Source: an uncultured Bacteroides sp.
GTDB taxonomy: Bacteria > Bacteroidota > Bacteroidia > Bacteroidales > Bacteroidaceae
DNA: 55,783 nucleotides
Direction: 5' to 3'
Assembly: GCA_946628545.1 (NCBI GenBank)
Contig: CAMOWU010000009.1
Coordinates: 1 to 55,783, forward strand
Positions 1 to 55,783 of this stretch are shown piece after piece; position 1 is the stretch's first letter, and each line of letters opens with the position of its first letter. The notes under the pieces were generated by a model. The model had not been told where the DNA came from. It did not search any database and saw only the letters and a program-made list of their open reading frames with translations. The position numbers and the translations under genes were made by a program.

Positions 1-62
1 CGGAACGTTTTATTTCAATGTGTCTATTTTTATTCATATAATAAAATATAGTAATACAAAAA

Positions 63-94
63 CAAAATTAGCATATATCCACCACATTTCCAAA
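63..94 (-). promoter_or_regulatory. Bacteroidetes-type promoter reading out of the window to the left
   Basis: On the minus strand the -7 box TAATTTTG lies at 63-70 and a TTTG -33 box at 91-94, with a 20-bp spacer, matching the Bacteroidetes primary sigma consensus TTTG-N19-21-TAnnTTTG. It would drive a gene lying left of the window, divergent from the lipoprotein gene at 242. The rest of 1-241 is AT-rich and holds no gene that I can see. Confidence 0.6.
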
Positions 95-241
95 CCAATG
101 GAATAAAAATATGAACCAATTGAAAATCCATGTTTTTCCCTTTTTTCAAATTAAAGTCTTTTAATAATCCTTAGCGTATTTTTCTTGTGGTCTTCAGCTT
201 TTTCATCGTTACTATTATCACAAACCAAACAAATTTAGAAG

Positions 242-748
242 ATGAAAAAATACTTATTTTTGATGTTGACTCTCTTTGTTGCAATTGGATGCACAAAAGA
301 CGAAGACTTGGATTGGGACAACAACGGCGGATCAATTCCCGGCGGTTCCAACAGTGGTAATCCTGGTGGCACTAACAGCGGTTCAAACACTGGCACCTCG
401 CTGACCGGCGACCTCGCCGACTTCGATGTGGTCATCAACACCGCCGCCTTGGAAGAAAACGAGACCATCCCCGACGCCACCGACGAGTGGTACGACGACT
501 ACGTGGAGGGTTATTCCCCCACAGCATCCATCAGCATCAGTTACGACGGATCAAGTGCCACCGTAAGCGGGGCTGTCGAGGGTGTGACAGTGACGACCGA
601 CGGAGCCCATGTCACCGTGATTTCGACAGTGAAAGGAGTGGCCTACCAGCTCAGTGGCGCCACATCAGACGGCAGTTTCAGCCAGGTGGCGGTGGCGGTC
701 CTGGTGGATGGCATTGATTCCGTTAGTTGCGGATTCGTAACAACGTGA
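242..748 (+). CDS. Small secreted lipoprotein, possibly a shortened carbohydrate-binding (Cthe_2159/DUF4353-like) protein
   Basis: The 168-residue product has a lipoprotein signal with Cys17 (AIGC) followed by a Gly/Ser/Asn-rich linker at about residues 28-53. The remaining ~110 residues resemble the first beta-helical repeats of Bacteroidales lipoproteins related to Cthe_2159 (a region like SISYDGSSATVSGAVEG, then YQLSGATSDGSF). Those proteins usually run to several hundred residues. Here the similarity stops soon after DGSF and the frame ends about 20 residues later, while a Gly-rich string reads in another frame. I therefore suspect a truncated or internally deleted copy, but a short functional lipoprotein is possible. 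The family call is from memory. A terminator hairpin follows at 761-810. Confidence 0.6.
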   Translation: MKKYLFLMLTLFVAIGCTKDEDLDWDNNGGSIPGGSNSGNPGGTNSGSNTGTSLTGDLADFDVVINTAALEENETIPDATDEWYDDYVEGYSPTASISISYDGSSATVSGAVEGVTVTTDGAHVTVISTVKGVAYQLSGATSDGSFSQVAVAVLVDGIDSVSCGFVTT

Positions 749-760
749 ATGAAGAATAGA

Positions 761-810
761 AGGGACTTCTATAAAATCCAAAAAAATTTATAGAAGTTCC
801 TTTTCTTTTT
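761..810 (+). terminator. Rho-independent terminator after the first lipoprotein gene
   Basis: Arms at 761-775 and 787-801 pair over 15 bp with one mismatch and are followed by a T-rich tail at 801-810. The tail overlaps the -33 box of the next promoter. Confidence 0.7.
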
Positions 811-839
811 GCCAAAACAAAAAAAATCATATACATTTG
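808..839 (+). promoter_or_regulatory. Promoter for the lipoprotein gene at 888
   Basis: TTTG at 808-811, a 20-bp spacer, then TACATTTG at 832-839: a full match to the Bacteroidetes consensus. It excludes a start codon at 837, which lies inside the -7 box, and supports ATG 888, giving a leader of roughly 45 nt. Confidence 0.75.
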
Positions 840-887
840 CAACATCAATTGACAAAAACTGATACAATCACAAAAAAAATACAGGTT

Positions 888-1508
888 ATGAAACACAACA
901 TCATCATTTGCCTTGGTTTGGCACTCGCAATGGTCAACTGCGAACAAAAACAAGCCGCAAACAACCTGAAAGGCCTTGCTCAAGACAAGGACAATGCTGA
1001 AAAGGTTGAGGAGTTCGATATCACCAAATATCTGGAACAGATGAAGGAGAATGAGGAACTCCGCTTTGCTTTCGGCGCTTACGAACTGAAAGAGTATGCG
1101 CTGACCGATCTTGACGGCGACGGCAAGAACGAGTTGTGTGTGCGCGACAGCGCAGTCAACTATGAAGCCTACTATGCGATTCTGGGTGACTCTGTGGAGT
1201 TGATAGCCTATGCCGACGGTGGCACCGATCTGGAGTTCTACAAGAGCGCTGTGGGATACAGCGCATATTACTCCCCCGGCCGTTCGGTCCAAGGCGCCCG
1301 GATGCTGAAAAACAGTGTCCCTACGGACTTCTATATATCAGAAGAAGAGTTCAATATTTTCAGCGACGAGCAAGAGGTGACCAGAGAATCGTACTACATG
1401 AACGGCGAGTTTGTAGAGAAAGAAGACATCGAGAAGTTCGTCGAGCAATTGGGAGAACCCGTTGAAGCACCGACACTTCATTGGATTGCCATCCCTGTTG
1501 ACGAGTGA
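888..1508 (+). CDS. Hypothetical lipoprotein with an acidic DxDxDG-like loop
   Basis: The product has 206 residues from ATG 888, chosen because the reading frame upstream runs through the promoter and because this start gives a clean signal peptide ending in the lipobox VNC (Cys18). The mature part is acidic. It contains LTDLDGDGKNEL, a calcium-loop-like motif of the kind seen in FG-GAP or dockerin-type repeats, then a region rich in Tyr and Glu. No enzymatic motif is visible. It stands alone with its own promoter and is followed by a 59-bp tandem repeat array. It is probably anchored to the outer membrane or facing the periplasm. I do not recognise the family and assign no function. Confidence 0.75.
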   Translation: MKHNIIICLGLALAMVNCEQKQAANNLKGLAQDKDNAEKVEEFDITKYLEQMKENEELRFAFGAYELKEYALTDLDGDGKNELCVRDSAVNYEAYYAILGDSVELIAYADGGTDLEFYKSAVGYSAYYSPGRSVQGARMLKNSVPTDFYISEEEFNIFSDEQEVTRESYYMNGEFVEKEDIEKFVEQLGEPVEAPTLHWIAIPVDE

Positions 1509-1519
1509 CCAATTTTGCT

Positions 1520-1771
1520 GATGGCCGCCATGCTATGGCGGCTTACCTAACCGCCGTACGGATGATTGCCTCCAACTTGATAGCCGCCATGCTATGACGG
1601 CTTACCTAACCGCCGTGCGGATGATTGCCATCAACTTGATGGCTGCCATGCTATGCAGGCTTAGTTAACCGCCGTGCGGATGATTGCCATCAACTTGATG
1701 GGTGCCATGCTATGGCGGCTTACCTAACCGCCGTGCGGATGATTGTCACCAACTTGATGGCCTTTCAGGCC
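1520..1771 (+). repeat. 59-bp tandem repeat, four copies plus a remnant
   Basis: Copies begin at 1520, 1579, 1638 and 1697, exactly 59 bp apart, and a degenerate fifth begins at 1756. Each starts with a palindrome such as GCCGCCAT-gct-ATGGCGGC and carries a second short hairpin (CCGccgtgCGG). The units are near identical and have no variable spacers, so this is not CRISPR. The 409-bp gap 1509-1917 holds this array, an inverted repeat and the lon promoter, and no gene. Confidence 0.9.
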
Positions 1772-1785
1772 GTCACTCTCACTCA

Positions 1786-1865
1786 GAAAAGCCAAATTTT
1801 GAAGACGTTCAGCATAGGAAAGCATGCCATTCCCCTGCATTCAACGCTTTAAAATTTGGCTTTTC
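1786..1865 (+). repeat. Long inverted repeat spanning the lon -33 box
   Basis: The left arm 1786-1809 and right arm 1842-1865 are reverse complements over about 24 bp (core AAAAGCCAAATTTT / AAAATTTGGCTTTT is perfect), apart from a G-T pair, a one-base bulge and the innermost base. The right arm contains the TTTG -33 element of lon, so the structure could be an operator or a terminator-like hairpin ahead of the promoter. Confidence 0.7.
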
Positions 1866-1886
1866 GCTTGTTTATTCGTAAATTTG
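1855..1886 (+). promoter_or_regulatory. lon promoter
   Basis: TTTG at 1855-1858, a 20-bp spacer, then TAAATTTG at 1879-1886: an exact consensus match. Transcription should start near 1891, about 27 nt before the lon ATG. Confidence 0.8.
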
Positions 1887-1917
1887 CACGGTTTTTTAAG
1901 GTAAGGATGCAAAGAAT

Positions 1918-4395
1918 ATGAAAAAAGACATATATTACGAGATGCCCCAAGGTCGGCGCGAGAGCGTGATTTCCCTCATCGCAGACTATCAGGGCAACGA
2001 AGAAGAAATCACTGATGTAGATATAGACGACGAGACGATGCCTGTCCTTCCGTTGCGTAGCATGACCCTTTTTCCAGGCGTCATCATGCCAATCGCCGTG
2101 GGCAGGGAATCGTCCTTGCGTCTGATCAATGATGCCTATTCCAAGAACATGGTGGTGGGCGTGTTCAGCCAGATCATCGACTCAGTGGAGAGCCCCACCT
2201 TCACCGACCTGAACAAATACGGTGTGGCCGCCCGTGTGCTCCGCACCTTGGAGTTGCCCGATGGCAACCATACCGCCATCATCCAGGGCCTGACCCGCAT
2301 CGAGCTCACGAGCATAGAACAAGAATACCCCTACTTGGTGGGCAAGATAGAGAAGCGTCCTGAGTTGATTCCCGACGCCAACGACCGTGAGTTCAAGGCC
2401 TTGGTGGATTCCTGCAAGGACCTTGCCGACAAGTTCGTCAAGTCGCACAACGGATCTCTGGTGGAATCGACCTTCGAACTCAAGAACACCAACAACCGCA
2501 TCTTCCTCATCAACTTCATCAGTTCGTCGCTGCCCATCAAGAATTCCGAGCGCTACGAGTTGCTGTGCCTCGACAGTGTGACCGAGCGCGCCTACAAGTT
2601 GCTCAACATCCTTAACCGAGAATTCCAGTTCGCCATGCTCAAGGCCAATATCCAGATGCGCACCCGAGAGGACATCGACAAGCAGCAGCGCGACTATTTC
2701 CTCCAGCAGGAGATGCGCAACATCCAGGAAGAGCTGGGTAATGGCTACGACCCCGACATCGAGGAACTGAACAACCGCCGGTTGGCCAAGAAGTGGTCGG
2801 ACGAAGTGGATGCTGTCTTCGACAAGGAACTCGCCAAACTGGAACGTCTGAACCCCCAGGGTCCCGACTACAGCGTGCAGTACAACTACCTCGACACGCT
2901 GCTCAATATCCCTTGGAATGAATACACCAAGGACAACCTGAACATCAAGAACGCCGAGCGCGTGCTCGACCGCGACCACTACGGCATGGAGAAGGTGAAG
3001 GAGAGAATCCTGGAGTACCTGGCCGTGCTGAAGAAACGTGGCGACCTGAAGAGTCCCATCATCTGTCTTTATGGTCCTCCAGGAGTGGGCAAGACCTCTT
3101 TAGGCAAGAGTATCGCCACCGCCATGAAGCGCAAGTACGTGCGAGTGTCGCTTGGTGGTCTGCACGATGAAGCCGAGATCCGCGGTCACCGCAAGACCTA
3201 CATCGGAGCCATGCCCGGACGTATCATCAAAGGACTGATCAAGGCCGGCAGTTCCAACCCCGTGTTCATTCTCGACGAGATTGACAAGGTGTCGCAAGCC
3301 AATTTCAACGGCGACCCCTCCTCTGCCCTGCTTGAGGTGCTCGACCCCGAGCAGAACAACGCCTTCCACGACAACTTCATCGACTTGGACTACGACCTGT
3401 CGAAGGTGATGTTCATTGCCACCGCCAACAATATCAGCACCATCCCCGCCCCATTGCTCGACCGCATGGAACTCATCGAAGTCAGCGGTTACCTGACCGA
3501 GGAAAAGATAGAGATTGCCAAGCGCCACCTCATCCCCAAGGAGTTGGAGAACGTGGGTATGGGCAAGAAAGACGTGAAATTCAGCAAGTCGGCCATCGAA
3601 GGCCTGATTGAGCACTACACGCGTGAGTCGGGTGTGCGTGAGTTGGACAAGAAGATCAACAAGATCCTCCGCAAGATAGCCCTTCAGCAAGAGAAATCAG
3701 AGGAGGTCACAACCTCTGCGACCAGCATCGACACAGCAGACATCGAGACCTATCTGGGACCATCGGAGTTCAACCGCGACAAGTACCAGGGCAACAAGTA
3801 CGCCGGTGTGGTGACGGGCTTGGCTTGGACCAGCGTGGGCGGTGAGATTCTCTTCATCGAAACCAGCCTGAGCAAGGGCAAGCAAGGCAAGCTGACCCTG
3901 ACCGGCAACTTGGGCGACGTGATGAAAGAGTCGGCAGTCCTCGCCCTGGAGTATATCAAAGCCCATGCAGAGACCTACGGCATCGACAGCCGTGTGTTTG
4001 ACAACTGGAACATCCACATCCACGTTCCCGAGGGTGCCGTGCCCAAGGACGGTCCTTCCGCCGGTATCACCATCGCCACCTCCATTGCCTCCGCCCTGAC
4101 CCAGCGCCGAGTGCGCAAGAACGTGGCCATGACAGGTGAGATCACCCTGCGTGGCAAGGTGCTTCCCGTGGGTGGCATCAAGGAGAAAATCCTCGCCGCC
4201 AAGCGCGCCGGCATCACCGATATCGTCATCTCCAACGAAAATGAGAAAGATATCCGCCAGATTCCAGCAAAATATGTGGAGGGCCTGACTTTCCACTATG
4301 TGGAGAATGTGAACGAGGTGCTTGAGTTCGCCCTGCTGGAAGAGAAAGTGGAACGTCCTCTCGACCTCACTATCCCTGAAGAAACGAAGGGGTAG
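1918..4395 (+). CDS. lon: ATP-dependent protease La (Lon)
   Basis: This is the cytoplasmic AAA+ serine protease that degrades misfolded and regulatory proteins. The 825-residue product has the full bacterial Lon layout: an N-terminal substrate-binding domain (about 40-240), a coiled-coil linker, an ATPase with Walker A GPPGVGKT at 386-393 and Walker B-like VFILDEIDK, and a C-terminal protease domain. The catalytic Ser714 lies in PKDGPSAG and Lys757 in GGIKEK, 43 residues apart as in E. coli Lon. Length is normal for Bacteroidales Lon. It has its own promoter inside a long inverted repeat and sits 171 bp ahead of tgt across a 7-mer repeat spacer. Confidence 0.97.
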
Positions 4396-4405
4396 GATTT
4401 TTTTA

Positions 4406-4482
4406 GTTAAGAGTTAAGAGTTAAGAAAAATAGACTTTAGACTTTAGGCTTTAGGCTTTAGACGTTAGACTTTAGACTTTAG
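4406..4482 (+). repeat. Heptamer tandem arrays (GTTAAGA then ACTTTAG type)
   Basis: Behind lon there are about three copies of a GTTAAGA unit, followed by about seven of TTTAGAC/TTTAGGC. A 7-bp period puts a TAA or TAG in every plus-strand frame, and the second unit also reads TAA in its complement. A related array lies at 40321-40385. The remaining spacer to 4566 includes a C-run and no gene. Confidence 0.8.
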
Positions 4483-4566
4483 TTGACTCCACCCCGGCAT
4501 CGCCACCCCTCCCCCCCCAGAATGGGCGGATAGGTAGAGAGCCATCATCATGCGATAAGATAAACA

Positions 4567-5697
4567 ATGCAATTCAACCTCCAGCACACAGACCAGTGCA
4601 GCCAAGCTCGTGCAGGTGTGATCAGCACCGACCACGGACAGATCCTTACTCCCATCTTCATGCCTGTAGGCACAGTGGGAAGCGTGAAGTGTGTCCACCA
4701 ACATGAGTTGCTGAACGACATCCATGCGCAGATTATCCTGGGCAACACCTACCATCTCTACCTTCGCCCCGGACTCGATATCCTTCAGGCAGCAGGTGGC
4801 CTTCACCGGTTCATCGGCTTCGACCGTCCGATGCTGACCGACAGCGGTGGTTTTCAGGTGTTCTCGCTTGAGGGCATCAGGAAGATCACGTCAGAGGGAG
4901 TGGAGTTCAGGTCGCATATCGACGGTTCAAAACACTTCTTCTCCCCCGAACGAGTGATGGACATCGAGCGCATCATCGGCGCCGACATCGTCATGGCCTT
5001 CGATGAATGCACCCCTGGCACCGCCGACTATCAGTATGCCAAGAAGTCGCTCGAGCTGACCGAACGCTGGCTCGACCGCTGCATCGCCCGATTCGACAGC
5101 ACCCCATCCCTTTATGGTTATCAGCAGTCGCTCTTCCCCATAGTCCAGGGCTGCACCTACAAGGACCTGAGACAGCGCGCCGCCGAAAACGTGGCGTCGA
5201 AGAACGCCGACGGTTATGCCATAGGCGGACTGGCAGTGGGTGAGCCCACCGAGGTGATGTACGAGATGATAGAAGTGGTCAACGCCATCCTGCCCACCGA
5301 CCGCCCCCGCTACCTGATGGGTGTAGGCACCCCCGCCAATATCCTTGAGGCGATAGAACGCGGTGTGGATATGTTCGACTGCGTGATGCCCACCCGCAAC
5401 GCCCGCAATGCCATGCTCTTCACCAAGCACGGCATCATGAACATGCGCAACAAGAAATGGGAGAACGACTTCTCCCCCATTGATCCCGATGGCGACGCCT
5501 ACGTGGATACCGACTACACCAAGGCCTACCTCCACCACCTCTTCAAAGCCCATGAGTATCTGGCCATGCAGATAGCCTCCGTGCACAATCTCGCCTTCTA
5601 TCTCTGGCTCGTGGGAGAGGCACGGAAACATATCCTCGACGACACCTTTAAGAGTTGGAAAGAAGAGACCATCAAGGCAGTGACATCGAGGATGTAG
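4567..5697 (+). CDS. tgt: tRNA-guanine transglycosylase (queuosine biosynthesis)
   Basis: It exchanges guanine-34 of GUN-anticodon tRNAs for the queuosine precursor preQ1. The 376-residue product shows the TIM-barrel signatures DSGGFQVFS (substrate-binding Asp), GGLAVGEP, and FDCVMPTR with the nucleophilic Asp. The C-terminal stretch that in E. coli and Zymomonas carries the structural zinc site C-x-C-x2-C, just before YSRAYLHHL, reads DGDAYVDTDYTKAYLHHL here: all three cysteines are missing while the surrounding residues and a later His are kept. I believe other Bacteroidales Tgt share this, so it is probably a lineage trait rather than damage. No promoter is visible; it may be co-transcribed with lon. 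Confidence 0.95.
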   Translation: MQFNLQHTDQCSQARAGVISTDHGQILTPIFMPVGTVGSVKCVHQHELLNDIHAQIILGNTYHLYLRPGLDILQAAGGLHRFIGFDRPMLTDSGGFQVFSLEGIRKITSEGVEFRSHIDGSKHFFSPERVMDIERIIGADIVMAFDECTPGTADYQYAKKSLELTERWLDRCIARFDSTPSLYGYQQSLFPIVQGCTYKDLRQRAAENVASKNADGYAIGGLAVGEPTEVMYEMIEVVNAILPTDRPRYLMGVGTPANILEAIERGVDMFDCVMPTRNARNAMLFTKHGIMNMRNKKWENDFSPIDPDGDAYVDTDYTKAYLHHLFKAHEYLAMQIASVHNLAFYLWLVGEARKHILDDTFKSWKEETIKAVTSRM

Positions 5698-5801
5698 CCC
5701 TTATTCTGAATTGATAATATATCATTATAATTATTTATTATTCAAAATCTTACGCACTTTTGTTAAAGCAAAGGTTGAAGTAAAGAAAAAGTGCTTCGGC
5801 A

Positions 5802-7214
5802 GTGGAAATCGACAATAAGGACATAGAGAAGATCGACGCGGACAACGCCACTCAAGAGCCTAAAGACGCTATAGACGCTATAGATGAGATAGACGCTATA
5901 GATAAAATAGATGCTATAGACGCTATAGGCGCTATAGACACTATAGACACTATAGACGCTATAGATGCCAAAGACGCTATAGATGCCAAAGACGCTATAG
6001 ACGCCAAAGACACCAAAGACGCTATAGACGACTCGCATGGCTCCCCAGCGGCTAAGGACGAAGAAGAAAGCCCAAATCCTTCTTCCTGGAAAGAAAGGTT
6101 CGCTGACTGGTGGGCCCTTCACAAACCCATCTCCCTGCTCGACCGCTACATCATCGTGAAGTTTCTCGGCACCTATTTCTTTTCCATTGCGCTGATCATG
6201 TCGATTTCCGTGGTGTTCGACTTGAACGAGAACATCGACAAGTTCCTGTCCAAGAACGCTCCCTGGAAAGCCATCTGGCTCGACTACTACCTCAACTTCA
6301 TCCCCTACTACTCCAACCTCTTCAGCCAGTTGTTTGTGTTCATCGCAGTGATTTTCTTCACTACGAAACTCGCCGACAACTCCGAGATCATCGCGATGAT
6401 GTCCACAGGCGTGAGTTTCAAGCGACTGATGAAGCCCTACATGATCTCCGCCGCCGTCATCGCCCTGCTCACCTTCGTCTTAGGAGCCTACGTCATCCCC
6501 AGAGGCAACGTGAAGCGCGTGAAGTTTGAGAACACCTACAAACGGCGTCGTGTGACCACCTTCACGACCAATGTGCAGTTGGAAGTCGATACAGGAGTGG
6601 TAGCCCTCATCCAGCGCTATGAGGACCGCAACAAGACAGGCTACTCGTTCCAGCTCGACAAGTTCCGCAACAAAGTGCTCATCTCGCAGCTCAGGGCCTC
6701 GACCATCCAGTACGACACCTTGTCAGAGACTCCCTACCGCTGGATTCTCCGCAACTACACCATCCGCGACTTCGGCGGAATGCGCGAGGTCATCACTCGA
6801 GGCGCCCAGACCGACTCGATCATCAAGATGGAGCCATCCGACTTCCTCATCACCAAAGGCCAGCAAGAGACGATGACCAGTCCTCAGCTCCGGGAATACA
6901 TAGAGAAGCAGAAACAGCGTGGTTTCGCCGACATCAAGGCATTTGAGGTGGAATACTACAAGCGTGGCGCATCCTCTTTCGCCGCCTTTATCCTCACCAC
7001 CATAGGCCTTGCCCTCTCCGCCAAGCGCCGCAAGAACGGAATGGGCATCGCTTTGGGAACGGGTTTGTCACTGACCTTTGCCTACATCCTTTTCCAGACC
7101 ATTTCCGCCTCTTTCGCCATCAACTCCAATGTGCCTCCCATGCTGGCAGTATGGATTCCCAATATCGTTTACACGATCATCGCCATCATCTTCTATTATA
7201 AAGCCCCGAGATAA
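5802..7214 (+). CDS. LptF/LptG (YjgP/YjgQ) family permease with a repeat-coded N-terminal extension
   Basis: This is an inner-membrane subunit of the LPS transport complex that moves LPS toward LptC, LptA and LptD. Of 470 residues, about 105-470 form a standard YjgP/YjgQ protein starting at ISLLDRYIIVKFLG, with paired helices at each end and a periplasmic domain between. The first ~100 residues are unusual: a hydrophilic run of Ala-Ile-Asp and Ala-Lys-Asp triplets encoded by a 9-bp repeat (5865-6032), then an acidic linker. An in-frame stop at 5781 limits the start. GTG 5802 is the only good start I see, since no in-frame ATG precedes the first membrane helix. An unrecognised start such as GTG at the VKFLG valine would remove part of helix 1. 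lptC lies about 3.7 kb downstream. Confidence 0.9.
   Translation: MEIDNKDIEKIDADNATQEPKDAIDAIDEIDAIDKIDAIDAIGAIDTIDTIDAIDAKDAIDAKDAIDAKDTKDAIDDSHGSPAAKDEEESPNPSSWKERFADWWALHKPISLLDRYIIVKFLGTYFFSIALIMSISVVFDLNENIDKFLSKNAPWKAIWLDYYLNFIPYYSNLFSQLFVFIAVIFFTTKLADNSEIIAMMSTGVSFKRLMKPYMISAAVIALLTFVLGAYVIPRGNVKRVKFENTYKRRRVTTFTTNVQLEVDTGVVALIQRYEDRNKTGYSFQLDKFRNKVLISQLRASTIQYDTLSETPYRWILRNYTIRDFGGMREVITRGAQTDSIIKMEPSDFLITKGQQETMTSPQLREYIEKQKQRGFADIKAFEVEYYKRGASSFAAFILTTIGLALSAKRRKNGMGIALGTGLSLTFAYILFQTISASFAINSNVPPMLAVWIPNIVYTIIAIIFYYKAPR
5865..6032 (+). repeat. 9-bp repeat array inside the permease gene
   Basis: About 18 imperfect copies of GACGCTATA (variants GATGCCAAA, GACACTATA) lie in frame and encode Asp-Ala-Ile/Asp-Ala-Lys triplets. 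The same kind of nonamer occurs in non-coding spacers at 25048-25146 and around 40307-40419. Confidence 0.85.
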
Positions 7215-7312
7215 GAGGCACTGGCCTTTGGGCGCAAGGCTATCATTTTCCGCCTATCAACCCAACTACGGGCAGGCATACAAGACAAAGCAACATCAAC
7301 AGACAGACGACA

Positions 7313-8752
7313 ATGACATTCAACGAACTACCTTTAGCAGACGAAGTGCTCGACGCACTCGATGCCATGCGCTTCACCACCTGCACCCCCATACAAGAAC
7401 AATCCATCCCCCCCATCCTTGAAGGCCACGACCTATTGGGTGTCGCCCAGACAGGCACCGGCAAGACCGCCGCATACCTGCTTCCCATCCTCAGCAAGCT
7501 CAATTCAGGAGACTATCCTCAGAACCACATCAACTGCCTGATCATGTGTCCCACCCGCGAGTTGGCCCAACAAATCGACCAGCAGGTGGAGGCCTTCTCC
7601 TATTTCATGCCTGTTTCCGGTGTGGCCGTTTATGGTGGCAACGACGGCATTCGCTACGAGCAAGAGAAAAACGGCCTTCGCCTGGGTGCCGACATTGTGA
7701 CCGCCACCCCTGGCCGCATGCTTTCCCACATCGCCACCGGCAATGTGGATTTATCGCAGTTGAGTTTCTTTGTGCTCGACGAAGCCGACCGGATGCTCGA
7801 CATGGGTTTCTACGACGACATCATCAAGATAGTCAACCAGTTACCTAAAGAGCGCCAGACCATTCTCTTCTCCGCCACCATGCCCCAGAACATCCAGACC
7901 TTGGCCAAGACCATCCTCACCGACCCCGTAGAGATCAAGATCGCCGTGGCCAAACCCGTGGAGAAAATCCACCAGATGGCCTATGTCTGCTATGAGCCGA
8001 TGAAAGACAAGATCCTGATCGACTTGCTCACCAAGGAGCAAAAGGAAAGGGTGATCCTGTTTGCATCGTCGAAGCAGAAGGTGAAAGAGATCACCCGCAT
8101 GCTGAAGATGCGCAAGATGGACGCCGAGTGCATGCACTCCGACCTGAGCCAGGCCGAGCGCGATGAGATCATGCTCCGCTTCAAGAACCGCCATGTCTCC
8201 ATCCTTGTAGCCACCGACATCGTGGCCCGTGGCATCGACATCGACGACATCCAGACCGTGATCAACTACGACGTGCCACGCGACGGCGAGGATTATGTCC
8301 ATCGCATAGGACGCACAGCGCGTGCCAACAGGGACGGAGAAGCCATCACGCTGGTATCTCCCAAAGACATCATTTACATGCAGCGCATCGAGCGGTTGAT
8401 AGAGAAGGAGGTAGAGAAACCAGAGTTGCCTGAGGGTTGCGGTGAACGCCCTGAATACAAGTCTGAACGCGGCGGCCGTGGCGGTCGTGGCGGCAAAGGC
8501 GAAAGAAGCAATCGGTCGAAAGACAAACGAGACGGCGGGAAGAAGCACAAGCCAAATGCCAAGAACGTCCAAGGACAGGCAGCCCCCGCCAGTCCTTCAG
8601 CGCCTGTGACGCCATCCGGCAATGCAGGAGCGGAGGTGACACCAAGTCCATCAAAGAAACGGCGTCGCAAACACAGCCGCAAAAAGCCATCGTCGCAGAA
8701 CAACGCGCAACCAGCCCCACAAGCGTCCACCCCTCAATCACCAGCTGAATGA
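7313..8752 (+). CDS. DEAD-box ATP-dependent RNA helicase (RhlE-like)
   Basis: It unwinds RNA duplexes, probably in ribosome assembly or RNA decay. The 479-residue product has all core motifs: Q motif before GHDLLGVAQTGTGKT (Walker A at 45-52), PTRELAQQ, DEAD at 156-159, SAT at 187-189, then VATDIVARGIDID and HRIGRTAR in the second RecA domain. Residues from about 390 to the end form a basic, low-complexity tail rich in Arg, Gly, Lys, Pro and Ser, typical of RNA-binding tails. The stop codon overlaps the coaX start (ATGA), so the two are translationally coupled. I did not try to separate RhlE from other DEAD-box subfamilies, so no symbol is given. Confidence 0.95.
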   Translation: MTFNELPLADEVLDALDAMRFTTCTPIQEQSIPPILEGHDLLGVAQTGTGKTAAYLLPILSKLNSGDYPQNHINCLIMCPTRELAQQIDQQVEAFSYFMPVSGVAVYGGNDGIRYEQEKNGLRLGADIVTATPGRMLSHIATGNVDLSQLSFFVLDEADRMLDMGFYDDIIKIVNQLPKERQTILFSATMPQNIQTLAKTILTDPVEIKIAVAKPVEKIHQMAYVCYEPMKDKILIDLLTKEQKERVILFASSKQKVKEITRMLKMRKMDAECMHSDLSQAERDEIMLRFKNRHVSILVATDIVARGIDIDDIQTVINYDVPRDGEDYVHRIGRTARANRDGEAITLVSPKDIIYMQRIERLIEKEVEKPELPEGCGERPEYKSERGGRGGRGGKGERSNRSKDKRDGGKKHKPNAKNVQGQAAPASPSAPVTPSGNAGAEVTPSPSKKRRRKHSRKKPSSQNNAQPAPQASTPQSPAE

Positions 8753-9489
8753 GAAATCTCTGCATAGACATCGGTAACACCCGCACCAAGATTGCCCTGT
8801 TCGACAACGCTCAGGTGACAGGCAACTGGACCATCGACAACGGCCACGACCTTGCCCTAATGGACAAAGCCAAGGATATCGACGGTGCCATGCTCTGCAG
8901 CACGGTGGATGTGGATGAGCACGCGCTTGCTGCATTCCACAGCCTGCCCTGCCCCCTCCGAGAAGTGCTGAGCTGGCGCACCCCCATACCAGTGGAAAAT
9001 CTCTACTCCACCCCCCAGTCCCTTGGCATGGACCGTCTGTCGGCTGTCATCGGAGCCTATGCTTCCCATCCTGGTCACGACATCCTGGTCATCGACAATG
9101 GCACAGCCATCACCTACGACTTCATCAACAGCGCAGGCCAATACCTTGGCGGCAACATCTCCCCTGGCGTGGCTTTGCGCTTCAAGGCCCTTCACGCCTT
9201 CACCGCCCATCTTCCCTTGGTGGAAGAGGACGGTGAACGTCCCCTCTTCGGCATCTCCACCTCCACCGCCATCAGATGCGGTGTAGTAGATGGTGTGAGG
9301 CACGAAATAGAGGGGTTCATCAACTCGATGATAGTTAAATATCCTAATCTTTTGGTTTTTTTAACCGGCGGACACGGATTTGATTTTGCTGTGTCCCTAA
9401 AAAAGCGTATTTTTGCCGACAAATTGTTAGTGCTAAGAGGTCTGGACAGCATTTTACGCCATCTCCAGCCACTTTCCCAACACCCATAA
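8749..9489 (+). CDS. coaX: Type III pantothenate kinase
   Basis: It catalyses the first step of coenzyme A synthesis, ATP-dependent phosphorylation of pantothenate. The 246-residue product begins with the ASKHA phosphate-binding loop IDIGNTRTK (Asp7) and has MDRLSAVIGAY (Asp95-Arg96, the pantothenate-binding GxDR-like element), VIDNGTAITYDF (catalytic Asp116), GGNISPGV and a late TGG motif. Length is usual for CoaX. It overlaps the helicase gene by 4 bp. In Bacteroidales coaX is commonly followed by an outer-membrane protein gene and lptC, as here. Confidence 0.95.
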   Translation: MRNLCIDIGNTRTKIALFDNAQVTGNWTIDNGHDLALMDKAKDIDGAMLCSTVDVDEHALAAFHSLPCPLREVLSWRTPIPVENLYSTPQSLGMDRLSAVIGAYASHPGHDILVIDNGTAITYDFINSAGQYLGGNISPGVALRFKALHAFTAHLPLVEEDGERPLFGISTSTAIRCGVVDGVRHEIEGFINSMIVKYPNLLVFLTGGHGFDFAVSLKKRIFADKLLVLRGLDSILRHLQPLSQHP

Positions 9490-9540
9490 ACGAACTACCG
9501 GCCGCCCTGCGCAGCCAACCAACAGCGAATACAAGACAGA

Positions 9541-10890
9541 ATGAAACAGACTTATCTACTGGCATTGAGCTTCGTGCTGACCCTTATGGTTCAACCTATC
9601 CACTCACAAGTCAACTCCCCTTATTCCCGTTACGGTTTCGGCACAATGACCGACCGCGCGATGGGATTCAACAAAGGTATGGGCGGTGTGGCTCTCGGCT
9701 TTCACAACGGCAAGCAGATCAACACGTCGAACCCCGCTTCCTACGCCTACGTGGATTCCCTCAGCGCGCTCTTCGACCTGGGTTTCTCCATCCAGCACGC
9801 CAACCACAAGATGGGCAACTTGCAACAGAACGCCCAGAATGCCAGTTTCGACTACTTCGCTTTCCAGTTCCGCGGTGCCAAGAACTTAGGTGTGACCCTG
9901 GCTGTTCTTCCCCTGACCCACATCAACTACAGCTTCTCCTCGTCCAAAGAGGTGCTGAAAGAAAACGAGAACTACTCGTCGAACTACGCATTCTCGGGTG
10001 AAGGCGGTGTCCACAAGGCCGTTCTGGGCTTGGGTTGGCGTCCTTTCAAACCCCTCGCCATCGGAGTCAACGGTGCTTTCATCTGGGGCGACTACACCCA
10101 CAACATGAACATGCAGTTCAACGAGTCCAGCGTCTATAACCTGCAGCGCAAGTACAACGCCAACATCAATACCTACAGTGTGGATTTCGGTCTGCAATAT
10201 GACATGAAGTTCACCAAGAAAGACGCCTTGACACTTGGTCTGACCTACGGTCTCGGGCATAAGATCAACAACAAAGCCTACCGCCAAACCAACACGCTCA
10301 ACTCTTCGACAACAATCGCCCAAACTGTTGACACCATCCGCGATGCCTTTGAACTGCCCCACAGCTTTGGCGTGGGTCTCACCTACAGCCACAGCGACAA
10401 ACTCAGGATAGGCGCCGACTTCATCATGGAGCAATGGGGCAAAGCCAAATTCCCATCCCAGGACATGAACACCAACTCAGGCAATACCACACCTTACCAA
10501 TCGACCACCAACCAACTCAACGACATGTGGAAGTTGGCCGCCGGTCTCGACTACTGCCCCAACCGTGAGAGCAGCAAGTTCTTCAGCCACAACATCTACC
10601 GTGTGGGCGCCTTCTACTCCCATTCCTACGCCAAGGCCGACATCACGAACACCATCAGCGACAAACCCTATGAATTGGGAGTGAGCGCAGGCATCGGCAT
10701 TCCCATCACCAACAAGAACATCTGGCACAACTCCCCCTGCCTGAACATCAGTGCCCAGTGGGTACATACGGTCGTTCCCTACCTCAGTGCATCGACCATG
10801 CAGAAAGCCACCCTCAGGGAAAACTACTTCCGCCTGAGTATCGGTCTGACTTTCAACGAGCGTTGGTTCTATAAGTGGAAAGTGCAATAA
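9541..10890 (+). CDS. Outer-membrane beta-barrel protein, unknown function
   Basis: The 449-residue product has a cleavable signal peptide (to about residue 22, ending HSQ) followed by NSPYSRYGFGT, a motif I associate with a Bacteroidales outer-membrane family found next to coaX and lptC. The rest alternates polar and hydrophobic residues with many Tyr, Asn and Gly, as in amphipathic beta-strands, and ends in LSIGLTFNERWFYKWKVQ. FadL-like transporters have a similar GMGGVALG stretch near the N-terminus, so a hydrophobic-substrate channel is possible but unproven. It lies 51 bp after coaX and 6 bp before lptC, so it is almost certainly in the same operon, and a role in envelope biogenesis is an inference from that position. 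Confidence 0.85.
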   Translation: MKQTYLLALSFVLTLMVQPIHSQVNSPYSRYGFGTMTDRAMGFNKGMGGVALGFHNGKQINTSNPASYAYVDSLSALFDLGFSIQHANHKMGNLQQNAQNASFDYFAFQFRGAKNLGVTLAVLPLTHINYSFSSSKEVLKENENYSSNYAFSGEGGVHKAVLGLGWRPFKPLAIGVNGAFIWGDYTHNMNMQFNESSVYNLQRKYNANINTYSVDFGLQYDMKFTKKDALTLGLTYGLGHKINNKAYRQTNTLNSSTTIAQTVDTIRDAFELPHSFGVGLTYSHSDKLRIGADFIMEQWGKAKFPSQDMNTNSGNTTPYQSTTNQLNDMWKLAAGLDYCPNRESSKFFSHNIYRVGAFYSHSYAKADITNTISDKPYELGVSAGIGIPITNKNIWHNSPCLNISAQWVHTVVPYLSASTMQKATLRENYFRLSIGLTFNERWFYKWKVQ

Positions 10891-10896
10891 CAAGAG

Positions 10897-11577
10897 ATGA
10901 AACGACTCCTACCTTTTCTTTTGCTGACATCGATGTTGCTCCTCGCCTGCAGCGAGGAGGAGGGTGAGTATGCCCCAGCCATCGACCAGCGCGATTCCTT
11001 GCCTATCCTGAAATCGCGAGGAGTATCGACACTCATCTCCGACTCCGGCATCATCCGCTACAAGATCATCGCCGAGGAATGGTACATCTACGACCGACGC
11101 AACCCTTCTTTCTGGGCATTCGAGAAAGGCCTGTTCCTGGAGCAGTTCGACGAGGAATACCATGTGAAGGCCTTTGTCAGCGCCGACACCGCTTTCTATT
11201 ATGACAAGATGGAATTGTGGGAGCTTCGTGGACGCGTCCTGGTGAAAAACCTCAAGGGCGAGACCTTCAAGACCTCCCTGTTATACTGGGACCAGCGCAA
11301 ACACGAACTTTACTCCGACCGCTTCATGGAGATCAAAGGTGAGACCCAAGAGCTGTCGGGCTACAACTTCCGTTCCGACGAACGCATGACCCGCTACAGC
11401 ATCCACAGCTCCAAGGGTGCTTTCCCGATGGGCGAGGACAAACCAGTGACTCCCCAGCCCGATGCCCGCACAATGGCAGAATATGCCGACACCACCGCCA
11501 CCTCTGCCGCCACTTCCACCTCCGCGCCCAACAAACCCCGCACAGTGGAAGAATTGAAGAACAACACAACGAAATAG
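10897..11577 (+). CDS. lptC: LPS export protein LptC
   Basis: This is the bitopic or lipid-anchored periplasmic protein that passes LPS from the LptB2FG transporter to LptA. The 226-residue product has a lipoprotein signal (LLAC, Cys18), consistent with the Bacteroidetes form of LptC, then an OstA/LptC beta-jellyroll with the typical alternating strands (region ISDSGIIRYKIIAEEW, then LRGRVLVKNLKGETFKTSLLYWD). A Thr/Ala/Pro-rich tail closes the protein. It lies 6 bp behind the outer-membrane gene. Downstream are an imperfect inverted repeat and the ppiD promoter region. Confidence 0.88.
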   Translation: MKRLLPFLLLTSMLLLACSEEEGEYAPAIDQRDSLPILKSRGVSTLISDSGIIRYKIIAEEWYIYDRRNPSFWAFEKGLFLEQFDEEYHVKAFVSADTAFYYDKMELWELRGRVLVKNLKGETFKTSLLYWDQRKHELYSDRFMEIKGETQELSGYNFRSDERMTRYSIHSSKGAFPMGEDKPVTPQPDARTMAEYADTTATSAATSTSAPNKPRTVEELKNNTTK

Positions 11578-11582
11578 TATTT

Positions 11583-11661
11583 GTCGGGAAAAACTATTGA
11601 AAAAAAAGCGTTTTTCAGTCCTAAAAAGCACTATTTTCACTCCTAAAAGTATTTTTCCGAC
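11583..11661 (+). repeat. Imperfect inverted repeat with an internal CCTAAAA direct repeat, after lptC
   Basis: Arms 11583-11596 and 11648-11661 pair with small mismatches (GTCGG-AAAAA type). Between them CCTAAAA occurs at 11620 and 11642, 22 bp apart. A similar pair, CCTCAAA and CCTCAAT, 21 bp apart, lies at 30030-30057 before glycogen synthase. This could be a terminator or a regulator site. Confidence 0.4.
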
Positions 11662-11746
11662 TAAGTATTGCACTTAATCCGCTTTTTTTTTGTAATTTCG
11701 TACGAAATTTGCGCACGATACCGCCTTGACGACAAATAGGTGGTAT

Positions 11747-11754
11747 TAATTTTG
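11747..11754 (+). promoter_or_regulatory. Probable -7 box for the ppiD-like gene
   Basis: TAATTTTG at 11747-11754 matches TAnnTTTG. Upstream only a weak TTG (11726-11728) is near the right distance. It would give a leader of about 100 nt. Confidence 0.45.
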
Positions 11755-11860
11755 TGGGTAAGGGAGCTGTTCCGAACACTCGCCACCCCTCAAAATCACA
11801 GCGCAGACAGCATCCTTTTCAGTGGAAAAATAATAAAAATTAAAAATATCAACAAACAAA

Positions 11861-14008
11861 ATGGCAGTTTTACAAAAAATCAGAAAAAGACAGATATTGC
11901 TCGTGTCAGCAATAGCAGCAGGTCTTCTTTTCTTCATCTTGGAAGCAGCTATGGAGAGTTTGCCCTCCTTGCTGAATCAGAACAAAATCAATGTAGGCGA
12001 AGTGAACGGTGAGAAGCTCACCACTCAGGACTACCAGAATCTGATTGACGAGATTCAGACAGTTTATGAAGTCCAGGGCCAGCCTACCAGCGGTGAGGAT
12101 GCCTTGAACCGCATCAAGGACGAGGCATGGAACAACTTCATCCAGAACCAGCTTATCCAGAAAGAGTGCGAGCAGCTGGGTCTTGCAGTGAGCGACGAAG
12201 AAGTACAGGAAATGCTGAGAGAAGGCCAGAGCGCATTGCTCCAGATTCCGATGTTCATGAACCAGCAGACCGGTCGCTACGACTACTCCATCATCCAGAA
12301 CTTCATCACTCAGTACAATGAGATGAAGTCGAGCGGTCAGCAGATGCCCGACGAGGTGGAGAAGATCTACAAATACTACGCATTTGCTCAGCGCACCCTT
12401 CGCCAGCAGGCTTTGATGAACAAATATCAGACACTTTTTACCCAGTGCCTCCGTTCAAACCCTGTAGAAGCCAAGCAGGCCTTCGATGAGCAGTCGAGCA
12501 CAAGCGATATCCTTCTTGCCACTATTCCCGCCTCGAGCATCGAAGACAACAAGGTGGAAGTGAGCGACAAGGACATCCAGGCCAAATACAACGAGAACAA
12601 AGAGCAGTACAAGCAGTATGTTGAGACCCGCGACATCCGCTATATCGATGTACCTGTGAAAGCCAGCAACGCCGACATCGCACAGTTGGAGAAAGAGATG
12701 AAGGCCAGTGCCGACGCTCTTCGCGCCGCTGCTACAGAGAAAGAAGTGGAACTGGCCATGAAGAACTCTGAGACAGAATTCCGCTACACCAATCTGCTGA
12801 AGAGCAAGAACGCTTTCCCAATGGCTATCGCCAACCGCATCGACTCTGTAGCCGTTGGCACAACCACTACTCCAGTGCTCGATCCCGCCACCAACAGCTA
12901 CTATGCTTTCCGTCTTGTGGACCGCGTACAGCAGGCCGACTCAGTGTTGATCCGTCAGATTGGTGTTCCTGGAGCTGACGAGAAGGTCATCGCCAAGACC
13001 GCCGACAGTATCTTCAACGCCATTCAGGCAGGCGCCAACTTCAAAGAAGTAGCCAAGAAATACAATCAGACAGCCGACTCTGCATGGATTACGACTGCCA
13101 GTTTCGAGAATGCACAGATCGATGCAGACAACCTGAACTTCCTTAAAACCATCTACGACATGCAGGCAGGACAGGTGAAGAAGATCAGTCTGAGCAATGG
13201 TGCCACCGCTATCGTAAAGGTAGAGCAGACCAAGCACCCCATCACCAAATACAATGTTGCAGCTATCGTTCGTGAAGTACGCTTCAGCGATAACACCTAC
13301 AATGAGACTTTGAACAAACTGAGTTCATTCCTTGCTGAGAACAAGACCGTTGAAGCCATCACCGCCAATGCAGAGAAGAACGGTTACCATTTCCTCGACC
13401 TGAACGACATCACCAGCAATGGTCACAGCATTGCAGGTGTGCACAACACCCGCGACGCCATCAAGTGGTTGTTTGAGGATGCCAAGCCAGGTCAGGTGTC
13501 ACAGCTCTACGAGTGCGGCGACCAAGACCACTTCATGGTAGTGAGCCTGACAGGTATCAACAAGGCAGGTTACCGCGACATCAACAAACTGAAGGACATT
13601 CTGAAAGAGGAAGTACTTGTTGACAAGAAACTCGCTTTGATCTCCGAAAAGGCCAAGGGTGTGACCACTATGCAGGCTGCCCAGAAGTTGGAGAATGCCA
13701 AGATCGACACGATTCGTGGCATCAGTTTCAACAACCCCACTTTCGTTCCTTCCACTTCTGCCAGCGAGCCTATCATCAGCGCCAGCGCAAGCAAGGCTGA
13801 GAAAGGAAAGTTCGTAGGCCCACTGAAGGGCAACACAGGCATCTACTTCTTCCAGGTGCTCAACAAGAGCAAGAAGAGCGACAAGTTTGATGCCAAGACT
13901 GAGAAATCAACATTGGCCAACAGGAACATGCAGTATGCTGCAGGCAACGTGATCAACGTTCTTTACCTCAACGCCAATGTGAAAGACCAACGCTACATCT
14001 ATTTCTAA
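11861..14008 (+). CDS. PpiD/SurA-like membrane-anchored peptidyl-prolyl isomerase
   Basis: This is a periplasmic folding factor anchored in the inner membrane, expected to assist proteins leaving the Sec translocon. The 715-residue product starts with a short basic segment, one membrane helix (about 13-33), then a SurA-N-like chaperone region (about 45-210, VGEVNGEKLTTQDYQNLI) and a long periplasmic part with one parvulin-like region around 345-450 and a second, more divergent one around 510-600. Overall size and single N-terminal anchor fit PpiD. Catalytic competence of the parvulin domains cannot be judged by eye, since PpiD homologues are often inactive. A strong terminator follows. Confidence 0.88.
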   Translation: MAVLQKIRKRQILLVSAIAAGLLFFILEAAMESLPSLLNQNKINVGEVNGEKLTTQDYQNLIDEIQTVYEVQGQPTSGEDALNRIKDEAWNNFIQNQLIQKECEQLGLAVSDEEVQEMLREGQSALLQIPMFMNQQTGRYDYSIIQNFITQYNEMKSSGQQMPDEVEKIYKYYAFAQRTLRQQALMNKYQTLFTQCLRSNPVEAKQAFDEQSSTSDILLATIPASSIEDNKVEVSDKDIQAKYNENKEQYKQYVETRDIRYIDVPVKASNADIAQLEKEMKASADALRAAATEKEVELAMKNSETEFRYTNLLKSKNAFPMAIANRIDSVAVGTTTTPVLDPATNSYYAFRLVDRVQQADSVLIRQIGVPGADEKVIAKTADSIFNAIQAGANFKEVAKKYNQTADSAWITTASFENAQIDADNLNFLKTIYDMQAGQVKKISLSNGATAIVKVEQTKHPITKYNVAAIVREVRFSDNTYNETLNKLSSFLAENKTVEAITANAEKNGYHFLDLNDITSNGHSIAGVHNTRDAIKWLFEDAKPGQVSQLYECGDQDHFMVVSLTGINKAGYRDINKLKDILKEEVLVDKKLALISEKAKGVTTMQAAQKLENAKIDTIRGISFNNPTFVPSTSASEPIISASASKAEKGKFVGPLKGNTGIYFFQVLNKSKKSDKFDAKTEKSTLANRNMQYAAGNVINVLYLNANVKDQRYIYF

Positions 14009-14040
14009 AAATAACACACAACTAACAAAACCAATGGGAA

Positions 14041-14072
14041 AGGGATTGCACGTGAGTGCAATCCCTTTTTTT
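14041..14072 (+). terminator. Strong rho-independent terminator after ppiD
   Basis: A perfect 11-bp stem (14041-14051 with 14056-14066), a GTGA loop and a run of seven T. Confidence 0.9.
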
Positions 14073-14149
14073 ATGGTTATGGGTTATTGAGAGACCCCTC
14101 GCGCGGAACGCTCGGGCACACAACCTCAACGTTATTGAAGGGGGGGGGC

Positions 14150-14169
14150 GGACGCGACACGTCGCGTCC
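14150..14169 (+). repeat. REP palindrome copy 1, abutting the MBL gene
   Basis: GGACGCGACACGTCGCGTCC, with 9-bp arms around AC. The flanking CTAC on the plus strand is part of the repeat, and its CTA is the stop codon (TAG, minus strand) of the hydrolase gene ending at 14170. A run of nine G precedes it. Confidence 0.9.
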
Positions 14170-14943
14170 CTACTGGAAATCGATGGAGAGACCATCGTAG
14201 GCGTAATGGACGGATGGAGGCAACGTCTGATCGACTACGGCGTGAAGTCCCATCTCATGACACATGTGGATGAGATAGGTTTGTTTGGCATTCAGTTTCT
14301 CTGCCATTGCAAGTGCTTCCTCAAGTGTCTGATGTGTGGGATGAGTTTTTTGTGGTCTCAAAGCGTTTTCCACGAGAAGCTTGGCGTCTTTGGCATACTC
14401 AACCTCCGATTCAGGCAGTTGACTCATGTCGGTGATATATACAAGGTCGTTGATACGGAATCCCAAAATGGGTAATTTACCGTGCATCACTCTGAATGGA
14501 GTGATGGTCATGTTGCCGACGGTAAAAGTCTCGTGTGGTTCAGCCACATGCATATTGAGTGCAGGCACACCCGCATACCGTTGCTCTTTAGGTAGAAAAC
14601 AATAGGGCATGCGCTGGATGAGATGTTTGGCACAAAACTCATCGGCATATATATCCACTTCCCCAAAGAATGAAGCTGGCCTGAGGTCGTCGATACCATC
14701 GACATGGTCGGAATGTTCATGTGTGATGAGTATGGCGTCGAAAGAGCGATCAACATCGATGTTGAGCATCTGCTGCCGGAAGTCCGGACCACAGTCGATG
14801 AGTATGCGCGTATCGCCTTCCTCTACAATGGCCGACGTGCGCAAACGCCGGTCACGTGGGTCGAGAGATGTGCATACCTCGCAATGACAGCCTATCATCG
14901 GAACACCAATGGATGTACCCGTGCCTAAGAATGTGACTCGCAT
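14170..14943 (-). CDS. PhnP-like MBL-fold metal-dependent hydrolase
   Basis: This is a metallo-beta-lactamase fold enzyme, probably a phosphodiesterase. The 257-residue product has the metal ligands in THEHSDHVDG (His75, His77, Asp79, His80), a later VMHGK and a C-terminal IHMCHEMG. An extra GCHCEVC at 18-24 matches the structural zinc site of PhnP (cyclic phosphate dihydrolase), which most relatives lack. There are no C-P lyase genes nearby, so the substrate is open. It begins 29 bp after murB and shares its operon. The stop codon is contributed by a REP element, so the last residues could differ from those of relatives. Confidence 0.88.
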   Translation of the reverse strand: MRVTFLGTGTSIGVPMIGCHCEVCTSLDPRDRRLRTSAIVEEGDTRILIDCGPDFRQQMLNIDVDRSFDAILITHEHSDHVDGIDDLRPASFFGEVDIYADEFCAKHLIQRMPYCFLPKEQRYAGVPALNMHVAEPHETFTVGNMTITPFRVMHGKLPILGFRINDLVYITDMSQLPESEVEYAKDAKLLVENALRPQKTHPTHQTLEEALAMAEKLNAKQTYLIHMCHEMGLHAVVDQTLPPSVHYAYDGLSIDFQ

Positions 14944-14972
14944 GTGATTATTGGGTTATGGGAGGGGAGTTG

Positions 14973-15974
14973 TTAGATGATGTTTACTTCGGGGGAGATG
15001 GTGACAGCGAACTTCTGATAGACATCTTGGCAGATGGTGTTGCAGAGCTGGAGTATCTCCTGTCCTGTGGCTCCACCAAGATTGACCAACACAAGTGCCT
15101 GGAGGGGATTCACTCCCGCCTTCCCCAGATTCTTTCCTTTCCATCCGCATTGTTCGATCATCCACCCAGCGGGAATCTTCACTCCATTTTCCACCTCATA
15201 ATAAGGCATAGAAGGGTACTTTTGGAGCAGACGCTGGAATACCTCACGGTCAACTACAGGATTCTTGAAAAAGCTACCTGCATTGCCCTGAACCTTTGGG
15301 TCGGGCAGTTTGGACTTCCTGATGCGAATAATGGTATCTCTGACCAAAGCAGGAGTGACGGCTTCAGTATTTGTCAGTTCCCGACGTATATTACCATAAT
15401 CGAGATGAGGAGTGAACGTTTTGTTGAGCCGATAGGTGACATAAGTGACAGCATACTTGTTCTTCAACTCCTGTTTGAAGATGCTCTGTCGATAGCCGTA
15501 GCGACACTCTCCTACGTTGAACACCCGTGGTTGACCTGTCTGCAGGTCAATCGTTTCGACGAGAACGATGAGGTCCTTGACTTCCACTCCGTATGCCCCG
15601 ATATTCTGCACAGCCGAAGCACCGACTTCTCCTGGGATGAGCGACAGGTTCTCTGCCCCCGACAGACCTTGCTGGATGGTATATGCCACCACATCGTCCC
15701 ATATTTCTGCAGCTCCCACACGAATGCAGCAGTGATCATCAGTATCTTCCACCACCTCTATGCCTTTGATGGCAGAATGGAGGATGATGCCTTTGAAGTC
15801 GCTGGTGAAGAGCAGGTTGCTTCCTCCTCCGATATGGAGGTATGGCGTTTGCTGAATACAAGGTATCACTTGTCGCAGTTCCTCTTCTGAACTGTATTCG
15901 ATGAATCTATCGGCAAGGGCATCAATACCAAAGGTATTGTATGGAAGCAGATGACAATGACGGATATCAATCAT
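14973..15974 (-). CDS. murB: UDP-N-acetylenolpyruvoylglucosamine reductase
   Basis: This cytoplasmic flavoenzyme reduces UDP-GlcNAc-enolpyruvate to UDP-MurNAc in peptidoglycan synthesis. The 333-residue product shows the FAD-binding LHIGGGSNLLFT, IPGEVGASAVQNIGAYG, the type I signature YGYRQSIFK with the active-site Tyr/Arg, GNAGSFFKNP with the catalytic Ser, and the terminal Glu in SPEVNII. The start at 15974 (MIDIRHCHLLPYNTFG) is chosen because it fits E. coli MurB. A longer start at 16019 would overlap the upstream gene by 28 bp. It lies between a lipoprotein gene and the PhnP-like hydrolase in one minus-strand operon. Confidence 0.96.
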   Translation of the reverse strand: MIDIRHCHLLPYNTFGIDALADRFIEYSSEEELRQVIPCIQQTPYLHIGGGSNLLFTSDFKGIILHSAIKGIEVVEDTDDHCCIRVGAAEIWDDVVAYTIQQGLSGAENLSLIPGEVGASAVQNIGAYGVEVKDLIVLVETIDLQTGQPRVFNVGECRYGYRQSIFKQELKNKYAVTYVTYRLNKTFTPHLDYGNIRRELTNTEAVTPALVRDTIIRIRKSKLPDPKVQGNAGSFFKNPVVDREVFQRLLQKYPSMPYYEVENGVKIPAGWMIEQCGWKGKNLGKAGVNPLQALVLVNLGGATGQEILQLCNTICQDVYQKFAVTISPEVNII

Positions 15975-15991
15975 GCGGAGAGTTTTTATGG

Positions 15992-16873
15992 TCAGTTTTC
16001 GATTTCGACGAGTTGCCACTCACCGTATTTACGGAAGGTGTATTTCACAAAAAGGCTGTTGCTCACTCCTTGAACGAGTAGATGTTTGACGTTTTCGCTG
16101 AAATAGGCTTGTCCGTATTCTATATTGACCAACACATCCTTGGGAAGTGGCATTTCCTTAGTGAGTTCAAACCAATCATCGAGAGTCAGTTCCTCTACCC
16201 CTCCATCTATGTTTTCTTCCTCTTCCGAGTAATCGCTTTCTCCGTCCTGTGGAATCTTGAAGGGCAGTGGGTTGGCGATATTTTCCCTTTGGAAAAGCGA
16301 ATCGCTACTGAATCGGCAATAGAAATCGAGGAAACTACCATTGGGCGTATCGTCAGTAGATAGTTTTTCCAAAGCAGTGAGCATCCATTGTCCATTGACT
16401 CTTGCAAACTTGTACTTGTCGATTTTCCTTTCGTTGAGATGGATCCATTCGACATTGACGGTGTTGACCGATGTGTCTTTTTTCAGTTCCAGTTCCTCAT
16501 CGCGTTCATAGATGGTGGTATAGTATTCATGAGAAGTGAACACATTGTCTTCATTCCATTCCTTGAGTGTGAGTGCGTTGACGGAGTCTTCTCCCTCCAC
16601 TTTCAACGGAAAAGTCACCCTTGATGTTTGGAACTTGGGATTGGAAACGAAATTGAAGAAGAAATCGTCGAAAAGTTCGTCGGCAGCTTTAGGCAAAGGA
16701 GTTTCCTCAAAAAGTTGCAATTCTTCTGTTTCTTCAACTTTTTCAATGGAATCGCTCACTTCTTCGCTTTCCTCTCCCATATTAGCGATTTTCACTCCAT
16801 TGGAGAGGTCGCAAGATGAGAATTGCAAAGAACTGACTGTCAATAGGATGCCTAAACGCGCAAACTTTTTCAT
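15992..16873 (-). CDS. Hypothetical lipoprotein (DUF4348-like)
   Basis: The 293-residue product has a lipoprotein signal ending FSSC (Cys21), a Glu/Ser-rich linker to about residue 60, then two similar-looking alpha/beta segments (DDFFFNFVSNPKFQTSRV near 68 and FLDFYCRFSSDSLFQREN later), each followed by YxFxxxxGxW-type strands. This arrangement recalls the Bacteroidetes DUF4348 family, but that is from memory. It is first in the operon with murB, driven by a well-matched promoter at 16908-16938, so its expression is tied to cell-wall synthesis. No catalytic motif is visible. Confidence 0.8.
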   Translation of the reverse strand: MKKFARLGILLTVSSLQFSSCDLSNGVKIANMGEESEEVSDSIEKVEETEELQLFEETPLPKAADELFDDFFFNFVSNPKFQTSRVTFPLKVEGEDSVNALTLKEWNEDNVFTSHEYYTTIYERDEELELKKDTSVNTVNVEWIHLNERKIDKYKFARVNGQWMLTALEKLSTDDTPNGSFLDFYCRFSSDSLFQRENIANPLPFKIPQDGESDYSEEEENIDGGVEELTLDDWFELTKEMPLPKDVLVNIEYGQAYFSENVKHLLVQGVSNSLFVKYTFRKYGEWQLVEIEN

Positions 16874-16907
16874 TTGTCAAAATCAAACATTGCATTTTTT
16901 GAACATG

Positions 16908-16938
16908 CAAAGTTACGATTAAGTGAGCAAAAAACCAA
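16908..16938 (-). promoter_or_regulatory. Promoter of the lipoprotein-murB-hydrolase operon
   Basis: On the minus strand TTTG (16938-16935), a 19-bp spacer and TAACTTTG (16915-16908). The leader is about 30 nt. Confidence 0.75.
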
Positions 16939-17036
16939 ATTTTGGAACAGCGAAAGCAGAGGGAGAGAATTTTTCACTCTGCTGAGTCGTGACAAAATTC
17001 GACTGAAAGTCAAACTTGTTTGAGTTTATTCTGTAG

Positions 17037-17056
17037 GGACGCGACGTGTCGCGTCC
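17037..17056 (+). repeat. REP palindrome copy 2, downstream of the RAYT gene
   Basis: GGACGCGACGTGTCGCGTCC preceded by GTAG, the inverse orientation to copies 4 and 5. It lies 41 bp beyond the transposase stop codon, so the gene is bracketed by palindromes facing each other. Confidence 0.9.
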
Positions 17057-17097
17057 GACAACACCCACTGTCGCTCATTCATTATAGTCTCTCCAAT

Positions 17098-17649
17098 TTA
17101 TGTATAGAAACAATCCAGAGTCCAATTAGCAACATTATTTTTAATGTATTGAGCTATTTGATTGCCATCCGTAATACCTCTGACAAGATGGTCATGATAT
17201 CGAGGTTGCCATTTGAAATTGATGTTACACTTATTGGCATACCTGGTAATCGAGGCTTTTATCTGTCCTATAAAAGTAGATAAAACAGGATTAGAAGTAT
17301 CGTGATTATTTCCAACTTTATTCAACATCCGTTCTTTTGCAGTGGGGATACACCTGTTAGCATTGATGACATCTTCAGGATGAGCAATGCGAATAATAGC
17401 ATGAAAATGGTTTGGCATTACCGTATAAATTGGAATAGTAACATGCGGATGATGCTCACTCACATTCCTTAACTCATGGTCCAATTCTTCCCCTATTTGG
17501 TTAAAATACATGACGCCATTTATAATCTCCCCAAAATAATGAATTTTATCTTTCGTACATACCGTCACAAAATAATCACCATTGTTGTAGTCAATGAATG
17601 AAGCACGAGGACTTTTACGATGAGGGAATATGGTGTTGTCGTTCGACAT
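17098..17649 (-). CDS. REP-associated tyrosine transposase (RAYT, Y1/IS200-like)
   Basis: This is a single-strand DNA transposase-like enzyme that recognises and may mobilise REP palindromes. The 183-residue product has the HUH pair in VMPNHFHAII and the late QYIKNN segment, whose Tyr is the expected nucleophile, followed by the NW that is frequent in this family. The start is set at 17649 (MSNDNTIFPHRKS). The frame is open further upstream, but there it reads through REP copy 3 and gives repeat-coded residues (MCMDATRRVH). Palindromes flank the gene on both sides and recur at 14150 and 29593. The product seems full length and intact. Confidence 0.93.
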   Translation of the reverse strand: MSNDNTIFPHRKSPRASFIDYNNGDYFVTVCTKDKIHYFGEIINGVMYFNQIGEELDHELRNVSEHHPHVTIPIYTVMPNHFHAIIRIAHPEDVINANRCIPTAKERMLNKVGNNHDTSNPVLSTFIGQIKASITRYANKCNINFKWQPRYHDHLVRGITDGNQIAQYIKNNVANWTLDCFYT

Positions 17650-17675
17650 AAGAATGGATTTACGAATGGATATGT

Positions 17676-17695
17676 GGACGCGTCGCGTCGCGTCC
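17676..17695 (+). repeat. REP palindrome copy 3, variant, at the 5' end of the RAYT gene
   Basis: GGACGCGTCGCGTCGCGTCC differs from the others in the loop. It sits 27 bp upstream of the chosen RAYT start, where it could form a hairpin in the transcript leader. Confidence 0.85.
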
Positions 17696-17731
17696 ATACA
17701 CAATTAGAAGATCATACGTGCATGTGTGGGC

Positions 17732-17751
17732 GGACGCGACACGTCGCGTCC
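17732..17751 (+). repeat. REP palindrome copy 4
   Basis: GGACGCGACACGTCGCGTCC followed by CTACAGG, the same orientation as copy 5. Confidence 0.9.
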
Positions 17752-17760
17752 CTACAGGGC

Positions 17761-17860
17761 GGATCGATTCGTTATGTCCGTGCAAGGGCGGACGCGACAC
17801 GTCGCGTCCCTACAGGCGGATCGATTCGTTATGTCCGTGCAAGGGCGGATCGATATGTCG
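17761..17860 (+). repeat. 57-bp tandem duplication carrying REP copy 5
   Basis: A unit starting GGATCGATTCGTTATG at 17761 recurs at 17818. The first unit includes the REP palindrome at 17790-17809; the second breaks off into the 3' end of the mutarotase gene. It looks like slippage or duplication of a REP cluster (BIME-like). Confidence 0.8.
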
Positions 17861-18178
17861 CTAATCCATGTGGAACATTTCGGGCAGTGGGATGGAGATG
17901 GGTGAGTTGTCGGGATTGACCTCCATGATGTCGGCCATATAGTCCCACCATTTCTGCACGATTGGGTTGTCGCCCATATCCTGACTTCCTGCGTCTCCTT
18001 TGGTCTTCTGAAATGCGAAAAGGATGTTTGTTTCCTCATCAAGGTAGATGCTGTAGTCATATACCCCACCCTTCTGCAGCAGTTCTTTCATTTCGGGCCA
18101 CAAAGCGGCATGTCTTTTCTTATACTCTTCCTTGCAACCTGGTTTCAGGAACATTTTGAAAGCTTCTCTTTTTTCCAT
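17861..18178 (-). CDS. rhaM: L-rhamnose mutarotase
   Basis: It interconverts the alpha and beta anomers of L-rhamnose, feeding rhamnose isomerase. The 105-residue product is the usual length and has the family pattern: KPGCKEEYKKRHAALWPEM near residues 12-30, YSIYLDEETNILFAF in the middle and WWDYMADIM near 77-85. No other rhamnose genes are in the window, so it stands alone with its own promoter. The 3' end is followed immediately by the REP cluster. Confidence 0.92.
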   Translation of the reverse strand: MEKREAFKMFLKPGCKEEYKKRHAALWPEMKELLQKGGVYDYSIYLDEETNILFAFQKTKGDAGSQDMGDNPIVQKWWDYMADIMEVNPDNSPISIPLPEMFHMD

Positions 18179-18226
18179 AATTTGAATGATTTGTAGATGA
18201 TTCGTTAGATTGTGTCAATAATCAAG

Positions 18227-18257
18227 CAAAAATAGACGATTTGACTTGAAAAACAAA
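18227..18257 (-). promoter_or_regulatory. rhaM promoter
   Basis: On the minus strand TTTG (18257-18254), a 19-bp spacer and TATTTTTG (18234-18227). The leader is about 45 nt. Confidence 0.7.
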
Positions 18258-18276
18258 GGATATTTCACTAATTTTG
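18245..18276 (+). promoter_or_regulatory. Possible promoter for the MATE gene
   Basis: CTTG at 18245-18248, a 20-bp spacer and TAATTTTG at 18269-18276. It overlaps the divergent rhaM promoter and would place the 53-bp repeat array in a ~230-nt leader. Confidence 0.5.
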
Positions 18277-18285
18277 CAAGAAAAA

Positions 18286-18490
18286 CCCCATGCCTACACA
18301 TTCCCTTAGAGGGTAAGGGAGTTGGACAGAGAGTTGCACCCCACCCCTACCCCTCCCCTTAGATGGGAGGGAAGTTGGACGGAGAGTTGCACCCCACCCC
18401 TACACATTCCCTTTGATGGGAGGGGAGTTGGACGGAGAGTTGCACCCCACCCCTACCCCTCCCCTTAGAGGGGAGGGGAGTTGTTGGTAT
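18286..18490 (+). repeat. 53-bp tandem repeat, four copies
   Basis: Units start at 18286, 18339, 18392 and 18445, exactly 53 bp apart. Each has a C-rich half (CCCCACCCCTACCCC) and a CTCCCC-TTAGA-GGGGAG hairpin. The spacer 18179-18506 holds this array and two divergent promoters, and no gene. Confidence 0.9.
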
Positions 18491-18506
18491 ATCATTTAAA
18501 AATCTC

Positions 18507-19814
18507 ATGCGCCGCTTAGACAAACAGATTCTGAACATCGCATTGCCTTCTATCATCTCGAATATTACCGTTCCATTGTTGGGGATGGTGGATGTGGCAA
18601 TAGTCGGTCATTTAGGTTCCGCCACCTATATTGGAGCCATATCTGTTGGCAGCATGATTTTCAACGTGACGTACTGGCTTTTTGGTTTTCTGCGCATGGG
18701 CACGAGCGGTTTGACTTCCCAGGCATTGGGTCGTCGCGACTTGGGCGAGGTGATGGTGATGTTCCTGCGGTCCACTTTGATTGGTTTGTCCATCGCCTTG
18801 TTGCTGGTCCTACTGCAGTATCCATTGCGCGAGTTCGCTTTATGGCTGGTGGCTCCGACAGCCGAAGTGGGCAAGTTGACCCGCACCTACTTCAACATCT
18901 GCATTTGGGGTGCTCCAGCCACCTTGACGCTTTACTGCCTGTCGGGGTGGTATATAGGCATGCAGAACACCCGCATTCCGATGCTGGTGTCGATATTCCA
19001 GAATGTGGTGAATATCGTGGCCAGTCTGTTTTTTGTCTTTGTGCTTGGGATGAAGGTTGAAGGTGTGGCTTTGGGTACAGTGATTGCCCAGTATTCCGGT
19101 ATATTGCTTTCCTTGTTGCTTTGGTGGGTTCATTACCGTCGTCTTCGTCGTCATGGTCATCGTTCAGAATTGTTGAATACAATCCAACTGAAGCGTTTCT
19201 TCCGTTTGAACACCGACATCTTCTTCCGCACGCTATGTTTGGTGGCAGTGATGCTGTTCTTCACTTCGGCTGGTGCCCGTCAGGGTGATATCATCTTGGC
19301 AGTAAACACTTTGCTGATGCAGTTTTATCTCTTGTTCAGTTATTTCATGGATGGTTTCGCTTTTGCTGGTGAGGCGATATGCGGCAAGCACTTTGGCAGC
19401 GGAAACCGTTCGGCCTACCGCATCACCGTGAAGAGGGTTTTCGTATGGGCTCTGGGATGCTCTCTGTTATTCACCTTATTATATACGTTTGGTGGTCCTG
19501 CCTATATCCGTCTGCTGACCGACGAAGGCGAAGTGATAGCTGCTTCGCGTCCATTTCTGCCTTGGGTGATTGCCTTGCCTTTGATGGGTTTTGTGGCTTT
19601 CATCTGGGATGGCATTTTTATTGGTTCTACAGCGTCTCGCCAGATGCTGGTGTCCTCGTTCATCGCTTCGTGCTTGTTTTTCGCCTTGTTTTTCTGTTTC
19701 CGTCGCATGCTTGGCAACCACGGGTTGTGGCTTGCCTACACATGCTATCTATTCTCTCGCGGACTCGTCCAAACCTACCAGTATCATCATGGGCTGAAAG
19801 ATCTCCGCTCATGA
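18507..19814 (+). CDS. MATE family efflux transporter (DinF-like)
   Basis: This is an inner-membrane exporter driven by a Na+ or H+ gradient, moving organic cations or other small molecules outward. The 435-residue product has about 12 hydrophobic segments and the family pattern at the N-terminus: ILNIALPSIISNI, then VDVAIVGHLGSATYIGAI and LTSQALGRRD. The substrate cannot be told from sequence. It is convergent with the PqqD-like gene, whose stop lies 65 bp beyond its own stop. Its promoter would lie beyond the 53-bp tandem array. Confidence 0.93.
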   Translation: MRRLDKQILNIALPSIISNITVPLLGMVDVAIVGHLGSATYIGAISVGSMIFNVTYWLFGFLRMGTSGLTSQALGRRDLGEVMVMFLRSTLIGLSIALLLVLLQYPLREFALWLVAPTAEVGKLTRTYFNICIWGAPATLTLYCLSGWYIGMQNTRIPMLVSIFQNVVNIVASLFFVFVLGMKVEGVALGTVIAQYSGILLSLLLWWVHYRRLRRHGHRSELLNTIQLKRFFRLNTDIFFRTLCLVAVMLFFTSAGARQGDIILAVNTLLMQFYLLFSYFMDGFAFAGEAICGKHFGSGNRSAYRITVKRVFVWALGCSLLFTLLYTFGGPAYIRLLTDEGEVIAASRPFLPWVIALPLMGFVAFIWDGIFIGSTASRQMLVSSFIASCLFFALFFCFRRMLGNHGLWLAYTCYLFSRGLVQTYQYHHGLKDLRS

Positions 19815-19879
19815 CAACCCGAATCCTTGATTCCAATTTGCGAACACGAATAGAAATGGATTGAATTGAAGTAAGGACC

Positions 19880-20275
19880 TTATTCTGAAGGGATGAGGAG
19901 TCCCATGCGGTAGAAGTTGATGACGAAGTCGAGGACATCTTTACGCAATGAACCCGCCTCCTCGTATGCTTCTTCTGCTTGGGCAGTAGCCAAATTGATG
20001 GTGTTGGGATTGGTGAAGAGTTGCCAAAGAAAGACACTGGTGGTATTGAGGTTGATCATGCCATTGAAATATTGGGCAACCTTTCCTGTAGGCACAAGAA
20101 TGCCCTCGTCAGCGATCTTTCGAAAGACAAAGTCGGGATGAGTTTGAAACCGTCGTTCGCAGATATCCTCCAGATTTGCATCCAGATATTCGCCAAGTTT
20201 GGTGTCGGGAATGCAGAAAAGGGGGTCGTGGAAAGCCTTGGATTGTGGGTCGATGATCTTGATTCTGTTTTTCAT
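19880..20275 (-). CDS. PqqD-like (RRE fold) protein
   Basis: The 131-residue product has a C-terminal half (about 48-130) of the PqqD type: FVFRKIADEGILVPTG, NLNTTSVFLWQLF and a closing helix with LDFVINFYRMGLLI. PqqD-like domains are peptide-leader binders (RiPP recognition elements) in pyrroloquinoline quinone and many ribosomal peptide pathways. The first ~45 residues are extra and unassigned. It lies directly downstream of a small secreted-peptide-like gene, separated by a hairpin. No radical-SAM or other maturation enzyme is in the window, so the RiPP assignment is an inference. Confidence 0.75.
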   Translation of the reverse strand: MKNRIKIIDPQSKAFHDPLFCIPDTKLGEYLDANLEDICERRFQTHPDFVFRKIADEGILVPTGKVAQYFNGMINLNTTSVFLWQLFTNPNTINLATAQAEEAYEEAGSLRKDVLDFVINFYRMGLLIPSE

Positions 20276-20307
20276 TGTCTTGTGGCTGGCAGTTGTCGTA
20301 TGATATG

Positions 20308-20343
20308 AAAAAATCCGCGAAAAATACTTTCAGCGGATTTTTT
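20308..20343 (-). terminator. Hairpin between the peptide gene and the PqqD-like gene
   Basis: An 11-bp perfect stem (AAAAAATCCGC with GCGGATTTTTT) and a 14-nt loop, T-rich on both strands. On the minus strand it lies after the small gene and before the PqqD gene, so it could attenuate the downstream gene. Confidence 0.75.
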
Positions 20344-20369
20344 GTGTATGCTTTTATGTGCGAAATACT

Positions 20370-20807
20370 CTATGAATTATTTGACGGGCGATTTGGTGTA
20401 TAAAATACCATTCCCTTTTCTCCCTCAACATCCATTGTCACGGCATTATAAGGAGTTGGTGCAGACGATCCATCTGAAAGGAAGACAGCATTGTACTTGA
20501 TGGTGTATTGAGTGACTGTCATCTCGCTTTGTGGAGTTGGCAAAGTCTGTGGATAGGCGTAGTTGTTCAAGAATGGGTCTCCATTAGCCACATAATTTGT
20601 CATAGGGCTACCTCCAAATTCGTCTGTTACTGATGTATCTATCTGGCCCAAAGTACCATCAAAAGTCCGGTTTTCGTTGCCATCTTCGAAAGCATAACCC
20701 GTCATATTGGCAACTGGACCAATAGTCAACTGACAAGCAGCAATGTAGTTGTTGGGAACAAAAGCCTCAATTTCGAATTCAGGTTTAATCCAAGTATTCT
20801 TCTTCAT
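20370..20807 (-). CDS. Small protein of the KPxFExExFxPNxYIAAC type, candidate peptide precursor
   Basis: The 145-residue product starts MKKNTWIKPEFEIEAFVPNN followed by YIAACQ, a conserved-looking N-terminal block that I associate with a family of small Bacteroidales proteins beginning with KPxxExFxPNEYxAAC. The rest is Asn/Thr/Pro/Tyr-rich with little hydrophobic core. There is no classical signal peptide. The block up to Ala-Ala-Cys could be a leader ending at a processing site, which with the neighbouring PqqD-like protein suggests a ribosomally made, modified or processed product. The alternative is an ordinary small cell-surface protein. It has its own promoter and a hairpin behind it. 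Confidence 0.65.
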   Translation of the reverse strand: MKKNTWIKPEFEIEAFVPNNYIAACQLTIGPVANMTGYAFEDGNENRTFDGTLGQIDTSVTDEFGGSPMTNYVANGDPFLNNYAYPQTLPTPQSEMTVTQYTIKYNAVFLSDGSSAPTPYNAVTMDVEGEKGMVFYTPNRPSNNS

Positions 20808-20869
20808 ATCTTGTATTGATTAATTCATTGTTAATGACATCGTGCATGATTACACACGAATTGCTTTTG

Positions 20870-20901
20870 CAAAATTAAATCTAAATTTTCAAATAAACAA
20901 G
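20870..20901 (-). promoter_or_regulatory. Promoter of the small-protein/PqqD unit
   Basis: On the minus strand TAATTTTG (20877-20870) with CTTG (20901-20898) 20 bp upstream, one mismatch from TTTG. The leader is about 55 nt. Confidence 0.6.
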
Positions 20902-21002
20902 ATTATTTCAGAAAAAAATCAAAAAAAACGAGCAAAATGTATATTTTGTCATCTTGACATGTTTTTGTTTGAACATATATATTCAATAAAACCTCAGATT
21001 TA

Positions 21003-21034
21003 TTTGTTAAAAAGAAATAAATGATGTAAGTTTG
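21003..21034 (+). promoter_or_regulatory. Promoter of the nucleoside hydrolase fusion gene
   Basis: TTTG at 21003-21006, a 20-bp spacer and TAAGTTTG at 21027-21034: an exact consensus match. Both candidate ATGs (21076 and 21100) lie downstream. Confidence 0.75.
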
Positions 21035-21075
21035 CAATAGATATTAAAATCTGTTAACACTTAATCACTCACATT

Positions 21076-23031
21076 ATGACAAGAATACTAATTGACAAAA
21101 TGAAAAACTTGCCGCATTTGTTGTTTGCGGCAGTTGTGATTGTGGCGCTCAGTTCATGTGCTTCTAAAAAGGAGCTGACCAGTCCACAGGTCAGAATACC
21201 TTCGTTGCAGAGCCGTCAGCCCATCAAGATGATTTTGGACTCCGACTTCGGCAGTTCCACCGACGACCTGTTCGCATTGATGATGCTCCACCACTACATC
21301 GACGATGGTTTGGTGGATCTGAAAGGCATTGTAGTTGACCGTGAAGGCGAGAAGAACGCCCAGTTGGTTGACGTGTTCAACAACTACTATGGTCATGCTG
21401 ATATTCCCATTGGTTTGGAGCGCAATGGTGTGAAGAATCCCCGTTGCTTCATTCCCTACAGTGGTATAGTAGATTTGACCGACGTGTCGGGCAAGCCCCT
21501 CTTCAAGCGCTCGATGGATGTCAGCAAGATGCCCGAAGGCTATAAACTTTATCGCCAGTTGCTGAGCCAGGCTGAAGACAAGTCGATTGTGGTGGTAGCC
21601 ATAGGTTTTGTGACCTCGATAGCCGAGTTGTTTGAGTCGGGTGCCGACGAATATTCCCCTCTGAGCGGTGTGGATTTGTTCGGTCAGAAGGTGAAGGCCG
21701 TTTATATCCAGTCTGGTCGTTTTGAGAGCGGCGACAGCCTGAGCGGCTACAACATGCGAGCCGCCTCCCGTCAGTCGGCCGTGTTCTACGACAAACTGCC
21801 CAAGAACGTGGAGTTGGTGATGTCGCCCAGCAACATTGGCGACAAGATGAACTACCTGCCGCAGGATGTGTTGATTGACCTTTCAAACACAGAGTACAAC
21901 CCCATCAAGGCGGTCTATACCTACTATTCATGCGACACAGGCCAGAGGATGTGGGACACCAACTGCCTGGTGAATGCCGTCATGGGCGATCAGCAGTACT
22001 ACATGTCTCCCCGCGGTTGGGTGAAATTCGTGGATCGTGGCGAGGAGTCGTTGATGCTCTTCACCCCCGACGAGAAAGGCAATGCCCGCTACCAGCTTCC
22101 TGGCGACACTTATTTCGCCCAAGAGAAGTTGATGGATATCCGTCGTCACAACCGCATGAACAGGTATCCTTCCAAGTACACCATTGAGTCTCCCCAGCCC
22201 CAGTTGAAGAAGTCGGCAGCCACAGAGTGGACACGCCAAAGACTGTCTCAGCTTGTTGACAAGTACATGGGTTCTGCCGGCAACAACCTCAATCCAGACA
22301 ATGTGCGTATGATGTTCCGTCCGCTGGGTTATTCTGGTCCCAATGCCGCCGACTATGAAGAAGCCGAGCAGGTGGTGGTTGACGCCGCTTTCGAGCGCAT
22401 GATTCAGAAAGCGCTGAAAGCAGGCCGCAAGGACGTGGTCATCGTCACTGGTCCTCCTTCAAGTGGCAAGACAACCGCTGTCAGCAAGTTGAACTTGGGC
22501 AAAGCTGGTCTCATCTACGACGCCACCCTGACTGGCGAGGGTCGTCTGAGCAATGTGGTTCGCAAGGCCAAAGCCTTAGGTATGGAAAAAGTGACGATTG
22601 TTCCTGTGTATAACGATATTCTGACTTGCTACAACAACAACTTGACCCGTGGCAGACAGGAATGGCGCTACACCCCACTGGATTACATCATATCCGCTTA
22701 TCGCGACAATGTGGGCAAGATCGACCAGATTCGTCAAGAATTCCCCGACGTGGAGATCATGCCAGTGGATTGCTCAGGCAATCAGGGTGTGAAGCTTGTA
22801 GGCATAGAAGAAGCCCGCAAATGGGACTTCAACATCAGCGAACAAGAGCTCAACCAAGTGCTGACTTTAGCGCTCGACCAGATCAGCAATGGCCGTATTG
22901 AGGACAGTCTGGTACCCGCTGCCATCGGCGACATCATGTCGGTCAAGACTTCCGATCCTGCCAACATCCAGCTCGCCCGTCAGATAGCACGCAAGGTGGA
23001 AGAAATCAAGGAAGCCTACAAATTGCGTTAA
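21076..23031 (+). CDS. Lipoprotein fusing a nucleoside-hydrolase domain to a P-loop kinase (zeta-toxin-like) domain
   Basis: The 651-residue product has a signal peptide with lipobox LSSC (Cys28; if ATG 21100 is used, Cys20). Residues about 50-370 look like an inosine/uridine-preferring nucleoside hydrolase: DSDFGSSTDD (55-64) has the Asp spacing of the DTDxGxxxDD calcium site, followed by VVVAIGFVTSIAELF and a late WDTNCL. Residues about 400-651 form a second domain with Walker A GPPSSGKTT at 459-467 and VVIVTGP before it, resembling zeta-toxin or polynucleotide-kinase P-loop enzymes. An ATP-type domain on an exported lipoprotein is odd, because the periplasm lacks ATP. I cannot tell whether it is active. 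The gene stands alone. Confidence 0.8.
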   Translation: MTRILIDKMKNLPHLLFAAVVIVALSSCASKKELTSPQVRIPSLQSRQPIKMILDSDFGSSTDDLFALMMLHHYIDDGLVDLKGIVVDREGEKNAQLVDVFNNYYGHADIPIGLERNGVKNPRCFIPYSGIVDLTDVSGKPLFKRSMDVSKMPEGYKLYRQLLSQAEDKSIVVVAIGFVTSIAELFESGADEYSPLSGVDLFGQKVKAVYIQSGRFESGDSLSGYNMRAASRQSAVFYDKLPKNVELVMSPSNIGDKMNYLPQDVLIDLSNTEYNPIKAVYTYYSCDTGQRMWDTNCLVNAVMGDQQYYMSPRGWVKFVDRGEESLMLFTPDEKGNARYQLPGDTYFAQEKLMDIRRHNRMNRYPSKYTIESPQPQLKKSAATEWTRQRLSQLVDKYMGSAGNNLNPDNVRMMFRPLGYSGPNAADYEEAEQVVVDAAFERMIQKALKAGRKDVVIVTGPPSSGKTTAVSKLNLGKAGLIYDATLTGEGRLSNVVRKAKALGMEKVTIVPVYNDILTCYNNNLTRGRQEWRYTPLDYIISAYRDNVGKIDQIRQEFPDVEIMPVDCSGNQGVKLVGIEEARKWDFNISEQELNQVLTLALDQISNGRIEDSLVPAAIGDIMSVKTSDPANIQLARQIARKVEEIKEAYKLR

Positions 23032-23045
23032 CGATAATACATAGG

Positions 23046-23190
23046 GGTCGCTTCGCTCAAAATTGACGAAAAATTTGATTCATAATTATTCGAAATAATG
23101 AAGGAGATTTTCTTACAATTTTCCTAAATAATTTTTCTAAAATTTTGAGCGCAGCGACCATCTGACTACGGATCATTTTGAGCGCAGCGG
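23046..23190 (+). repeat. Inverted and direct copies of a TTTTGAGCGCAGCGACC element
   Basis: Arms 23046-23064 and 23141-23159 are reverse complements over 19 bp with one mismatch. A third copy lies at 23175-23190 and a fourth at 26285-26300, upstream of the aminotransferase. The first pair lies between two convergent genes and could act as a bidirectional terminator. Confidence 0.7.
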
Positions 23191-23207
23191 CTTTAACGGC
23201 CAAAACA

Positions 23208-24176
23208 TCAGTTCAAAATGGCTTTTCCGATCCGCCAGGCACCGCGGATGCCATGAGCGGTGAGGAAAGACATCAAATACCCTACTAAGCGGCAGCAACC
23301 GCCACATCGAATATCCGACGCCAACAGCCCTACCCTGTTGGCGTCTTTTCTGTTGCCTTCACGCAGAAGCCACCCCTTGAGGAGCATATAACGAAAGAAG
23401 AGGGCTACCCGCATTTGTTTCAGTCCTTTTTTGCCAGTATCAGAAGCAGAAGCATATTTGTCGATATCGTCACCAACACATTGCAAAGCAGTCAAGATGC
23501 CATTCAGAGTTGCAGTAAACGACTCCCCTGTGATGCTGATGGTGTGGTTGTGGATGCGATGGAAAGTCTTCTCCACCCATTCCACCCGATGGGCATACAT
23601 CAAGATGCGTACCCCGAGTTCATAGTCGTCCCAAGTTCGGACGGAGTCGTTCCACGCCCCAATATCATACAGAAACGATTTGTAAGCGAGAAAAGAAACA
23701 GTGGTGATGATTCCAGCCAGTATTTGGTGCGCCGCTGTGGCATTCGCCCAGAAGTCGCGAACTTTCTCCATTCCGTCAGGGAAAATAAGTCGCGTCCGGC
23801 ATATTGCCACATCATTTCTCGGGTCGGAGGTCAAGACTTTGAACATGGAGGATATGAAATCGGCCGACATCTCGTCGTCGGAATCAAAGAAAGCGACAAT
23901 TTCAGCACGGCAAAGGCTCAGACCGCAGTTGCGTGCCGCGGCTGCCCCAGGACGTTTTTCCGTCGCGACCATCACATCGAAATCATCAGAGGAGTAACGG
24001 TCTTTAAAATCCTCACACACTTTCAGGGAACCATCAGTGGAACCATTATCGACCAGTACCACCTGCAGAGGACGGTAGTCTTGCGCATGCAGGCTGGCCA
24101 ATGTGGCTGGAAGGTAGTCGGCCCTGTTGAACACCGGCACCACAATGGAAACGAGTTGGTCTTTTATATTCTCCAT
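23208..24176 (-). CDS. Family 2 glycosyltransferase
   Basis: This is a GT-A fold enzyme that transfers a sugar from a nucleotide donor to a surface glycan, working at the cytoplasmic face. The 322-residue product starts at MENIKDQLVSIVVPVFNRAD. The frame is open further upstream, but only inside the preceding gene. It shows VDNGSTDGS, GAAAARNCGL and the metal-binding DSDDE at 98-102, then WDDYELGVRI. The start overlaps the stop of the upstream GT2 gene by 13 bp, indicating translational coupling. The C-terminus is weakly hydrophobic and may be membrane-associated. Donor and acceptor are unknown. Confidence 0.9.
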   Translation of the reverse strand: MENIKDQLVSIVVPVFNRADYLPATLASLHAQDYRPLQVVLVDNGSTDGSLKVCEDFKDRYSSDDFDVMVATEKRPGAAAARNCGLSLCRAEIVAFFDSDDEMSADFISSMFKVLTSDPRNDVAICRTRLIFPDGMEKVRDFWANATAAHQILAGIITTVSFLAYKSFLYDIGAWNDSVRTWDDYELGVRILMYAHRVEWVEKTFHRIHNHTISITGESFTATLNGILTALQCVGDDIDKYASASDTGKKGLKQMRVALFFRYMLLKGWLLREGNRKDANRVGLLASDIRCGGCCRLVGYLMSFLTAHGIRGAWRIGKAILN

Positions 24177-25030
24177 TGCTTCTGTTTTTTGTCGCGTGTC
24201 ACCACTTTGTCTTTGTCTATCTTTCTTCCGTCGATTGCGATATAAAGTATGCCTTTCATCATACTGACATAAGCCTTGAAAACAGACGCATGCTGCTTGG
24301 GGGCTTGCAAGAAGGCGAATTTCAAACATCTGAGCATGGACGACGGTCCATAGACGAAATACGAGAGCGCACCGTAAGAAAAGAGTTTACGCTTGTCGCT
24401 GAAAATATGGTCACCGCTCTTGGGGTATTCAGTCGTCTTTGCGAGAGGTTGCGGGATATAGATCACCGTCTTGCCCATGCGTTTGGCCGTTTCCACCCAC
24501 ACGCCTTCCTCTCCACCCGACATTTTCTGACTCCCGAGTCCGAAACGGGTGTCGAAAGCCACCTCATTCATCCGTTCACGCCGGAAGGCGAGATCGATGG
24601 ATATGGGATAATAGCCTTTTGGAGGGCAGTGCATATTGAAGCTGCAGTCGGGATATTCTCGCAGGAGTTGTCCGTCGGGTCCGAGCGACTGCAGCATCAG
24701 GACATCGGCTTCCTGATAGCGGGAGAAAGCCTCACGAAGCTGCGCGATGCGTTGGTTGGTGTAGCGAACGTCATCGTCTGCAATGATGCAGATATCGGCT
24801 TTGGCGTGTGCGATGGCGTTGTTACGGTTGGCCGATAGTCCTGATCCTTTTAAGGTGGTCAGCACCACATCCTGCCGCGTGAGCAATTCGTCGGGAATGG
24901 TCTTGAGGTATTGCTCGTCGGTGTATTGCATCGACACAACATACCCCACCCCATCCTGTTCTTCCATCAGGCAGAGGGGAACAGAAGCGATTCCTTCGTT
25001 CATCGTGCATATCAGGATATCGACTGTCAT
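24164..25030 (-). CDS. Family 2 glycosyltransferase (second)
   Basis: The 288-residue product opens with MTVDILICTMNEG, a GT-A start, has GLSANRNNAIAHAKADICII and the metal-binding ADDD (Asp85-87), and a GSQKMSGGEEGVW segment with the acidic residues expected near the catalytic base. It overlaps the next glycosyltransferase. It is separated from the upstream aminotransferase gene by a 136-bp spacer made mostly of a 9-bp repeat. Context suggests synthesis of an amino-sugar-containing surface polysaccharide or glycoprotein glycan. Confidence 0.88.
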   Translation of the reverse strand: MTVDILICTMNEGIASVPLCLMEEQDGVGYVVSMQYTDEQYLKTIPDELLTRQDVVLTTLKGSGLSANRNNAIAHAKADICIIADDDVRYTNQRIAQLREAFSRYQEADVLMLQSLGPDGQLLREYPDCSFNMHCPPKGYYPISIDLAFRRERMNEVAFDTRFGLGSQKMSGGEEGVWVETAKRMGKTVIYIPQPLAKTTEYPKSGDHIFSDKRKLFSYGALSYFVYGPSSMLRCLKFAFLQAPKQHASVFKAYVSMMKGILYIAIDGRKIDKDKVVTRDKKQKQWRI

Positions 25031-25047
25031 TTTTTTATTTTCCTTTA

Positions 25048-25146
25048 ATAGAGGCTATAGAGGCTATAGAAACTATAGGAACTATAGAAGCTATAAAAGC
25101 TATAGAAGCTATAGAGGCTATAGAGGCTATAGAAACTATAGATATA
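25048..25146 (+). repeat. 9-bp tandem repeat in a spacer (GAGGCTATA type)
   Basis: About 11 imperfect copies of GAGGCTATA/GAAACTATA fill the gap between two minus-strand genes. The unit is nearly the same as the one that has become coding at 5865-6032. Confidence 0.85.
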
Positions 25147-25166
25147 ACGCAAACGGATGATTCTTA

Positions 25167-26273
25167 TTATTCGAATTGATTGATGATTTGAGCCACGTAT
25201 GCCACCTCTTGGTCGCTCATGACTGGACTGACAGGCAGACTCAACTCTGTGTTGCTCCATTCGTCAGTGACTGGAAGGTTCAGTGTGTTCCACTCGCGGA
25301 AAGCCTTTTGCCTGTGAGGTGGACAAGGATAATGAATCTGCGTCTGTATGCCATTGACGGCAAGCCATGCCTGCAGTTGTTCGCGTCGCTGGCACCTCAC
25401 TGGATAGATGTGGAAAACGTTTTCCGCATATCGCTTAGTCAGAGGCAGGAGGATATCGGGGTGAACAATATGGGTGTTGTAGTATTCAGCTATCTGTTGT
25501 CTGCGTTCGTTGTCCTTGTCGAGTCTTGGCAGTTTGGCAAGAAGTATAGCCGCCTGCAGTTCATCGAGGCGTGAGTTGACGCCTTTGCTCACATGGATAT
25601 ATTTCTGCGATTGCCCGTAGTTGGCGAGCCGCCGTACTCGCTCAGCCAGCTCTTTGTTGTTGGTGGTGATGGCTCCTCCATCGCCCAGTGCACCGATGTT
25701 CTTGCCTGGGTAGAAACTGAAAGCAGCGGCATCGGCAAGGTTTCCAGCGCGCTTGGTTCCAGAGAAGGCGCCATGCGCTTGGCAGGCGTCTTCCAGCACT
25801 TTGAGTCCATGTTTGAAGGCGAGTACATTGATGGAAGCCATGTCGCAGGTGCGTCCATAGAGGTGGACGGGCAGGATGACTCGTGTATGTTCGTTGATGA
25901 GTGCTTTGGCTTTCTCGCAGTCGATGAGTGCATTGTCTTTTCTCGGTTCACAGAGTACGGGTTTGAGTCCGGCTCTGGTGATGGCGAGTATGGTGGCGAT
26001 GAAAGTGTTGGCTGGAACGATGACTTCGGTGTTGTGGTCCCAGGCATGCATGTCTTTCCAGGCAGTGAGGACGAGTGTCAGCGCGTCGAGTCCGTTGCCC
26101 ACACCCACGCAGTGTTCGGTGCCCACAAAGGAGGCGAACTCACGTTCGAAGGCGCTGACGTTCTCGCCGTTGATATACCAACCGGAGTCAAGCACCCGCT
26201 TGATGGCCCCGTCAATCTGACCACTATAGCTATCGTTGACCTTCTTGAGGTCCAAAAATTTCACTTTCACCAT
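25167..26273 (-). CDS. DegT/DnrJ/EryC1-family sugar aminotransferase
   Basis: This PLP enzyme converts a nucleotide-linked keto-sugar to an amino sugar. The 368-residue product has LEDACQAHGA (Asp162 for the PLP nitrogen) and SFYPGKNIGALGDGG with the Schiff-base Lys191, plus an N-terminal GNGLDALTLVL. The sequence is closest in feel to dTDP-3-amino-3,6-dideoxyhexose transaminases (FdtB/QdtB type), but the substrate cannot be fixed by eye. The start at 26273 (MVKVKFLDLKK) is chosen because the open frame above it lies inside ruvC in another frame. It heads a group with two glycosyltransferases and lies 58 bp after ruvC. Confidence 0.93.
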   Translation of the reverse strand: MVKVKFLDLKKVNDSYSGQIDGAIKRVLDSGWYINGENVSAFEREFASFVGTEHCVGVGNGLDALTLVLTAWKDMHAWDHNTEVIVPANTFIATILAITRAGLKPVLCEPRKDNALIDCEKAKALINEHTRVILPVHLYGRTCDMASINVLAFKHGLKVLEDACQAHGAFSGTKRAGNLADAAAFSFYPGKNIGALGDGGAITTNNKELAERVRRLANYGQSQKYIHVSKGVNSRLDELQAAILLAKLPRLDKDNERRQQIAEYYNTHIVHPDILLPLTKRYAENVFHIYPVRCQRREQLQAWLAVNGIQTQIHYPCPPHRQKAFREWNTLNLPVTDEWSNTELSLPVSPVMSDQEVAYVAQIINQFE

Positions 26274-26331
26274 ATACTTATATGTTTGAGCGCAGCGACC
26301 ACATAACAATGATGCACGTTGCGAGATTGGA

Positions 26332-26913
26332 TTATTTGTGGATTTTGTCTTTGTTTTGGTTGACGAAGCTCTTCCAGTCCTTGTAGGAATGCTCCACGAC
26401 AGGTTTGCCCATCTGGATGAAATGGCAATAGGCAGCACCCAGTGCGTCGGTGGCATCCATGTACTTGCCCATCTCCTCCTCCGGTATATGGAGCATGCGC
26501 TGGAGCATCCCCGCCACCTGCTCTTTAGAAGCCGCTCCGTTGCCCGTGATCGCCATCTTGATTTTCTTCGGCTCATACTCAGTGATCGGCACCCCGCGCT
26601 GTATGGCCGCCGCTATGGCCACCCCTTGCGCGCGTCCGAGCTTGAGCATCGACTGCACGTTCTTGCCGAAGAACGGTGCCTCGATGGCCAACTCGTCGGG
26701 CAGATAAGAAGATATGATACCCGTGACACGCTCGAAGATATGTCCCAGTTTGAGATATCCGTCCGCCATCTTCTGCATGTCGATCACCCCCATGGCCACC
26801 ATGGCGGCCTTGTTGCCCTCCACACGCAACACACCATAGCCCATGACATTGGTGCCGGGGTCGATGCCCAAGATGATTTTTTCTGGAGTAGGATGAGTGT
26901 TTGTTTTGTTCAT
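26332..26913 (-). CDS. ruvC: Holliday junction resolvase RuvC
   Basis: This endonuclease resolves four-way DNA junctions during recombination, together with RuvAB. The 193-residue product carries the four acidic catalytic residues at E. coli-like spacing: Asp18 (GIDPGT), Glu78 (AIEAPF), Asp153 and Asp156 ([12 protein letters not shown]). The start at 26913 is the first that gives a normal N-terminus. The -7 box ends at 26921, leaving only about 2-4 nt of leader, so the transcript may be nearly leaderless. The aminotransferase gene follows and may be co-transcribed. Confidence 0.95.
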
Positions 26914-26920
26914 GATAGTG

Positions 26921-26928
26921 CAAAGATA
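26921..26928 (-). promoter_or_regulatory. ruvC -7 box
   Basis: TATCTTTG on the minus strand matches TAnnTTTG; no TTTG is at the ideal upstream distance. Its closeness to the ATG decides a very short leader. Confidence 0.5.
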
Positions 26929-26972
26929 CAATTTATTTCTTAAGAAAGGCATCAAAATCCAATAATTATGCT

Positions 26973-26980
26973 TAATTTTG
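26973..26980 (+). promoter_or_regulatory. -7 box for the class III fructose-bisphosphatase gene
   Basis: TAATTTTG at 26973-26980 with no clear -33 match. The leader would be about 12 nt. It is divergent from the ruvC promoter 45 bp away. Confidence 0.5.
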
Positions 26981-26996
26981 CAGATATAAAAACCTT

Positions 26997-29006
26997 ATGA
27001 CCATGCCATCAGACAAGACACTCAATGAGGAGAGCATCAAGGAAGACCTTCGCTATTTGGAACTCCTTTCTCAGACCTACCCCACCATAGGCGACGCCAG
27101 CCGCGAGATCATCAATCTCGAGGCCATACTCAACCTGCCCAAGCCCACCGAGCATTTCATCAGCGACCCCCATGGCGAGAGCGAGGCATTCAACCATGTG
27201 CTCCGCAATGCCTCGGGCTACGTGAAACGCAAGGTGGAAGAAATCTTCGGCGCCACACTGAGCCACACTGAGATGAAAGAACTCTGCTCCCTCATCTACT
27301 ATCCCGAACAGAAACTGCAACTCATCAAGACCAAGGAAGAAGACATCGACGACTTCTATACCGTGACCCTTCATCAGTTGATCAAGGTCTGCCGCAGCGT
27401 GTCGTCGAAATACACCCGCTCCAAGATCCGCAAGGAACTGCCCCAGGAATTTGCATACATCATCGAGGAGTTGCTCCATGAGTCGGCCGACATCTATCCC
27501 GCCAACAAGGCCCAATACTATAATGTCATCATCCAGAGCATCATCGACACCCAACGTGCCGACGACTTCATCATCGCCATCAGCAACCTCATCCAGCGTC
27601 TTGCCATCGACCGGCTGCATTTGCTGGGCGACATCTTCGACCGCGGTCCAGGCGCTCACCTGATCATGGAGACGCTCTGCAACTACCGCCACTTCGACAT
27701 CGTCTGGGGCAATCATGACATCGACTGGTTCGGAGCCGCCGCCGGCAACCGCGCCTGCATCGCCAATGTGCTTCGTCTGTCGCTCCGCTACGGCAACCTC
27801 GCCACCTTGGAAGACGGCTACGGCATCAACCTCCTGCCCCTCGCCACCTTCGCCATGGAGACCTACAAAGACGACCCCTGCACCAAGTTCGGTGTGGCCG
27901 AGGACAAGTGCGCCGAACTCAACCTCGACAAGAAAACCCTCCGCCTCATCGCCCAGATGCACAAAGCCATCACGGTCATCCAATTCAAGGAAGAGGCCGC
28001 CATCATCGACCGCCGCCCTGAGTTCGACATGGCCGACCGCAAACTGCTCCACTGCATCGACAAAGAACGCAAGATATGCACCATCAACGGCAAGGAATAC
28101 GAGATGACCGACGCCTTCCTGCCCACCGTGAACCCAGACGACCCATACTCCCTCACCGAGGATGAAGAAGACATCATGAAGAAGTTGCGCCACTCCTTTC
28201 TGGCCAGCGACAAACTCAAGCGACATATCGACTGCCTTCTGGCTCACGGCTGCATGTACGCAGTGTGCAACTCCAACCTGATGTACCATGCCTCCGTACC
28301 GCTCAATGCCGACGGAAGCCTGCGCGAAGTGGAAATCAAAGGCAAGAAATACAAAGGGCATGAATTGCTGAAGAAGACAGGCTACCTTGTCCGCGAGGCC
28401 TTCAGCACCGATGCGTCGGCAGAAGACCGCCGTTTCGCCCGCGACTATATCTGGTACCTTTGGTGCGGAAAAGACTCCCCCCTCTTCGACAAGGACAAGA
28501 TGACCACTTTCGAGCGTTACTTCATCAAGGACAAATCGACCCATACTGAGACCAAAGGCTACTATTATATTTACAACAACGACGAGCACATCATCGACAG
28601 CATCCTCGACGACTTCGGAGTGGAAGGCAAGCACCGCCACATCATCAACGGACATGTCCCCGTGAAAGCCAAGTTGGGCGAGACGCCAGTGAAAGCCAAC
28701 GGCAAATTGCTCGTCATCGACGGAGGCTTTTCCAAGGCCTACCAACCCGAGACCGGTATCGCCGGTTATACACTGACCTACCATTCACGCGGATTCGACC
28801 TGGTGCAGCACCAGCCTTTCCGCTCCATGCAGGACGCCATTGTCAACGGCACCGACATCCGCAGCACCACCGACATTGTGGAACTCAACTCGCGCCGACT
28901 GCTGGTGAAAGACACCGACAAGGGCAAAGAGTTGACCGCCAACATCGAAGAGCTGAAGAAACTGCTCTACGCCTACCGCAACGGCTTCCTCAAAGAAAGA
29001 AAATAA
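26997..29006 (+). CDS. fbp: Class III fructose-1,6-bisphosphatase
   Basis: It performs the gluconeogenic hydrolysis of fructose-1,6-bisphosphate to fructose-6-phosphate. The 669-residue product is of the Firmicutes/Bacteroidetes type, built around a metallophosphoesterase core: HFISDPHGE near residue 55, GDIFDRGPG near 210, GNHDIDW near 240 and NGHVPVKAK toward the C-terminus. Length is standard for the class. ATG 26997 and an in-frame ATG at 27003 are both possible starts. It is followed by a histidine phosphatase and the glycogen genes, so this strand gathers gluconeogenesis and storage. Confidence 0.95.
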   Translation: MTMPSDKTLNEESIKEDLRYLELLSQTYPTIGDASREIINLEAILNLPKPTEHFISDPHGESEAFNHVLRNASGYVKRKVEEIFGATLSHTEMKELCSLIYYPEQKLQLIKTKEEDIDDFYTVTLHQLIKVCRSVSSKYTRSKIRKELPQEFAYIIEELLHESADIYPANKAQYYNVIIQSIIDTQRADDFIIAISNLIQRLAIDRLHLLGDIFDRGPGAHLIMETLCNYRHFDIVWGNHDIDWFGAAAGNRACIANVLRLSLRYGNLATLEDGYGINLLPLATFAMETYKDDPCTKFGVAEDKCAELNLDKKTLRLIAQMHKAITVIQFKEEAAIIDRRPEFDMADRKLLHCIDKERKICTINGKEYEMTDAFLPTVNPDDPYSLTEDEEDIMKKLRHSFLASDKLKRHIDCLLAHGCMYAVCNSNLMYHASVPLNADGSLREVEIKGKKYKGHELLKKTGYLVREAFSTDASAEDRRFARDYIWYLWCGKDSPLFDKDKMTTFERYFIKDKSTHTETKGYYYIYNNDEHIIDSILDDFGVEGKHRHIINGHVPVKAKLGETPVKANGKLLVIDGGFSKAYQPETGIAGYTLTYHSRGFDLVQHQPFRSMQDAIVNGTDIRSTTDIVELNSRRLLVKDTDKGKELTANIEELKKLLYAYRNGFLKERK

Positions 29007-29077
29007 AGGGGACTTCTATCAATTCCCCGTTCATCGAATGATACATACTGAAAAATAATTTAGAAGCCCCCTAAGCA

Positions 29078-29584
29078 ATGACACAACTTTATCTCTCCCG
29101 CCACGGGCTGACATTCGACAATGTGGCCCAAATCATGCAAGGCCAACGACAGGGACAGCTCACCCCCGAAGGCGAGCGCCAGATCATGGGGCTTGCCGAG
29201 CGTCTGCACGACACCCGCTTCGACTGCATCATCTCCAGCGACCTGCAACGCGCCATCGACTCGGCACGCATCATCGCTGAGCCACGTGGCATGGAGGTGG
29301 TGACCACTCCACTGCTTCGCGAACGCGACTGGGGCGACTTCACGGGTCGTTTCATCCCTGACCTCAAAGGCCTCGACTTTCCCGACAATGTGGAGAAGAT
29401 GGAGGTGCTTCTCGAGCGTGCCAACAACTTCTTGCTCTGGATCAGAGAGAATTATCCAGAGCAGACTGTGCTTGCCATGGGCCACGGCATCATCAACAAA
29501 GCCATCCAGGCTGTCTATCACCATCTCCCCACAAAGAAGATACCGCGCATGGACAACGCAGAATACAGGGTGCTTGACTTATAG
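29078..29584 (+). CDS. Histidine phosphatase (phosphoglycerate mutase-like) family protein
   Basis: This cytoplasmic phosphatase works through a phospho-histidine. The 168-residue product has the catalytic SRHGLT (His9) near the N-terminus, an Arg/Ser segment (ISSDLQRAIDSARII), a Glu in RERDWGDF and the second His in GHGIINKAI. The substrate is unknown; relatives act on small phosphorylated metabolites. It lies 71 bp after fbp with no clear promoter, so it is possibly co-transcribed with it. A REP half-copy begins 8 bp after the stop. Confidence 0.88.
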   Translation: MTQLYLSRHGLTFDNVAQIMQGQRQGQLTPEGERQIMGLAERLHDTRFDCIISSDLQRAIDSARIIAEPRGMEVVTTPLLRERDWGDFTGRFIPDLKGLDFPDNVEKMEVLLERANNFLLWIRENYPEQTVLAMGHGIINKAIQAVYHHLPTKKIPRMDNAEYRVLDL

Positions 29585-29592
29585 AGTGATAC

Positions 29593-29637
29593 GGACGCGA
29601 CACGTCGGCAACAATACGGACGCAACACGTCGCGTCC
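29593..29637 (+). repeat. REP palindromes copies 6a (half) and 6b
   Basis: 29593-29608 is an incomplete copy broken off at GTCGG. 29618-29637 is GGACGCAACACGTCGCGTCC with one arm change. They are the same family as the palindromes around the RAYT gene 12 kb away, again placed just after a gene end. Confidence 0.85.
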
Positions 29638-29684
29638 CTACGGAGAATTCGCGCATACAATAACAGCAGAAAAAGAACAAGGGT

Positions 29685-30014
29685 ATGAAAATATACATTT
29701 ATTTAGCCATTGCAGTCATCATCTGCATTTTGATTGCCATTGGACTTTCCTCCATTTTCACGGCTACTTTCAAAGTAGCCAACGAGATGCAGTATTACGA
29801 AGTGCGGAACGACAGTGCCAAAGTGCAAATCCATACCCACATGCCCATAGACTCAGTGGAACTGTTGTTGGGCCACCCACAAAAATACCACACCTACTCC
29901 GTCGCCGGTTCGGAATACCACACCTACGAATACCTTTACCCGGGAAGCAGCAAAGACTACGATTTGAAACTCGAATTCAAGGACAGCAAACTTATCAGTG
30001 TGGAACAGAAATGA
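29685..30014 (+). CDS. Small membrane-anchored protein, possible BamE/SmpA-like fold
   Basis: The 109-residue product has an N-terminal hydrophobic helix (about 3-25) that is either a membrane anchor or an uncleaved signal, then a small soluble domain. The order of elements, IDSVELLLGHPQKYHT then YHTYEYLYPG and LKLEFKDSKLISVEQK, recalls the BamE/SmpA pattern (helix, GxP turn, YxY strand, xLxFxDGKL strand). This is only a resemblance. It is not clearly in an operon: REP sequence lies upstream, and a promoter for the glycogen genes lies downstream. Confidence 0.65.
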   Translation: MKIYIYLAIAVIICILIAIGLSSIFTATFKVANEMQYYEVRNDSAKVQIHTHMPIDSVELLLGHPQKYHTYSVAGSEYHTYEYLYPGSSKDYDLKLEFKDSKLISVEQK

Positions 30015-30098
30015 GTGACTTTTTCTTAGCCTCAAAAAGCACTATATCGACCTCAATTCCCCATAATCCATTAAAGCACACAGAAAAAGCGTTAAGAA

Positions 30099-30130
30099 TT
30101 TCAGTTTTCTGTTTTTTTTTCCTAACTTTG
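30099..30130 (+). promoter_or_regulatory. Promoter of the glycogen operon
   Basis: TTTC at 30099-30102 (one mismatch), a 20-bp spacer and TAACTTTG at 30123-30130. The leader is about 40 nt. A CCTCAAA direct repeat lies upstream at 30030-30057. Confidence 0.65.
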
Positions 30131-30176
30131 CACCCAAATAATTATAAGGTATAAAGAACAACATACATTTTACAAG

Positions 30177-31832
30177 ATGATGAAACCCGATTACATCTTT
30201 GAATCGAGTTGGGAGGTATGTAATAAAGTCGGTGGCATCTACACGGTATTATCGACCCGAGCTAAAACACTGCAAGACGTTTTGACTGACAGGGTATTTT
30301 TCGTAGGCCCAGACTTTTGGAAAGACAAGGCAAACCCGCTCTTCAAAGAGAATAAGAATCTACTTGGCAAATGGCGCAGGCATGCACAAAGTGCAGAAGG
30401 TCTGCAAATCCGCATCGGACGTTGGCAAATTCCTGGAGAGCCCATAGCCATCCTTGTTGACTTCAACCCCTTTTTCGAGCACATGAACGAGTACTACGCT
30501 CGTGCATGGGAAGATTTCAAGGTGGATTCTCTTCACGCCTACGGCGACTACAACGAAGCCTCCATGTTTTCCATCGCCAGTGCCAAGGTGGCAGAAAGTT
30601 TCTACCGCTTCCACATCAAGAAAAACGAGAAAGTGGTCTATCAGGCCCATGAGTGGATGACTTGCCTCGGCGCTCTCTACTTGCAGAAGAACGTGCCGCA
30701 GATCGCCACCATCTTCACCACCCACGCCACCAGCATCGGCCGCAGCATCGCCGGCAACAACAAGCCCCTCTACGACTATCTTCAGGACTACAACGGCGAC
30801 CAGATGGCCCAGGAACTGAACATGCAGTCGAAGCACTCCATAGAGAAGCAGACCGCGCATCATGTGGATTGCTTCACAACCGTGAGCGATATCACCGCCC
30901 AGGAGTGCGAGCAGTTGCTCGACAAGAAAGTCGATGTGGTGCTGAAGAACGGTTTTGAGAACGACTTCGTCCCCAAAGGCGCCAAGTTCACCTCCGCCCG
31001 CAAACAAGCCCGCAAGAAGTTGCTTCAGGTGGCTTCACGCCTCTTGGGTTATGATGTTCCTGAAGACACACTCATCGTCAGCACCGGTGGACGATACGAA
31101 TACAAGAACAAGGGCATCGACCTCTTCGTGGAAGCCCTCAACCGCTACCGCTGGACAGATGAGAACCGCAATATTGTGGCATTCATCAACGTTCCGGCAT
31201 GGGTGAGAGGTCCAAGAGAGGATTTGCAGATGCGCATGGAATCGCGCATTCCCCACGACTATCCCTGCTACAACCCACGCATCACACACGAACTGCATGA
31301 GCCGGAGACCGACCGTGTGCTCTGCCAGCTCAACTGGCTCGACATCCACAACCGCAAGTGCGACAATGTGAAGGTCATCTTCGTTCCCTGCTATCTCGAC
31401 GGCGACGACGGCATCTTCAACATGACTTATTACGAACTTCTCATCGGCTACGACCTTTGCGTCTTCCCCTCTTATTATGAGCCATGGGGCTACACGCCGT
31501 TAGAGAGCGTGGCATTCCACGTTCCCTGCATCACGACCGACTTGGCTGGTTTTGGCCTGTGGGTGAACAGTCTGAAGGGCCGATACAGTGAGTTGAGCGA
31601 CGGAGTGAAGGTGATCCACCGCTCCGACAACAACTTCGACGAGGTGGCCAACGCCGTTCGCGACACATTGATTGAACTGGCACACATGACACCTGACGAA
31701 GTAGAGACAGCACGCAAGAAAGCCGCCGCAATCGCCGAGAAGGCATTGTGGAAGCATTTCATTGCCGACTACTATAAGGCCTACGACATTGCCCTGAAAC
31801 ATGCCGAGGCCAGAAACAAGAAATCTGAATAA
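30177..31832 (+). CDS. Glycogen synthase, GT3 (eukaryotic-like) type
   Basis: It elongates alpha-1,4-glucan from a nucleotide-glucose donor. The 551-residue product begins [19 protein letters not shown], the GT3 start with the KVGGIY donor-binding motif, and has [26 protein letters not shown], and the C-terminal [18 protein letters not shown] with the catalytic Glu. This is the fungal/animal GYS-like family found in Bacteroidetes rather than bacterial GlgA (GT5), so I do not use the symbol glgA. It forms a two-gene unit with the phosphorylase 26 bp downstream. Confidence 0.93.
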
Positions 31833-31858
31833 ACATTTACACATTATTTATTACAATC

Positions 31859-34429
31859 ATGATTATCAAGGCAAGCAATGCTAATCAGGCCAACTGGCGC
31901 GAGATTAGCGTAAAGTCGAACATCCCGACCGCCCTGCAACCTCTGGACGAGATTGCTCACAACATGTGGTGGTCTTGGTCTCACGAAGCCAAGGATCTCT
32001 TCAAGGACCTCAACCCCGACCTCTGGAGCGAGGTGGGCGAGAATCCGGTGCTGATGCTCGCTCGCATGAGCTATGAGAAGATGGAAGAACTGACTTCCCA
32101 CCCCGACGTTGTGGAGCGCGTGAACAACCTTTATAAGGAATTCCGTGCTTACATGGACGTGAAGCCCAACAAGAAACGTCCTTCAGTTGCCTATCTCTGC
32201 ATGGAGTATGGTCTGAGCCATGTTCTGAAGATTTACTCTGGTGGTCTGGGCATCCTCGCCGGCGACTATCTGAAAGAGGCCTCCGACAGCAATGTCGATA
32301 TGTGTGCCGTAGGTTTCCTCTACCGCTATGGCTACTTCACCCAGACTCTGTCGATGGACGGTCAGCAGGTAGCTAAGTATGAGGCTCAGAACTTCGACAC
32401 CCTTCCCATCGAGCGTCAGCTTGACGAGAACGGTGCACCTCTGGTAGTGGATGTTCCCTACAACAATTATACTGTTCACGCCTATGTTTGGCGCGTGAAT
32501 GTGGGTCGTATCAAGCTCTACCTTCTCGACACCGACAACGAGATGAACAGCGAATGGGACCGTGGCATCACCCACTCACTCTATGGTGGTGACTGGGAAA
32601 ACCGTATCAAGCAGGAGATCCTGCTCGGTATCGGTGGTGTGCTGACCCTGAAGAAACTGGGCATCAAGAAAGACATCTACCACTGCAATGAAGGCCATGC
32701 CGCTCTTTGCAACGTTCAGCGTCTGGTTGACTACATCCAGGAAGACGGCCTGACCTTCAACGAGGCTCTGGAAGTGGTTCGTTCTTCATCGCTCTACACT
32801 GTCCACACTCCTGTACCCGCAGGTCACGACTACTTCGACGCCGGCCTCTTCGGCAAGTACATGGGTGCATACCCACAGCAGCTGGGCATCAGCTGGGACG
32901 AGTTCATCGGCATGGGCCGCACCAACCCCGAGGACTCCAACGAGAAATTCTGCATGTCCACTTTCGCCTGCAACACCAGTTCATGGGTGAACGGTGTGAG
33001 CTGGCTCCACGGCAAGGTATCTAAGAACATGTTCTCCAGCATTTGGAAGGGCTACTTCCCCGAGGAGCTCGACAACGTAGGCTACGTGACCAACGGCGTT
33101 CACTTCCCCACTTGGACTGCTTCTGAATGGAGAACCGTCTATGGCAAGTACTTCGACAAGAACTATATCAACGACCAGAGCAACGCACAGTTGTGGGAGA
33201 AGATTTACTCCGTGCCCGATGAGGAAGTATGGCAGACCCGTATGGCTTTGAAGAAGAAGCTTATCGACTATATCCGCAAGGCCTTCCGTGAGGATTGGCT
33301 CAAGAACCAGGGCGATCCTTCCCGCATCGTTTCCATCGTGGAGAAGATCAACCCCAACGCCCTGCTGATTGGTTTCGCCCGTCGTTTTGCCACTTATAAG
33401 CGCGCACACCTGCTCTTCTCCGACCTCGACCGTCTGGCCAAGATCGTCAACAACCCCAACTATCCCGTTCAGTTCCTCTTCGCCGGTAAGGCTCACCCAC
33501 ATGATGGAGCCGGTCAGGGTCTGATCAAGAAGATCTACGAGATCAGCCGTCGTCCTGAGTTCCTTGGCAAGATCATCTTCCTCGAGAACTACGACATGAA
33601 GCTGGCACGTCGTCTGGTGACAGGTGTTGATATCTGGATGAACACTCCAACCCGTCCACTCGAGGCCTCCGGAACATCAGGCGAGAAAGCATTGATGAAC
33701 GGTGTGGTGAACCTCTCAGTACTCGACGGATGGTGGCTTGAGGGCTACCGCGAGGGTGCTGGCTGGGCTTTGACCGACAAGCGCACTTATCAGAACCAGG
33801 ATCATCAGGACCAGCTCGACGCAGCCACCATCTACGGTTTGCTCGAGAACGAGATTCTGCCACTCTACTATGCCCGCAACTCCAAGGGCTACAGCGAGGG
33901 ATGGATCCGCACGGTGAAGAACTCTATCGCCCAGATTGCTCCCCACTACACCATGAAGCGTCAGCTCGACGACTACTACGACAAGTTCTACTGCAAGTTG
34001 GCAGAGCGTTCGAAGCTCATCAATGCCAACAACTTCGCCAAGGCCCGCGAGATCGCTCGCTGGAAAGAGGCTGTGGCTGAGAAGTGGGATGCCATCAGTG
34101 TGGTGAAGATGGAGAAAGAGGCCGACATGATCAACGGCGTGGTGACCAGCGGCAAGAAGTACCATGTTCGCTTCCAAATCGACGAGCAGGGACTTAACGA
34201 CGCCATCGGACTTGAGTTGGTGACCATCCGCACCGACAAGGACGGCAAAGACCACGTATATTCCGCTGAGCCATTCAAGGTAGTAGGCCATGAGGGCAAC
34301 ATCTATACGCTCGAGTGCACCCACTGCATCCAGAACGCCGGCAGCTTCAAGGTGGCTTACCGTATGTTCCCCAAGAACGACGCCCTGCCCCACCGTCAGG
34401 ACTTCTGCTACGTGAAATGGTTCATTTAA
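31859..34429 (+). CDS. glgP: Alpha-glucan (glycogen) phosphorylase, GT35
   Basis: This PLP-dependent enzyme releases glucose-1-phosphate from glycogen. The 856-residue product has the short-type layout: an N-terminal region ahead of the GT35 domain ([16 protein letters not shown]), [25 protein letters not shown] for glucan binding, HCNEGHAAL, and [17 protein letters not shown] near the PLP site. A C-terminal beta-rich stretch of about 110 residues closes it. It is 26 bp behind glycogen synthase, so synthesis and breakdown enzymes are made together, and a terminator follows. Confidence 0.95.
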
Positions 34430-34456
34430 GCCATTCATGAGCCAACAATAGAAATC

Positions 34457-34490
34457 AGGCTTCAAGGACCAGTTCCTTGGAGCCTTTTTT
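34457..34490 (+). terminator. Rho-independent terminator after glgP
   Basis: A 12-bp stem with one G-T pair (34457-34468 with 34474-34485), a 5-nt loop and a six-T run. Confidence 0.85.
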
Positions 34491-34564
34491 CGTTCTCATC
34501 ATCGAGCCATGAAAAAAGATGAAAATCCTTTCTCCTGCAATTCTTTTATTTCCATGAATATTTT

Positions 34565-34572
34565 TAAATTTG
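34565..34572 (+). promoter_or_regulatory. -7 box for the GH43 gene
   Basis: TAAATTTG matches TAnnTTTG; the -33 region (34541-34544, TTCT) is weak. The leader of about 130 nt contains a 9-bp repeat. Confidence 0.5.
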
Positions 34573-34599
34573 CATACGCAATCACGTGATCATGAAAAA

Positions 34600-34690
34600 T
34601 CACGACACTAACGATACTGACGATAATAACGATAATAACGTTAATAACGTTAATAACGACCCTAACGACAATAACGAAATTAACGAAATA
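34600..34690 (+). repeat. 9-bp repeat array (AATAACGTT type) in the GH43 leader
   Basis: Copies of GATAATAAC/GTTAATAAC/AATAACGAC follow each other with a 9-bp period. The array ends about 17 bp before the ATG at 34707, so it must lie in the transcript leader. Confidence 0.75.
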
Positions 34691-34706
34691 ACGAAAATCA
34701 TCATCA

Positions 34707-37700
34707 ATGAAGAAATTACTCACTATCTTGTTCTCGACGGCATTCGCAGCAACAGCCATCGCACAGAACCCAGCCCAATGGAACACACCAGCGGCAGGCA
34801 ACCCCTTCATCCCTGGTTATTTCGCCGACCCTACCATCCGTAAGTTCGGCGACACCTACTACATCTTCGCCACCACCGACGGCACAGGCAACGGCTACGG
34901 CCCGGCACAGGTGTGGATGTCGAAAGATTTCGTCAACTGGCGCAACGTGCTGATGAACTGGCCAACCACAGAAGTGGTATGGGCACCCGATGTGGTGCAA
35001 CAACCCGACGGCACCTTCCGTTATTACTACTGCACCCCCTGTGTGGTTCGAGTAGGTGAAAGCACTTCTCCCATAGGTCCATGGAAGAACAGATTAGGTG
35101 CGCCCGACGCAGTGCTTGTACCCGACCGTTTTGTCCACAATGCCATCACCCTCGACCCCCAGCTCTTCCGCGACGACGACGGCAGCGAATACCTCTACTT
35201 CGGTACATGGGGTATCTATAAGGACTTTGGTTGCGGTGTAGCCAAGTTAGGACCCGACGGCAAGTCGTTCACCGACAAGAAACTCATCCTCAACACCGAG
35301 ATCATCGACTTCTTCGAGGCACCTTTCGTTTTCAAGAAAGACGGTGTATATTATTTCACCTATTCCTCAGGTTCTTGCCACGACGATACCTACCGTGTGC
35401 AATACGCCATTTCCAAAGAAGGTCCTATGGGACCCTACGAATACAAAGGCTGCATCCTGAAGACCAACTCCGACGGCACCATCCACGGACCAGGCCACCA
35501 CTCCATACTCAAGGAGGGCTGCGAGTACTACATCGTCTATCACCGCCACAACAACCCGCACGCCATCCATGGTTTTCACCGCCAGCTCTGCATCGACCGA
35601 CTGGAGTTCGACAGCCAAGGCAACATCCTTCCCGTCAAGCCCACCCACGACGGACTGATTCCCGCATCGCTCGTGAAGAACGCCAAGAAGAACACACTCC
35701 CCAACCTTGCTTTCGGAGCCAAGGTAGAGGCATCGTCCACCTATTCCGAATGGTTCCGCCCCGACTATGCAGTCGATGACAACAACGGCACTCTCTGGCG
35801 CGCCGCCGATGCCCATGCCCCAGCCAGTCTGACCATCGACCTGGGCGAGCAGAAGGAATTCAACCAGATCTTCACTCAGTTTGAATACACCACCTTCTTC
35901 TACCAATACCGCATCGACATCTCCGACAACGGCACCGACTGGACCCTCTTCGCCGACCGCACCGACAACCACCAGCAAGGTTCACCCATGGTGGATGTGT
36001 GTGAAGGCTACCGCCAAAAAGGCGTGAAAGGCACCCCAGCCAAAGCCCGCTTTATCCGCCTGACCATCACCGACACCCAAAAGAACGGACACTTCCCCGC
36101 CGTCTGGAACGTGAAGGTCTATCGCGCCACGAAGAAGGTGGATCCACTCCAACTCCTCCCCATGGCAGAAGTGGATGAGAGCGCCATCCTCGCCGGCTAT
36201 CCCGATATCCACAAGAAAGACGTAGAGAAAGAACTCAAGGAGCAAACCCTTGCCAAAGGCAACAAACTCTATGAGCTGAATGCCGACAACTATGATTTCG
36301 GCAGCTTCCTCGACGGTGTTCCAGTAGTGCCCATGCAAGGCAAGTCAGCTTTCCGTTTCAGTGGCAACAGCCATATCACCGTCAACGACGTGGATCTCCG
36401 CACCCTCACCTACAACGCGCCCTATACCGTCACCGCCTGGATCCTCAATCCCGATGTGAGCGAACAAGAGACGGTGGCTCAACTCATGCCCGTAGGCAAC
36501 GACCTCGCAACCGTGGAACTGCGCAACAGCAGCAACCGCAGCGAAGGACTTGTGGCACACAACGCCTCTTTCGAGAACGCCGGCAATCCAAGAGCCGTGA
36601 AAGAAGGACTATGGCAACACTGGACCCTCACTTTCGACGGTTTCATGGAGCGCATCTACTGCGGCAAAGAATTGGTGTCGGAGAAGAACATCTTCCTGAT
36701 GCTGCTTCCTGGCGGCCCCATCACCATTGGATCACGTTTCGACGGACAAAACCCCTTCTCAGGCTATCTCCATTCACTTTGCATCTACGACCGTCCATTC
36801 ACCGAGGCTGACATAGAGAAAGAGATGAACCGTCCGTCCGACTTCGATCCTGCCATGCTCAAAAGTCTCGCAGAGAAGAGCCCGCTCCGCACCAAGCAAC
36901 TCCAGCTCAGTGTGAAAGCACTGTCGCCCAGCGTGTTGATGGCAACCGTCACCGACAGCGAAGGCCATCCCCTCGAGAAAGGCATCTACAACTTCACCTA
37001 TGCCTGTGGCAACGACAGTTCGACACTCGCCGCAGCCAGCGAGAGCAGCGAGAGCAGCAAAGTGCTGACTGCCCAAGGCAAATCGGTGTATGTGAAAGTG
37101 CGCGATGTCTTCGGCTATGCAGCCCCCGTTCTTACTCAGAAGTTCAAAGTGTCGGCCACCGACTTCATCGACCTTGCAACAGGTATCAACGCCAAAGCCA
37201 CCAACGGCACCATCACCCTGGAATCGGCAGGCACCAACCTCAACGACGACCCCGCACAAGCAGGTCCTATCGAGGCAGTGGAAGTGAAGGGCGACTTCGT
37301 GATGCAATGCCGCGTGAGCGACCTCACCGGCGCCGATCGGCGCAGCACACCAGCCTACAATGAAGGAGGCCTGTTGCTTCGCCGAGTGGAAGACGAACGT
37401 CAGTCGCTGATGCAACTCGGCGTGTTCCCCGCCTACAACTGCGGCAACATGCTCACCACAGTCAACCGTGGACGCCGGCCACAATACCCCAACGGCAAAG
37501 GATGGGACTTCGACCCTTACCTCCAGATCCAGCGCATCGGCAACGAATTCGTCTTCCTCACCAGCAAAGACGGCAAGACATGGACCCAGATGCCCGTCAA
37601 CGGACGCACTTCGTTCCGTCCCTTCAACGACCAGCCAGTAGAAGCCGGACTCTTCCAGACCACCTATTCCGACAACAAGGCCGCCGTCAGCTTCTCCGAC

Positions 37701-37724
37701 TTCCATATCTGGCAGAAGAAGTGA
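34707..37724 (+). CDS. Secreted multidomain GH43 glycosidase (arabinan/xylan type)
   Basis: This is an exported hydrolase, probably releasing L-arabinose or xylose from plant glycans. The 1005-residue product has a signal peptide (ends about AIAQ, residue 20), a five-bladed propeller GH43 domain to about residue 330 with catalytic base Asp41 (GYFADPT), pKa-setting Asp150 (TLDPQLF) and acid Glu204 (FFEAPF), an F5/8-type C (discoidin) module (about 335-480), a LamG-like lectin module (about 540-700), a linker, and a C-terminal beta-sandwich (about 820-1005) like those on beta-xylosidases. No SusC/SusD pair is near, so this is not a complete utilization locus. The exact subfamily is not assigned. 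Confidence 0.9.
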   Translation: MKKLLTILFSTAFAATAIAQNPAQWNTPAAGNPFIPGYFADPTIRKFGDTYYIFATTDGTGNGYGPAQVWMSKDFVNWRNVLMNWPTTEVVWAPDVVQQPDGTFRYYYCTPCVVRVGESTSPIGPWKNRLGAPDAVLVPDRFVHNAITLDPQLFRDDDGSEYLYFGTWGIYKDFGCGVAKLGPDGKSFTDKKLILNTEIIDFFEAPFVFKKDGVYYFTYSSGSCHDDTYRVQYAISKEGPMGPYEYKGCILKTNSDGTIHGPGHHSILKEGCEYYIVYHRHNNPHAIHGFHRQLCIDRLEFDSQGNILPVKPTHDGLIPASLVKNAKKNTLPNLAFGAKVEASSTYSEWFRPDYAVDDNNGTLWRAADAHAPASLTIDLGEQKEFNQIFTQFEYTTFFYQYRIDISDNGTDWTLFADRTDNHQQGSPMVDVCEGYRQKGVKGTPAKARFIRLTITDTQKNGHFPAVWNVKVYRATKKVDPLQLLPMAEVDESAILAGYPDIHKKDVEKELKEQTLAKGNKLYELNADNYDFGSFLDGVPVVPMQGKSAFRFSGNSHITVNDVDLRTLTYNAPYTVTAWILNPDVSEQETVAQLMPVGNDLATVELRNSSNRSEGLVAHNASFENAGNPRAVKEGLWQHWTLTFDGFMERIYCGKELVSEKNIFLMLLPGGPITIGSRFDGQNPFSGYLHSLCIYDRPFTEADIEKEMNRPSDFDPAMLKSLAEKSPLRTKQLQLSVKALSPSVLMATVTDSEGHPLEKGIYNFTYACGNDSSTLAAASESSESSKVLTAQGKSVYVKVRDVFGYAAPVLTQKFKVSATDFIDLATGINAKATNGTITLESAGTNLNDDPAQAGPIEAVEVKGDFVMQCRVSDLTGADRRSTPAYNEGGLLLRRVEDERQSLMQLGVFPAYNCGNMLTTVNRGRRPQYPNGKGWDFDPYLQIQRIGNEFVFLTSKDGKTWTQMPVNGRTSFRPFNDQPVEAGLFQTTYSDNKAAVSFSDFHIWQKK

Positions 37725-37790
37725 TAAAAAGCATAAAAATACATCTTTAGAGAAAAATAAGTGTCATTTCTACATTTTTATGTATATTGC

Positions 37791-37821
37791 TTTGCCGTTT
37801 GAAGAAAATAGACTAAAATTG
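37791..37821 (+). promoter_or_regulatory. Promoter of the GH127 gene
   Basis: TTTG at 37791-37794, a 19-bp spacer and TAAAATTG at 37814-37821 (one mismatch). The leader is about 40 nt. Confidence 0.6.
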
Positions 37822-37864
37822 CAAATAATTTGAATAAAAATAACAACAACTAACTTCAACGATT

Positions 37865-40297
37865 ATGAGAGCACAAAAGATTCTATCTTTAGTTGCGCTG
37901 ACAGCCATCATGGCACAAGGCGCGCAAGCCCAGAGCGACAAGTCGGGCTATCCCATCACTCCCGTACCGTTCACCAGTGTGAAAGTGACTCCAGGCACCT
38001 TCTGGGGCCAGCGTCTGGAAGCCAGCCGCAACGTCACCATTCCATTGGCGTTCAGCAAATGCGAGTCGGAGCGTCGTTACACCAACTTCTCCAATGCCGC
38101 CGAGCATCTGAAAGACCCCACAAAAGTGTTCCAGGTGGAAGGTGTCATGGGGTATTCGTTCGACGACACCGACCCCTACAAGACCATCGAGGGCGCGAGC
38201 TACCTGCTCCAGACCTATCCCGACAAGAAACTGGAGGCCTACGTTGACTCCGTCATCGCTGTCATCGCCAGCGCCCAGGAACCCGACGGATACCTCTACA
38301 CCGCCAGGACACAGAACCCAGACCATCCCCACCAGTGGGCTGGACCTACCCGTTGGTCGAAAGTAGAAGACCTGAGCCATGAGTTCTACAACCTCGGACA
38401 CCTCTGCGAGGCTGCCGTTGCCCACTACTACGCCACCGGCAAGAAGTCATTGCTCAATATCGCCATCAAGTTCGCCGACTGCGTATGCCGCGAAGTGGGC
38501 GACAAACCAGGACAGGTCTGTGTGGTTCCAGGTCACCAGATTGCCGAGATGGGACTGGCCAAACTCTACATCGCCACCGGCGACAAGAAATACCTCGACC
38601 AGGCCAAGTTCTTCCTCGACAAACGAGGCTACACCACCATCAAGACCGAGTACAGCCAGAGCCATATCCCCGTACTTCAGCAGGATGAGGCTGTAGGTCA
38701 TGCCGTTCGCGCCGGCTACATGTACGCAGGTATGGCCGACGTGGCAGCCCTGACAGGCGACAAAGGCTACATCGACGCTATCGACCGCATCTGGGATAAC
38801 ATCATCTCGAAGAAATACTACATCACCGGTGGTGTGGGTGCCACTTCCAGCGGTGAGGCTTTCGGCAAGAACTACGAACTGCCCAACATGTCGGCCTACT
38901 GCGAGACTTGCGCCGCCATCGCTCAGGTGTATCTCAACTACCGTCTGTTCCTTCTGCACGGTGAGTCGAAATACTACGATGCCCTGGAGCGCACCCTCTA
39001 CAATGGTGTAATCAGCGGTATCTCAATCGACGGAGGACGATTCTTCTACCCCAACCCACTGCAGAGCATGGGCCAGCACCAGCGTCAGGCTTGGTTTGGC
39101 TGCGCCTGCTGCCCCAGCAACGCCGCACGCTTCATCCCATCGCTTCCCCAGTACATCTACGCCGTGAAGGACAATTCATTCTACGTGAACCTCTTCGCCG
39201 GCAATGAGACCAACGTGAAAGTTGGCGGCAAGAAGATCACCTTCGTCCAGAAGACCAACTATCCTTGGGACGGTGACATCGAGATGACCATGAAGAAAGC
39301 CTCCGGCCAGTTCGCCCTCAACATCCGTATTCCAGGATGGGTAAGAGGACAAGTGGTGCCAAGCGACCTCTACACCTACGTGGATGGCAAGCACCTGGGC
39401 TACACCGTGACCCTCAACGGCAAGAAGGTGGAAAGCGAGTTGAAAGACGGCTACTTCGTCATCGACCGCAAATGGAAGTCGGGCGACAAGATCAACGTAC
39501 ACTTCGACATGGAGCCACGTCTGGTGAAAGCCAACGGCAAGGTGAGCCAGGACAAGGGCCGTGCAGAGATTGAGCGCGGACCACTGGTGTATTGCGCCGA
39601 ATGGCCCGACAACAGCTGCGATGTGCTTTCAGTATTGCTCAACCAAGAGCCACAATACACCCTTGGGGAAAAGGAAATTCAAGGCACAACCGTGAAAACC
39701 ATCACAACCGACGCACAGACCCTCAACTTCGATGACCGCGGCCGACTCAACACCAAGGACGAGCGCCTGGTGCTCATCCCCTACTACGCTTGGGCTCATC
39801 GTGGCAACGGCAACATGACCGTTTGGATGCCTATCGACCTCAACGCCACTACCCCTGCCCTGCCCCCATCATTGGCTTCGGAGAGCAAGGTAAGTGCTTC
39901 CCAGCGTCGTCTGCCAGCCCTCAGCGCCATCAACGACCGCTTGGTGCCCAGCGACGCTGACGACCGTTCTGTTCCTTATACCCACTGGTGGCCAAAGAAC
40001 AACTCCACAGAGTGGTTGCAGTACGACTTCAAGCAGGCAGCCACCATCAGCACCAGCACCGTTTATTGGTTCGACGACGGTCCTTGGGGCGGATGCCGTG
40101 TGCCAAAGGCATGGAAGATCTACTACAAAGACAACAGCGGAGAATGGCAGGAGGTGAAGAACCCCACAGGCTACGGCACCGTCAAAGGCGCTCCTAATGT
40201 GGTGAACTTCGACCCCGTGACAACTTCCTCTGTCAAACTGGAAATTGTGCAGCCCGAGCGTCACTCTTGCGGCGTCTTCGAGTGGAGCGTGAAATAA
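37865..40297 (+). CDS. Secreted GH127 beta-L-arabinofuranosidase-like protein
   Basis: The 810-residue product has a signal peptide (ends GAQAQ, about residue 23) and the GH127 (former DUF1680) catalytic domain. The residues that bind zinc and act in catalysis in Bifidobacterium HypBA1 are present: Glu347 and Cys349 in YCETC, and Cys415-Cys416 in CACCPSN, the first being the expected nucleophile. A C-terminal discoidin-like module (about 680-810) follows. Relatives remove beta-L-arabinofuranose from plant hydroxyproline-rich glycoproteins or rhamnogalacturonan. It has its own promoter next to the GH43 gene. Confidence 0.93.
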   Translation: MRAQKILSLVALTAIMAQGAQAQSDKSGYPITPVPFTSVKVTPGTFWGQRLEASRNVTIPLAFSKCESERRYTNFSNAAEHLKDPTKVFQVEGVMGYSFDDTDPYKTIEGASYLLQTYPDKKLEAYVDSVIAVIASAQEPDGYLYTARTQNPDHPHQWAGPTRWSKVEDLSHEFYNLGHLCEAAVAHYYATGKKSLLNIAIKFADCVCREVGDKPGQVCVVPGHQIAEMGLAKLYIATGDKKYLDQAKFFLDKRGYTTIKTEYSQSHIPVLQQDEAVGHAVRAGYMYAGMADVAALTGDKGYIDAIDRIWDNIISKKYYITGGVGATSSGEAFGKNYELPNMSAYCETCAAIAQVYLNYRLFLLHGESKYYDALERTLYNGVISGISIDGGRFFYPNPLQSMGQHQRQAWFGCACCPSNAARFIPSLPQYIYAVKDNSFYVNLFAGNETNVKVGGKKITFVQKTNYPWDGDIEMTMKKASGQFALNIRIPGWVRGQVVPSDLYTYVDGKHLGYTVTLNGKKVESELKDGYFVIDRKWKSGDKINVHFDMEPRLVKANGKVSQDKGRAEIERGPLVYCAEWPDNSCDVLSVLLNQEPQYTLGEKEIQGTTVKTITTDAQTLNFDDRGRLNTKDERLVLIPYYAWAHRGNGNMTVWMPIDLNATTPALPPSLASESKVSASQRRLPALSAINDRLVPSDADDRSVPYTHWWPKNNSTEWLQYDFKQAATISTSTVYWFDDGPWGGCRVPKAWKIYYKDNSGEWQEVKNPTGYGTVKGAPNVVNFDPVTTSSVKLEIVQPERHSCGVFEWSVK

Positions 40298-40306
40298 GCG
40301 GAATCA

Positions 40307-40419
40307 GATAGAAGCTATAGAAACTTTAGACTTTAGGCTTTAGGCTTTAGACTTTAGGCTTTAGGCTTTAGACTTTAGGCTTTAGCTCTATAGCTTCTAT
40401 CAAGTCTATAGCTTCTATC
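40307..40419 (+). repeat. Composite repeat: inverted 14-mers around a heptamer array
   Basis: GATAGAAGCTATAG (40307-40320) is the exact reverse complement of CTATAGCTTCTATC at 40388-40401, and a direct copy of the latter lies at 40406-40419. Between the arms about nine TTTAGGC/TTTAGAC heptamers run from 40325 to 40385, as behind lon. The spacer is transcribed if the HExxH gene depends on the GH127 promoter. Confidence 0.85.
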
Positions 40420-40439
40420 GAAAAAAGAACATACAAAAA

Positions 40440-42602
40440 ATGAGAAAATTACTACTTACTGCACTCATCAGCTTAGGCACGCTGCATGCCTACTCCCAAA
40501 AGCAGCACTACATTCCCCGTGAATGGCGGCAGACGCGCACCGACACACTTCTTTACGCTAAAGAAGACCCCACCAACAAATACACTTGGTCGGAAAGCCG
40601 CAGCAAGGAATCCGACAACGTCATCGTCTATTGGGATAAGTACTACGGCAACACCATACCTACCAACGCCCCTTCAGCCTACCGTGTCGATATCGACGAC
40701 CTGCTGAGGAAATGCGAGGAATTCTTTGATTTGGAAATCAACCAACTGGGTTTCGTGGATCCAGAGAACTCCAACCTCAACAAGTACAAGGTGATGGTGC
40801 TGATCAACCACACTACCGATTGGATTTGCGTAGGTTCAGGCTACGACTTTCAGGTATCGGCCATCTGGCTCAGTCCTTGGGCTTGTCATCCCGTGGGGCA
40901 ATCTGTAGCTCACGAGATAGGCCATTCTTTCCACTATATGTGCTATTCCGAAGCGTCCAAACAAGGCAGCCTTCCCAATGTGCAGACAGGTTTCCATGGC
41001 GCTGTGGGCAATGGCTCGGTGACCTGGGAACAGACAGCCCAGTGGCAGTCGGTGCAGAGCTATCCTGAGTTGATGTACGACCAGAGCATCTCTGTTTTCC
41101 GCAACTCACACAACCTCGCCTACACCCACGAGTGGCACCGCTACCAGAGCTATTGGCTTTTCTACTATCTGGTGCAGCACTATGGTGTGAAAGCCGTAGC
41201 CAACGTCTGGAACTACCCCGTTGAAGAGGTGCTCGACTTCAACCAAGTCTTGATGCTTCAACAGGGATGGGATGTGGAGGAACTTTTCCGCCGCTACTAC
41301 GACTATGCCGCACACTGCGTGACTTGGGACTGGGATGCCTGCAAACCCTATCGCGACAACTTCATCGGTGACTTCCGCTACGCCACAGTGCTCAATGCCG
41401 ACGGACAGTATCAAGTGGCATACTCCAGTTGCCCACAAAGCACAGGCTTCAACGCTGTGCCTCTGAACGTGCCAGAAGCCGGAACCGAAATCACAACGAC
41501 CTTCACCGCACTTGCTTCTGGTGCCGCACTGGCCGAAGGCGACCCCGCAGAATATCTCAACGGCGACAGTTATTTCCAAGCCTCTGGCCGCACCAAATAC
41601 AACACAGTCGGTCTGGCTGCTTCTCGTGGTTTCCGTCTGGGCTATGTGGCATTGCTCAACGATGGCACCCGCCTCTATGAGAGCATCGACTCCATCTACT
41701 GCCCTGGTCGTGGCAAGGCCACTTGCGACGTGAAGTTCACCGTACCAGAGAACGTACAGAAACTGTGGCTGATGGTGGTGCCAGCCCCCACCCGCTATTT
41801 CCAGCACAAATGGGACGACACCCCTGGCAACGACGACCAGTGGCCCTACACGCTGGAGTTTGAGGGCACCGACCTGAACACCTCCAAGGCCATTGTATAT
41901 GTCAACCCAGTGCTTGATGGACGCGAGACTCAAGACATCACCTTCACTTACGATGTCTATTTCCCCCGCGACGCACAATACTACAATGGCACCAGCGTGA
42001 CTATCGACGGCAATGCAGCAGCCATGCTCGGCACAGCCTTCCAAGTCAATCCGTCAGAACTTGCCTCAATGTTCACCACCTACTCTTCAGCAGGTCCAAG
42101 AAAAGGCAAAGTGATGTTCTATGGATCACACGCCGACGGCACCCTGATTCAGAGTGAATCGACCGCCAACGGCTATGGTCATTGGTTCAATGCCTCTGGA
42201 GAAGTGGTGGCATACACCAACAGCGGTTCTACCGTCTTCTCCGAGTTCCTGCCTGGCGTGATGACCTTCAGCATTGGTCAGTATCCCGGCAAATGCGCAA
42301 ACGGCAGCAACTACACCATCGCCCAGGCGTTCGTCTATAACGATGGCAGCAAGAATGTCAAAGCCGTTTTCGTCTTCAACATCCACATCAATGCCTCAAA
42401 GACCGGTGCTGAACTCGTCTCCATCGACTACGACGATCCGACAGCCATCCGCAGGGTGACAGCCGCAGAGAGCGATGCTCCAGTCAATGTCTATACCCTC
42501 TCTGGACAGCAGTTGCGTACCTCAGTCAGCCCCGAAGCCGCCACTCAAGGTCTTCCCCGCGGCATCTACATCGTCGGCAAAAAGAAAGTGATGGTGAAAT
42601 AA
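40440..42602 (+). CDS. Large secreted HExxH protein with a C-terminal sorting-like tail
   Basis: The 720-residue product has a signal peptide (ends AYSQ, about residue 19). Residues 20-330 contain VAHEIGHSFHY (His158, Glu159, His162), a zinc-metallopeptidase signature with a WEQTAQW segment downstream that may carry the third ligand. The middle is beta-rich, and about 490-660 (AQYYNGTSVTIDG, FNASGEVVAY, GQYPG) resembles DUF4859-type modules. The last ~40 residues (VNVYTLSGQQLR, then GLPRGIYIVGKKK) have the pattern of type IX secretion/sorting tails of Prevotella. It is probably a surface or secreted protease, or a glycan-binding protein of the DUF6055/DUF4859 kind. Activity is an inference. 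Confidence 0.8.
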   Translation: MRKLLLTALISLGTLHAYSQKQHYIPREWRQTRTDTLLYAKEDPTNKYTWSESRSKESDNVIVYWDKYYGNTIPTNAPSAYRVDIDDLLRKCEEFFDLEINQLGFVDPENSNLNKYKVMVLINHTTDWICVGSGYDFQVSAIWLSPWACHPVGQSVAHEIGHSFHYMCYSEASKQGSLPNVQTGFHGAVGNGSVTWEQTAQWQSVQSYPELMYDQSISVFRNSHNLAYTHEWHRYQSYWLFYYLVQHYGVKAVANVWNYPVEEVLDFNQVLMLQQGWDVEELFRRYYDYAAHCVTWDWDACKPYRDNFIGDFRYATVLNADGQYQVAYSSCPQSTGFNAVPLNVPEAGTEITTTFTALASGAALAEGDPAEYLNGDSYFQASGRTKYNTVGLAASRGFRLGYVALLNDGTRLYESIDSIYCPGRGKATCDVKFTVPENVQKLWLMVVPAPTRYFQHKWDDTPGNDDQWPYTLEFEGTDLNTSKAIVYVNPVLDGRETQDITFTYDVYFPRDAQYYNGTSVTIDGNAAAMLGTAFQVNPSELASMFTTYSSAGPRKGKVMFYGSHADGTLIQSESTANGYGHWFNASGEVVAYTNSGSTVFSEFLPGVMTFSIGQYPGKCANGSNYTIAQAFVYNDGSKNVKAVFVFNIHINASKTGAELVSIDYDDPTAIRRVTAAESDAPVNVYTLSGQQLRTSVSPEAATQGLPRGIYIVGKKKVMVK

Positions 42603-42637
42603 ACTGAAGATTCCAAATCATCTTCACTACAACTCAA

Positions 42638-42677
42638 AGAACGCCTCGGCTTCATTCCGTAAGCCGAGGCGTTCTTA
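42638..42677 (+). terminator. 16-bp perfect hairpin after the HExxH gene
   Basis: AAGAACGCCTCGGCTT pairs with AAGCCGAGGCGTTCTT across an 8-nt loop. The tail is not T-rich, but position and strength suggest a terminator. Confidence 0.75.
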
Positions 42678-42787
42678 TGTTGATGGAATTGTGAGTGCCA
42701 CCATAGCATTTTTCCATGGAAAACAAGATTTGAAGAAATTTTCTGATTTTTTCTATTGATTTGTTCTTTTCACAAAAAACTTTTTCA

Positions 42788-42795
42788 TAAATTTG
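42788..42795 (+). promoter_or_regulatory. -7 box of the antiterminator/phosphosignalling operon
   Basis: TAAATTTG matches TAnnTTTG. The nearest TTTG (42760-42763) is 24 bp away, longer than ideal. Transcription from here gives a leader of about 450 nt. Confidence 0.55.
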
Positions 42796-43254
42796 CAAGT
42801 GATTCTCAGACGAGGTCTTGTCATCTATTTCATCAGCTACGCAGATGGAATGAGAAATGAAAAGACGCCCTGCGCCGAGCTGTTGATGGTAACATCCTAA
42901 TAAGATGAAATCTCTTTAGCGGGAATTGAGGTGGGAATGAGAATCTTTACATAAAAAGGCGTTTACAAACGCTCTGTTCGTGGACCTATCGGAAATCTAG
43001 CAAATCTACGGTACATGTTGTCCTGAACAAAGCAACGTAGATGTCCTCGGGATGTGTTTATACATGCACATGTCCTTAGCACGAAGAATGCGTGTTGAAG
43101 GATTGTGCTTTATAATCATATCTGCGTGGGCTCTAACGTTGTCTGTTCAACAACATAGGTGATGCTAGAGCCTCGATAGGTGGAATGGACAACAGGACGA
43201 TTCCACGCTTTTTTTATGTGTACCTTATCGAACCAGATTTCTTATAGGTCCGAT
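42796..43254 (+). promoter_or_regulatory. Long structured leader upstream of the UpxY gene
   Basis: About 450 nt without a convincing ORF, holding GCGTTT-ac-AAACGC (near 42960), a branched hairpin with outer arms GGCTCTA (43129-43135) and TAGAGCC (43166-43172) around an inner GTTGT/ACAAC stem, and then an intrinsic terminator (43180-43215). This matches the general plan of UpxY-controlled operons, where the NusG paralogue prevents premature termination in its own leader. The spacer 42603-43254 contains no other gene. Confidence 0.7.
43180..43215 (+). terminator. Intrinsic terminator inside the leader (antitermination target candidate)
   Basis: GTGGAAT (43180-43186) pairs with ATTCCAC (43200-43206), followed by GC and seven T (43209-43215). 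It lies 40 bp before the first likely UpxY start, so unaided transcription would stop before the operon. Confidence 0.7.
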
Positions 43255-43929
43255 ATGAACACATTGTCTAATGTGAAAAACCAACGAGGTGAATCAATGC
43301 CTCATAGCATCTTGCTCAACCACGATGCCTACCCCGAAGCCAAAGGAACAGAAAAAGGGGAGTCGGTGAAATATATCCCTGACCCAAGTAAGCAGTGGTA
43401 TGTATTCCGAGCCACACGTGGAAGGGAGGACAAAGCATCAGATTATCTTGTGCATGACGGCACCTACACCTATATCGCCAAGAAATATGCAGAGAAAACC
43501 GTTGGTGGCAAACGGAAGAAGACACTCCGCACCCTCATCCCCACATTGGTTTTCGCCTACACTTCGGCTGAGAAGGCTGACGAGTATGTCAACCACACCC
43601 CTGCCCTCTCCTATCTGAGTTATTACTACAACCATTTCGAGCATATCGAAGGCCACAAGAACCCGCCATTGATTATATCAGATAAGGAAATGGATCAATT
43701 CATCAAGGCCACATGCAGTCAGAACGAGCACATTCTGTTTGTCTCTCCGTCCCAGGTACATTACCGCAGTGGTGAATTGGTCCGCATCATCGAAGGTCCT
43801 TTTCAAGGAGTCGAGGGCCGCATCGCCCGTGTCGCCGGCCAACAACGAGTCGTCGTCTCCCTCTCAAAGATAGGTCTCGTCTCCACAGCATATATCCCCA
43901 CGGCATTTATAAGGAAAATTGAAGAATAG
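43255..43929 (+). CDS. UpxY-family NusG-like transcription antiterminator
   Basis: This NusG paralogue travels with RNA polymerase and lets it read through terminators in a specific long operon; relatives control capsule loci in Bacteroides. The product has 224 residues from ATG 43255 (210 from ATG 43297). A GTG at 43180 is rejected because it lies in a terminator stem. After ~50 residues the NGN domain starts at KQWYVFRATRGREDKASDYL, and the C-terminal KOW motif reads VRIIEGPFQGVEGRIARV. Base composition is like the backbone genes, unlike the AT-rich genes behind it. It lies 52 bp before the zinc-ribbon gene and is the first gene of the unit. No UpxZ partner is seen. Confidence 0.9.
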   Translation: MNTLSNVKNQRGESMPHSILLNHDAYPEAKGTEKGESVKYIPDPSKQWYVFRATRGREDKASDYLVHDGTYTYIAKKYAEKTVGGKRKKTLRTLIPTLVFAYTSAEKADEYVNHTPALSYLSYYYNHFEHIEGHKNPPLIISDKEMDQFIKATCSQNEHILFVSPSQVHYRSGELVRIIEGPFQGVEGRIARVAGQQRVVVSLSKIGLVSTAYIPTAFIRKIEE

Positions 43930-43981
43930 TAATTATATAATGTATAATCTATCAGGATTCAATAATTATTAGGAATAGATT

Positions 43982-44872
43982 ATGAAAGAAGATAAAAAGA
44001 CACGAGAAAAAGAATTGCATTTGGAAGAAAAAACAAATGTTGATCAATACAGACCACTTTTTCTTAGTGGCAAGAATTGCCCAAAATGTAATCAAATTGT
44101 TAATCAGGAATATGAACTATGTCCAAACTGTGGTTTCCGACTTCATTCATCACATTGTACTTTTTGTGGTGCACCTATGGAAAGCGATGACATGTTTTGC
44201 GGTGAATGCGGAGGAAGCGTAAAAGGGATACAATGTCCGACATGTGGCACATTAAGTTTTCGTTCATTTTGCCCAAGTTGCAACCAAGCGTTAGACGAAT
44301 TAGCATTTCAAGCGTTAGAAGAGGCGAAACAAGACCCTCTATATCAACGCATTTGCACCCTTGTTGAGGAAATTACTAAAGCACAGGATTCTGGGAATAT
44401 AAAAGAAGAAGAAGATCTTCCACCACATATCGCAAAGTTGATGGATAGATACCGCCAACTACAAAGCCAAACAGTCGAGAAAAAAGAGGACAATGAGCTC
44501 AAAGAAAGAAAACTACAGGAAATAGGAAGAGGAACTAACAATCAGAAGAATAGAACATACACATCAACCAAAGCTATACAACTAGAAGAATCGGGGAATG
44601 GAGATTTCGATTTATCAAAGGCAACAGAAGAACTCAATGCTTTATTAGCATCCATTGTTCCACCACCAGGCCTAACACCTCAGATGCAAAGAAACTATTA
44701 CTCCGCACGCAAAGTCGCCGTAATCCGTACGACTAAAGTGACAGAGACAATTGGCTGGATCTGCAATCTATGCGGATGTATTCACAGGATTCCAAGTGAA
44801 TGTTGCCGACCCGATTTAGGAGGCAGATGGATAATTGAAGAAAAAGAAATAACAACAAAAACTTATGAATGA
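43982..44872 (+). CDS. Triple zinc-ribbon protein of the phosphosignalling operon
   Basis: The 296-residue product has three consecutive zinc ribbons with CxxC knuckles at Cys33/36-47/50, Cys59/62-73/76 and Cys85/88-97/100, then a charged helical middle (about 105-190), and a C-terminal knuckle with Cys261, 264, 266, 274 and 275 (WICNLCGCIHRIPSECC). There is no signal peptide or membrane helix, so it is cytoplasmic. Ribbons of this double-zinc-ribbon kind commonly mediate protein contacts. Ribbons at the N-termini of the ATPase and FHA proteins in the same operon suggest a shared assembly mode. The stop overlaps the kinase start by 4 bp. Codon use is AT-rich. The specific function is unknown. 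Confidence 0.85.
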   Translation: MKEDKKTREKELHLEEKTNVDQYRPLFLSGKNCPKCNQIVNQEYELCPNCGFRLHSSHCTFCGAPMESDDMFCGECGGSVKGIQCPTCGTLSFRSFCPSCNQALDELAFQALEEAKQDPLYQRICTLVEEITKAQDSGNIKEEEDLPPHIAKLMDRYRQLQSQTVEKKEDNELKERKLQEIGRGTNNQKNRTYTSTKAIQLEESGNGDFDLSKATEELNALLASIVPPPGLTPQMQRNYYSARKVAVIRTTKVTETIGWICNLCGCIHRIPSECCRPDLGGRWIIEEKEITTKTYE

Positions 44873-47800
44873 TTATGGCTACAATCAGACCAACAAACAA
44901 CCATAACAATACCAGTGGAACTTCGAATAAAGGAACAGATGATTTGCTTGATACACAATCAAGTAGCAATCATTCTACCAATAATTCATCAACAATTAAA
45001 CCTTCTCTGCATAATAATCAGAACACCTCATCTACTGTAAAACCGAAAAACAACTCAAATTTAGACAAAACAGGGAAAACCATTCGACCAGAAACAAAAA
45101 AAGGACATGATGAATCAAACACAGTACGTCCTCATACAAACAACAATGCCAATCAATCTTCTAAAAGCTCTACAGACCCTACTATTGATGCAACATTGTA
45201 TCAACAACGAAAGTTCTATAAAATAAAAGGGGAAGAGTATCGTGTTATTAAAAGCTTATCTCTTACAAATGGTCAAGCCCAAGTCTTTCTTGTGGAGAGT
45301 CCATCAGAACAGAAATATGTATTAAAACTATATTTCGAGGAGGACATTCCAAGTTCTAACATTCTTGATAAAGTCAAAAATTGTAATGGAACGAAAGTCT
45401 TTTTCCATTTATGTGATCACGGGAAATTTGAAGACCGTTATTATGAGTTAATGCATTATTATGATGGAGATACACTTGAGCACACCGATGTTCGCAAAAA
45501 TTTGAAAGCTATTATTCCACTGATTAGGGACATGGCAATATCGATAGATTTTTGCCATCAATTAGGTTTTATCCATCGCGATATTAAGCCTGAGAACTTT
45601 ATATTCGAATCAAAAGGGAGCAATCACATTCTATTAGGCGATTTTGGAATAGCTGTTGAGTGTGATGAAAATGGCGAATGCAATGCGGATATGTCCAGAA
45701 CTAAGATATACGCAGCACCAGAGGTTTATCTGAACACAGGAGATGGCATTGCAAGATTCAGTACAAAAAGTGACTTCTATTCACTTGGAATGGTAATCAT
45801 ATTCTTATGGCAAGGTAGAGAAGAATTCACTCATTTTGAAAAGGAAAATGAATTACAGCTTGCAACTTTGAAAAATTACGGAACATTTCCGATTCCTCAT
45901 GATATGCCAGTTAAACTTAAGTCTTTAGTTGGAGCCTTGCTAGAACCCAACCCATCCGTGCGAGCAGGATTCAAAGAGATAGAAAATTGGCTTAATGACG
46001 ACCCTCTTAAAGAGGGGACAGAAGCATCAAGGGATGAACAAAATAAAAGTCCTTTCACAGTCGTATTCAATGGTGAAAAGAATCTTGTTGCACATTCACC
46101 AGAAGAATTGGCAAGATTTATGTATGACGATAAGATATTATCAGAAGATTATTTATATAGAAAGAAGGTTCAAGGATGGCTAGACGATAATAATCGGCCA
46201 GAATTAGCCATTGAGATGGAAAAAATAACAGAAGACAAGTATCCACACAATCAAAGAGCTGGATTATTAGCGGCTTGCTATATACTTGATCCTTCTATTC
46301 CATTTGATGATATCAATCACGAACCATGTCGCAAATCCTCAGAAATCGCCAACAGTATCCTATCTCATTTTGACACCTATCTTGCTCAACTATCACAATC
46401 TCTTGACAATAGCCTTACAGTATTTTTACGAACTCACGGACTTGAAAGTGCTTTTAATGATTTCAAAAAAGAGTTTGAAAAAAATCGAAGATTAGGACTA
46501 CTATATTTAGCCTATCGACTAGATGCGAATCAACCTTGGCAAATAATAGATAACCATGGGCAATCGTTTTGTTTCAACCACGAAGACGAGATTCTAAATT
46601 GGGTTTCAGATCATAATTATTCGAACATGTCGGCTTCGGATTTGGTCAGTAAAGCCTTCCAATTATGGGTTAGTCATAGGAACACGATTACCGCAGCAGC
46701 TATTAATCCCCTTATGAAATATCAAGGCAACATGGACTATGCCGAAGGTGTTCTATACCGCCTTAACCCCAAAGTAGGCCTTTTCTTTGTTCTTGATGAG
46801 AAATCAGAGGATTACATTCTATCTCTTGAACAAATAGGAAGATGGATTAACGAGAATCTTGTAACATCCATCAATTTAGCCCCTCAAAAAGACAAGAAAT
46901 CAGACAATAATCTAAATAATGTTAAGTTAATTTCCCAAGGAAAATTAACTTCTTTATATCATTTCCTCAGTTCAAAAGGTAAAGAATATGAGAAATGGAT
47001 TGACATTATTAAATATGATCTAGATTTCAATTCCGATGATAATAAGAAAAAAGCCGGCCCTTACAATTACTATATTGCCATGTTCAAAATTATCAAAGGA
47101 ATGGGGGAAAAGGCATTTTATACATTTAAAAGTGGAAAAACCATTGATGACCCCTCTCAATTATCGGATGTTCCTAAGGCAGATATAAATGATGCGTTAG
47201 AAAGAACTGGAGAACCTTTAATCTCATGGATTTCTGTATTTTTTCAAGAAGATCCATTCTTAGACAAAAAAGAAAAATACGCGTTTGAGAAACGTACGGT
47301 GGACTTTATGAACTTTCTTATCTCACAGAAGTTCATCACAGAGAATGTAAAACAATACGTAGAAGCTAAGCAATCTGTGCAATCTCTTGCTAGCAAACTC
47401 CAGAAATTGTTGTCTTTTGTTAAGACAAGTAGGTTTATTGTCGCATTTATATCATTACTACCTATATGCATAATTGGCATCCTTTTGATTTATAAATGGG
47501 AATTACACTCCAACGATTTCGATTACAACACGATAGTTTTTACTATTTTCATCATAATGACAATACTAGGATTGATTACGGGAATTGGAGACGATAATAT
47601 CGTAGGCGGTATTGCACTAGTTGGGTGTTTTGGCACTATTATTGCATCACTTATCATCTGTGGTATATGCTATTATCTTCCTTTTATAATCCCTTATATA
47701 GCTGGAATTTGTGTTTTTATGATAGGTTATTCAATTTATAAAAGCACTATCGGTCACAGTGTATTAAAGAAAAATGCTATAAAACTATTAAATCCAGATT

Positions 47801-48429
47801 TTGAGCATCTGGAACTTGAACCTTTGCACGAGGCGTATCATCCTAATGTAAATGGTTTTGACTCAAGCATATACGATGACAGCAAAACTTATCAAAATGA
47901 ATTAACGACACTCAGGAATAGGATGTGGTCGATAGCCATTCCAATAGGGGTCATAGCTATCATTTGCTTAGCGGCATATAAGAATCCAAACAATAAAGTA
48001 TGGTCATATATCAAGAAAAATACAGTAGAACGACTGATTAATAAAGATGAACAGACGGATCAAGAACAAATACAGGTCACCAATGAACCTTCTGAAATAC
48101 CAGACTTCAGTAATGGTTTGTATGGAACATGGTATGGGACTTTTCAAGGAACAGAGACACGAATCAAATTTCAGAAAACATCAAATCCAAAAGAATTTGA
48201 CATGATATTAGGAGATCACATTTTCTCTGGTGTATTTGATTATAATAAAAAAAGATTCTCATTTAATAAATATAAAGACTTAGGTTCTGGTTTATCTATA
48301 ACAAATACAAAGAAAAACTCAAAGAACATATCAGGTTCATTACAATTGAAAGAAGACAAATTGTACGGTAAAGTTAAAGTAAAGCAATTAGGTTCTTACG
48401 AAATTGACATTCAGTTCACTCCCTATTAA
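44869..48429 (+). CDS. Membrane-bound Ser/Thr protein kinase with a TIRP-motif tail
   Basis: The 1186-residue product has four parts. Residues 1-110 are disordered, Asn/Ser/Thr-rich, with T-[IV]-[RK]-P at Thr5, 42, 56, 71 and 85. A eukaryotic-like kinase domain (about 115-390) has Lys153, HRDIKPEN (Asp238), DFG (Asp258) and APE (Glu285); the glycine loop is poor (LTNGQAQ). A helical region covers about 390-850. Then come about four to five membrane helices (about 850-960 and 1019-1038) and a ~120-residue extracytoplasmic C-terminal beta domain (GTWYGTFQGTETRIKF). It is probably an inner-membrane kinase that senses envelope state or anchors the complex. The start overlaps the previous gene (ATGA); Met3 is an alternative. 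Confidence 0.92.
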   Translation: MIMATIRPTNNHNNTSGTSNKGTDDLLDTQSSSNHSTNNSSTIKPSLHNNQNTSSTVKPKNNSNLDKTGKTIRPETKKGHDESNTVRPHTNNNANQSSKSSTDPTIDATLYQQRKFYKIKGEEYRVIKSLSLTNGQAQVFLVESPSEQKYVLKLYFEEDIPSSNILDKVKNCNGTKVFFHLCDHGKFEDRYYELMHYYDGDTLEHTDVRKNLKAIIPLIRDMAISIDFCHQLGFIHRDIKPENFIFESKGSNHILLGDFGIAVECDENGECNADMSRTKIYAAPEVYLNTGDGIARFSTKSDFYSLGMVIIFLWQGREEFTHFEKENELQLATLKNYGTFPIPHDMPVKLKSLVGALLEPNPSVRAGFKEIENWLNDDPLKEGTEASRDEQNKSPFTVVFNGEKNLVAHSPEELARFMYDDKILSEDYLYRKKVQGWLDDNNRPELAIEMEKITEDKYPHNQRAGLLAACYILDPSIPFDDINHEPCRKSSEIANSILSHFDTYLAQLSQSLDNSLTVFLRTHGLESAFNDFKKEFEKNRRLGLLYLAYRLDANQPWQIIDNHGQSFCFNHEDEILNWVSDHNYSNMSASDLVSKAFQLWVSHRNTITAAAINPLMKYQGNMDYAEGVLYRLNPKVGLFFVLDEKSEDYILSLEQIGRWINENLVTSINLAPQKDKKSDNNLNNVKLISQGKLTSLYHFLSSKGKEYEKWIDIIKYDLDFNSDDNKKKAGPYNYYIAMFKIIKGMGEKAFYTFKSGKTIDDPSQLSDVPKADINDALERTGEPLISWISVFFQEDPFLDKKEKYAFEKRTVDFMNFLISQKFITENVKQYVEAKQSVQSLASKLQKLLSFVKTSRFIVAFISLLPICIIGILLIYKWELHSNDFDYNTIVFTIFIIMTILGLITGIGDDNIVGGIALVGCFGTIIASLIICGICYYLPFIIPYIAGICVFMIGYSIYKSTIGHSVLKKNAIKLLNPDFEHLELEPLHEAYHPNVNGFDSSIYDDSKTYQNELTTLRNRMWSIAIPIGVIAIICLAAYKNPNNKVWSYIKKNTVERLINKDEQTDQEQIQVTNEPSEIPDFSNGLYGTWYGTFQGTETRIKFQKTSNPKEFDMILGDHIFSGVFDYNKKRFSFNKYKDLGSGLSITNTKKNSKNISGSLQLKEDKLYGKVKVKQLGSYEIDIQFTPY

Positions 48430-48484
48430 ATGACAATGATATATAAGATATAACACATATACATATCTAACACTTTTAGACTAC

Positions 48485-51400
48485 ATGGAAAAAGAGAAAG
48501 TTTGTGAGAGATGCGGAACGGCAAACCGCAAGGAAGCAATTTACTGCAAGATGTGCGGAGAGCAACTCGTAATAGACAGCCAAAACGAGCTACCAGACTC
48601 TATCGATTCTTTTATGCCAGAAATAATAGGACACAAACAGGTCAAGAAACTTGTAAAGGAAATCATAGAAAAACACCTAAATCAAAGGAAAAGGGGGATC
48701 AAAAAGATTCGCAACAACGACCTAATATTAACAGGAAACTCAGGTACAGGAAAGACACTTATCGTGAATTCGATATCACGAGTTCTTAAAGAAAACGGTA
48801 TCCTCACCAAAGAGAGGCCTATAATTCTCAACGCAGTCACAGGGCTTCAACAATATTTGAACGAAGCGGATAAGCATTTGAATGAATTAAACGGTGCTTT
48901 ATTGTGTGTGGATTCATTCCAAGGTTTGGCACAAAGAGCTGCTACTAATGGAAGTGCACTAACAGAAATAGAGCGTCTGTTCGAGGTTAAAAAACACATA
49001 GAAGATAGTGGTGGCTATCTAATGATTGTATTATGTGGTATCGACAATGGAGCTATTTCTACATATTTGAACAATAATTCCAATATCAAAGCAAACTTCA
49101 AACACATAATTGAATTATCGGACTATTCTGTAGATGAATTAGTTGAACTGACCACATTCTTTATAGGAGAAGTATACAAAATGGACGTTGAGCCTGAAGC
49201 GAAAGAAAAAATACGGAGAATCTACAAACAATTGTTCAGAGACAAAGACGGAAGTCTCCAACAAAACGGAAAATATGTATCACGTTTTGCACAAGATATT
49301 TTCGACAAAACTCAACAACGAGATGACACGACATCAGTCGTTACTCAAGAAGATGTTGAAGGAAAGGAATATATCAAAAAGACATTCGAAGAAGCTATCG
49401 CAGAACTGGATAACTATGTCGGCATAGATGACATTAGAGAAGAAATAAAAAGTATTGGCTATAGTATTCAAATCGCGTCAGAAGATGGCATTCCCTATGA
49501 ATTAAACAACCACTATCTGTTTCTTGGCAATCCTGGGACAGGTAAAACCACTATCGCCAGAGTATTGTCGAATGTGTTCACCGCCCTTGAAGCACTTCCA
49601 AGTGGACATATCATAGAAGTTGGCAGATCACAGATAGTTGCGTCATATGTAGGCGAGACAGCAAAGAATGTGACAAACATTGTACGAAAGGCTATGGGTG
49701 GAATCCTATTCATCGATGAAGCCTACACTTTGATTCAAGGCGATAATGACAATTTTGGAAAAGAAGCGGTGGATACGCTTCTAGCACTTATGGAAAACCA
49801 TAGAGGTAAATTTATTGTCATTGCAGCTGGATATGAAAATGAAATGAGAAAATTTGTCGAATCAAACCCAGGATTGAGTTCAAGGTTTAATAAAACTATT
49901 CATTTCAGGGACTATAAGCCCGAGGAATTGGCTCAGATTTTCATGAACATGTGTTCGAATCATAATCCGCAATATGAAATTGACCCAGAATACGAACCTC
50001 AACTTTTAGCATATTTCAAATCCATCTATAATCAGAAAACCGAAAACTTTGCTAACGCCCGAACTGTCAGGAATGTTTTTGAAAATGCAATAGAACGACA
50101 TAACAGACGCATTAATGAAATGAGAGAAAAAGGAATAGATATTAAAGAAATAAAAAATGTATTCTCAAAAGAGGATATAGTTGGTGACGGTTCTGGCGAA
50201 TTGACAGTGGAGCAGGCCATGGCACAACTCGATGAATTGATTGGCATGGAGGAAGTGAAGAATAGAATTAAGATGTTAAAAAACACCCTTGAGGTTGAAC
50301 GTGTAAAAATTGAGCGTGGTCTTATGGATCCAAAGAACACAGCTCAGCACATTGTCATTACAGGAAATCCAGGAACAGGCAAAACCACTGTTGCAAAATT
50401 GCTTGGCAACATCTTCCATGCTATAGGATTGCTCCCAACCAATAAAGTGGTAGAAAAAGAAGCGAAAAACCTCAAAAGTCCCTACGTCAATGGGACGGGA
50501 ATATTGATGAATGAAGCTGTGGACGAGGCTATGGGAGGCATATTGTTCATCGATGAGGCTTATATGCTCATGAGTATTGACGCGAATGGACAAGGAGACC
50601 AAACAGGCAAGGAGGCAGTGGGCGCCCTAATCACACGAATGACAAACGATGCGGGTAAGTTCATACTGATTATGGCAGGATATCCAAAAGACATGGATGA
50701 ATTTGTAGATAAAGCTAATCCTGGATTCAGACGCCGCTTTAGAGATTTTATTCACATCAACGATTACACAGCTGATGAACTATACCAAATCTTTCTGCTG
50801 AAATCCAACAAGCGTAAATACCATCTGACAACAGAAGCTGACCAAAGGTTAAAGATCAAGATTGAGCAGATGGTAAACACAAAAAGTGAAAATTTTGGAA
50901 ATGCAGGGGAAATTGACAAATTGCTCACTGATGTCGAAGAACGTCAATCAACAAGACTCTCGAAAATGATGAAATCAAATCCTCATATTGACAATTCTGC
51001 ACTCCAATATATAGAAGCTGAGGATATTCCTGTTGAAATGCCTAAGGAAGTTAACCCCTCTGTCATTATGAAGAAACTTGATGGTTTTGTAGGTCTTGGA
51101 ACTGTTAAACAAGAACTAAGGAACTTGGTGAATACCATTAATCTGAATAAAAAACTCGCTGATTTAGAGGGGAAACCAACAGACAAGGTTCTAGACCACT
51201 ATGTATTCAAAGGCAACCCGGGAACGGGAAAAACCACTATCGCAAAGATGATGGCAGAAATATTATTCACAATGGGATTGCTACCTACAAGCAAGGTTGT
51301 AGAAGTAGGACGAGATAATCTTGTTGCTGGCTTTGTTGGACAGACTGCACCAAAGGTTAAGCGAGTTGTAGAGAGCGCACTGGGTGGAGTGCTCTTCATC

Positions 51401-51886
51401 GATGAAGCATACTCACTCATGCAAGGCCCGAATGACACTTTCGGGAGGGAGGCCATCGATACACTTGTCCCTTTGCTCCTTACACATAAAAATAAATTTA
51501 TATGCATAGTCGCGGGATATTCTGCCGACATGGAAAATCTACTGAATAATAATTCGGGACTAAAAAGCAGATTCAGGAAGACAATTATTTTTGAAGACTA
51601 TAAGCCAGAGGAATTGGCTCAGATATTCATGAATAGTGTCAAAAACTCACCGTTCTCAATAACAGAAGAAGCAAGGTCTGAGGTACTTGAGTATTTCAGA
51701 GAGATTTATTCTCATCGAGACAAGAACTTCGGTAATGCGAGAACTGCAGGTAATTTCTTTGAAAATGTAAAGACTGCTCACAGCAATCGAGTTGCAAACA
51801 ACGATCTAAATAATAAACAATTAGAAACCGAACTCCTCAGAGAACTAACCAAAGAGGATATTATCAATGCTAAACAAATTCAATAA
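48485..51886 (+). CDS. Four-module AAA+ ATPase (one degenerate plus three CbxX/CfxQ-like) with an N-terminal zinc ribbon
   Basis: The 1133-residue product starts with a zinc ribbon (Cys7, 10, 21, 24). Four P-loop modules follow with Walker A at 84-91 (GNSGTGKT), 348 (GNPGTGKTT), 627 and 910, spaced about 265-285 residues. Modules 2-4 have FIDEAY Walker B and the CbbX/SpoVK/EccA look. Module 1 reads CVDS in place of DE and is probably inactive. Modules 2 and 4 keep the pore-loop type YVGETA/FVGQTA; module 3 has YVNGTG. CbxX/CfxQ relatives remodel bound proteins (red-type Rubisco activase CbbX) or serve type VII secretion (EccA). Three such modules in one chain could form an intramolecular partial ring. 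No target is evident. Confidence 0.92.
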   Translation: MEKEKVCERCGTANRKEAIYCKMCGEQLVIDSQNELPDSIDSFMPEIIGHKQVKKLVKEIIEKHLNQRKRGIKKIRNNDLILTGNSGTGKTLIVNSISRVLKENGILTKERPIILNAVTGLQQYLNEADKHLNELNGALLCVDSFQGLAQRAATNGSALTEIERLFEVKKHIEDSGGYLMIVLCGIDNGAISTYLNNNSNIKANFKHIIELSDYSVDELVELTTFFIGEVYKMDVEPEAKEKIRRIYKQLFRDKDGSLQQNGKYVSRFAQDIFDKTQQRDDTTSVVTQEDVEGKEYIKKTFEEAIAELDNYVGIDDIREEIKSIGYSIQIASEDGIPYELNNHYLFLGNPGTGKTTIARVLSNVFTALEALPSGHIIEVGRSQIVASYVGETAKNVTNIVRKAMGGILFIDEAYTLIQGDNDNFGKEAVDTLLALMENHRGKFIVIAAGYENEMRKFVESNPGLSSRFNKTIHFRDYKPEELAQIFMNMCSNHNPQYEIDPEYEPQLLAYFKSIYNQKTENFANARTVRNVFENAIERHNRRINEMREKGIDIKEIKNVFSKEDIVGDGSGELTVEQAMAQLDELIGMEEVKNRIKMLKNTLEVERVKIERGLMDPKNTAQHIVITGNPGTGKTTVAKLLGNIFHAIGLLPTNKVVEKEAKNLKSPYVNGTGILMNEAVDEAMGGILFIDEAYMLMSIDANGQGDQTGKEAVGALITRMTNDAGKFILIMAGYPKDMDEFVDKANPGFRRRFRDFIHINDYTADELYQIFLLKSNKRKYHLTTEADQRLKIKIEQMVNTKSENFGNAGEIDKLLTDVEERQSTRLSKMMKSNPHIDNSALQYIEAEDIPVEMPKEVNPSVIMKKLDGFVGLGTVKQELRNLVNTINLNKKLADLEGKPTDKVLDHYVFKGNPGTGKTTIAKMMAEILFTMGLLPTSKVVEVGRDNLVAGFVGQTAPKVKRVVESALGGVLFIDEAYSLMQGPNDTFGREAIDTLVPLLLTHKNKFICIVAGYSADMENLLNNNSGLKSRFRKTIIFEDYKPEELAQIFMNSVKNSPFSITEEARSEVLEYFREIYSHRDKNFGNARTAGNFFENVKTAHSNRVANNDLNNKQLETELLRELTKEDIINAKQIQ

Positions 51887-51889
51887 GAC

Positions 51890-52498
51890 ATGGACATAAA
51901 ACTTACACTTTGCCCTTTCTGCAAGAAACTCATTCCTGAGGATTGCGTGTACTGTGACATGTGTGGGAATAAACTACGCCGATGCATGACTTGCGGCACT
52001 TTCTCAAAATCAAAAAGATGTGTGAAATGTGGACAACCGACAGAAGAGTTTGATAGTAAAGCATCAGAATCTGACATAAAGAATATTAGACCCGTAAATA
52101 AAGCAGAAGAAATACAGAGTAATCAATATTCATCAGAAGCAAATATATCAACAAACAAACCTACAGGTGTCAACGCGACAATAAGACCCTCTATTTCGAA
52201 AAAAACTTCAATTCCCGGTCATTTGGTGTGCACTTCTAAAAACATGAGGCTTGGGCTTGGTGATGATGCTATTATAGGAAGAAACGGTAGTTATGGAGAC
52301 GCATTTCAGGAATTTCCCTCAATATCTAGGGAACATGCAAAACTATTGAAGGGTGATATTGATTGGCTGATTGAAGATATTGGATCGAGTTGGGGAACAT
52401 TTCTGAACAATAAAGAACTCGAAAAAAACAAGCCTACTCCCATAAAGGTTGGTGATACCTTGAGATTTGCCGATATTGAATTTAAAGTCACAGAATAA
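51890..52498 (+). CDS. Zinc-ribbon plus FHA domain protein
   Basis: The 202-residue product has an N-terminal double ribbon (Cys8/11, 19/22/25, 32/35, 44/47), a linker with NIRP (65-68) and TIRP (Thr97), and a C-terminal FHA domain (about 112-200) with the phosphothreonine-binding residues: IIGRNGSYG, SISREHA and WGTFLNN. It should read phospho-threonines written by the adjacent kinase and recruit the AAA+ protein or zinc-ribbon partner. The start is only 3 nt after the ATPase stop. Its own TIRP site resembles those in the kinase tail, so it may itself be phosphorylated, allowing FHA-to-tail or intermolecular binding. Confidence 0.93.
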   Translation: MDIKLTLCPFCKKLIPEDCVYCDMCGNKLRRCMTCGTFSKSKRCVKCGQPTEEFDSKASESDIKNIRPVNKAEEIQSNQYSSEANISTNKPTGVNATIRPSISKKTSIPGHLVCTSKNMRLGLGDDAIIGRNGSYGDAFQEFPSISREHAKLLKGDIDWLIEDIGSSWGTFLNNKELEKNKPTPIKVGDTLRFADIEFKVTE

Positions 52499-52517
52499 TA
52501 TATAAGTCTTTAACAGA

Positions 52518-53282
52518 ATGCAAATATTATTGAAAATATCCTTAAATAGTGATATTGGGTGTACACGAACGAACAATGAGGACATGATTCTCATTTCAGG
52601 TGAGAAATATAGAGATTGTTCTGATGAATTTCAAAGCTTTGTTGAAGACAAAGGCAGGTTCATAGCTGCAGTAGCAGATGGAATGGGTGGACACAATGCT
52701 GGTGAAGTCGCAAGTGAAATGGCTCTTGATTTGATTGACAACTTCTCAGTAAGAATTCCTCAAAATCTTAGTGACAACGACTTTCGCAATCTGCTTGATA
52801 ATGAGATAGTAAAAATACACGATCAAATTATCTCATCTGGTAGAATAAACACTCAATGCCTTGACATGGGCACCACATTAGTGGCTTGGTTAACTTACGA
52901 GAACAGAATATACCTTGTCAATATAGGCGACAGCAGAGGGTATAGATTACGAAAAGGCATTTTATGCCAACTTACAAAAGATCACTCGGAACAAAATAGA
53001 CTGAACGATCATACCATACCTTCTAACTTAATCTATAACTGCCTTGGAGGTGGAGGAGGAACTGTTTTTGCTGATGTGAAAGAAATAACAAACAAAGTAT
53101 TCGAAGGGGATGTTTTTCTTTTATGCAGTGACGGTGTTTCAGACTATCTCAATGACGAAGAAATAGAAAAAGAACTAATTCGTCATTGTCATGCGACAAC
53201 ACTTATTGATGCTGTAAAAAAGAAAGGTGGTCCTGACAATATAAGTGCAATCGTAATATCCATAAAAAAAATGATAATATGA
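52518..53282 (+). CDS. PP2C-family Ser/Thr phosphatase
   Basis: This metal-dependent phosphatase is expected to reverse the operon kinase. The 254-residue product has the PPM metal-site motifs in order: TNNEDM (Asp22), VADGMGGHNAGEVAS (Asp54), MGTTLVAWL, IGDSRGYR, CSDGVSDYL, and GGPDNISAIV near the C-terminus. It is a single soluble domain of standard length, without membrane segments. It starts 19 bp after the FHA gene and overlaps the following coiled-coil gene by 4 bp, so its output is coupled to both. Confidence 0.94.
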   Translation: MQILLKISLNSDIGCTRTNNEDMILISGEKYRDCSDEFQSFVEDKGRFIAAVADGMGGHNAGEVASEMALDLIDNFSVRIPQNLSDNDFRNLLDNEIVKIHDQIISSGRINTQCLDMGTTLVAWLTYENRIYLVNIGDSRGYRLRKGILCQLTKDHSEQNRLNDHTIPSNLIYNCLGGGGGTVFADVKEITNKVFEGDVFLLCSDGVSDYLNDEEIEKELIRHCHATTLIDAVKKKGGPDNISAIVISIKKMII

Positions 53283-54418
53283 ATTCAATTATAAAATTAT
53301 GGTCAAGGCTTGTTATGTTCGCTGTTATTATTGCCCTTTTGACCACCCTTCCAACAAACTGTAGCTCTTGTACTTCACTTGATAATTTTCTGAATGATCT
53401 TATGAATCCTTCGGAAAGCGTGAAAGGGAAAGAATACATTTCAAATAAAGAAATACAGAATGCTTGGCCTGATGAATTTGGGAAATTAATTACAATAAAA
53501 TTAACCGAGTACAATATTCAATTCACAGAAATTGACAAAACCAACAATGTCATCCAACAGGAACTTACCCCAATAGATTTATTAATTGAGGAATATAAGA
53601 ATGAGGTCCACAAACAAAAGAATTATTGCAAGAATGCAAAAATAGAGCAAGCAACACTCTTGAAATGGATATCTGAAAATAATTCGAAAATAGAATATAT
53701 CAAAAAGAAATATGAAGAATTATCAAATAAAAATAATCAAATCAAAAAAGAAATAGACAAGTTGATTTCAAATCTCAAATCATTAAAAGATGCAATTGGC
53801 AATAATAGATACAAAAAAAGGGCAGATAGCAGTGACCAAGATGAAGAAGTGTTTTTTGGTAACTTCATAACAAAAGAAGAATATGAGTCAATAAAAAAAG
53901 AACGAAAAGAGCAAATAGAAAAGCTTTTAAGAGAAAAGATTGACCCACTTGTTATGGAAATAAAAGCAAACACTAAAACTATATCAAATTTGAATAATCG
54001 AATAGATGAATGTGTTAGACAGATAGAAAGAATGAACAAAGAGTTGGAGCGTATTATAATTATAAAAGAAGACGATGATAAAACAACTGATAAGGAAAAA
54101 GATGAGGACAAAGTATATTATTATATCATTGGTGACGAAGAGGAACTGAAATCAAAAGGAGTAGTCACATCGAATAATTTATATGCTGGAACGAAAGTAA
54201 ATACTAAATTAGATAAAAACTTATTTGCCTTATTAACACAATCAGATAGAAGTATTCTTCTTGGAGGCGAAAACGACATATTTGATATAGTTTCAGACAA
54301 TCCTGAAGATAGTTATGAAATCAAAAACATAAATAAGACTAAAGTATTGGTTATAAAGGATGTGAAGAGATTCTGGAGTAATACAGAATTTCTCGTCATT
54401 AAAAAAAGAGCAAAATAA
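53279..54418 (+). CDS. Exported coiled-coil protein with a Cbp1-like C-terminal domain
   Basis: The 379-residue product has an N-terminal hydrophobic segment (about 8-25) followed by TNCSSC. The lipobox is poor, so it may be a lipoprotein or an anchored protein. About 95-275 is highly charged heptad-rich coiled coil (KKYEELSNKNNQIKKEIDKL). The C-terminal ~100 residues (VYYYIIGDEEELKSKGV, then FWSNTEFLVIKK) match a domain I know from Bacteroidales coiled-coil lipoproteins, often annotated as Cbp1-type collagen-binding adhesins, where YYVIGxKKELKxKG and FWSxxKYLVI recur. The adhesin label is weak. Its place in the operon suggests an envelope output of the kinase circuit. Confidence 0.82.
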   Translation: MNSIIKLWSRLVMFAVIIALLTTLPTNCSSCTSLDNFLNDLMNPSESVKGKEYISNKEIQNAWPDEFGKLITIKLTEYNIQFTEIDKTNNVIQQELTPIDLLIEEYKNEVHKQKNYCKNAKIEQATLLKWISENNSKIEYIKKKYEELSNKNNQIKKEIDKLISNLKSLKDAIGNNRYKKRADSSDQDEEVFFGNFITKEEYESIKKERKEQIEKLLREKIDPLVMEIKANTKTISNLNNRIDECVRQIERMNKELERIIIIKEDDDKTTDKEKDEDKVYYYIIGDEEELKSKGVVTSNNLYAGTKVNTKLDKNLFALLTQSDRSILLGGENDIFDIVSDNPEDSYEIKNINKTKVLVIKDVKRFWSNTEFLVIKKRAK

Positions 54419-54452
54419 CTTCAAGAACTATTCATATAATAAACATTGAATC

Positions 54453-55514
54453 ATGGAAGAAACCGACAAACAACAACAAATGCAAGTTGCAGTACCTTAT
54501 GCGACTAAGCAAATGTTTCTAAGCTCAATTGTAGATATGCTATCAAATTATAATTGGCCGAATGGAGCAATAAAGTGTATCAATCCTAACAACACTAAGC
54601 TTATATTTCTTTATGGAAATCGAATTAAGGTTAACGTTGAGGGTGATTATACAGCAAAAGTAGATGGCGAATACCTCATTGCAATAAATGACCAGAAAGC
54701 AACTATACCAAATGGAATGATGTACAATGGTACTATTCCAAAAACTCCCTACGAATTCATTCTCATCAATGAAAATAATTCTACACCTGAATGGGCTAAA
54801 AAGTATTGCCAGCTCTGCTTTGAATGTAAGAGTTTCCAACCCATTTCTTACGTCGAACAGGCAGGCGGAATAAAAGTGGGAGACAATTCTGACAAATCCC
54901 TTCAATCTTGGGTGAAATATGGAGATCTTATTATAAGAGATTTCTCATATCAACTAGCAAACCAGTTGTCGAAGCACTCTCTCACAGCATATCTTGCACT
55001 AAACGTACTACCAAAAGATGTCATTATGAATGCAAGTAGTTTGCTTAACGATAATAATTTCCCTTCTAGGGATGTGGTAGCACATACCCAGTATTATGAA
55101 ACAGAAGCTCCATCTCCTGTTCTAGTTCCCTTCTATCTGCTTGAATTCTCATTTGAAGGTAAAGAATATCATATTTCTATGGCTGCAGATAAGAATTATG
55201 CCCAGCACATTAAAGGCCAAATTCCTCCTGTAAAGATAAAGGAAACAGAAATAATAAAGCCACTTCAGATTGTAGAAAAAGAAATGCCCGAAAAATATAA
55301 GCAGGTTAAGATGGTCAAGTGGTGCTGGGTGTTGGCTATTGTTCTATTCCTAATTGCTAATTTCAAAATAGCATTCATCTATCTTATTGCTTGGTACATA
55401 TGTTATCAAATCATCAAGAAGCCTATAAACAAGCGAGTGAATGAAATTGTGCAGCAGATTATGGACAAAAACAAGGAAAAAGCGGAAATGCTGAAAAAAC
55501 AGCTATTAGGGTGA
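54453..55514 (+). CDS. Unknown protein with C-terminal membrane helices, last gene of the operon
   Basis: The 353-residue product has no signal peptide. Residues 1-285 look soluble and alpha/beta (an N-terminal TKQMFLSSIVDMLSNYNW, a C-x2-C pair in KYCQLCFECKSF, then SPVLVPFYLLEFSFEGKEY). A hydrophobic hairpin at about 293-325 (VLAIVLFLIANFKIAFIYLI) and a basic amphipathic tail follow, as in tail-anchored or peripheral proteins. I do not recognise the family. It shares the AT-rich composition and close spacing of the upstream genes (34 bp after the coiled-coil gene). A hairpin 49 bp behind it probably ends the unit. Confidence 0.8.
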   Translation: MEETDKQQQMQVAVPYATKQMFLSSIVDMLSNYNWPNGAIKCINPNNTKLIFLYGNRIKVNVEGDYTAKVDGEYLIAINDQKATIPNGMMYNGTIPKTPYEFILINENNSTPEWAKKYCQLCFECKSFQPISYVEQAGGIKVGDNSDKSLQSWVKYGDLIIRDFSYQLANQLSKHSLTAYLALNVLPKDVIMNASSLLNDNNFPSRDVVAHTQYYETEAPSPVLVPFYLLEFSFEGKEYHISMAADKNYAQHIKGQIPPVKIKETEIIKPLQIVEKEMPEKYKQVKMVKWCWVLAIVLFLIANFKIAFIYLIAWYICYQIIKKPINKRVNEIVQQIMDKNKEKAEMLKKQLLG

Positions 55515-55563
55515 TATCCGTAAGCATTCGGTGAAGTAAGTACTAAAAATTATGATGACATTG

Positions 55564-55603
55564 CAACAGCAGCTACAACCATATTAGGCTGTAGCTGCTG
55601 TTG
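55564..55603 (+). terminator. 14-bp perfect hairpin closing the operon
   Basis: CAACAGCAGCTACA (55564-55577) pairs with TGTAGCTGCTGTTG (55590-55603) around a 12-nt loop. There is no T-run, so termination is inferred from position between convergent genes. The remaining sequence to 55733 shows no gene. Confidence 0.6.
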
Positions 55604-55733
55604 TACTTCTGTAGCACGGTCGCTATTATTCTTTGTTGGTGATGGTGGTTTCAGGATGTGGCAGCATTCATTTGTGCGGCTGCATCTCCAACAGTTCCTC
55701 CTGTGTGGTGTTTTCCATACAAGTTGAGACGAT

Positions 55734-55783
55734 TCACTTCTGGATCACGGGCCAGCCTTCGGCGTCGAAGGTCATGGGACGGA
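55734..55783 (-). CDS. 3' end of a gene entering from the right, possibly a glycosidase
   Basis: The minus strand reads RPMTFDAEGWPVIQK then TGA at 55736-55734. The xxFDxEGWPV ending resembles C-terminal strands of GH43-type or related five-bladed glycosidases. Only 15 residues are visible, so both the reading frame and the family are tentative. Confidence 0.4.
   Translation of the reverse strand, partial: RPMTFDAEGWPVIQK

Follow-up and report, generated by a model that had tools for sequence, protein, structure and literature searches.

A five-gene Bacteroidota operon as a candidate phosphothreonine switch coupled to a multi-module AAA+ ATPase

The N-terminal tail of the kinase PknG carries autophosphorylation sites which were reported to recruit GarA through the FHA domain of the latter (PMC8546545). 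In the Pseudomonas T6SS, PpkA and PppA act on Fha1, needed for recruitment of ClpV1 (PMC3953482). The ArnA network of Sulfolobus, which serves archaellum regulation, uses Ser/Thr kinases, and ArnA works together with the vWA protein ArnB, while an AAA+ motor, a PP2C and a repeated kinase tail are not described there (PMC6509490). Next to these, in the haloarchaeal ESCRT 'FHA group' an FHA protein was reported to be encoded close to Ser/Thr kinases and to Vps4, an AAA+ ATPase (PMC10936438). The five-gene set described here adds a variant to the known kinase–FHA–PP2C–AAA+ switches, for which, in line with the first-pass annotation of this DNA, no name was found in the literature searched.

The window, i.e., the whole stretch of DNA that was analysed, is an entire contig of 55,783 bases. 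It holds eight plus-strand ORFs between positions 43255 and 55514, with intergenic gaps of at most 55 bp and 4-bp ORF overlaps at 44869 and 53279. This gene array was recovered close to where the first-pass annotation had placed it, and the domain calls made there (UpxY, zinc ribbons, protein kinase, four AAA modules, FHA and PP2C/Stp1) were borne out. The features are as follows:

43255..43929, + strand: UpxY-family NusG paralogue (antiterminator), non-core (NF033644, 126 bits, cut-off 100)
43982..44872, + strand: core gene 1, triple zinc-ribbon protein with a C-terminal Cys/His module (DZR, 54 bits)
44869..48429, + strand: core gene 2, membrane Ser/Thr kinase (Pkinase, 89 bits)
44881..45132, + strand: kinase N-tail stretch with five T[IV][RK]P motifs at Thr5, 42, 56, 71 and 85 (shuffled expectation 0.03)
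48485..51886, + strand: core gene 3, zinc ribbon and four CbxX/SpoVK/EccA-type AAA+ modules (family models, PDB search)
51890..52498, + strand: core gene 4, double zinc ribbon, disordered linker and FHA domain (FHA, 48 bits)
52178..52189, + strand: TIRP motif (Thr97) in the FHA-protein linker, the same as the kinase-tail motif (scan of 39 window ORFs)
52518..53282, + strand: core gene 5, PP2C-type Ser/Thr phosphatase (PP2C_2, 58.7 bits)
53279..54418, + strand: gene 7, exported coiled-coil protein, non-core (NF052320, 71 bits, below the cut-off of 90)
54453..55514, + strand: gene 8, orphan protein with C-terminal membrane helices, non-core (no family match)

The operon is AT-rich in this genome, with a G+C content of about 29-39% against 51%, and was therefore probably imported. 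An Rfam scan of the region gave zero matches, and promoter and terminator scans yielded scores close to shuffle level.

Comparison with related loci revealed a conserved core consisting of the zinc-ribbon protein, the membrane Ser/Thr kinase, the multi-AAA+ CbxX-type ATPase, the zinc-ribbon–FHA protein and the PP2C phosphatase. Gene order and strand are the same in 20 complete loci, which belong to several families of Bacteroidota, hence homologues of these five genes are co-located rather than scattered, and the core proteins diverge together (distance correlations r 0.76–0.93; Mantel 0/2000 permutations). The conserved neighbourhood anticipated by the first-pass annotation thus holds for the kinase, ATPase, FHA and PP2C genes, but the unit comprises genes 2 to 6 of the array and not all eight, and of the seven genes suggested to co-occur only five do. 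Three loci (L055, L060 and L066) are missing the PP2C gene. Genes 7 and 8, as judged from their distribution, lie outside the core, since neither has a homologue in any other core-bearing locus. The C-terminus of the gene 7 product resembles the Cbp1 family of widespread Bacteroidales lipoproteins at its sub-cut-off score, and weak relatives occur in 17 of 60 other genomes, none of them adjoining a core; a homologue of gene 8 was absent among 60 relatives and its predicted structure is unusable (pLDDT 37). In Ignavibacteria/Chlorobi, Clostridia and cyanobacteria (L020-L031), the AAA+ relatives stand without core partners alongside, so that membership of this ATPase family does not by itself diagnose the system. 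Rubisco, ESX or sporulation genes were not recognised in the flanks listed or family-searched, which make up part of all flanks.

The kinase starts with a disordered N-tail bearing the threonine motifs, followed by the kinase domain, a long middle region, about five transmembrane helices and a putative periplasmic C-terminus, the topology being derived from hydrophobicity. Residues K153, D238, N243 and D258 are conserved among 31 sequences. The C-terminal end bears a PG_binding_1 or SH3_3 domain in relatives and a different small domain in the window; the putatively periplasmic ends of the relatives suggest an envelope input to the kinase. In the phosphatase, D22, D54, G55, D205 and D240 are invariant (21 sequences), and the Stp1 model (cut-off 230 bits) gives core gene 5 a sub-cut-off score of 160. 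Core gene 1 was found to possess invariant Cys columns and an invariant C-terminal W/C/N/H/P/C/GG/W pattern in seven loci. The N-terminus of the ATPase is a zinc ribbon (C7, C10, C21, C24) which is absent from the first-pass annotation, and the four AAA modules following it match SpoVK/CbxX/EccA-type models (EccA 630 bits), whereby TIGR02881, TIGR03922 and TIGR02880 exceed their cut-offs with scores summed over the modules. Module 1 is devoid of the Walker B glutamate, and the best solved-structure matches are CbbX (3zuh) and EccA1 (9lur). The module sequence type is hence shared with the CbbX/EccA/SpoVK family, from which the protein differs in having four modules per chain (three to five in relatives) and the N-terminal zinc ribbon. 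In the FHA protein, G130, R131, S146 and H149 are invariant (24 sequences), and its AlphaFold model shows a confident FHA fold and a disordered motif-bearing linker. Position 168 is Trp in the window versus Asn in 23 of 23 others, an exchange which could weaken phosphopeptide binding by the FHA domain. With the OdhI model the FHA protein scores 16.7 bits at a cut-off of 200, and an ETTS motif was sought in the FHA proteins and not found.

The strongest mechanistic clue, missed in the first-pass annotation, is a threonine motif shared by the kinase and the FHA protein. All six T[IV][RK]P copies in the 39 window ORFs fall in these two proteins, and across 30 loci the kinase N-tails hold 56 T[IVL][RK] motifs versus 4.0±1.9 expected. 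Roughly one locus in two has an FHA protein that bears the motif of its own kinase, either in the linker or at the C-terminus, the kinase/FHA pairs being TIRP/TIRP, PQGTAVA/PQGTAVA, SDATVRV/SDATVRV and DKTVRI/DKTVRI, whereas about half (L016, L018, L034, L054, L055, L060, L066 and others) possess no clear FHA-side copy. The own-FHA match score was 260 as compared to 165±18 in mismatched pairs (0/100,000 permutations) and 140±16 in shuffled linkers (0/1000), whereby the permutations were run on related loci, so that the counts are not independent and the distinct matched motifs amount to about five lineages. The motif is nearly absent from the other ORFs of the loci scanned. By analogy, the shared motif predicts a PknG–GarA-like docking of the FHA protein onto the kinase tail.

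As in the actinobacterial PknG-GarA/OdhI pathway, a disordered kinase N-tail with threonines, here predicted from sequence, is found together with an FHA partner, which, in the window as in roughly half of the loci, carries a threonine motif of its own beside the FHA domain. In contrast to this pathway, the kinase sits in the membrane, its tail motif occurs in several copies and reappears with nearly the same letters in the partner, the PP2C, ribbon protein and AAA+ motor are encoded in the same operon and a metabolic output is not known; as regards PknG orthology, the PknG model was absent from the kinase matches. The combination of zinc ribbon and FHA domain is shared with ArnA, where the profile aligns with residues 5-195 of 5a8i and hence with most of ArnA. 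The neighbouring of FHA protein, kinase and AAA+ ATPase is in turn shared with the haloarchaeal ESCRT 'FHA group', which differs in being archaeal and based on Vps4/ESCRT-III, an ESCRT-III gene not having been seen here.

Considering these data, we marginally favour the view that the five core genes encode a phosphothreonine switch at the membrane, which is coupled to a remodelling motor of the AAA+ type. Initially, an envelope cue would reach the kinase via its C-terminal periplasmic end, upon which the kinase would autophosphorylate the repeated threonines of its N-tail and thus form a multivalent docking strip. Next, the zinc-ribbon–FHA protein may dock onto this strip by its FHA domain and become phosphorylated on its own motif copy, which could then, as in PknG-GarA/OdhI, fold back on the FHA domain of the same protein or engage a different molecule. 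The state of the FHA protein would recruit or gate, at the membrane, the CbxX-type ATPase with its four modules, a link for which contacts between the zinc ribbons of core genes 1, 3 and 4 are our guess, and the ATPase may thread or remodel a client protein. The PP2C would reset both the kinase tail and the FHA protein. Such a unit would join writer, reader, eraser and AAA+ motor. More tentatively, and at somewhat less than even confidence, it may represent a hitherto undescribed system for envelope signalling in Bacteroidota, one that gates a fused multi-AAA+ unfoldase and whose kinase tail and FHA reader share a phosphothreonine code private to the lineage, by which each system would stay orthogonal to the other kinase-FHA pairs of the same cell. 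Ser/Thr phosphorylation has been little explored in Bacteroidota. A unit of five genes occurring in gut and free-living lineages would offer a tractable model, and owing to the matched tail and reader motifs the question of what leads an FHA protein to its proper kinase becomes directly testable.

Among the alternatives, an anti-phage or inter-bacterial conflict system fares best, in which the kinase senses attack, the AAA+ protein is the effector and neighbouring genes are variable immunity-like cargo. Consistent with this idea, SUKH genes abut the core in L048 and L052, DUF1963 genes in L015 and L035 and a TerB-domain gene in L016 (the first-pass statement that Ter genes are lacking is true of the window but not of this locus), the distribution among genomes is patchy, the base composition in the window is foreign and the kinase has distant matches to MAD6 and PD-T4-6. 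However, the PADLOC matches are generic to kinase and AAA domains and derive from many systems, none of which names such a set, and a known effector domain is absent from the core. Furthermore, the position of the core in the chromosome is the same in five loci (L018, L019, L034, L054 and L055), next to metA and housekeeping genes, plasmids and phages gave kinase-domain matches only and never a full-length core, and no relative was confirmed on viral contigs. We consider this reading unlikely, and the defence role that the first-pass annotation had named among its options is weakened by the generic matches and the metA site. Somewhat less probable still is that the operon is real while its tail is no docking site, the shared motif having come about through common ancestry and tandem repeats of low complexity. 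The kinase tails are indeed of low complexity, with exact heptads in L015 and L017 that slippage could have produced, and half of the FHA proteins are without a copy; yet the match joins non-homologous regions, survives both composition shuffles and mismatched pairing, is nearly confined to these two proteins, and its letters and position (linker or extreme C-terminus) vary by lineage while tracking the own kinase.

An orphan T6SS-type pathway (PpkA, Fha1, PppA and a ClpV-like ATPase) that controls a secretion machine, contractile or not, from another part of the genome would comprise the same four parts, i.e., a membrane kinase, an FHA protein and a PP2C with an AAA+ machine (PMC3953482), but is judged highly improbable. 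TssC (PF05943; E. coli control positive), the phage-type sheath (PF04984) and PF17541 (searched without a positive control) were each found in 0 of 23 bearer genomes, which agrees with the first-pass statement that no T6SS accompanies the genes and comes close to showing bearers free of contractile systems of every type; the ATPase is of the CbxX/EccA type with three to five fused modules and not ClpV, and the FHA protein carries zinc ribbons and falls outside the TagH/Fha1 family (TIGR03354 22.7 bits, cut-off 120). That kinase and ATPase regulate capsule or surface-polysaccharide assembly, as UpxY directly upstream in the window and in the sister locus L014 might imply, is the remotest of the readings, given that the other core loci are without UpxY, that no glycosyltransferase cluster was seen around the core, the genes downstream of UpxY being the core and not glycan synthesis genes, and that the two UpxY proteins are very divergent (18 bits) as compared to the adjoining ribbon proteins (318 bits).

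With regard to the phosphothreonine switch, UpxY appears as a local addition outside the conserved unit, and its restriction to two loci does not bear out the first-pass notion of a capsule-type antiterminator driving the system. Placed in front, it may nevertheless help RNA polymerase to read the 12-kb unit. Upstream of UpxY an invertible promoter was sought and not found; the sole inverted repeat there is a terminator-like 16-bp palindrome at 42637-42676.

All eight genes named in the first-pass annotation (43255-55514, forward strand) are present in the window, which is the entire contig, their ends coinciding, and the domains were borne out with curated models, an N-terminal zinc ribbon being found also on the AAA+ protein, so that ribbons occur in three of the five proteins encoded by genes 2-6 (zinc-ribbon protein, membrane Ser/Thr kinase, CbxX-type ATPase, ribbon-FHA protein and PP2C phosphatase; hereafter the core). 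A scan with the ATPase across one genome per species (GTDB 220) yielded loci L014-L019 of other genomes, in which order and strand of the core genes are kept, the contig of L014 stopping after the ATPase. A second search, carried out with a kinase profile and counting full-length or near full-length relatives, found these in 6/393 Bacteroidales genomes, in 13/201 genomes of the window's own family, in 3/79 and 6/80 genomes of two phylum families outside the class-level sample and in 3/345 genomes of the class-level draw. Complete five-gene loci number 20, the window counted, and further loci are broken by contig ends; upon reading the loci for core genes, no PP2C ORF was found in L055, L060 and L066. 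Pairwise distances are correlated among the five core proteins (0.76-0.93), with no Mantel permutation equally high. Given the conserved order and strand and these correlations, homologues of these genes are co-located rather than scattered and genes 2-6 form a single, co-evolving unit, to which UpxY and genes 7 and 8, originally included, do not belong.

The kinase tails, i.e., the disordered N-terminal regions, are of low complexity and rich in tandem threonine motifs, T[IVL][RK] occurring 56 times as compared to 4.0+-1.9 in shuffled tails. About half of the loci encode an FHA protein with one copy of its own kinase's motif.

Threonine motifs of kinase tails and FHA proteins
Window: tail TIRP/TVRP/TIKP; FHA protein VNATIRP, in the linker
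L015, L017: tail PQGTAVAP repeats; FHA protein PQGTAVA, in the linker
L016: tail QKTAAAP
L035: tail DKTLKP
L036: tail SGTQRP
L048-L052, L064-L065: tail D(D/E)KT(I/V)R
Outer lineages: FHA protein SDATVRV, LDKTVRI, TEKTVRI, GEKTIRV, DEKTVRL, at the extreme C-terminus
L061: FHA protein KDKTIGG
L062: FHA protein PSGTIIG

Own kinase/FHA pairs score higher than every one of 100,000 mismatched pairings and of 1,000 linker shuffles; the loci are related and represent about five independent lineages, not 20 independent tests. Of 39 non-overlapping ORFs in the window, only those of the kinase and the FHA protein contain T[IV][RK]P, with six copies between them. Exact GTAVAPQ heptad repeats form the tails of L015 (6805-6970) and L017 (1197-1340), with six and five GTAVA copies respectively, hence repeat number differs between close relatives; TAV is also found at the ribbon protein N-terminus in L015-L017. 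Read as sequence, these motifs may constitute an unusually clear docking code.

The active sites of the signalling proteins are intact: kinase K153, D238, N243 and DFG, FHA G130, R131, S146 and H149 and the PP2C metal ligands are conserved almost without exception, and FHA residue 168 of the STNGT loop (52391-52393) is Trp in the window and Asn in all others. In an AlphaFold model of the window FHA protein, the FHA fold is confident and the linker in front of it, which contains Thr97, is disordered. The ATPase relatives comprise three to five modules; in the window, modules 2-4 possess complete Walker A and B motifs, and module 1 possesses Walker A and lacks the Walker B glutamate. The kinase membrane segment was assigned about five helices by hydrophobicity, which would place the C-terminus in the periplasm. 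As L015 has a PG_binding_1 domain at this end, with which L016 and L017 align, and L036 has SH3_3, a cell-wall cue is a plausible kinase input.

Kinase tail and FHA protein share their layout with the PknG-GarA/OdhI pair, in which N-tail threonines of the kinase become autophosphorylated and bind the FHA domain of the substrate, the latter then being phosphorylated on its own motif (PMC8546545). By analogy, the threonine motifs of kinase tail and FHA protein would become phosphorylated and the FHA protein would dock on the tail. An envelope input, possibly the cell-wall cue, would reach the kinase. The switch may in turn control the ATPase, as ribbons are common to core proteins and ClpV1 recruitment in T6SS requires Fha1 (PMC3953482). 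The core is viewed as a new form of a known type of switch. A T6SS pathway was rejected by the tests made (the Bacteroidetes-type TssC model lacking a positive control), and the core corresponds to no PADLOC system. A similar ribbon-FHA layout is found in ArnA of Sulfolobus, and a distant parallel exists in haloarchaeal ESCRT loci, which combine FHA, kinases and an AAA+ ATPase. No named counterpart was found in the literature searched, most subscription journals being outside its coverage, and the core is real, conserved and apparently without a name.

UpxY adjoins the core only in the window and L014, the two copies being barely similar (18 bits) and the adjoining ribbon proteins close (318 bits). 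Gene 7 is a loose member of a widespread exported family and gene 8 an orphan; neither was found adjoining any other core compared. Core flanks differ between loci: metA-like and collagenase-like genes, names read from the sequences without family search, flank it in L018, L019 (identical in sequence to L053), L034, L054 and L055, and further neighbours are as follows.

Genes inside or beside the core
L048 5289-6083: SUKH (SMI1/KNR4), inside or directly 3' of the core
L049 4665-5198: relative of the L048 SUKH gene, inside or directly 3'
L052 10445-10966: SUKH (SMI1/KNR4), inside or directly 3'
L015 5282-5890: DUF1963, adjoining
L035 15931-16575: DUF1963, adjoining
L062 9933-10583: DUF1963 relative, adjoining
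L016 5133-5927: TerB domain, adjoining

In L035, a separate short AAA-like fragment (13627-14151) lies between the ATPase and FHA genes. Since G+C of the window core is 35-39% as compared to 51% to its left, import of the core is suggested.

A second, related layout was identified in L039 (8282-15877), comprising kinase, SGPK-starting protein, ClpB-like AAA+, radical-SAM-like protein, FHA and PP2C. It suggests that kinase-FHA-AAA+ units with coded tails form a broader class. A parallel set in L040 (6764-10011) encodes a tail-repeat kinase and an SGPK-starting protein; tail repeats of the L039/L040 set read NKTGIY/NKTEVY or DKTSAY, the L039 pattern being NKT-x-[IV]-Y. A further multi-gene set surrounds a CbxX-type ATPase in L045 and on two contigs of the window's own genome (L044 on C28; L047 on C4); it includes radical-SAM-like activase, vWA-like, PP2C-like and ribbon proteins, L047 also encoding a DnaK-like protein.
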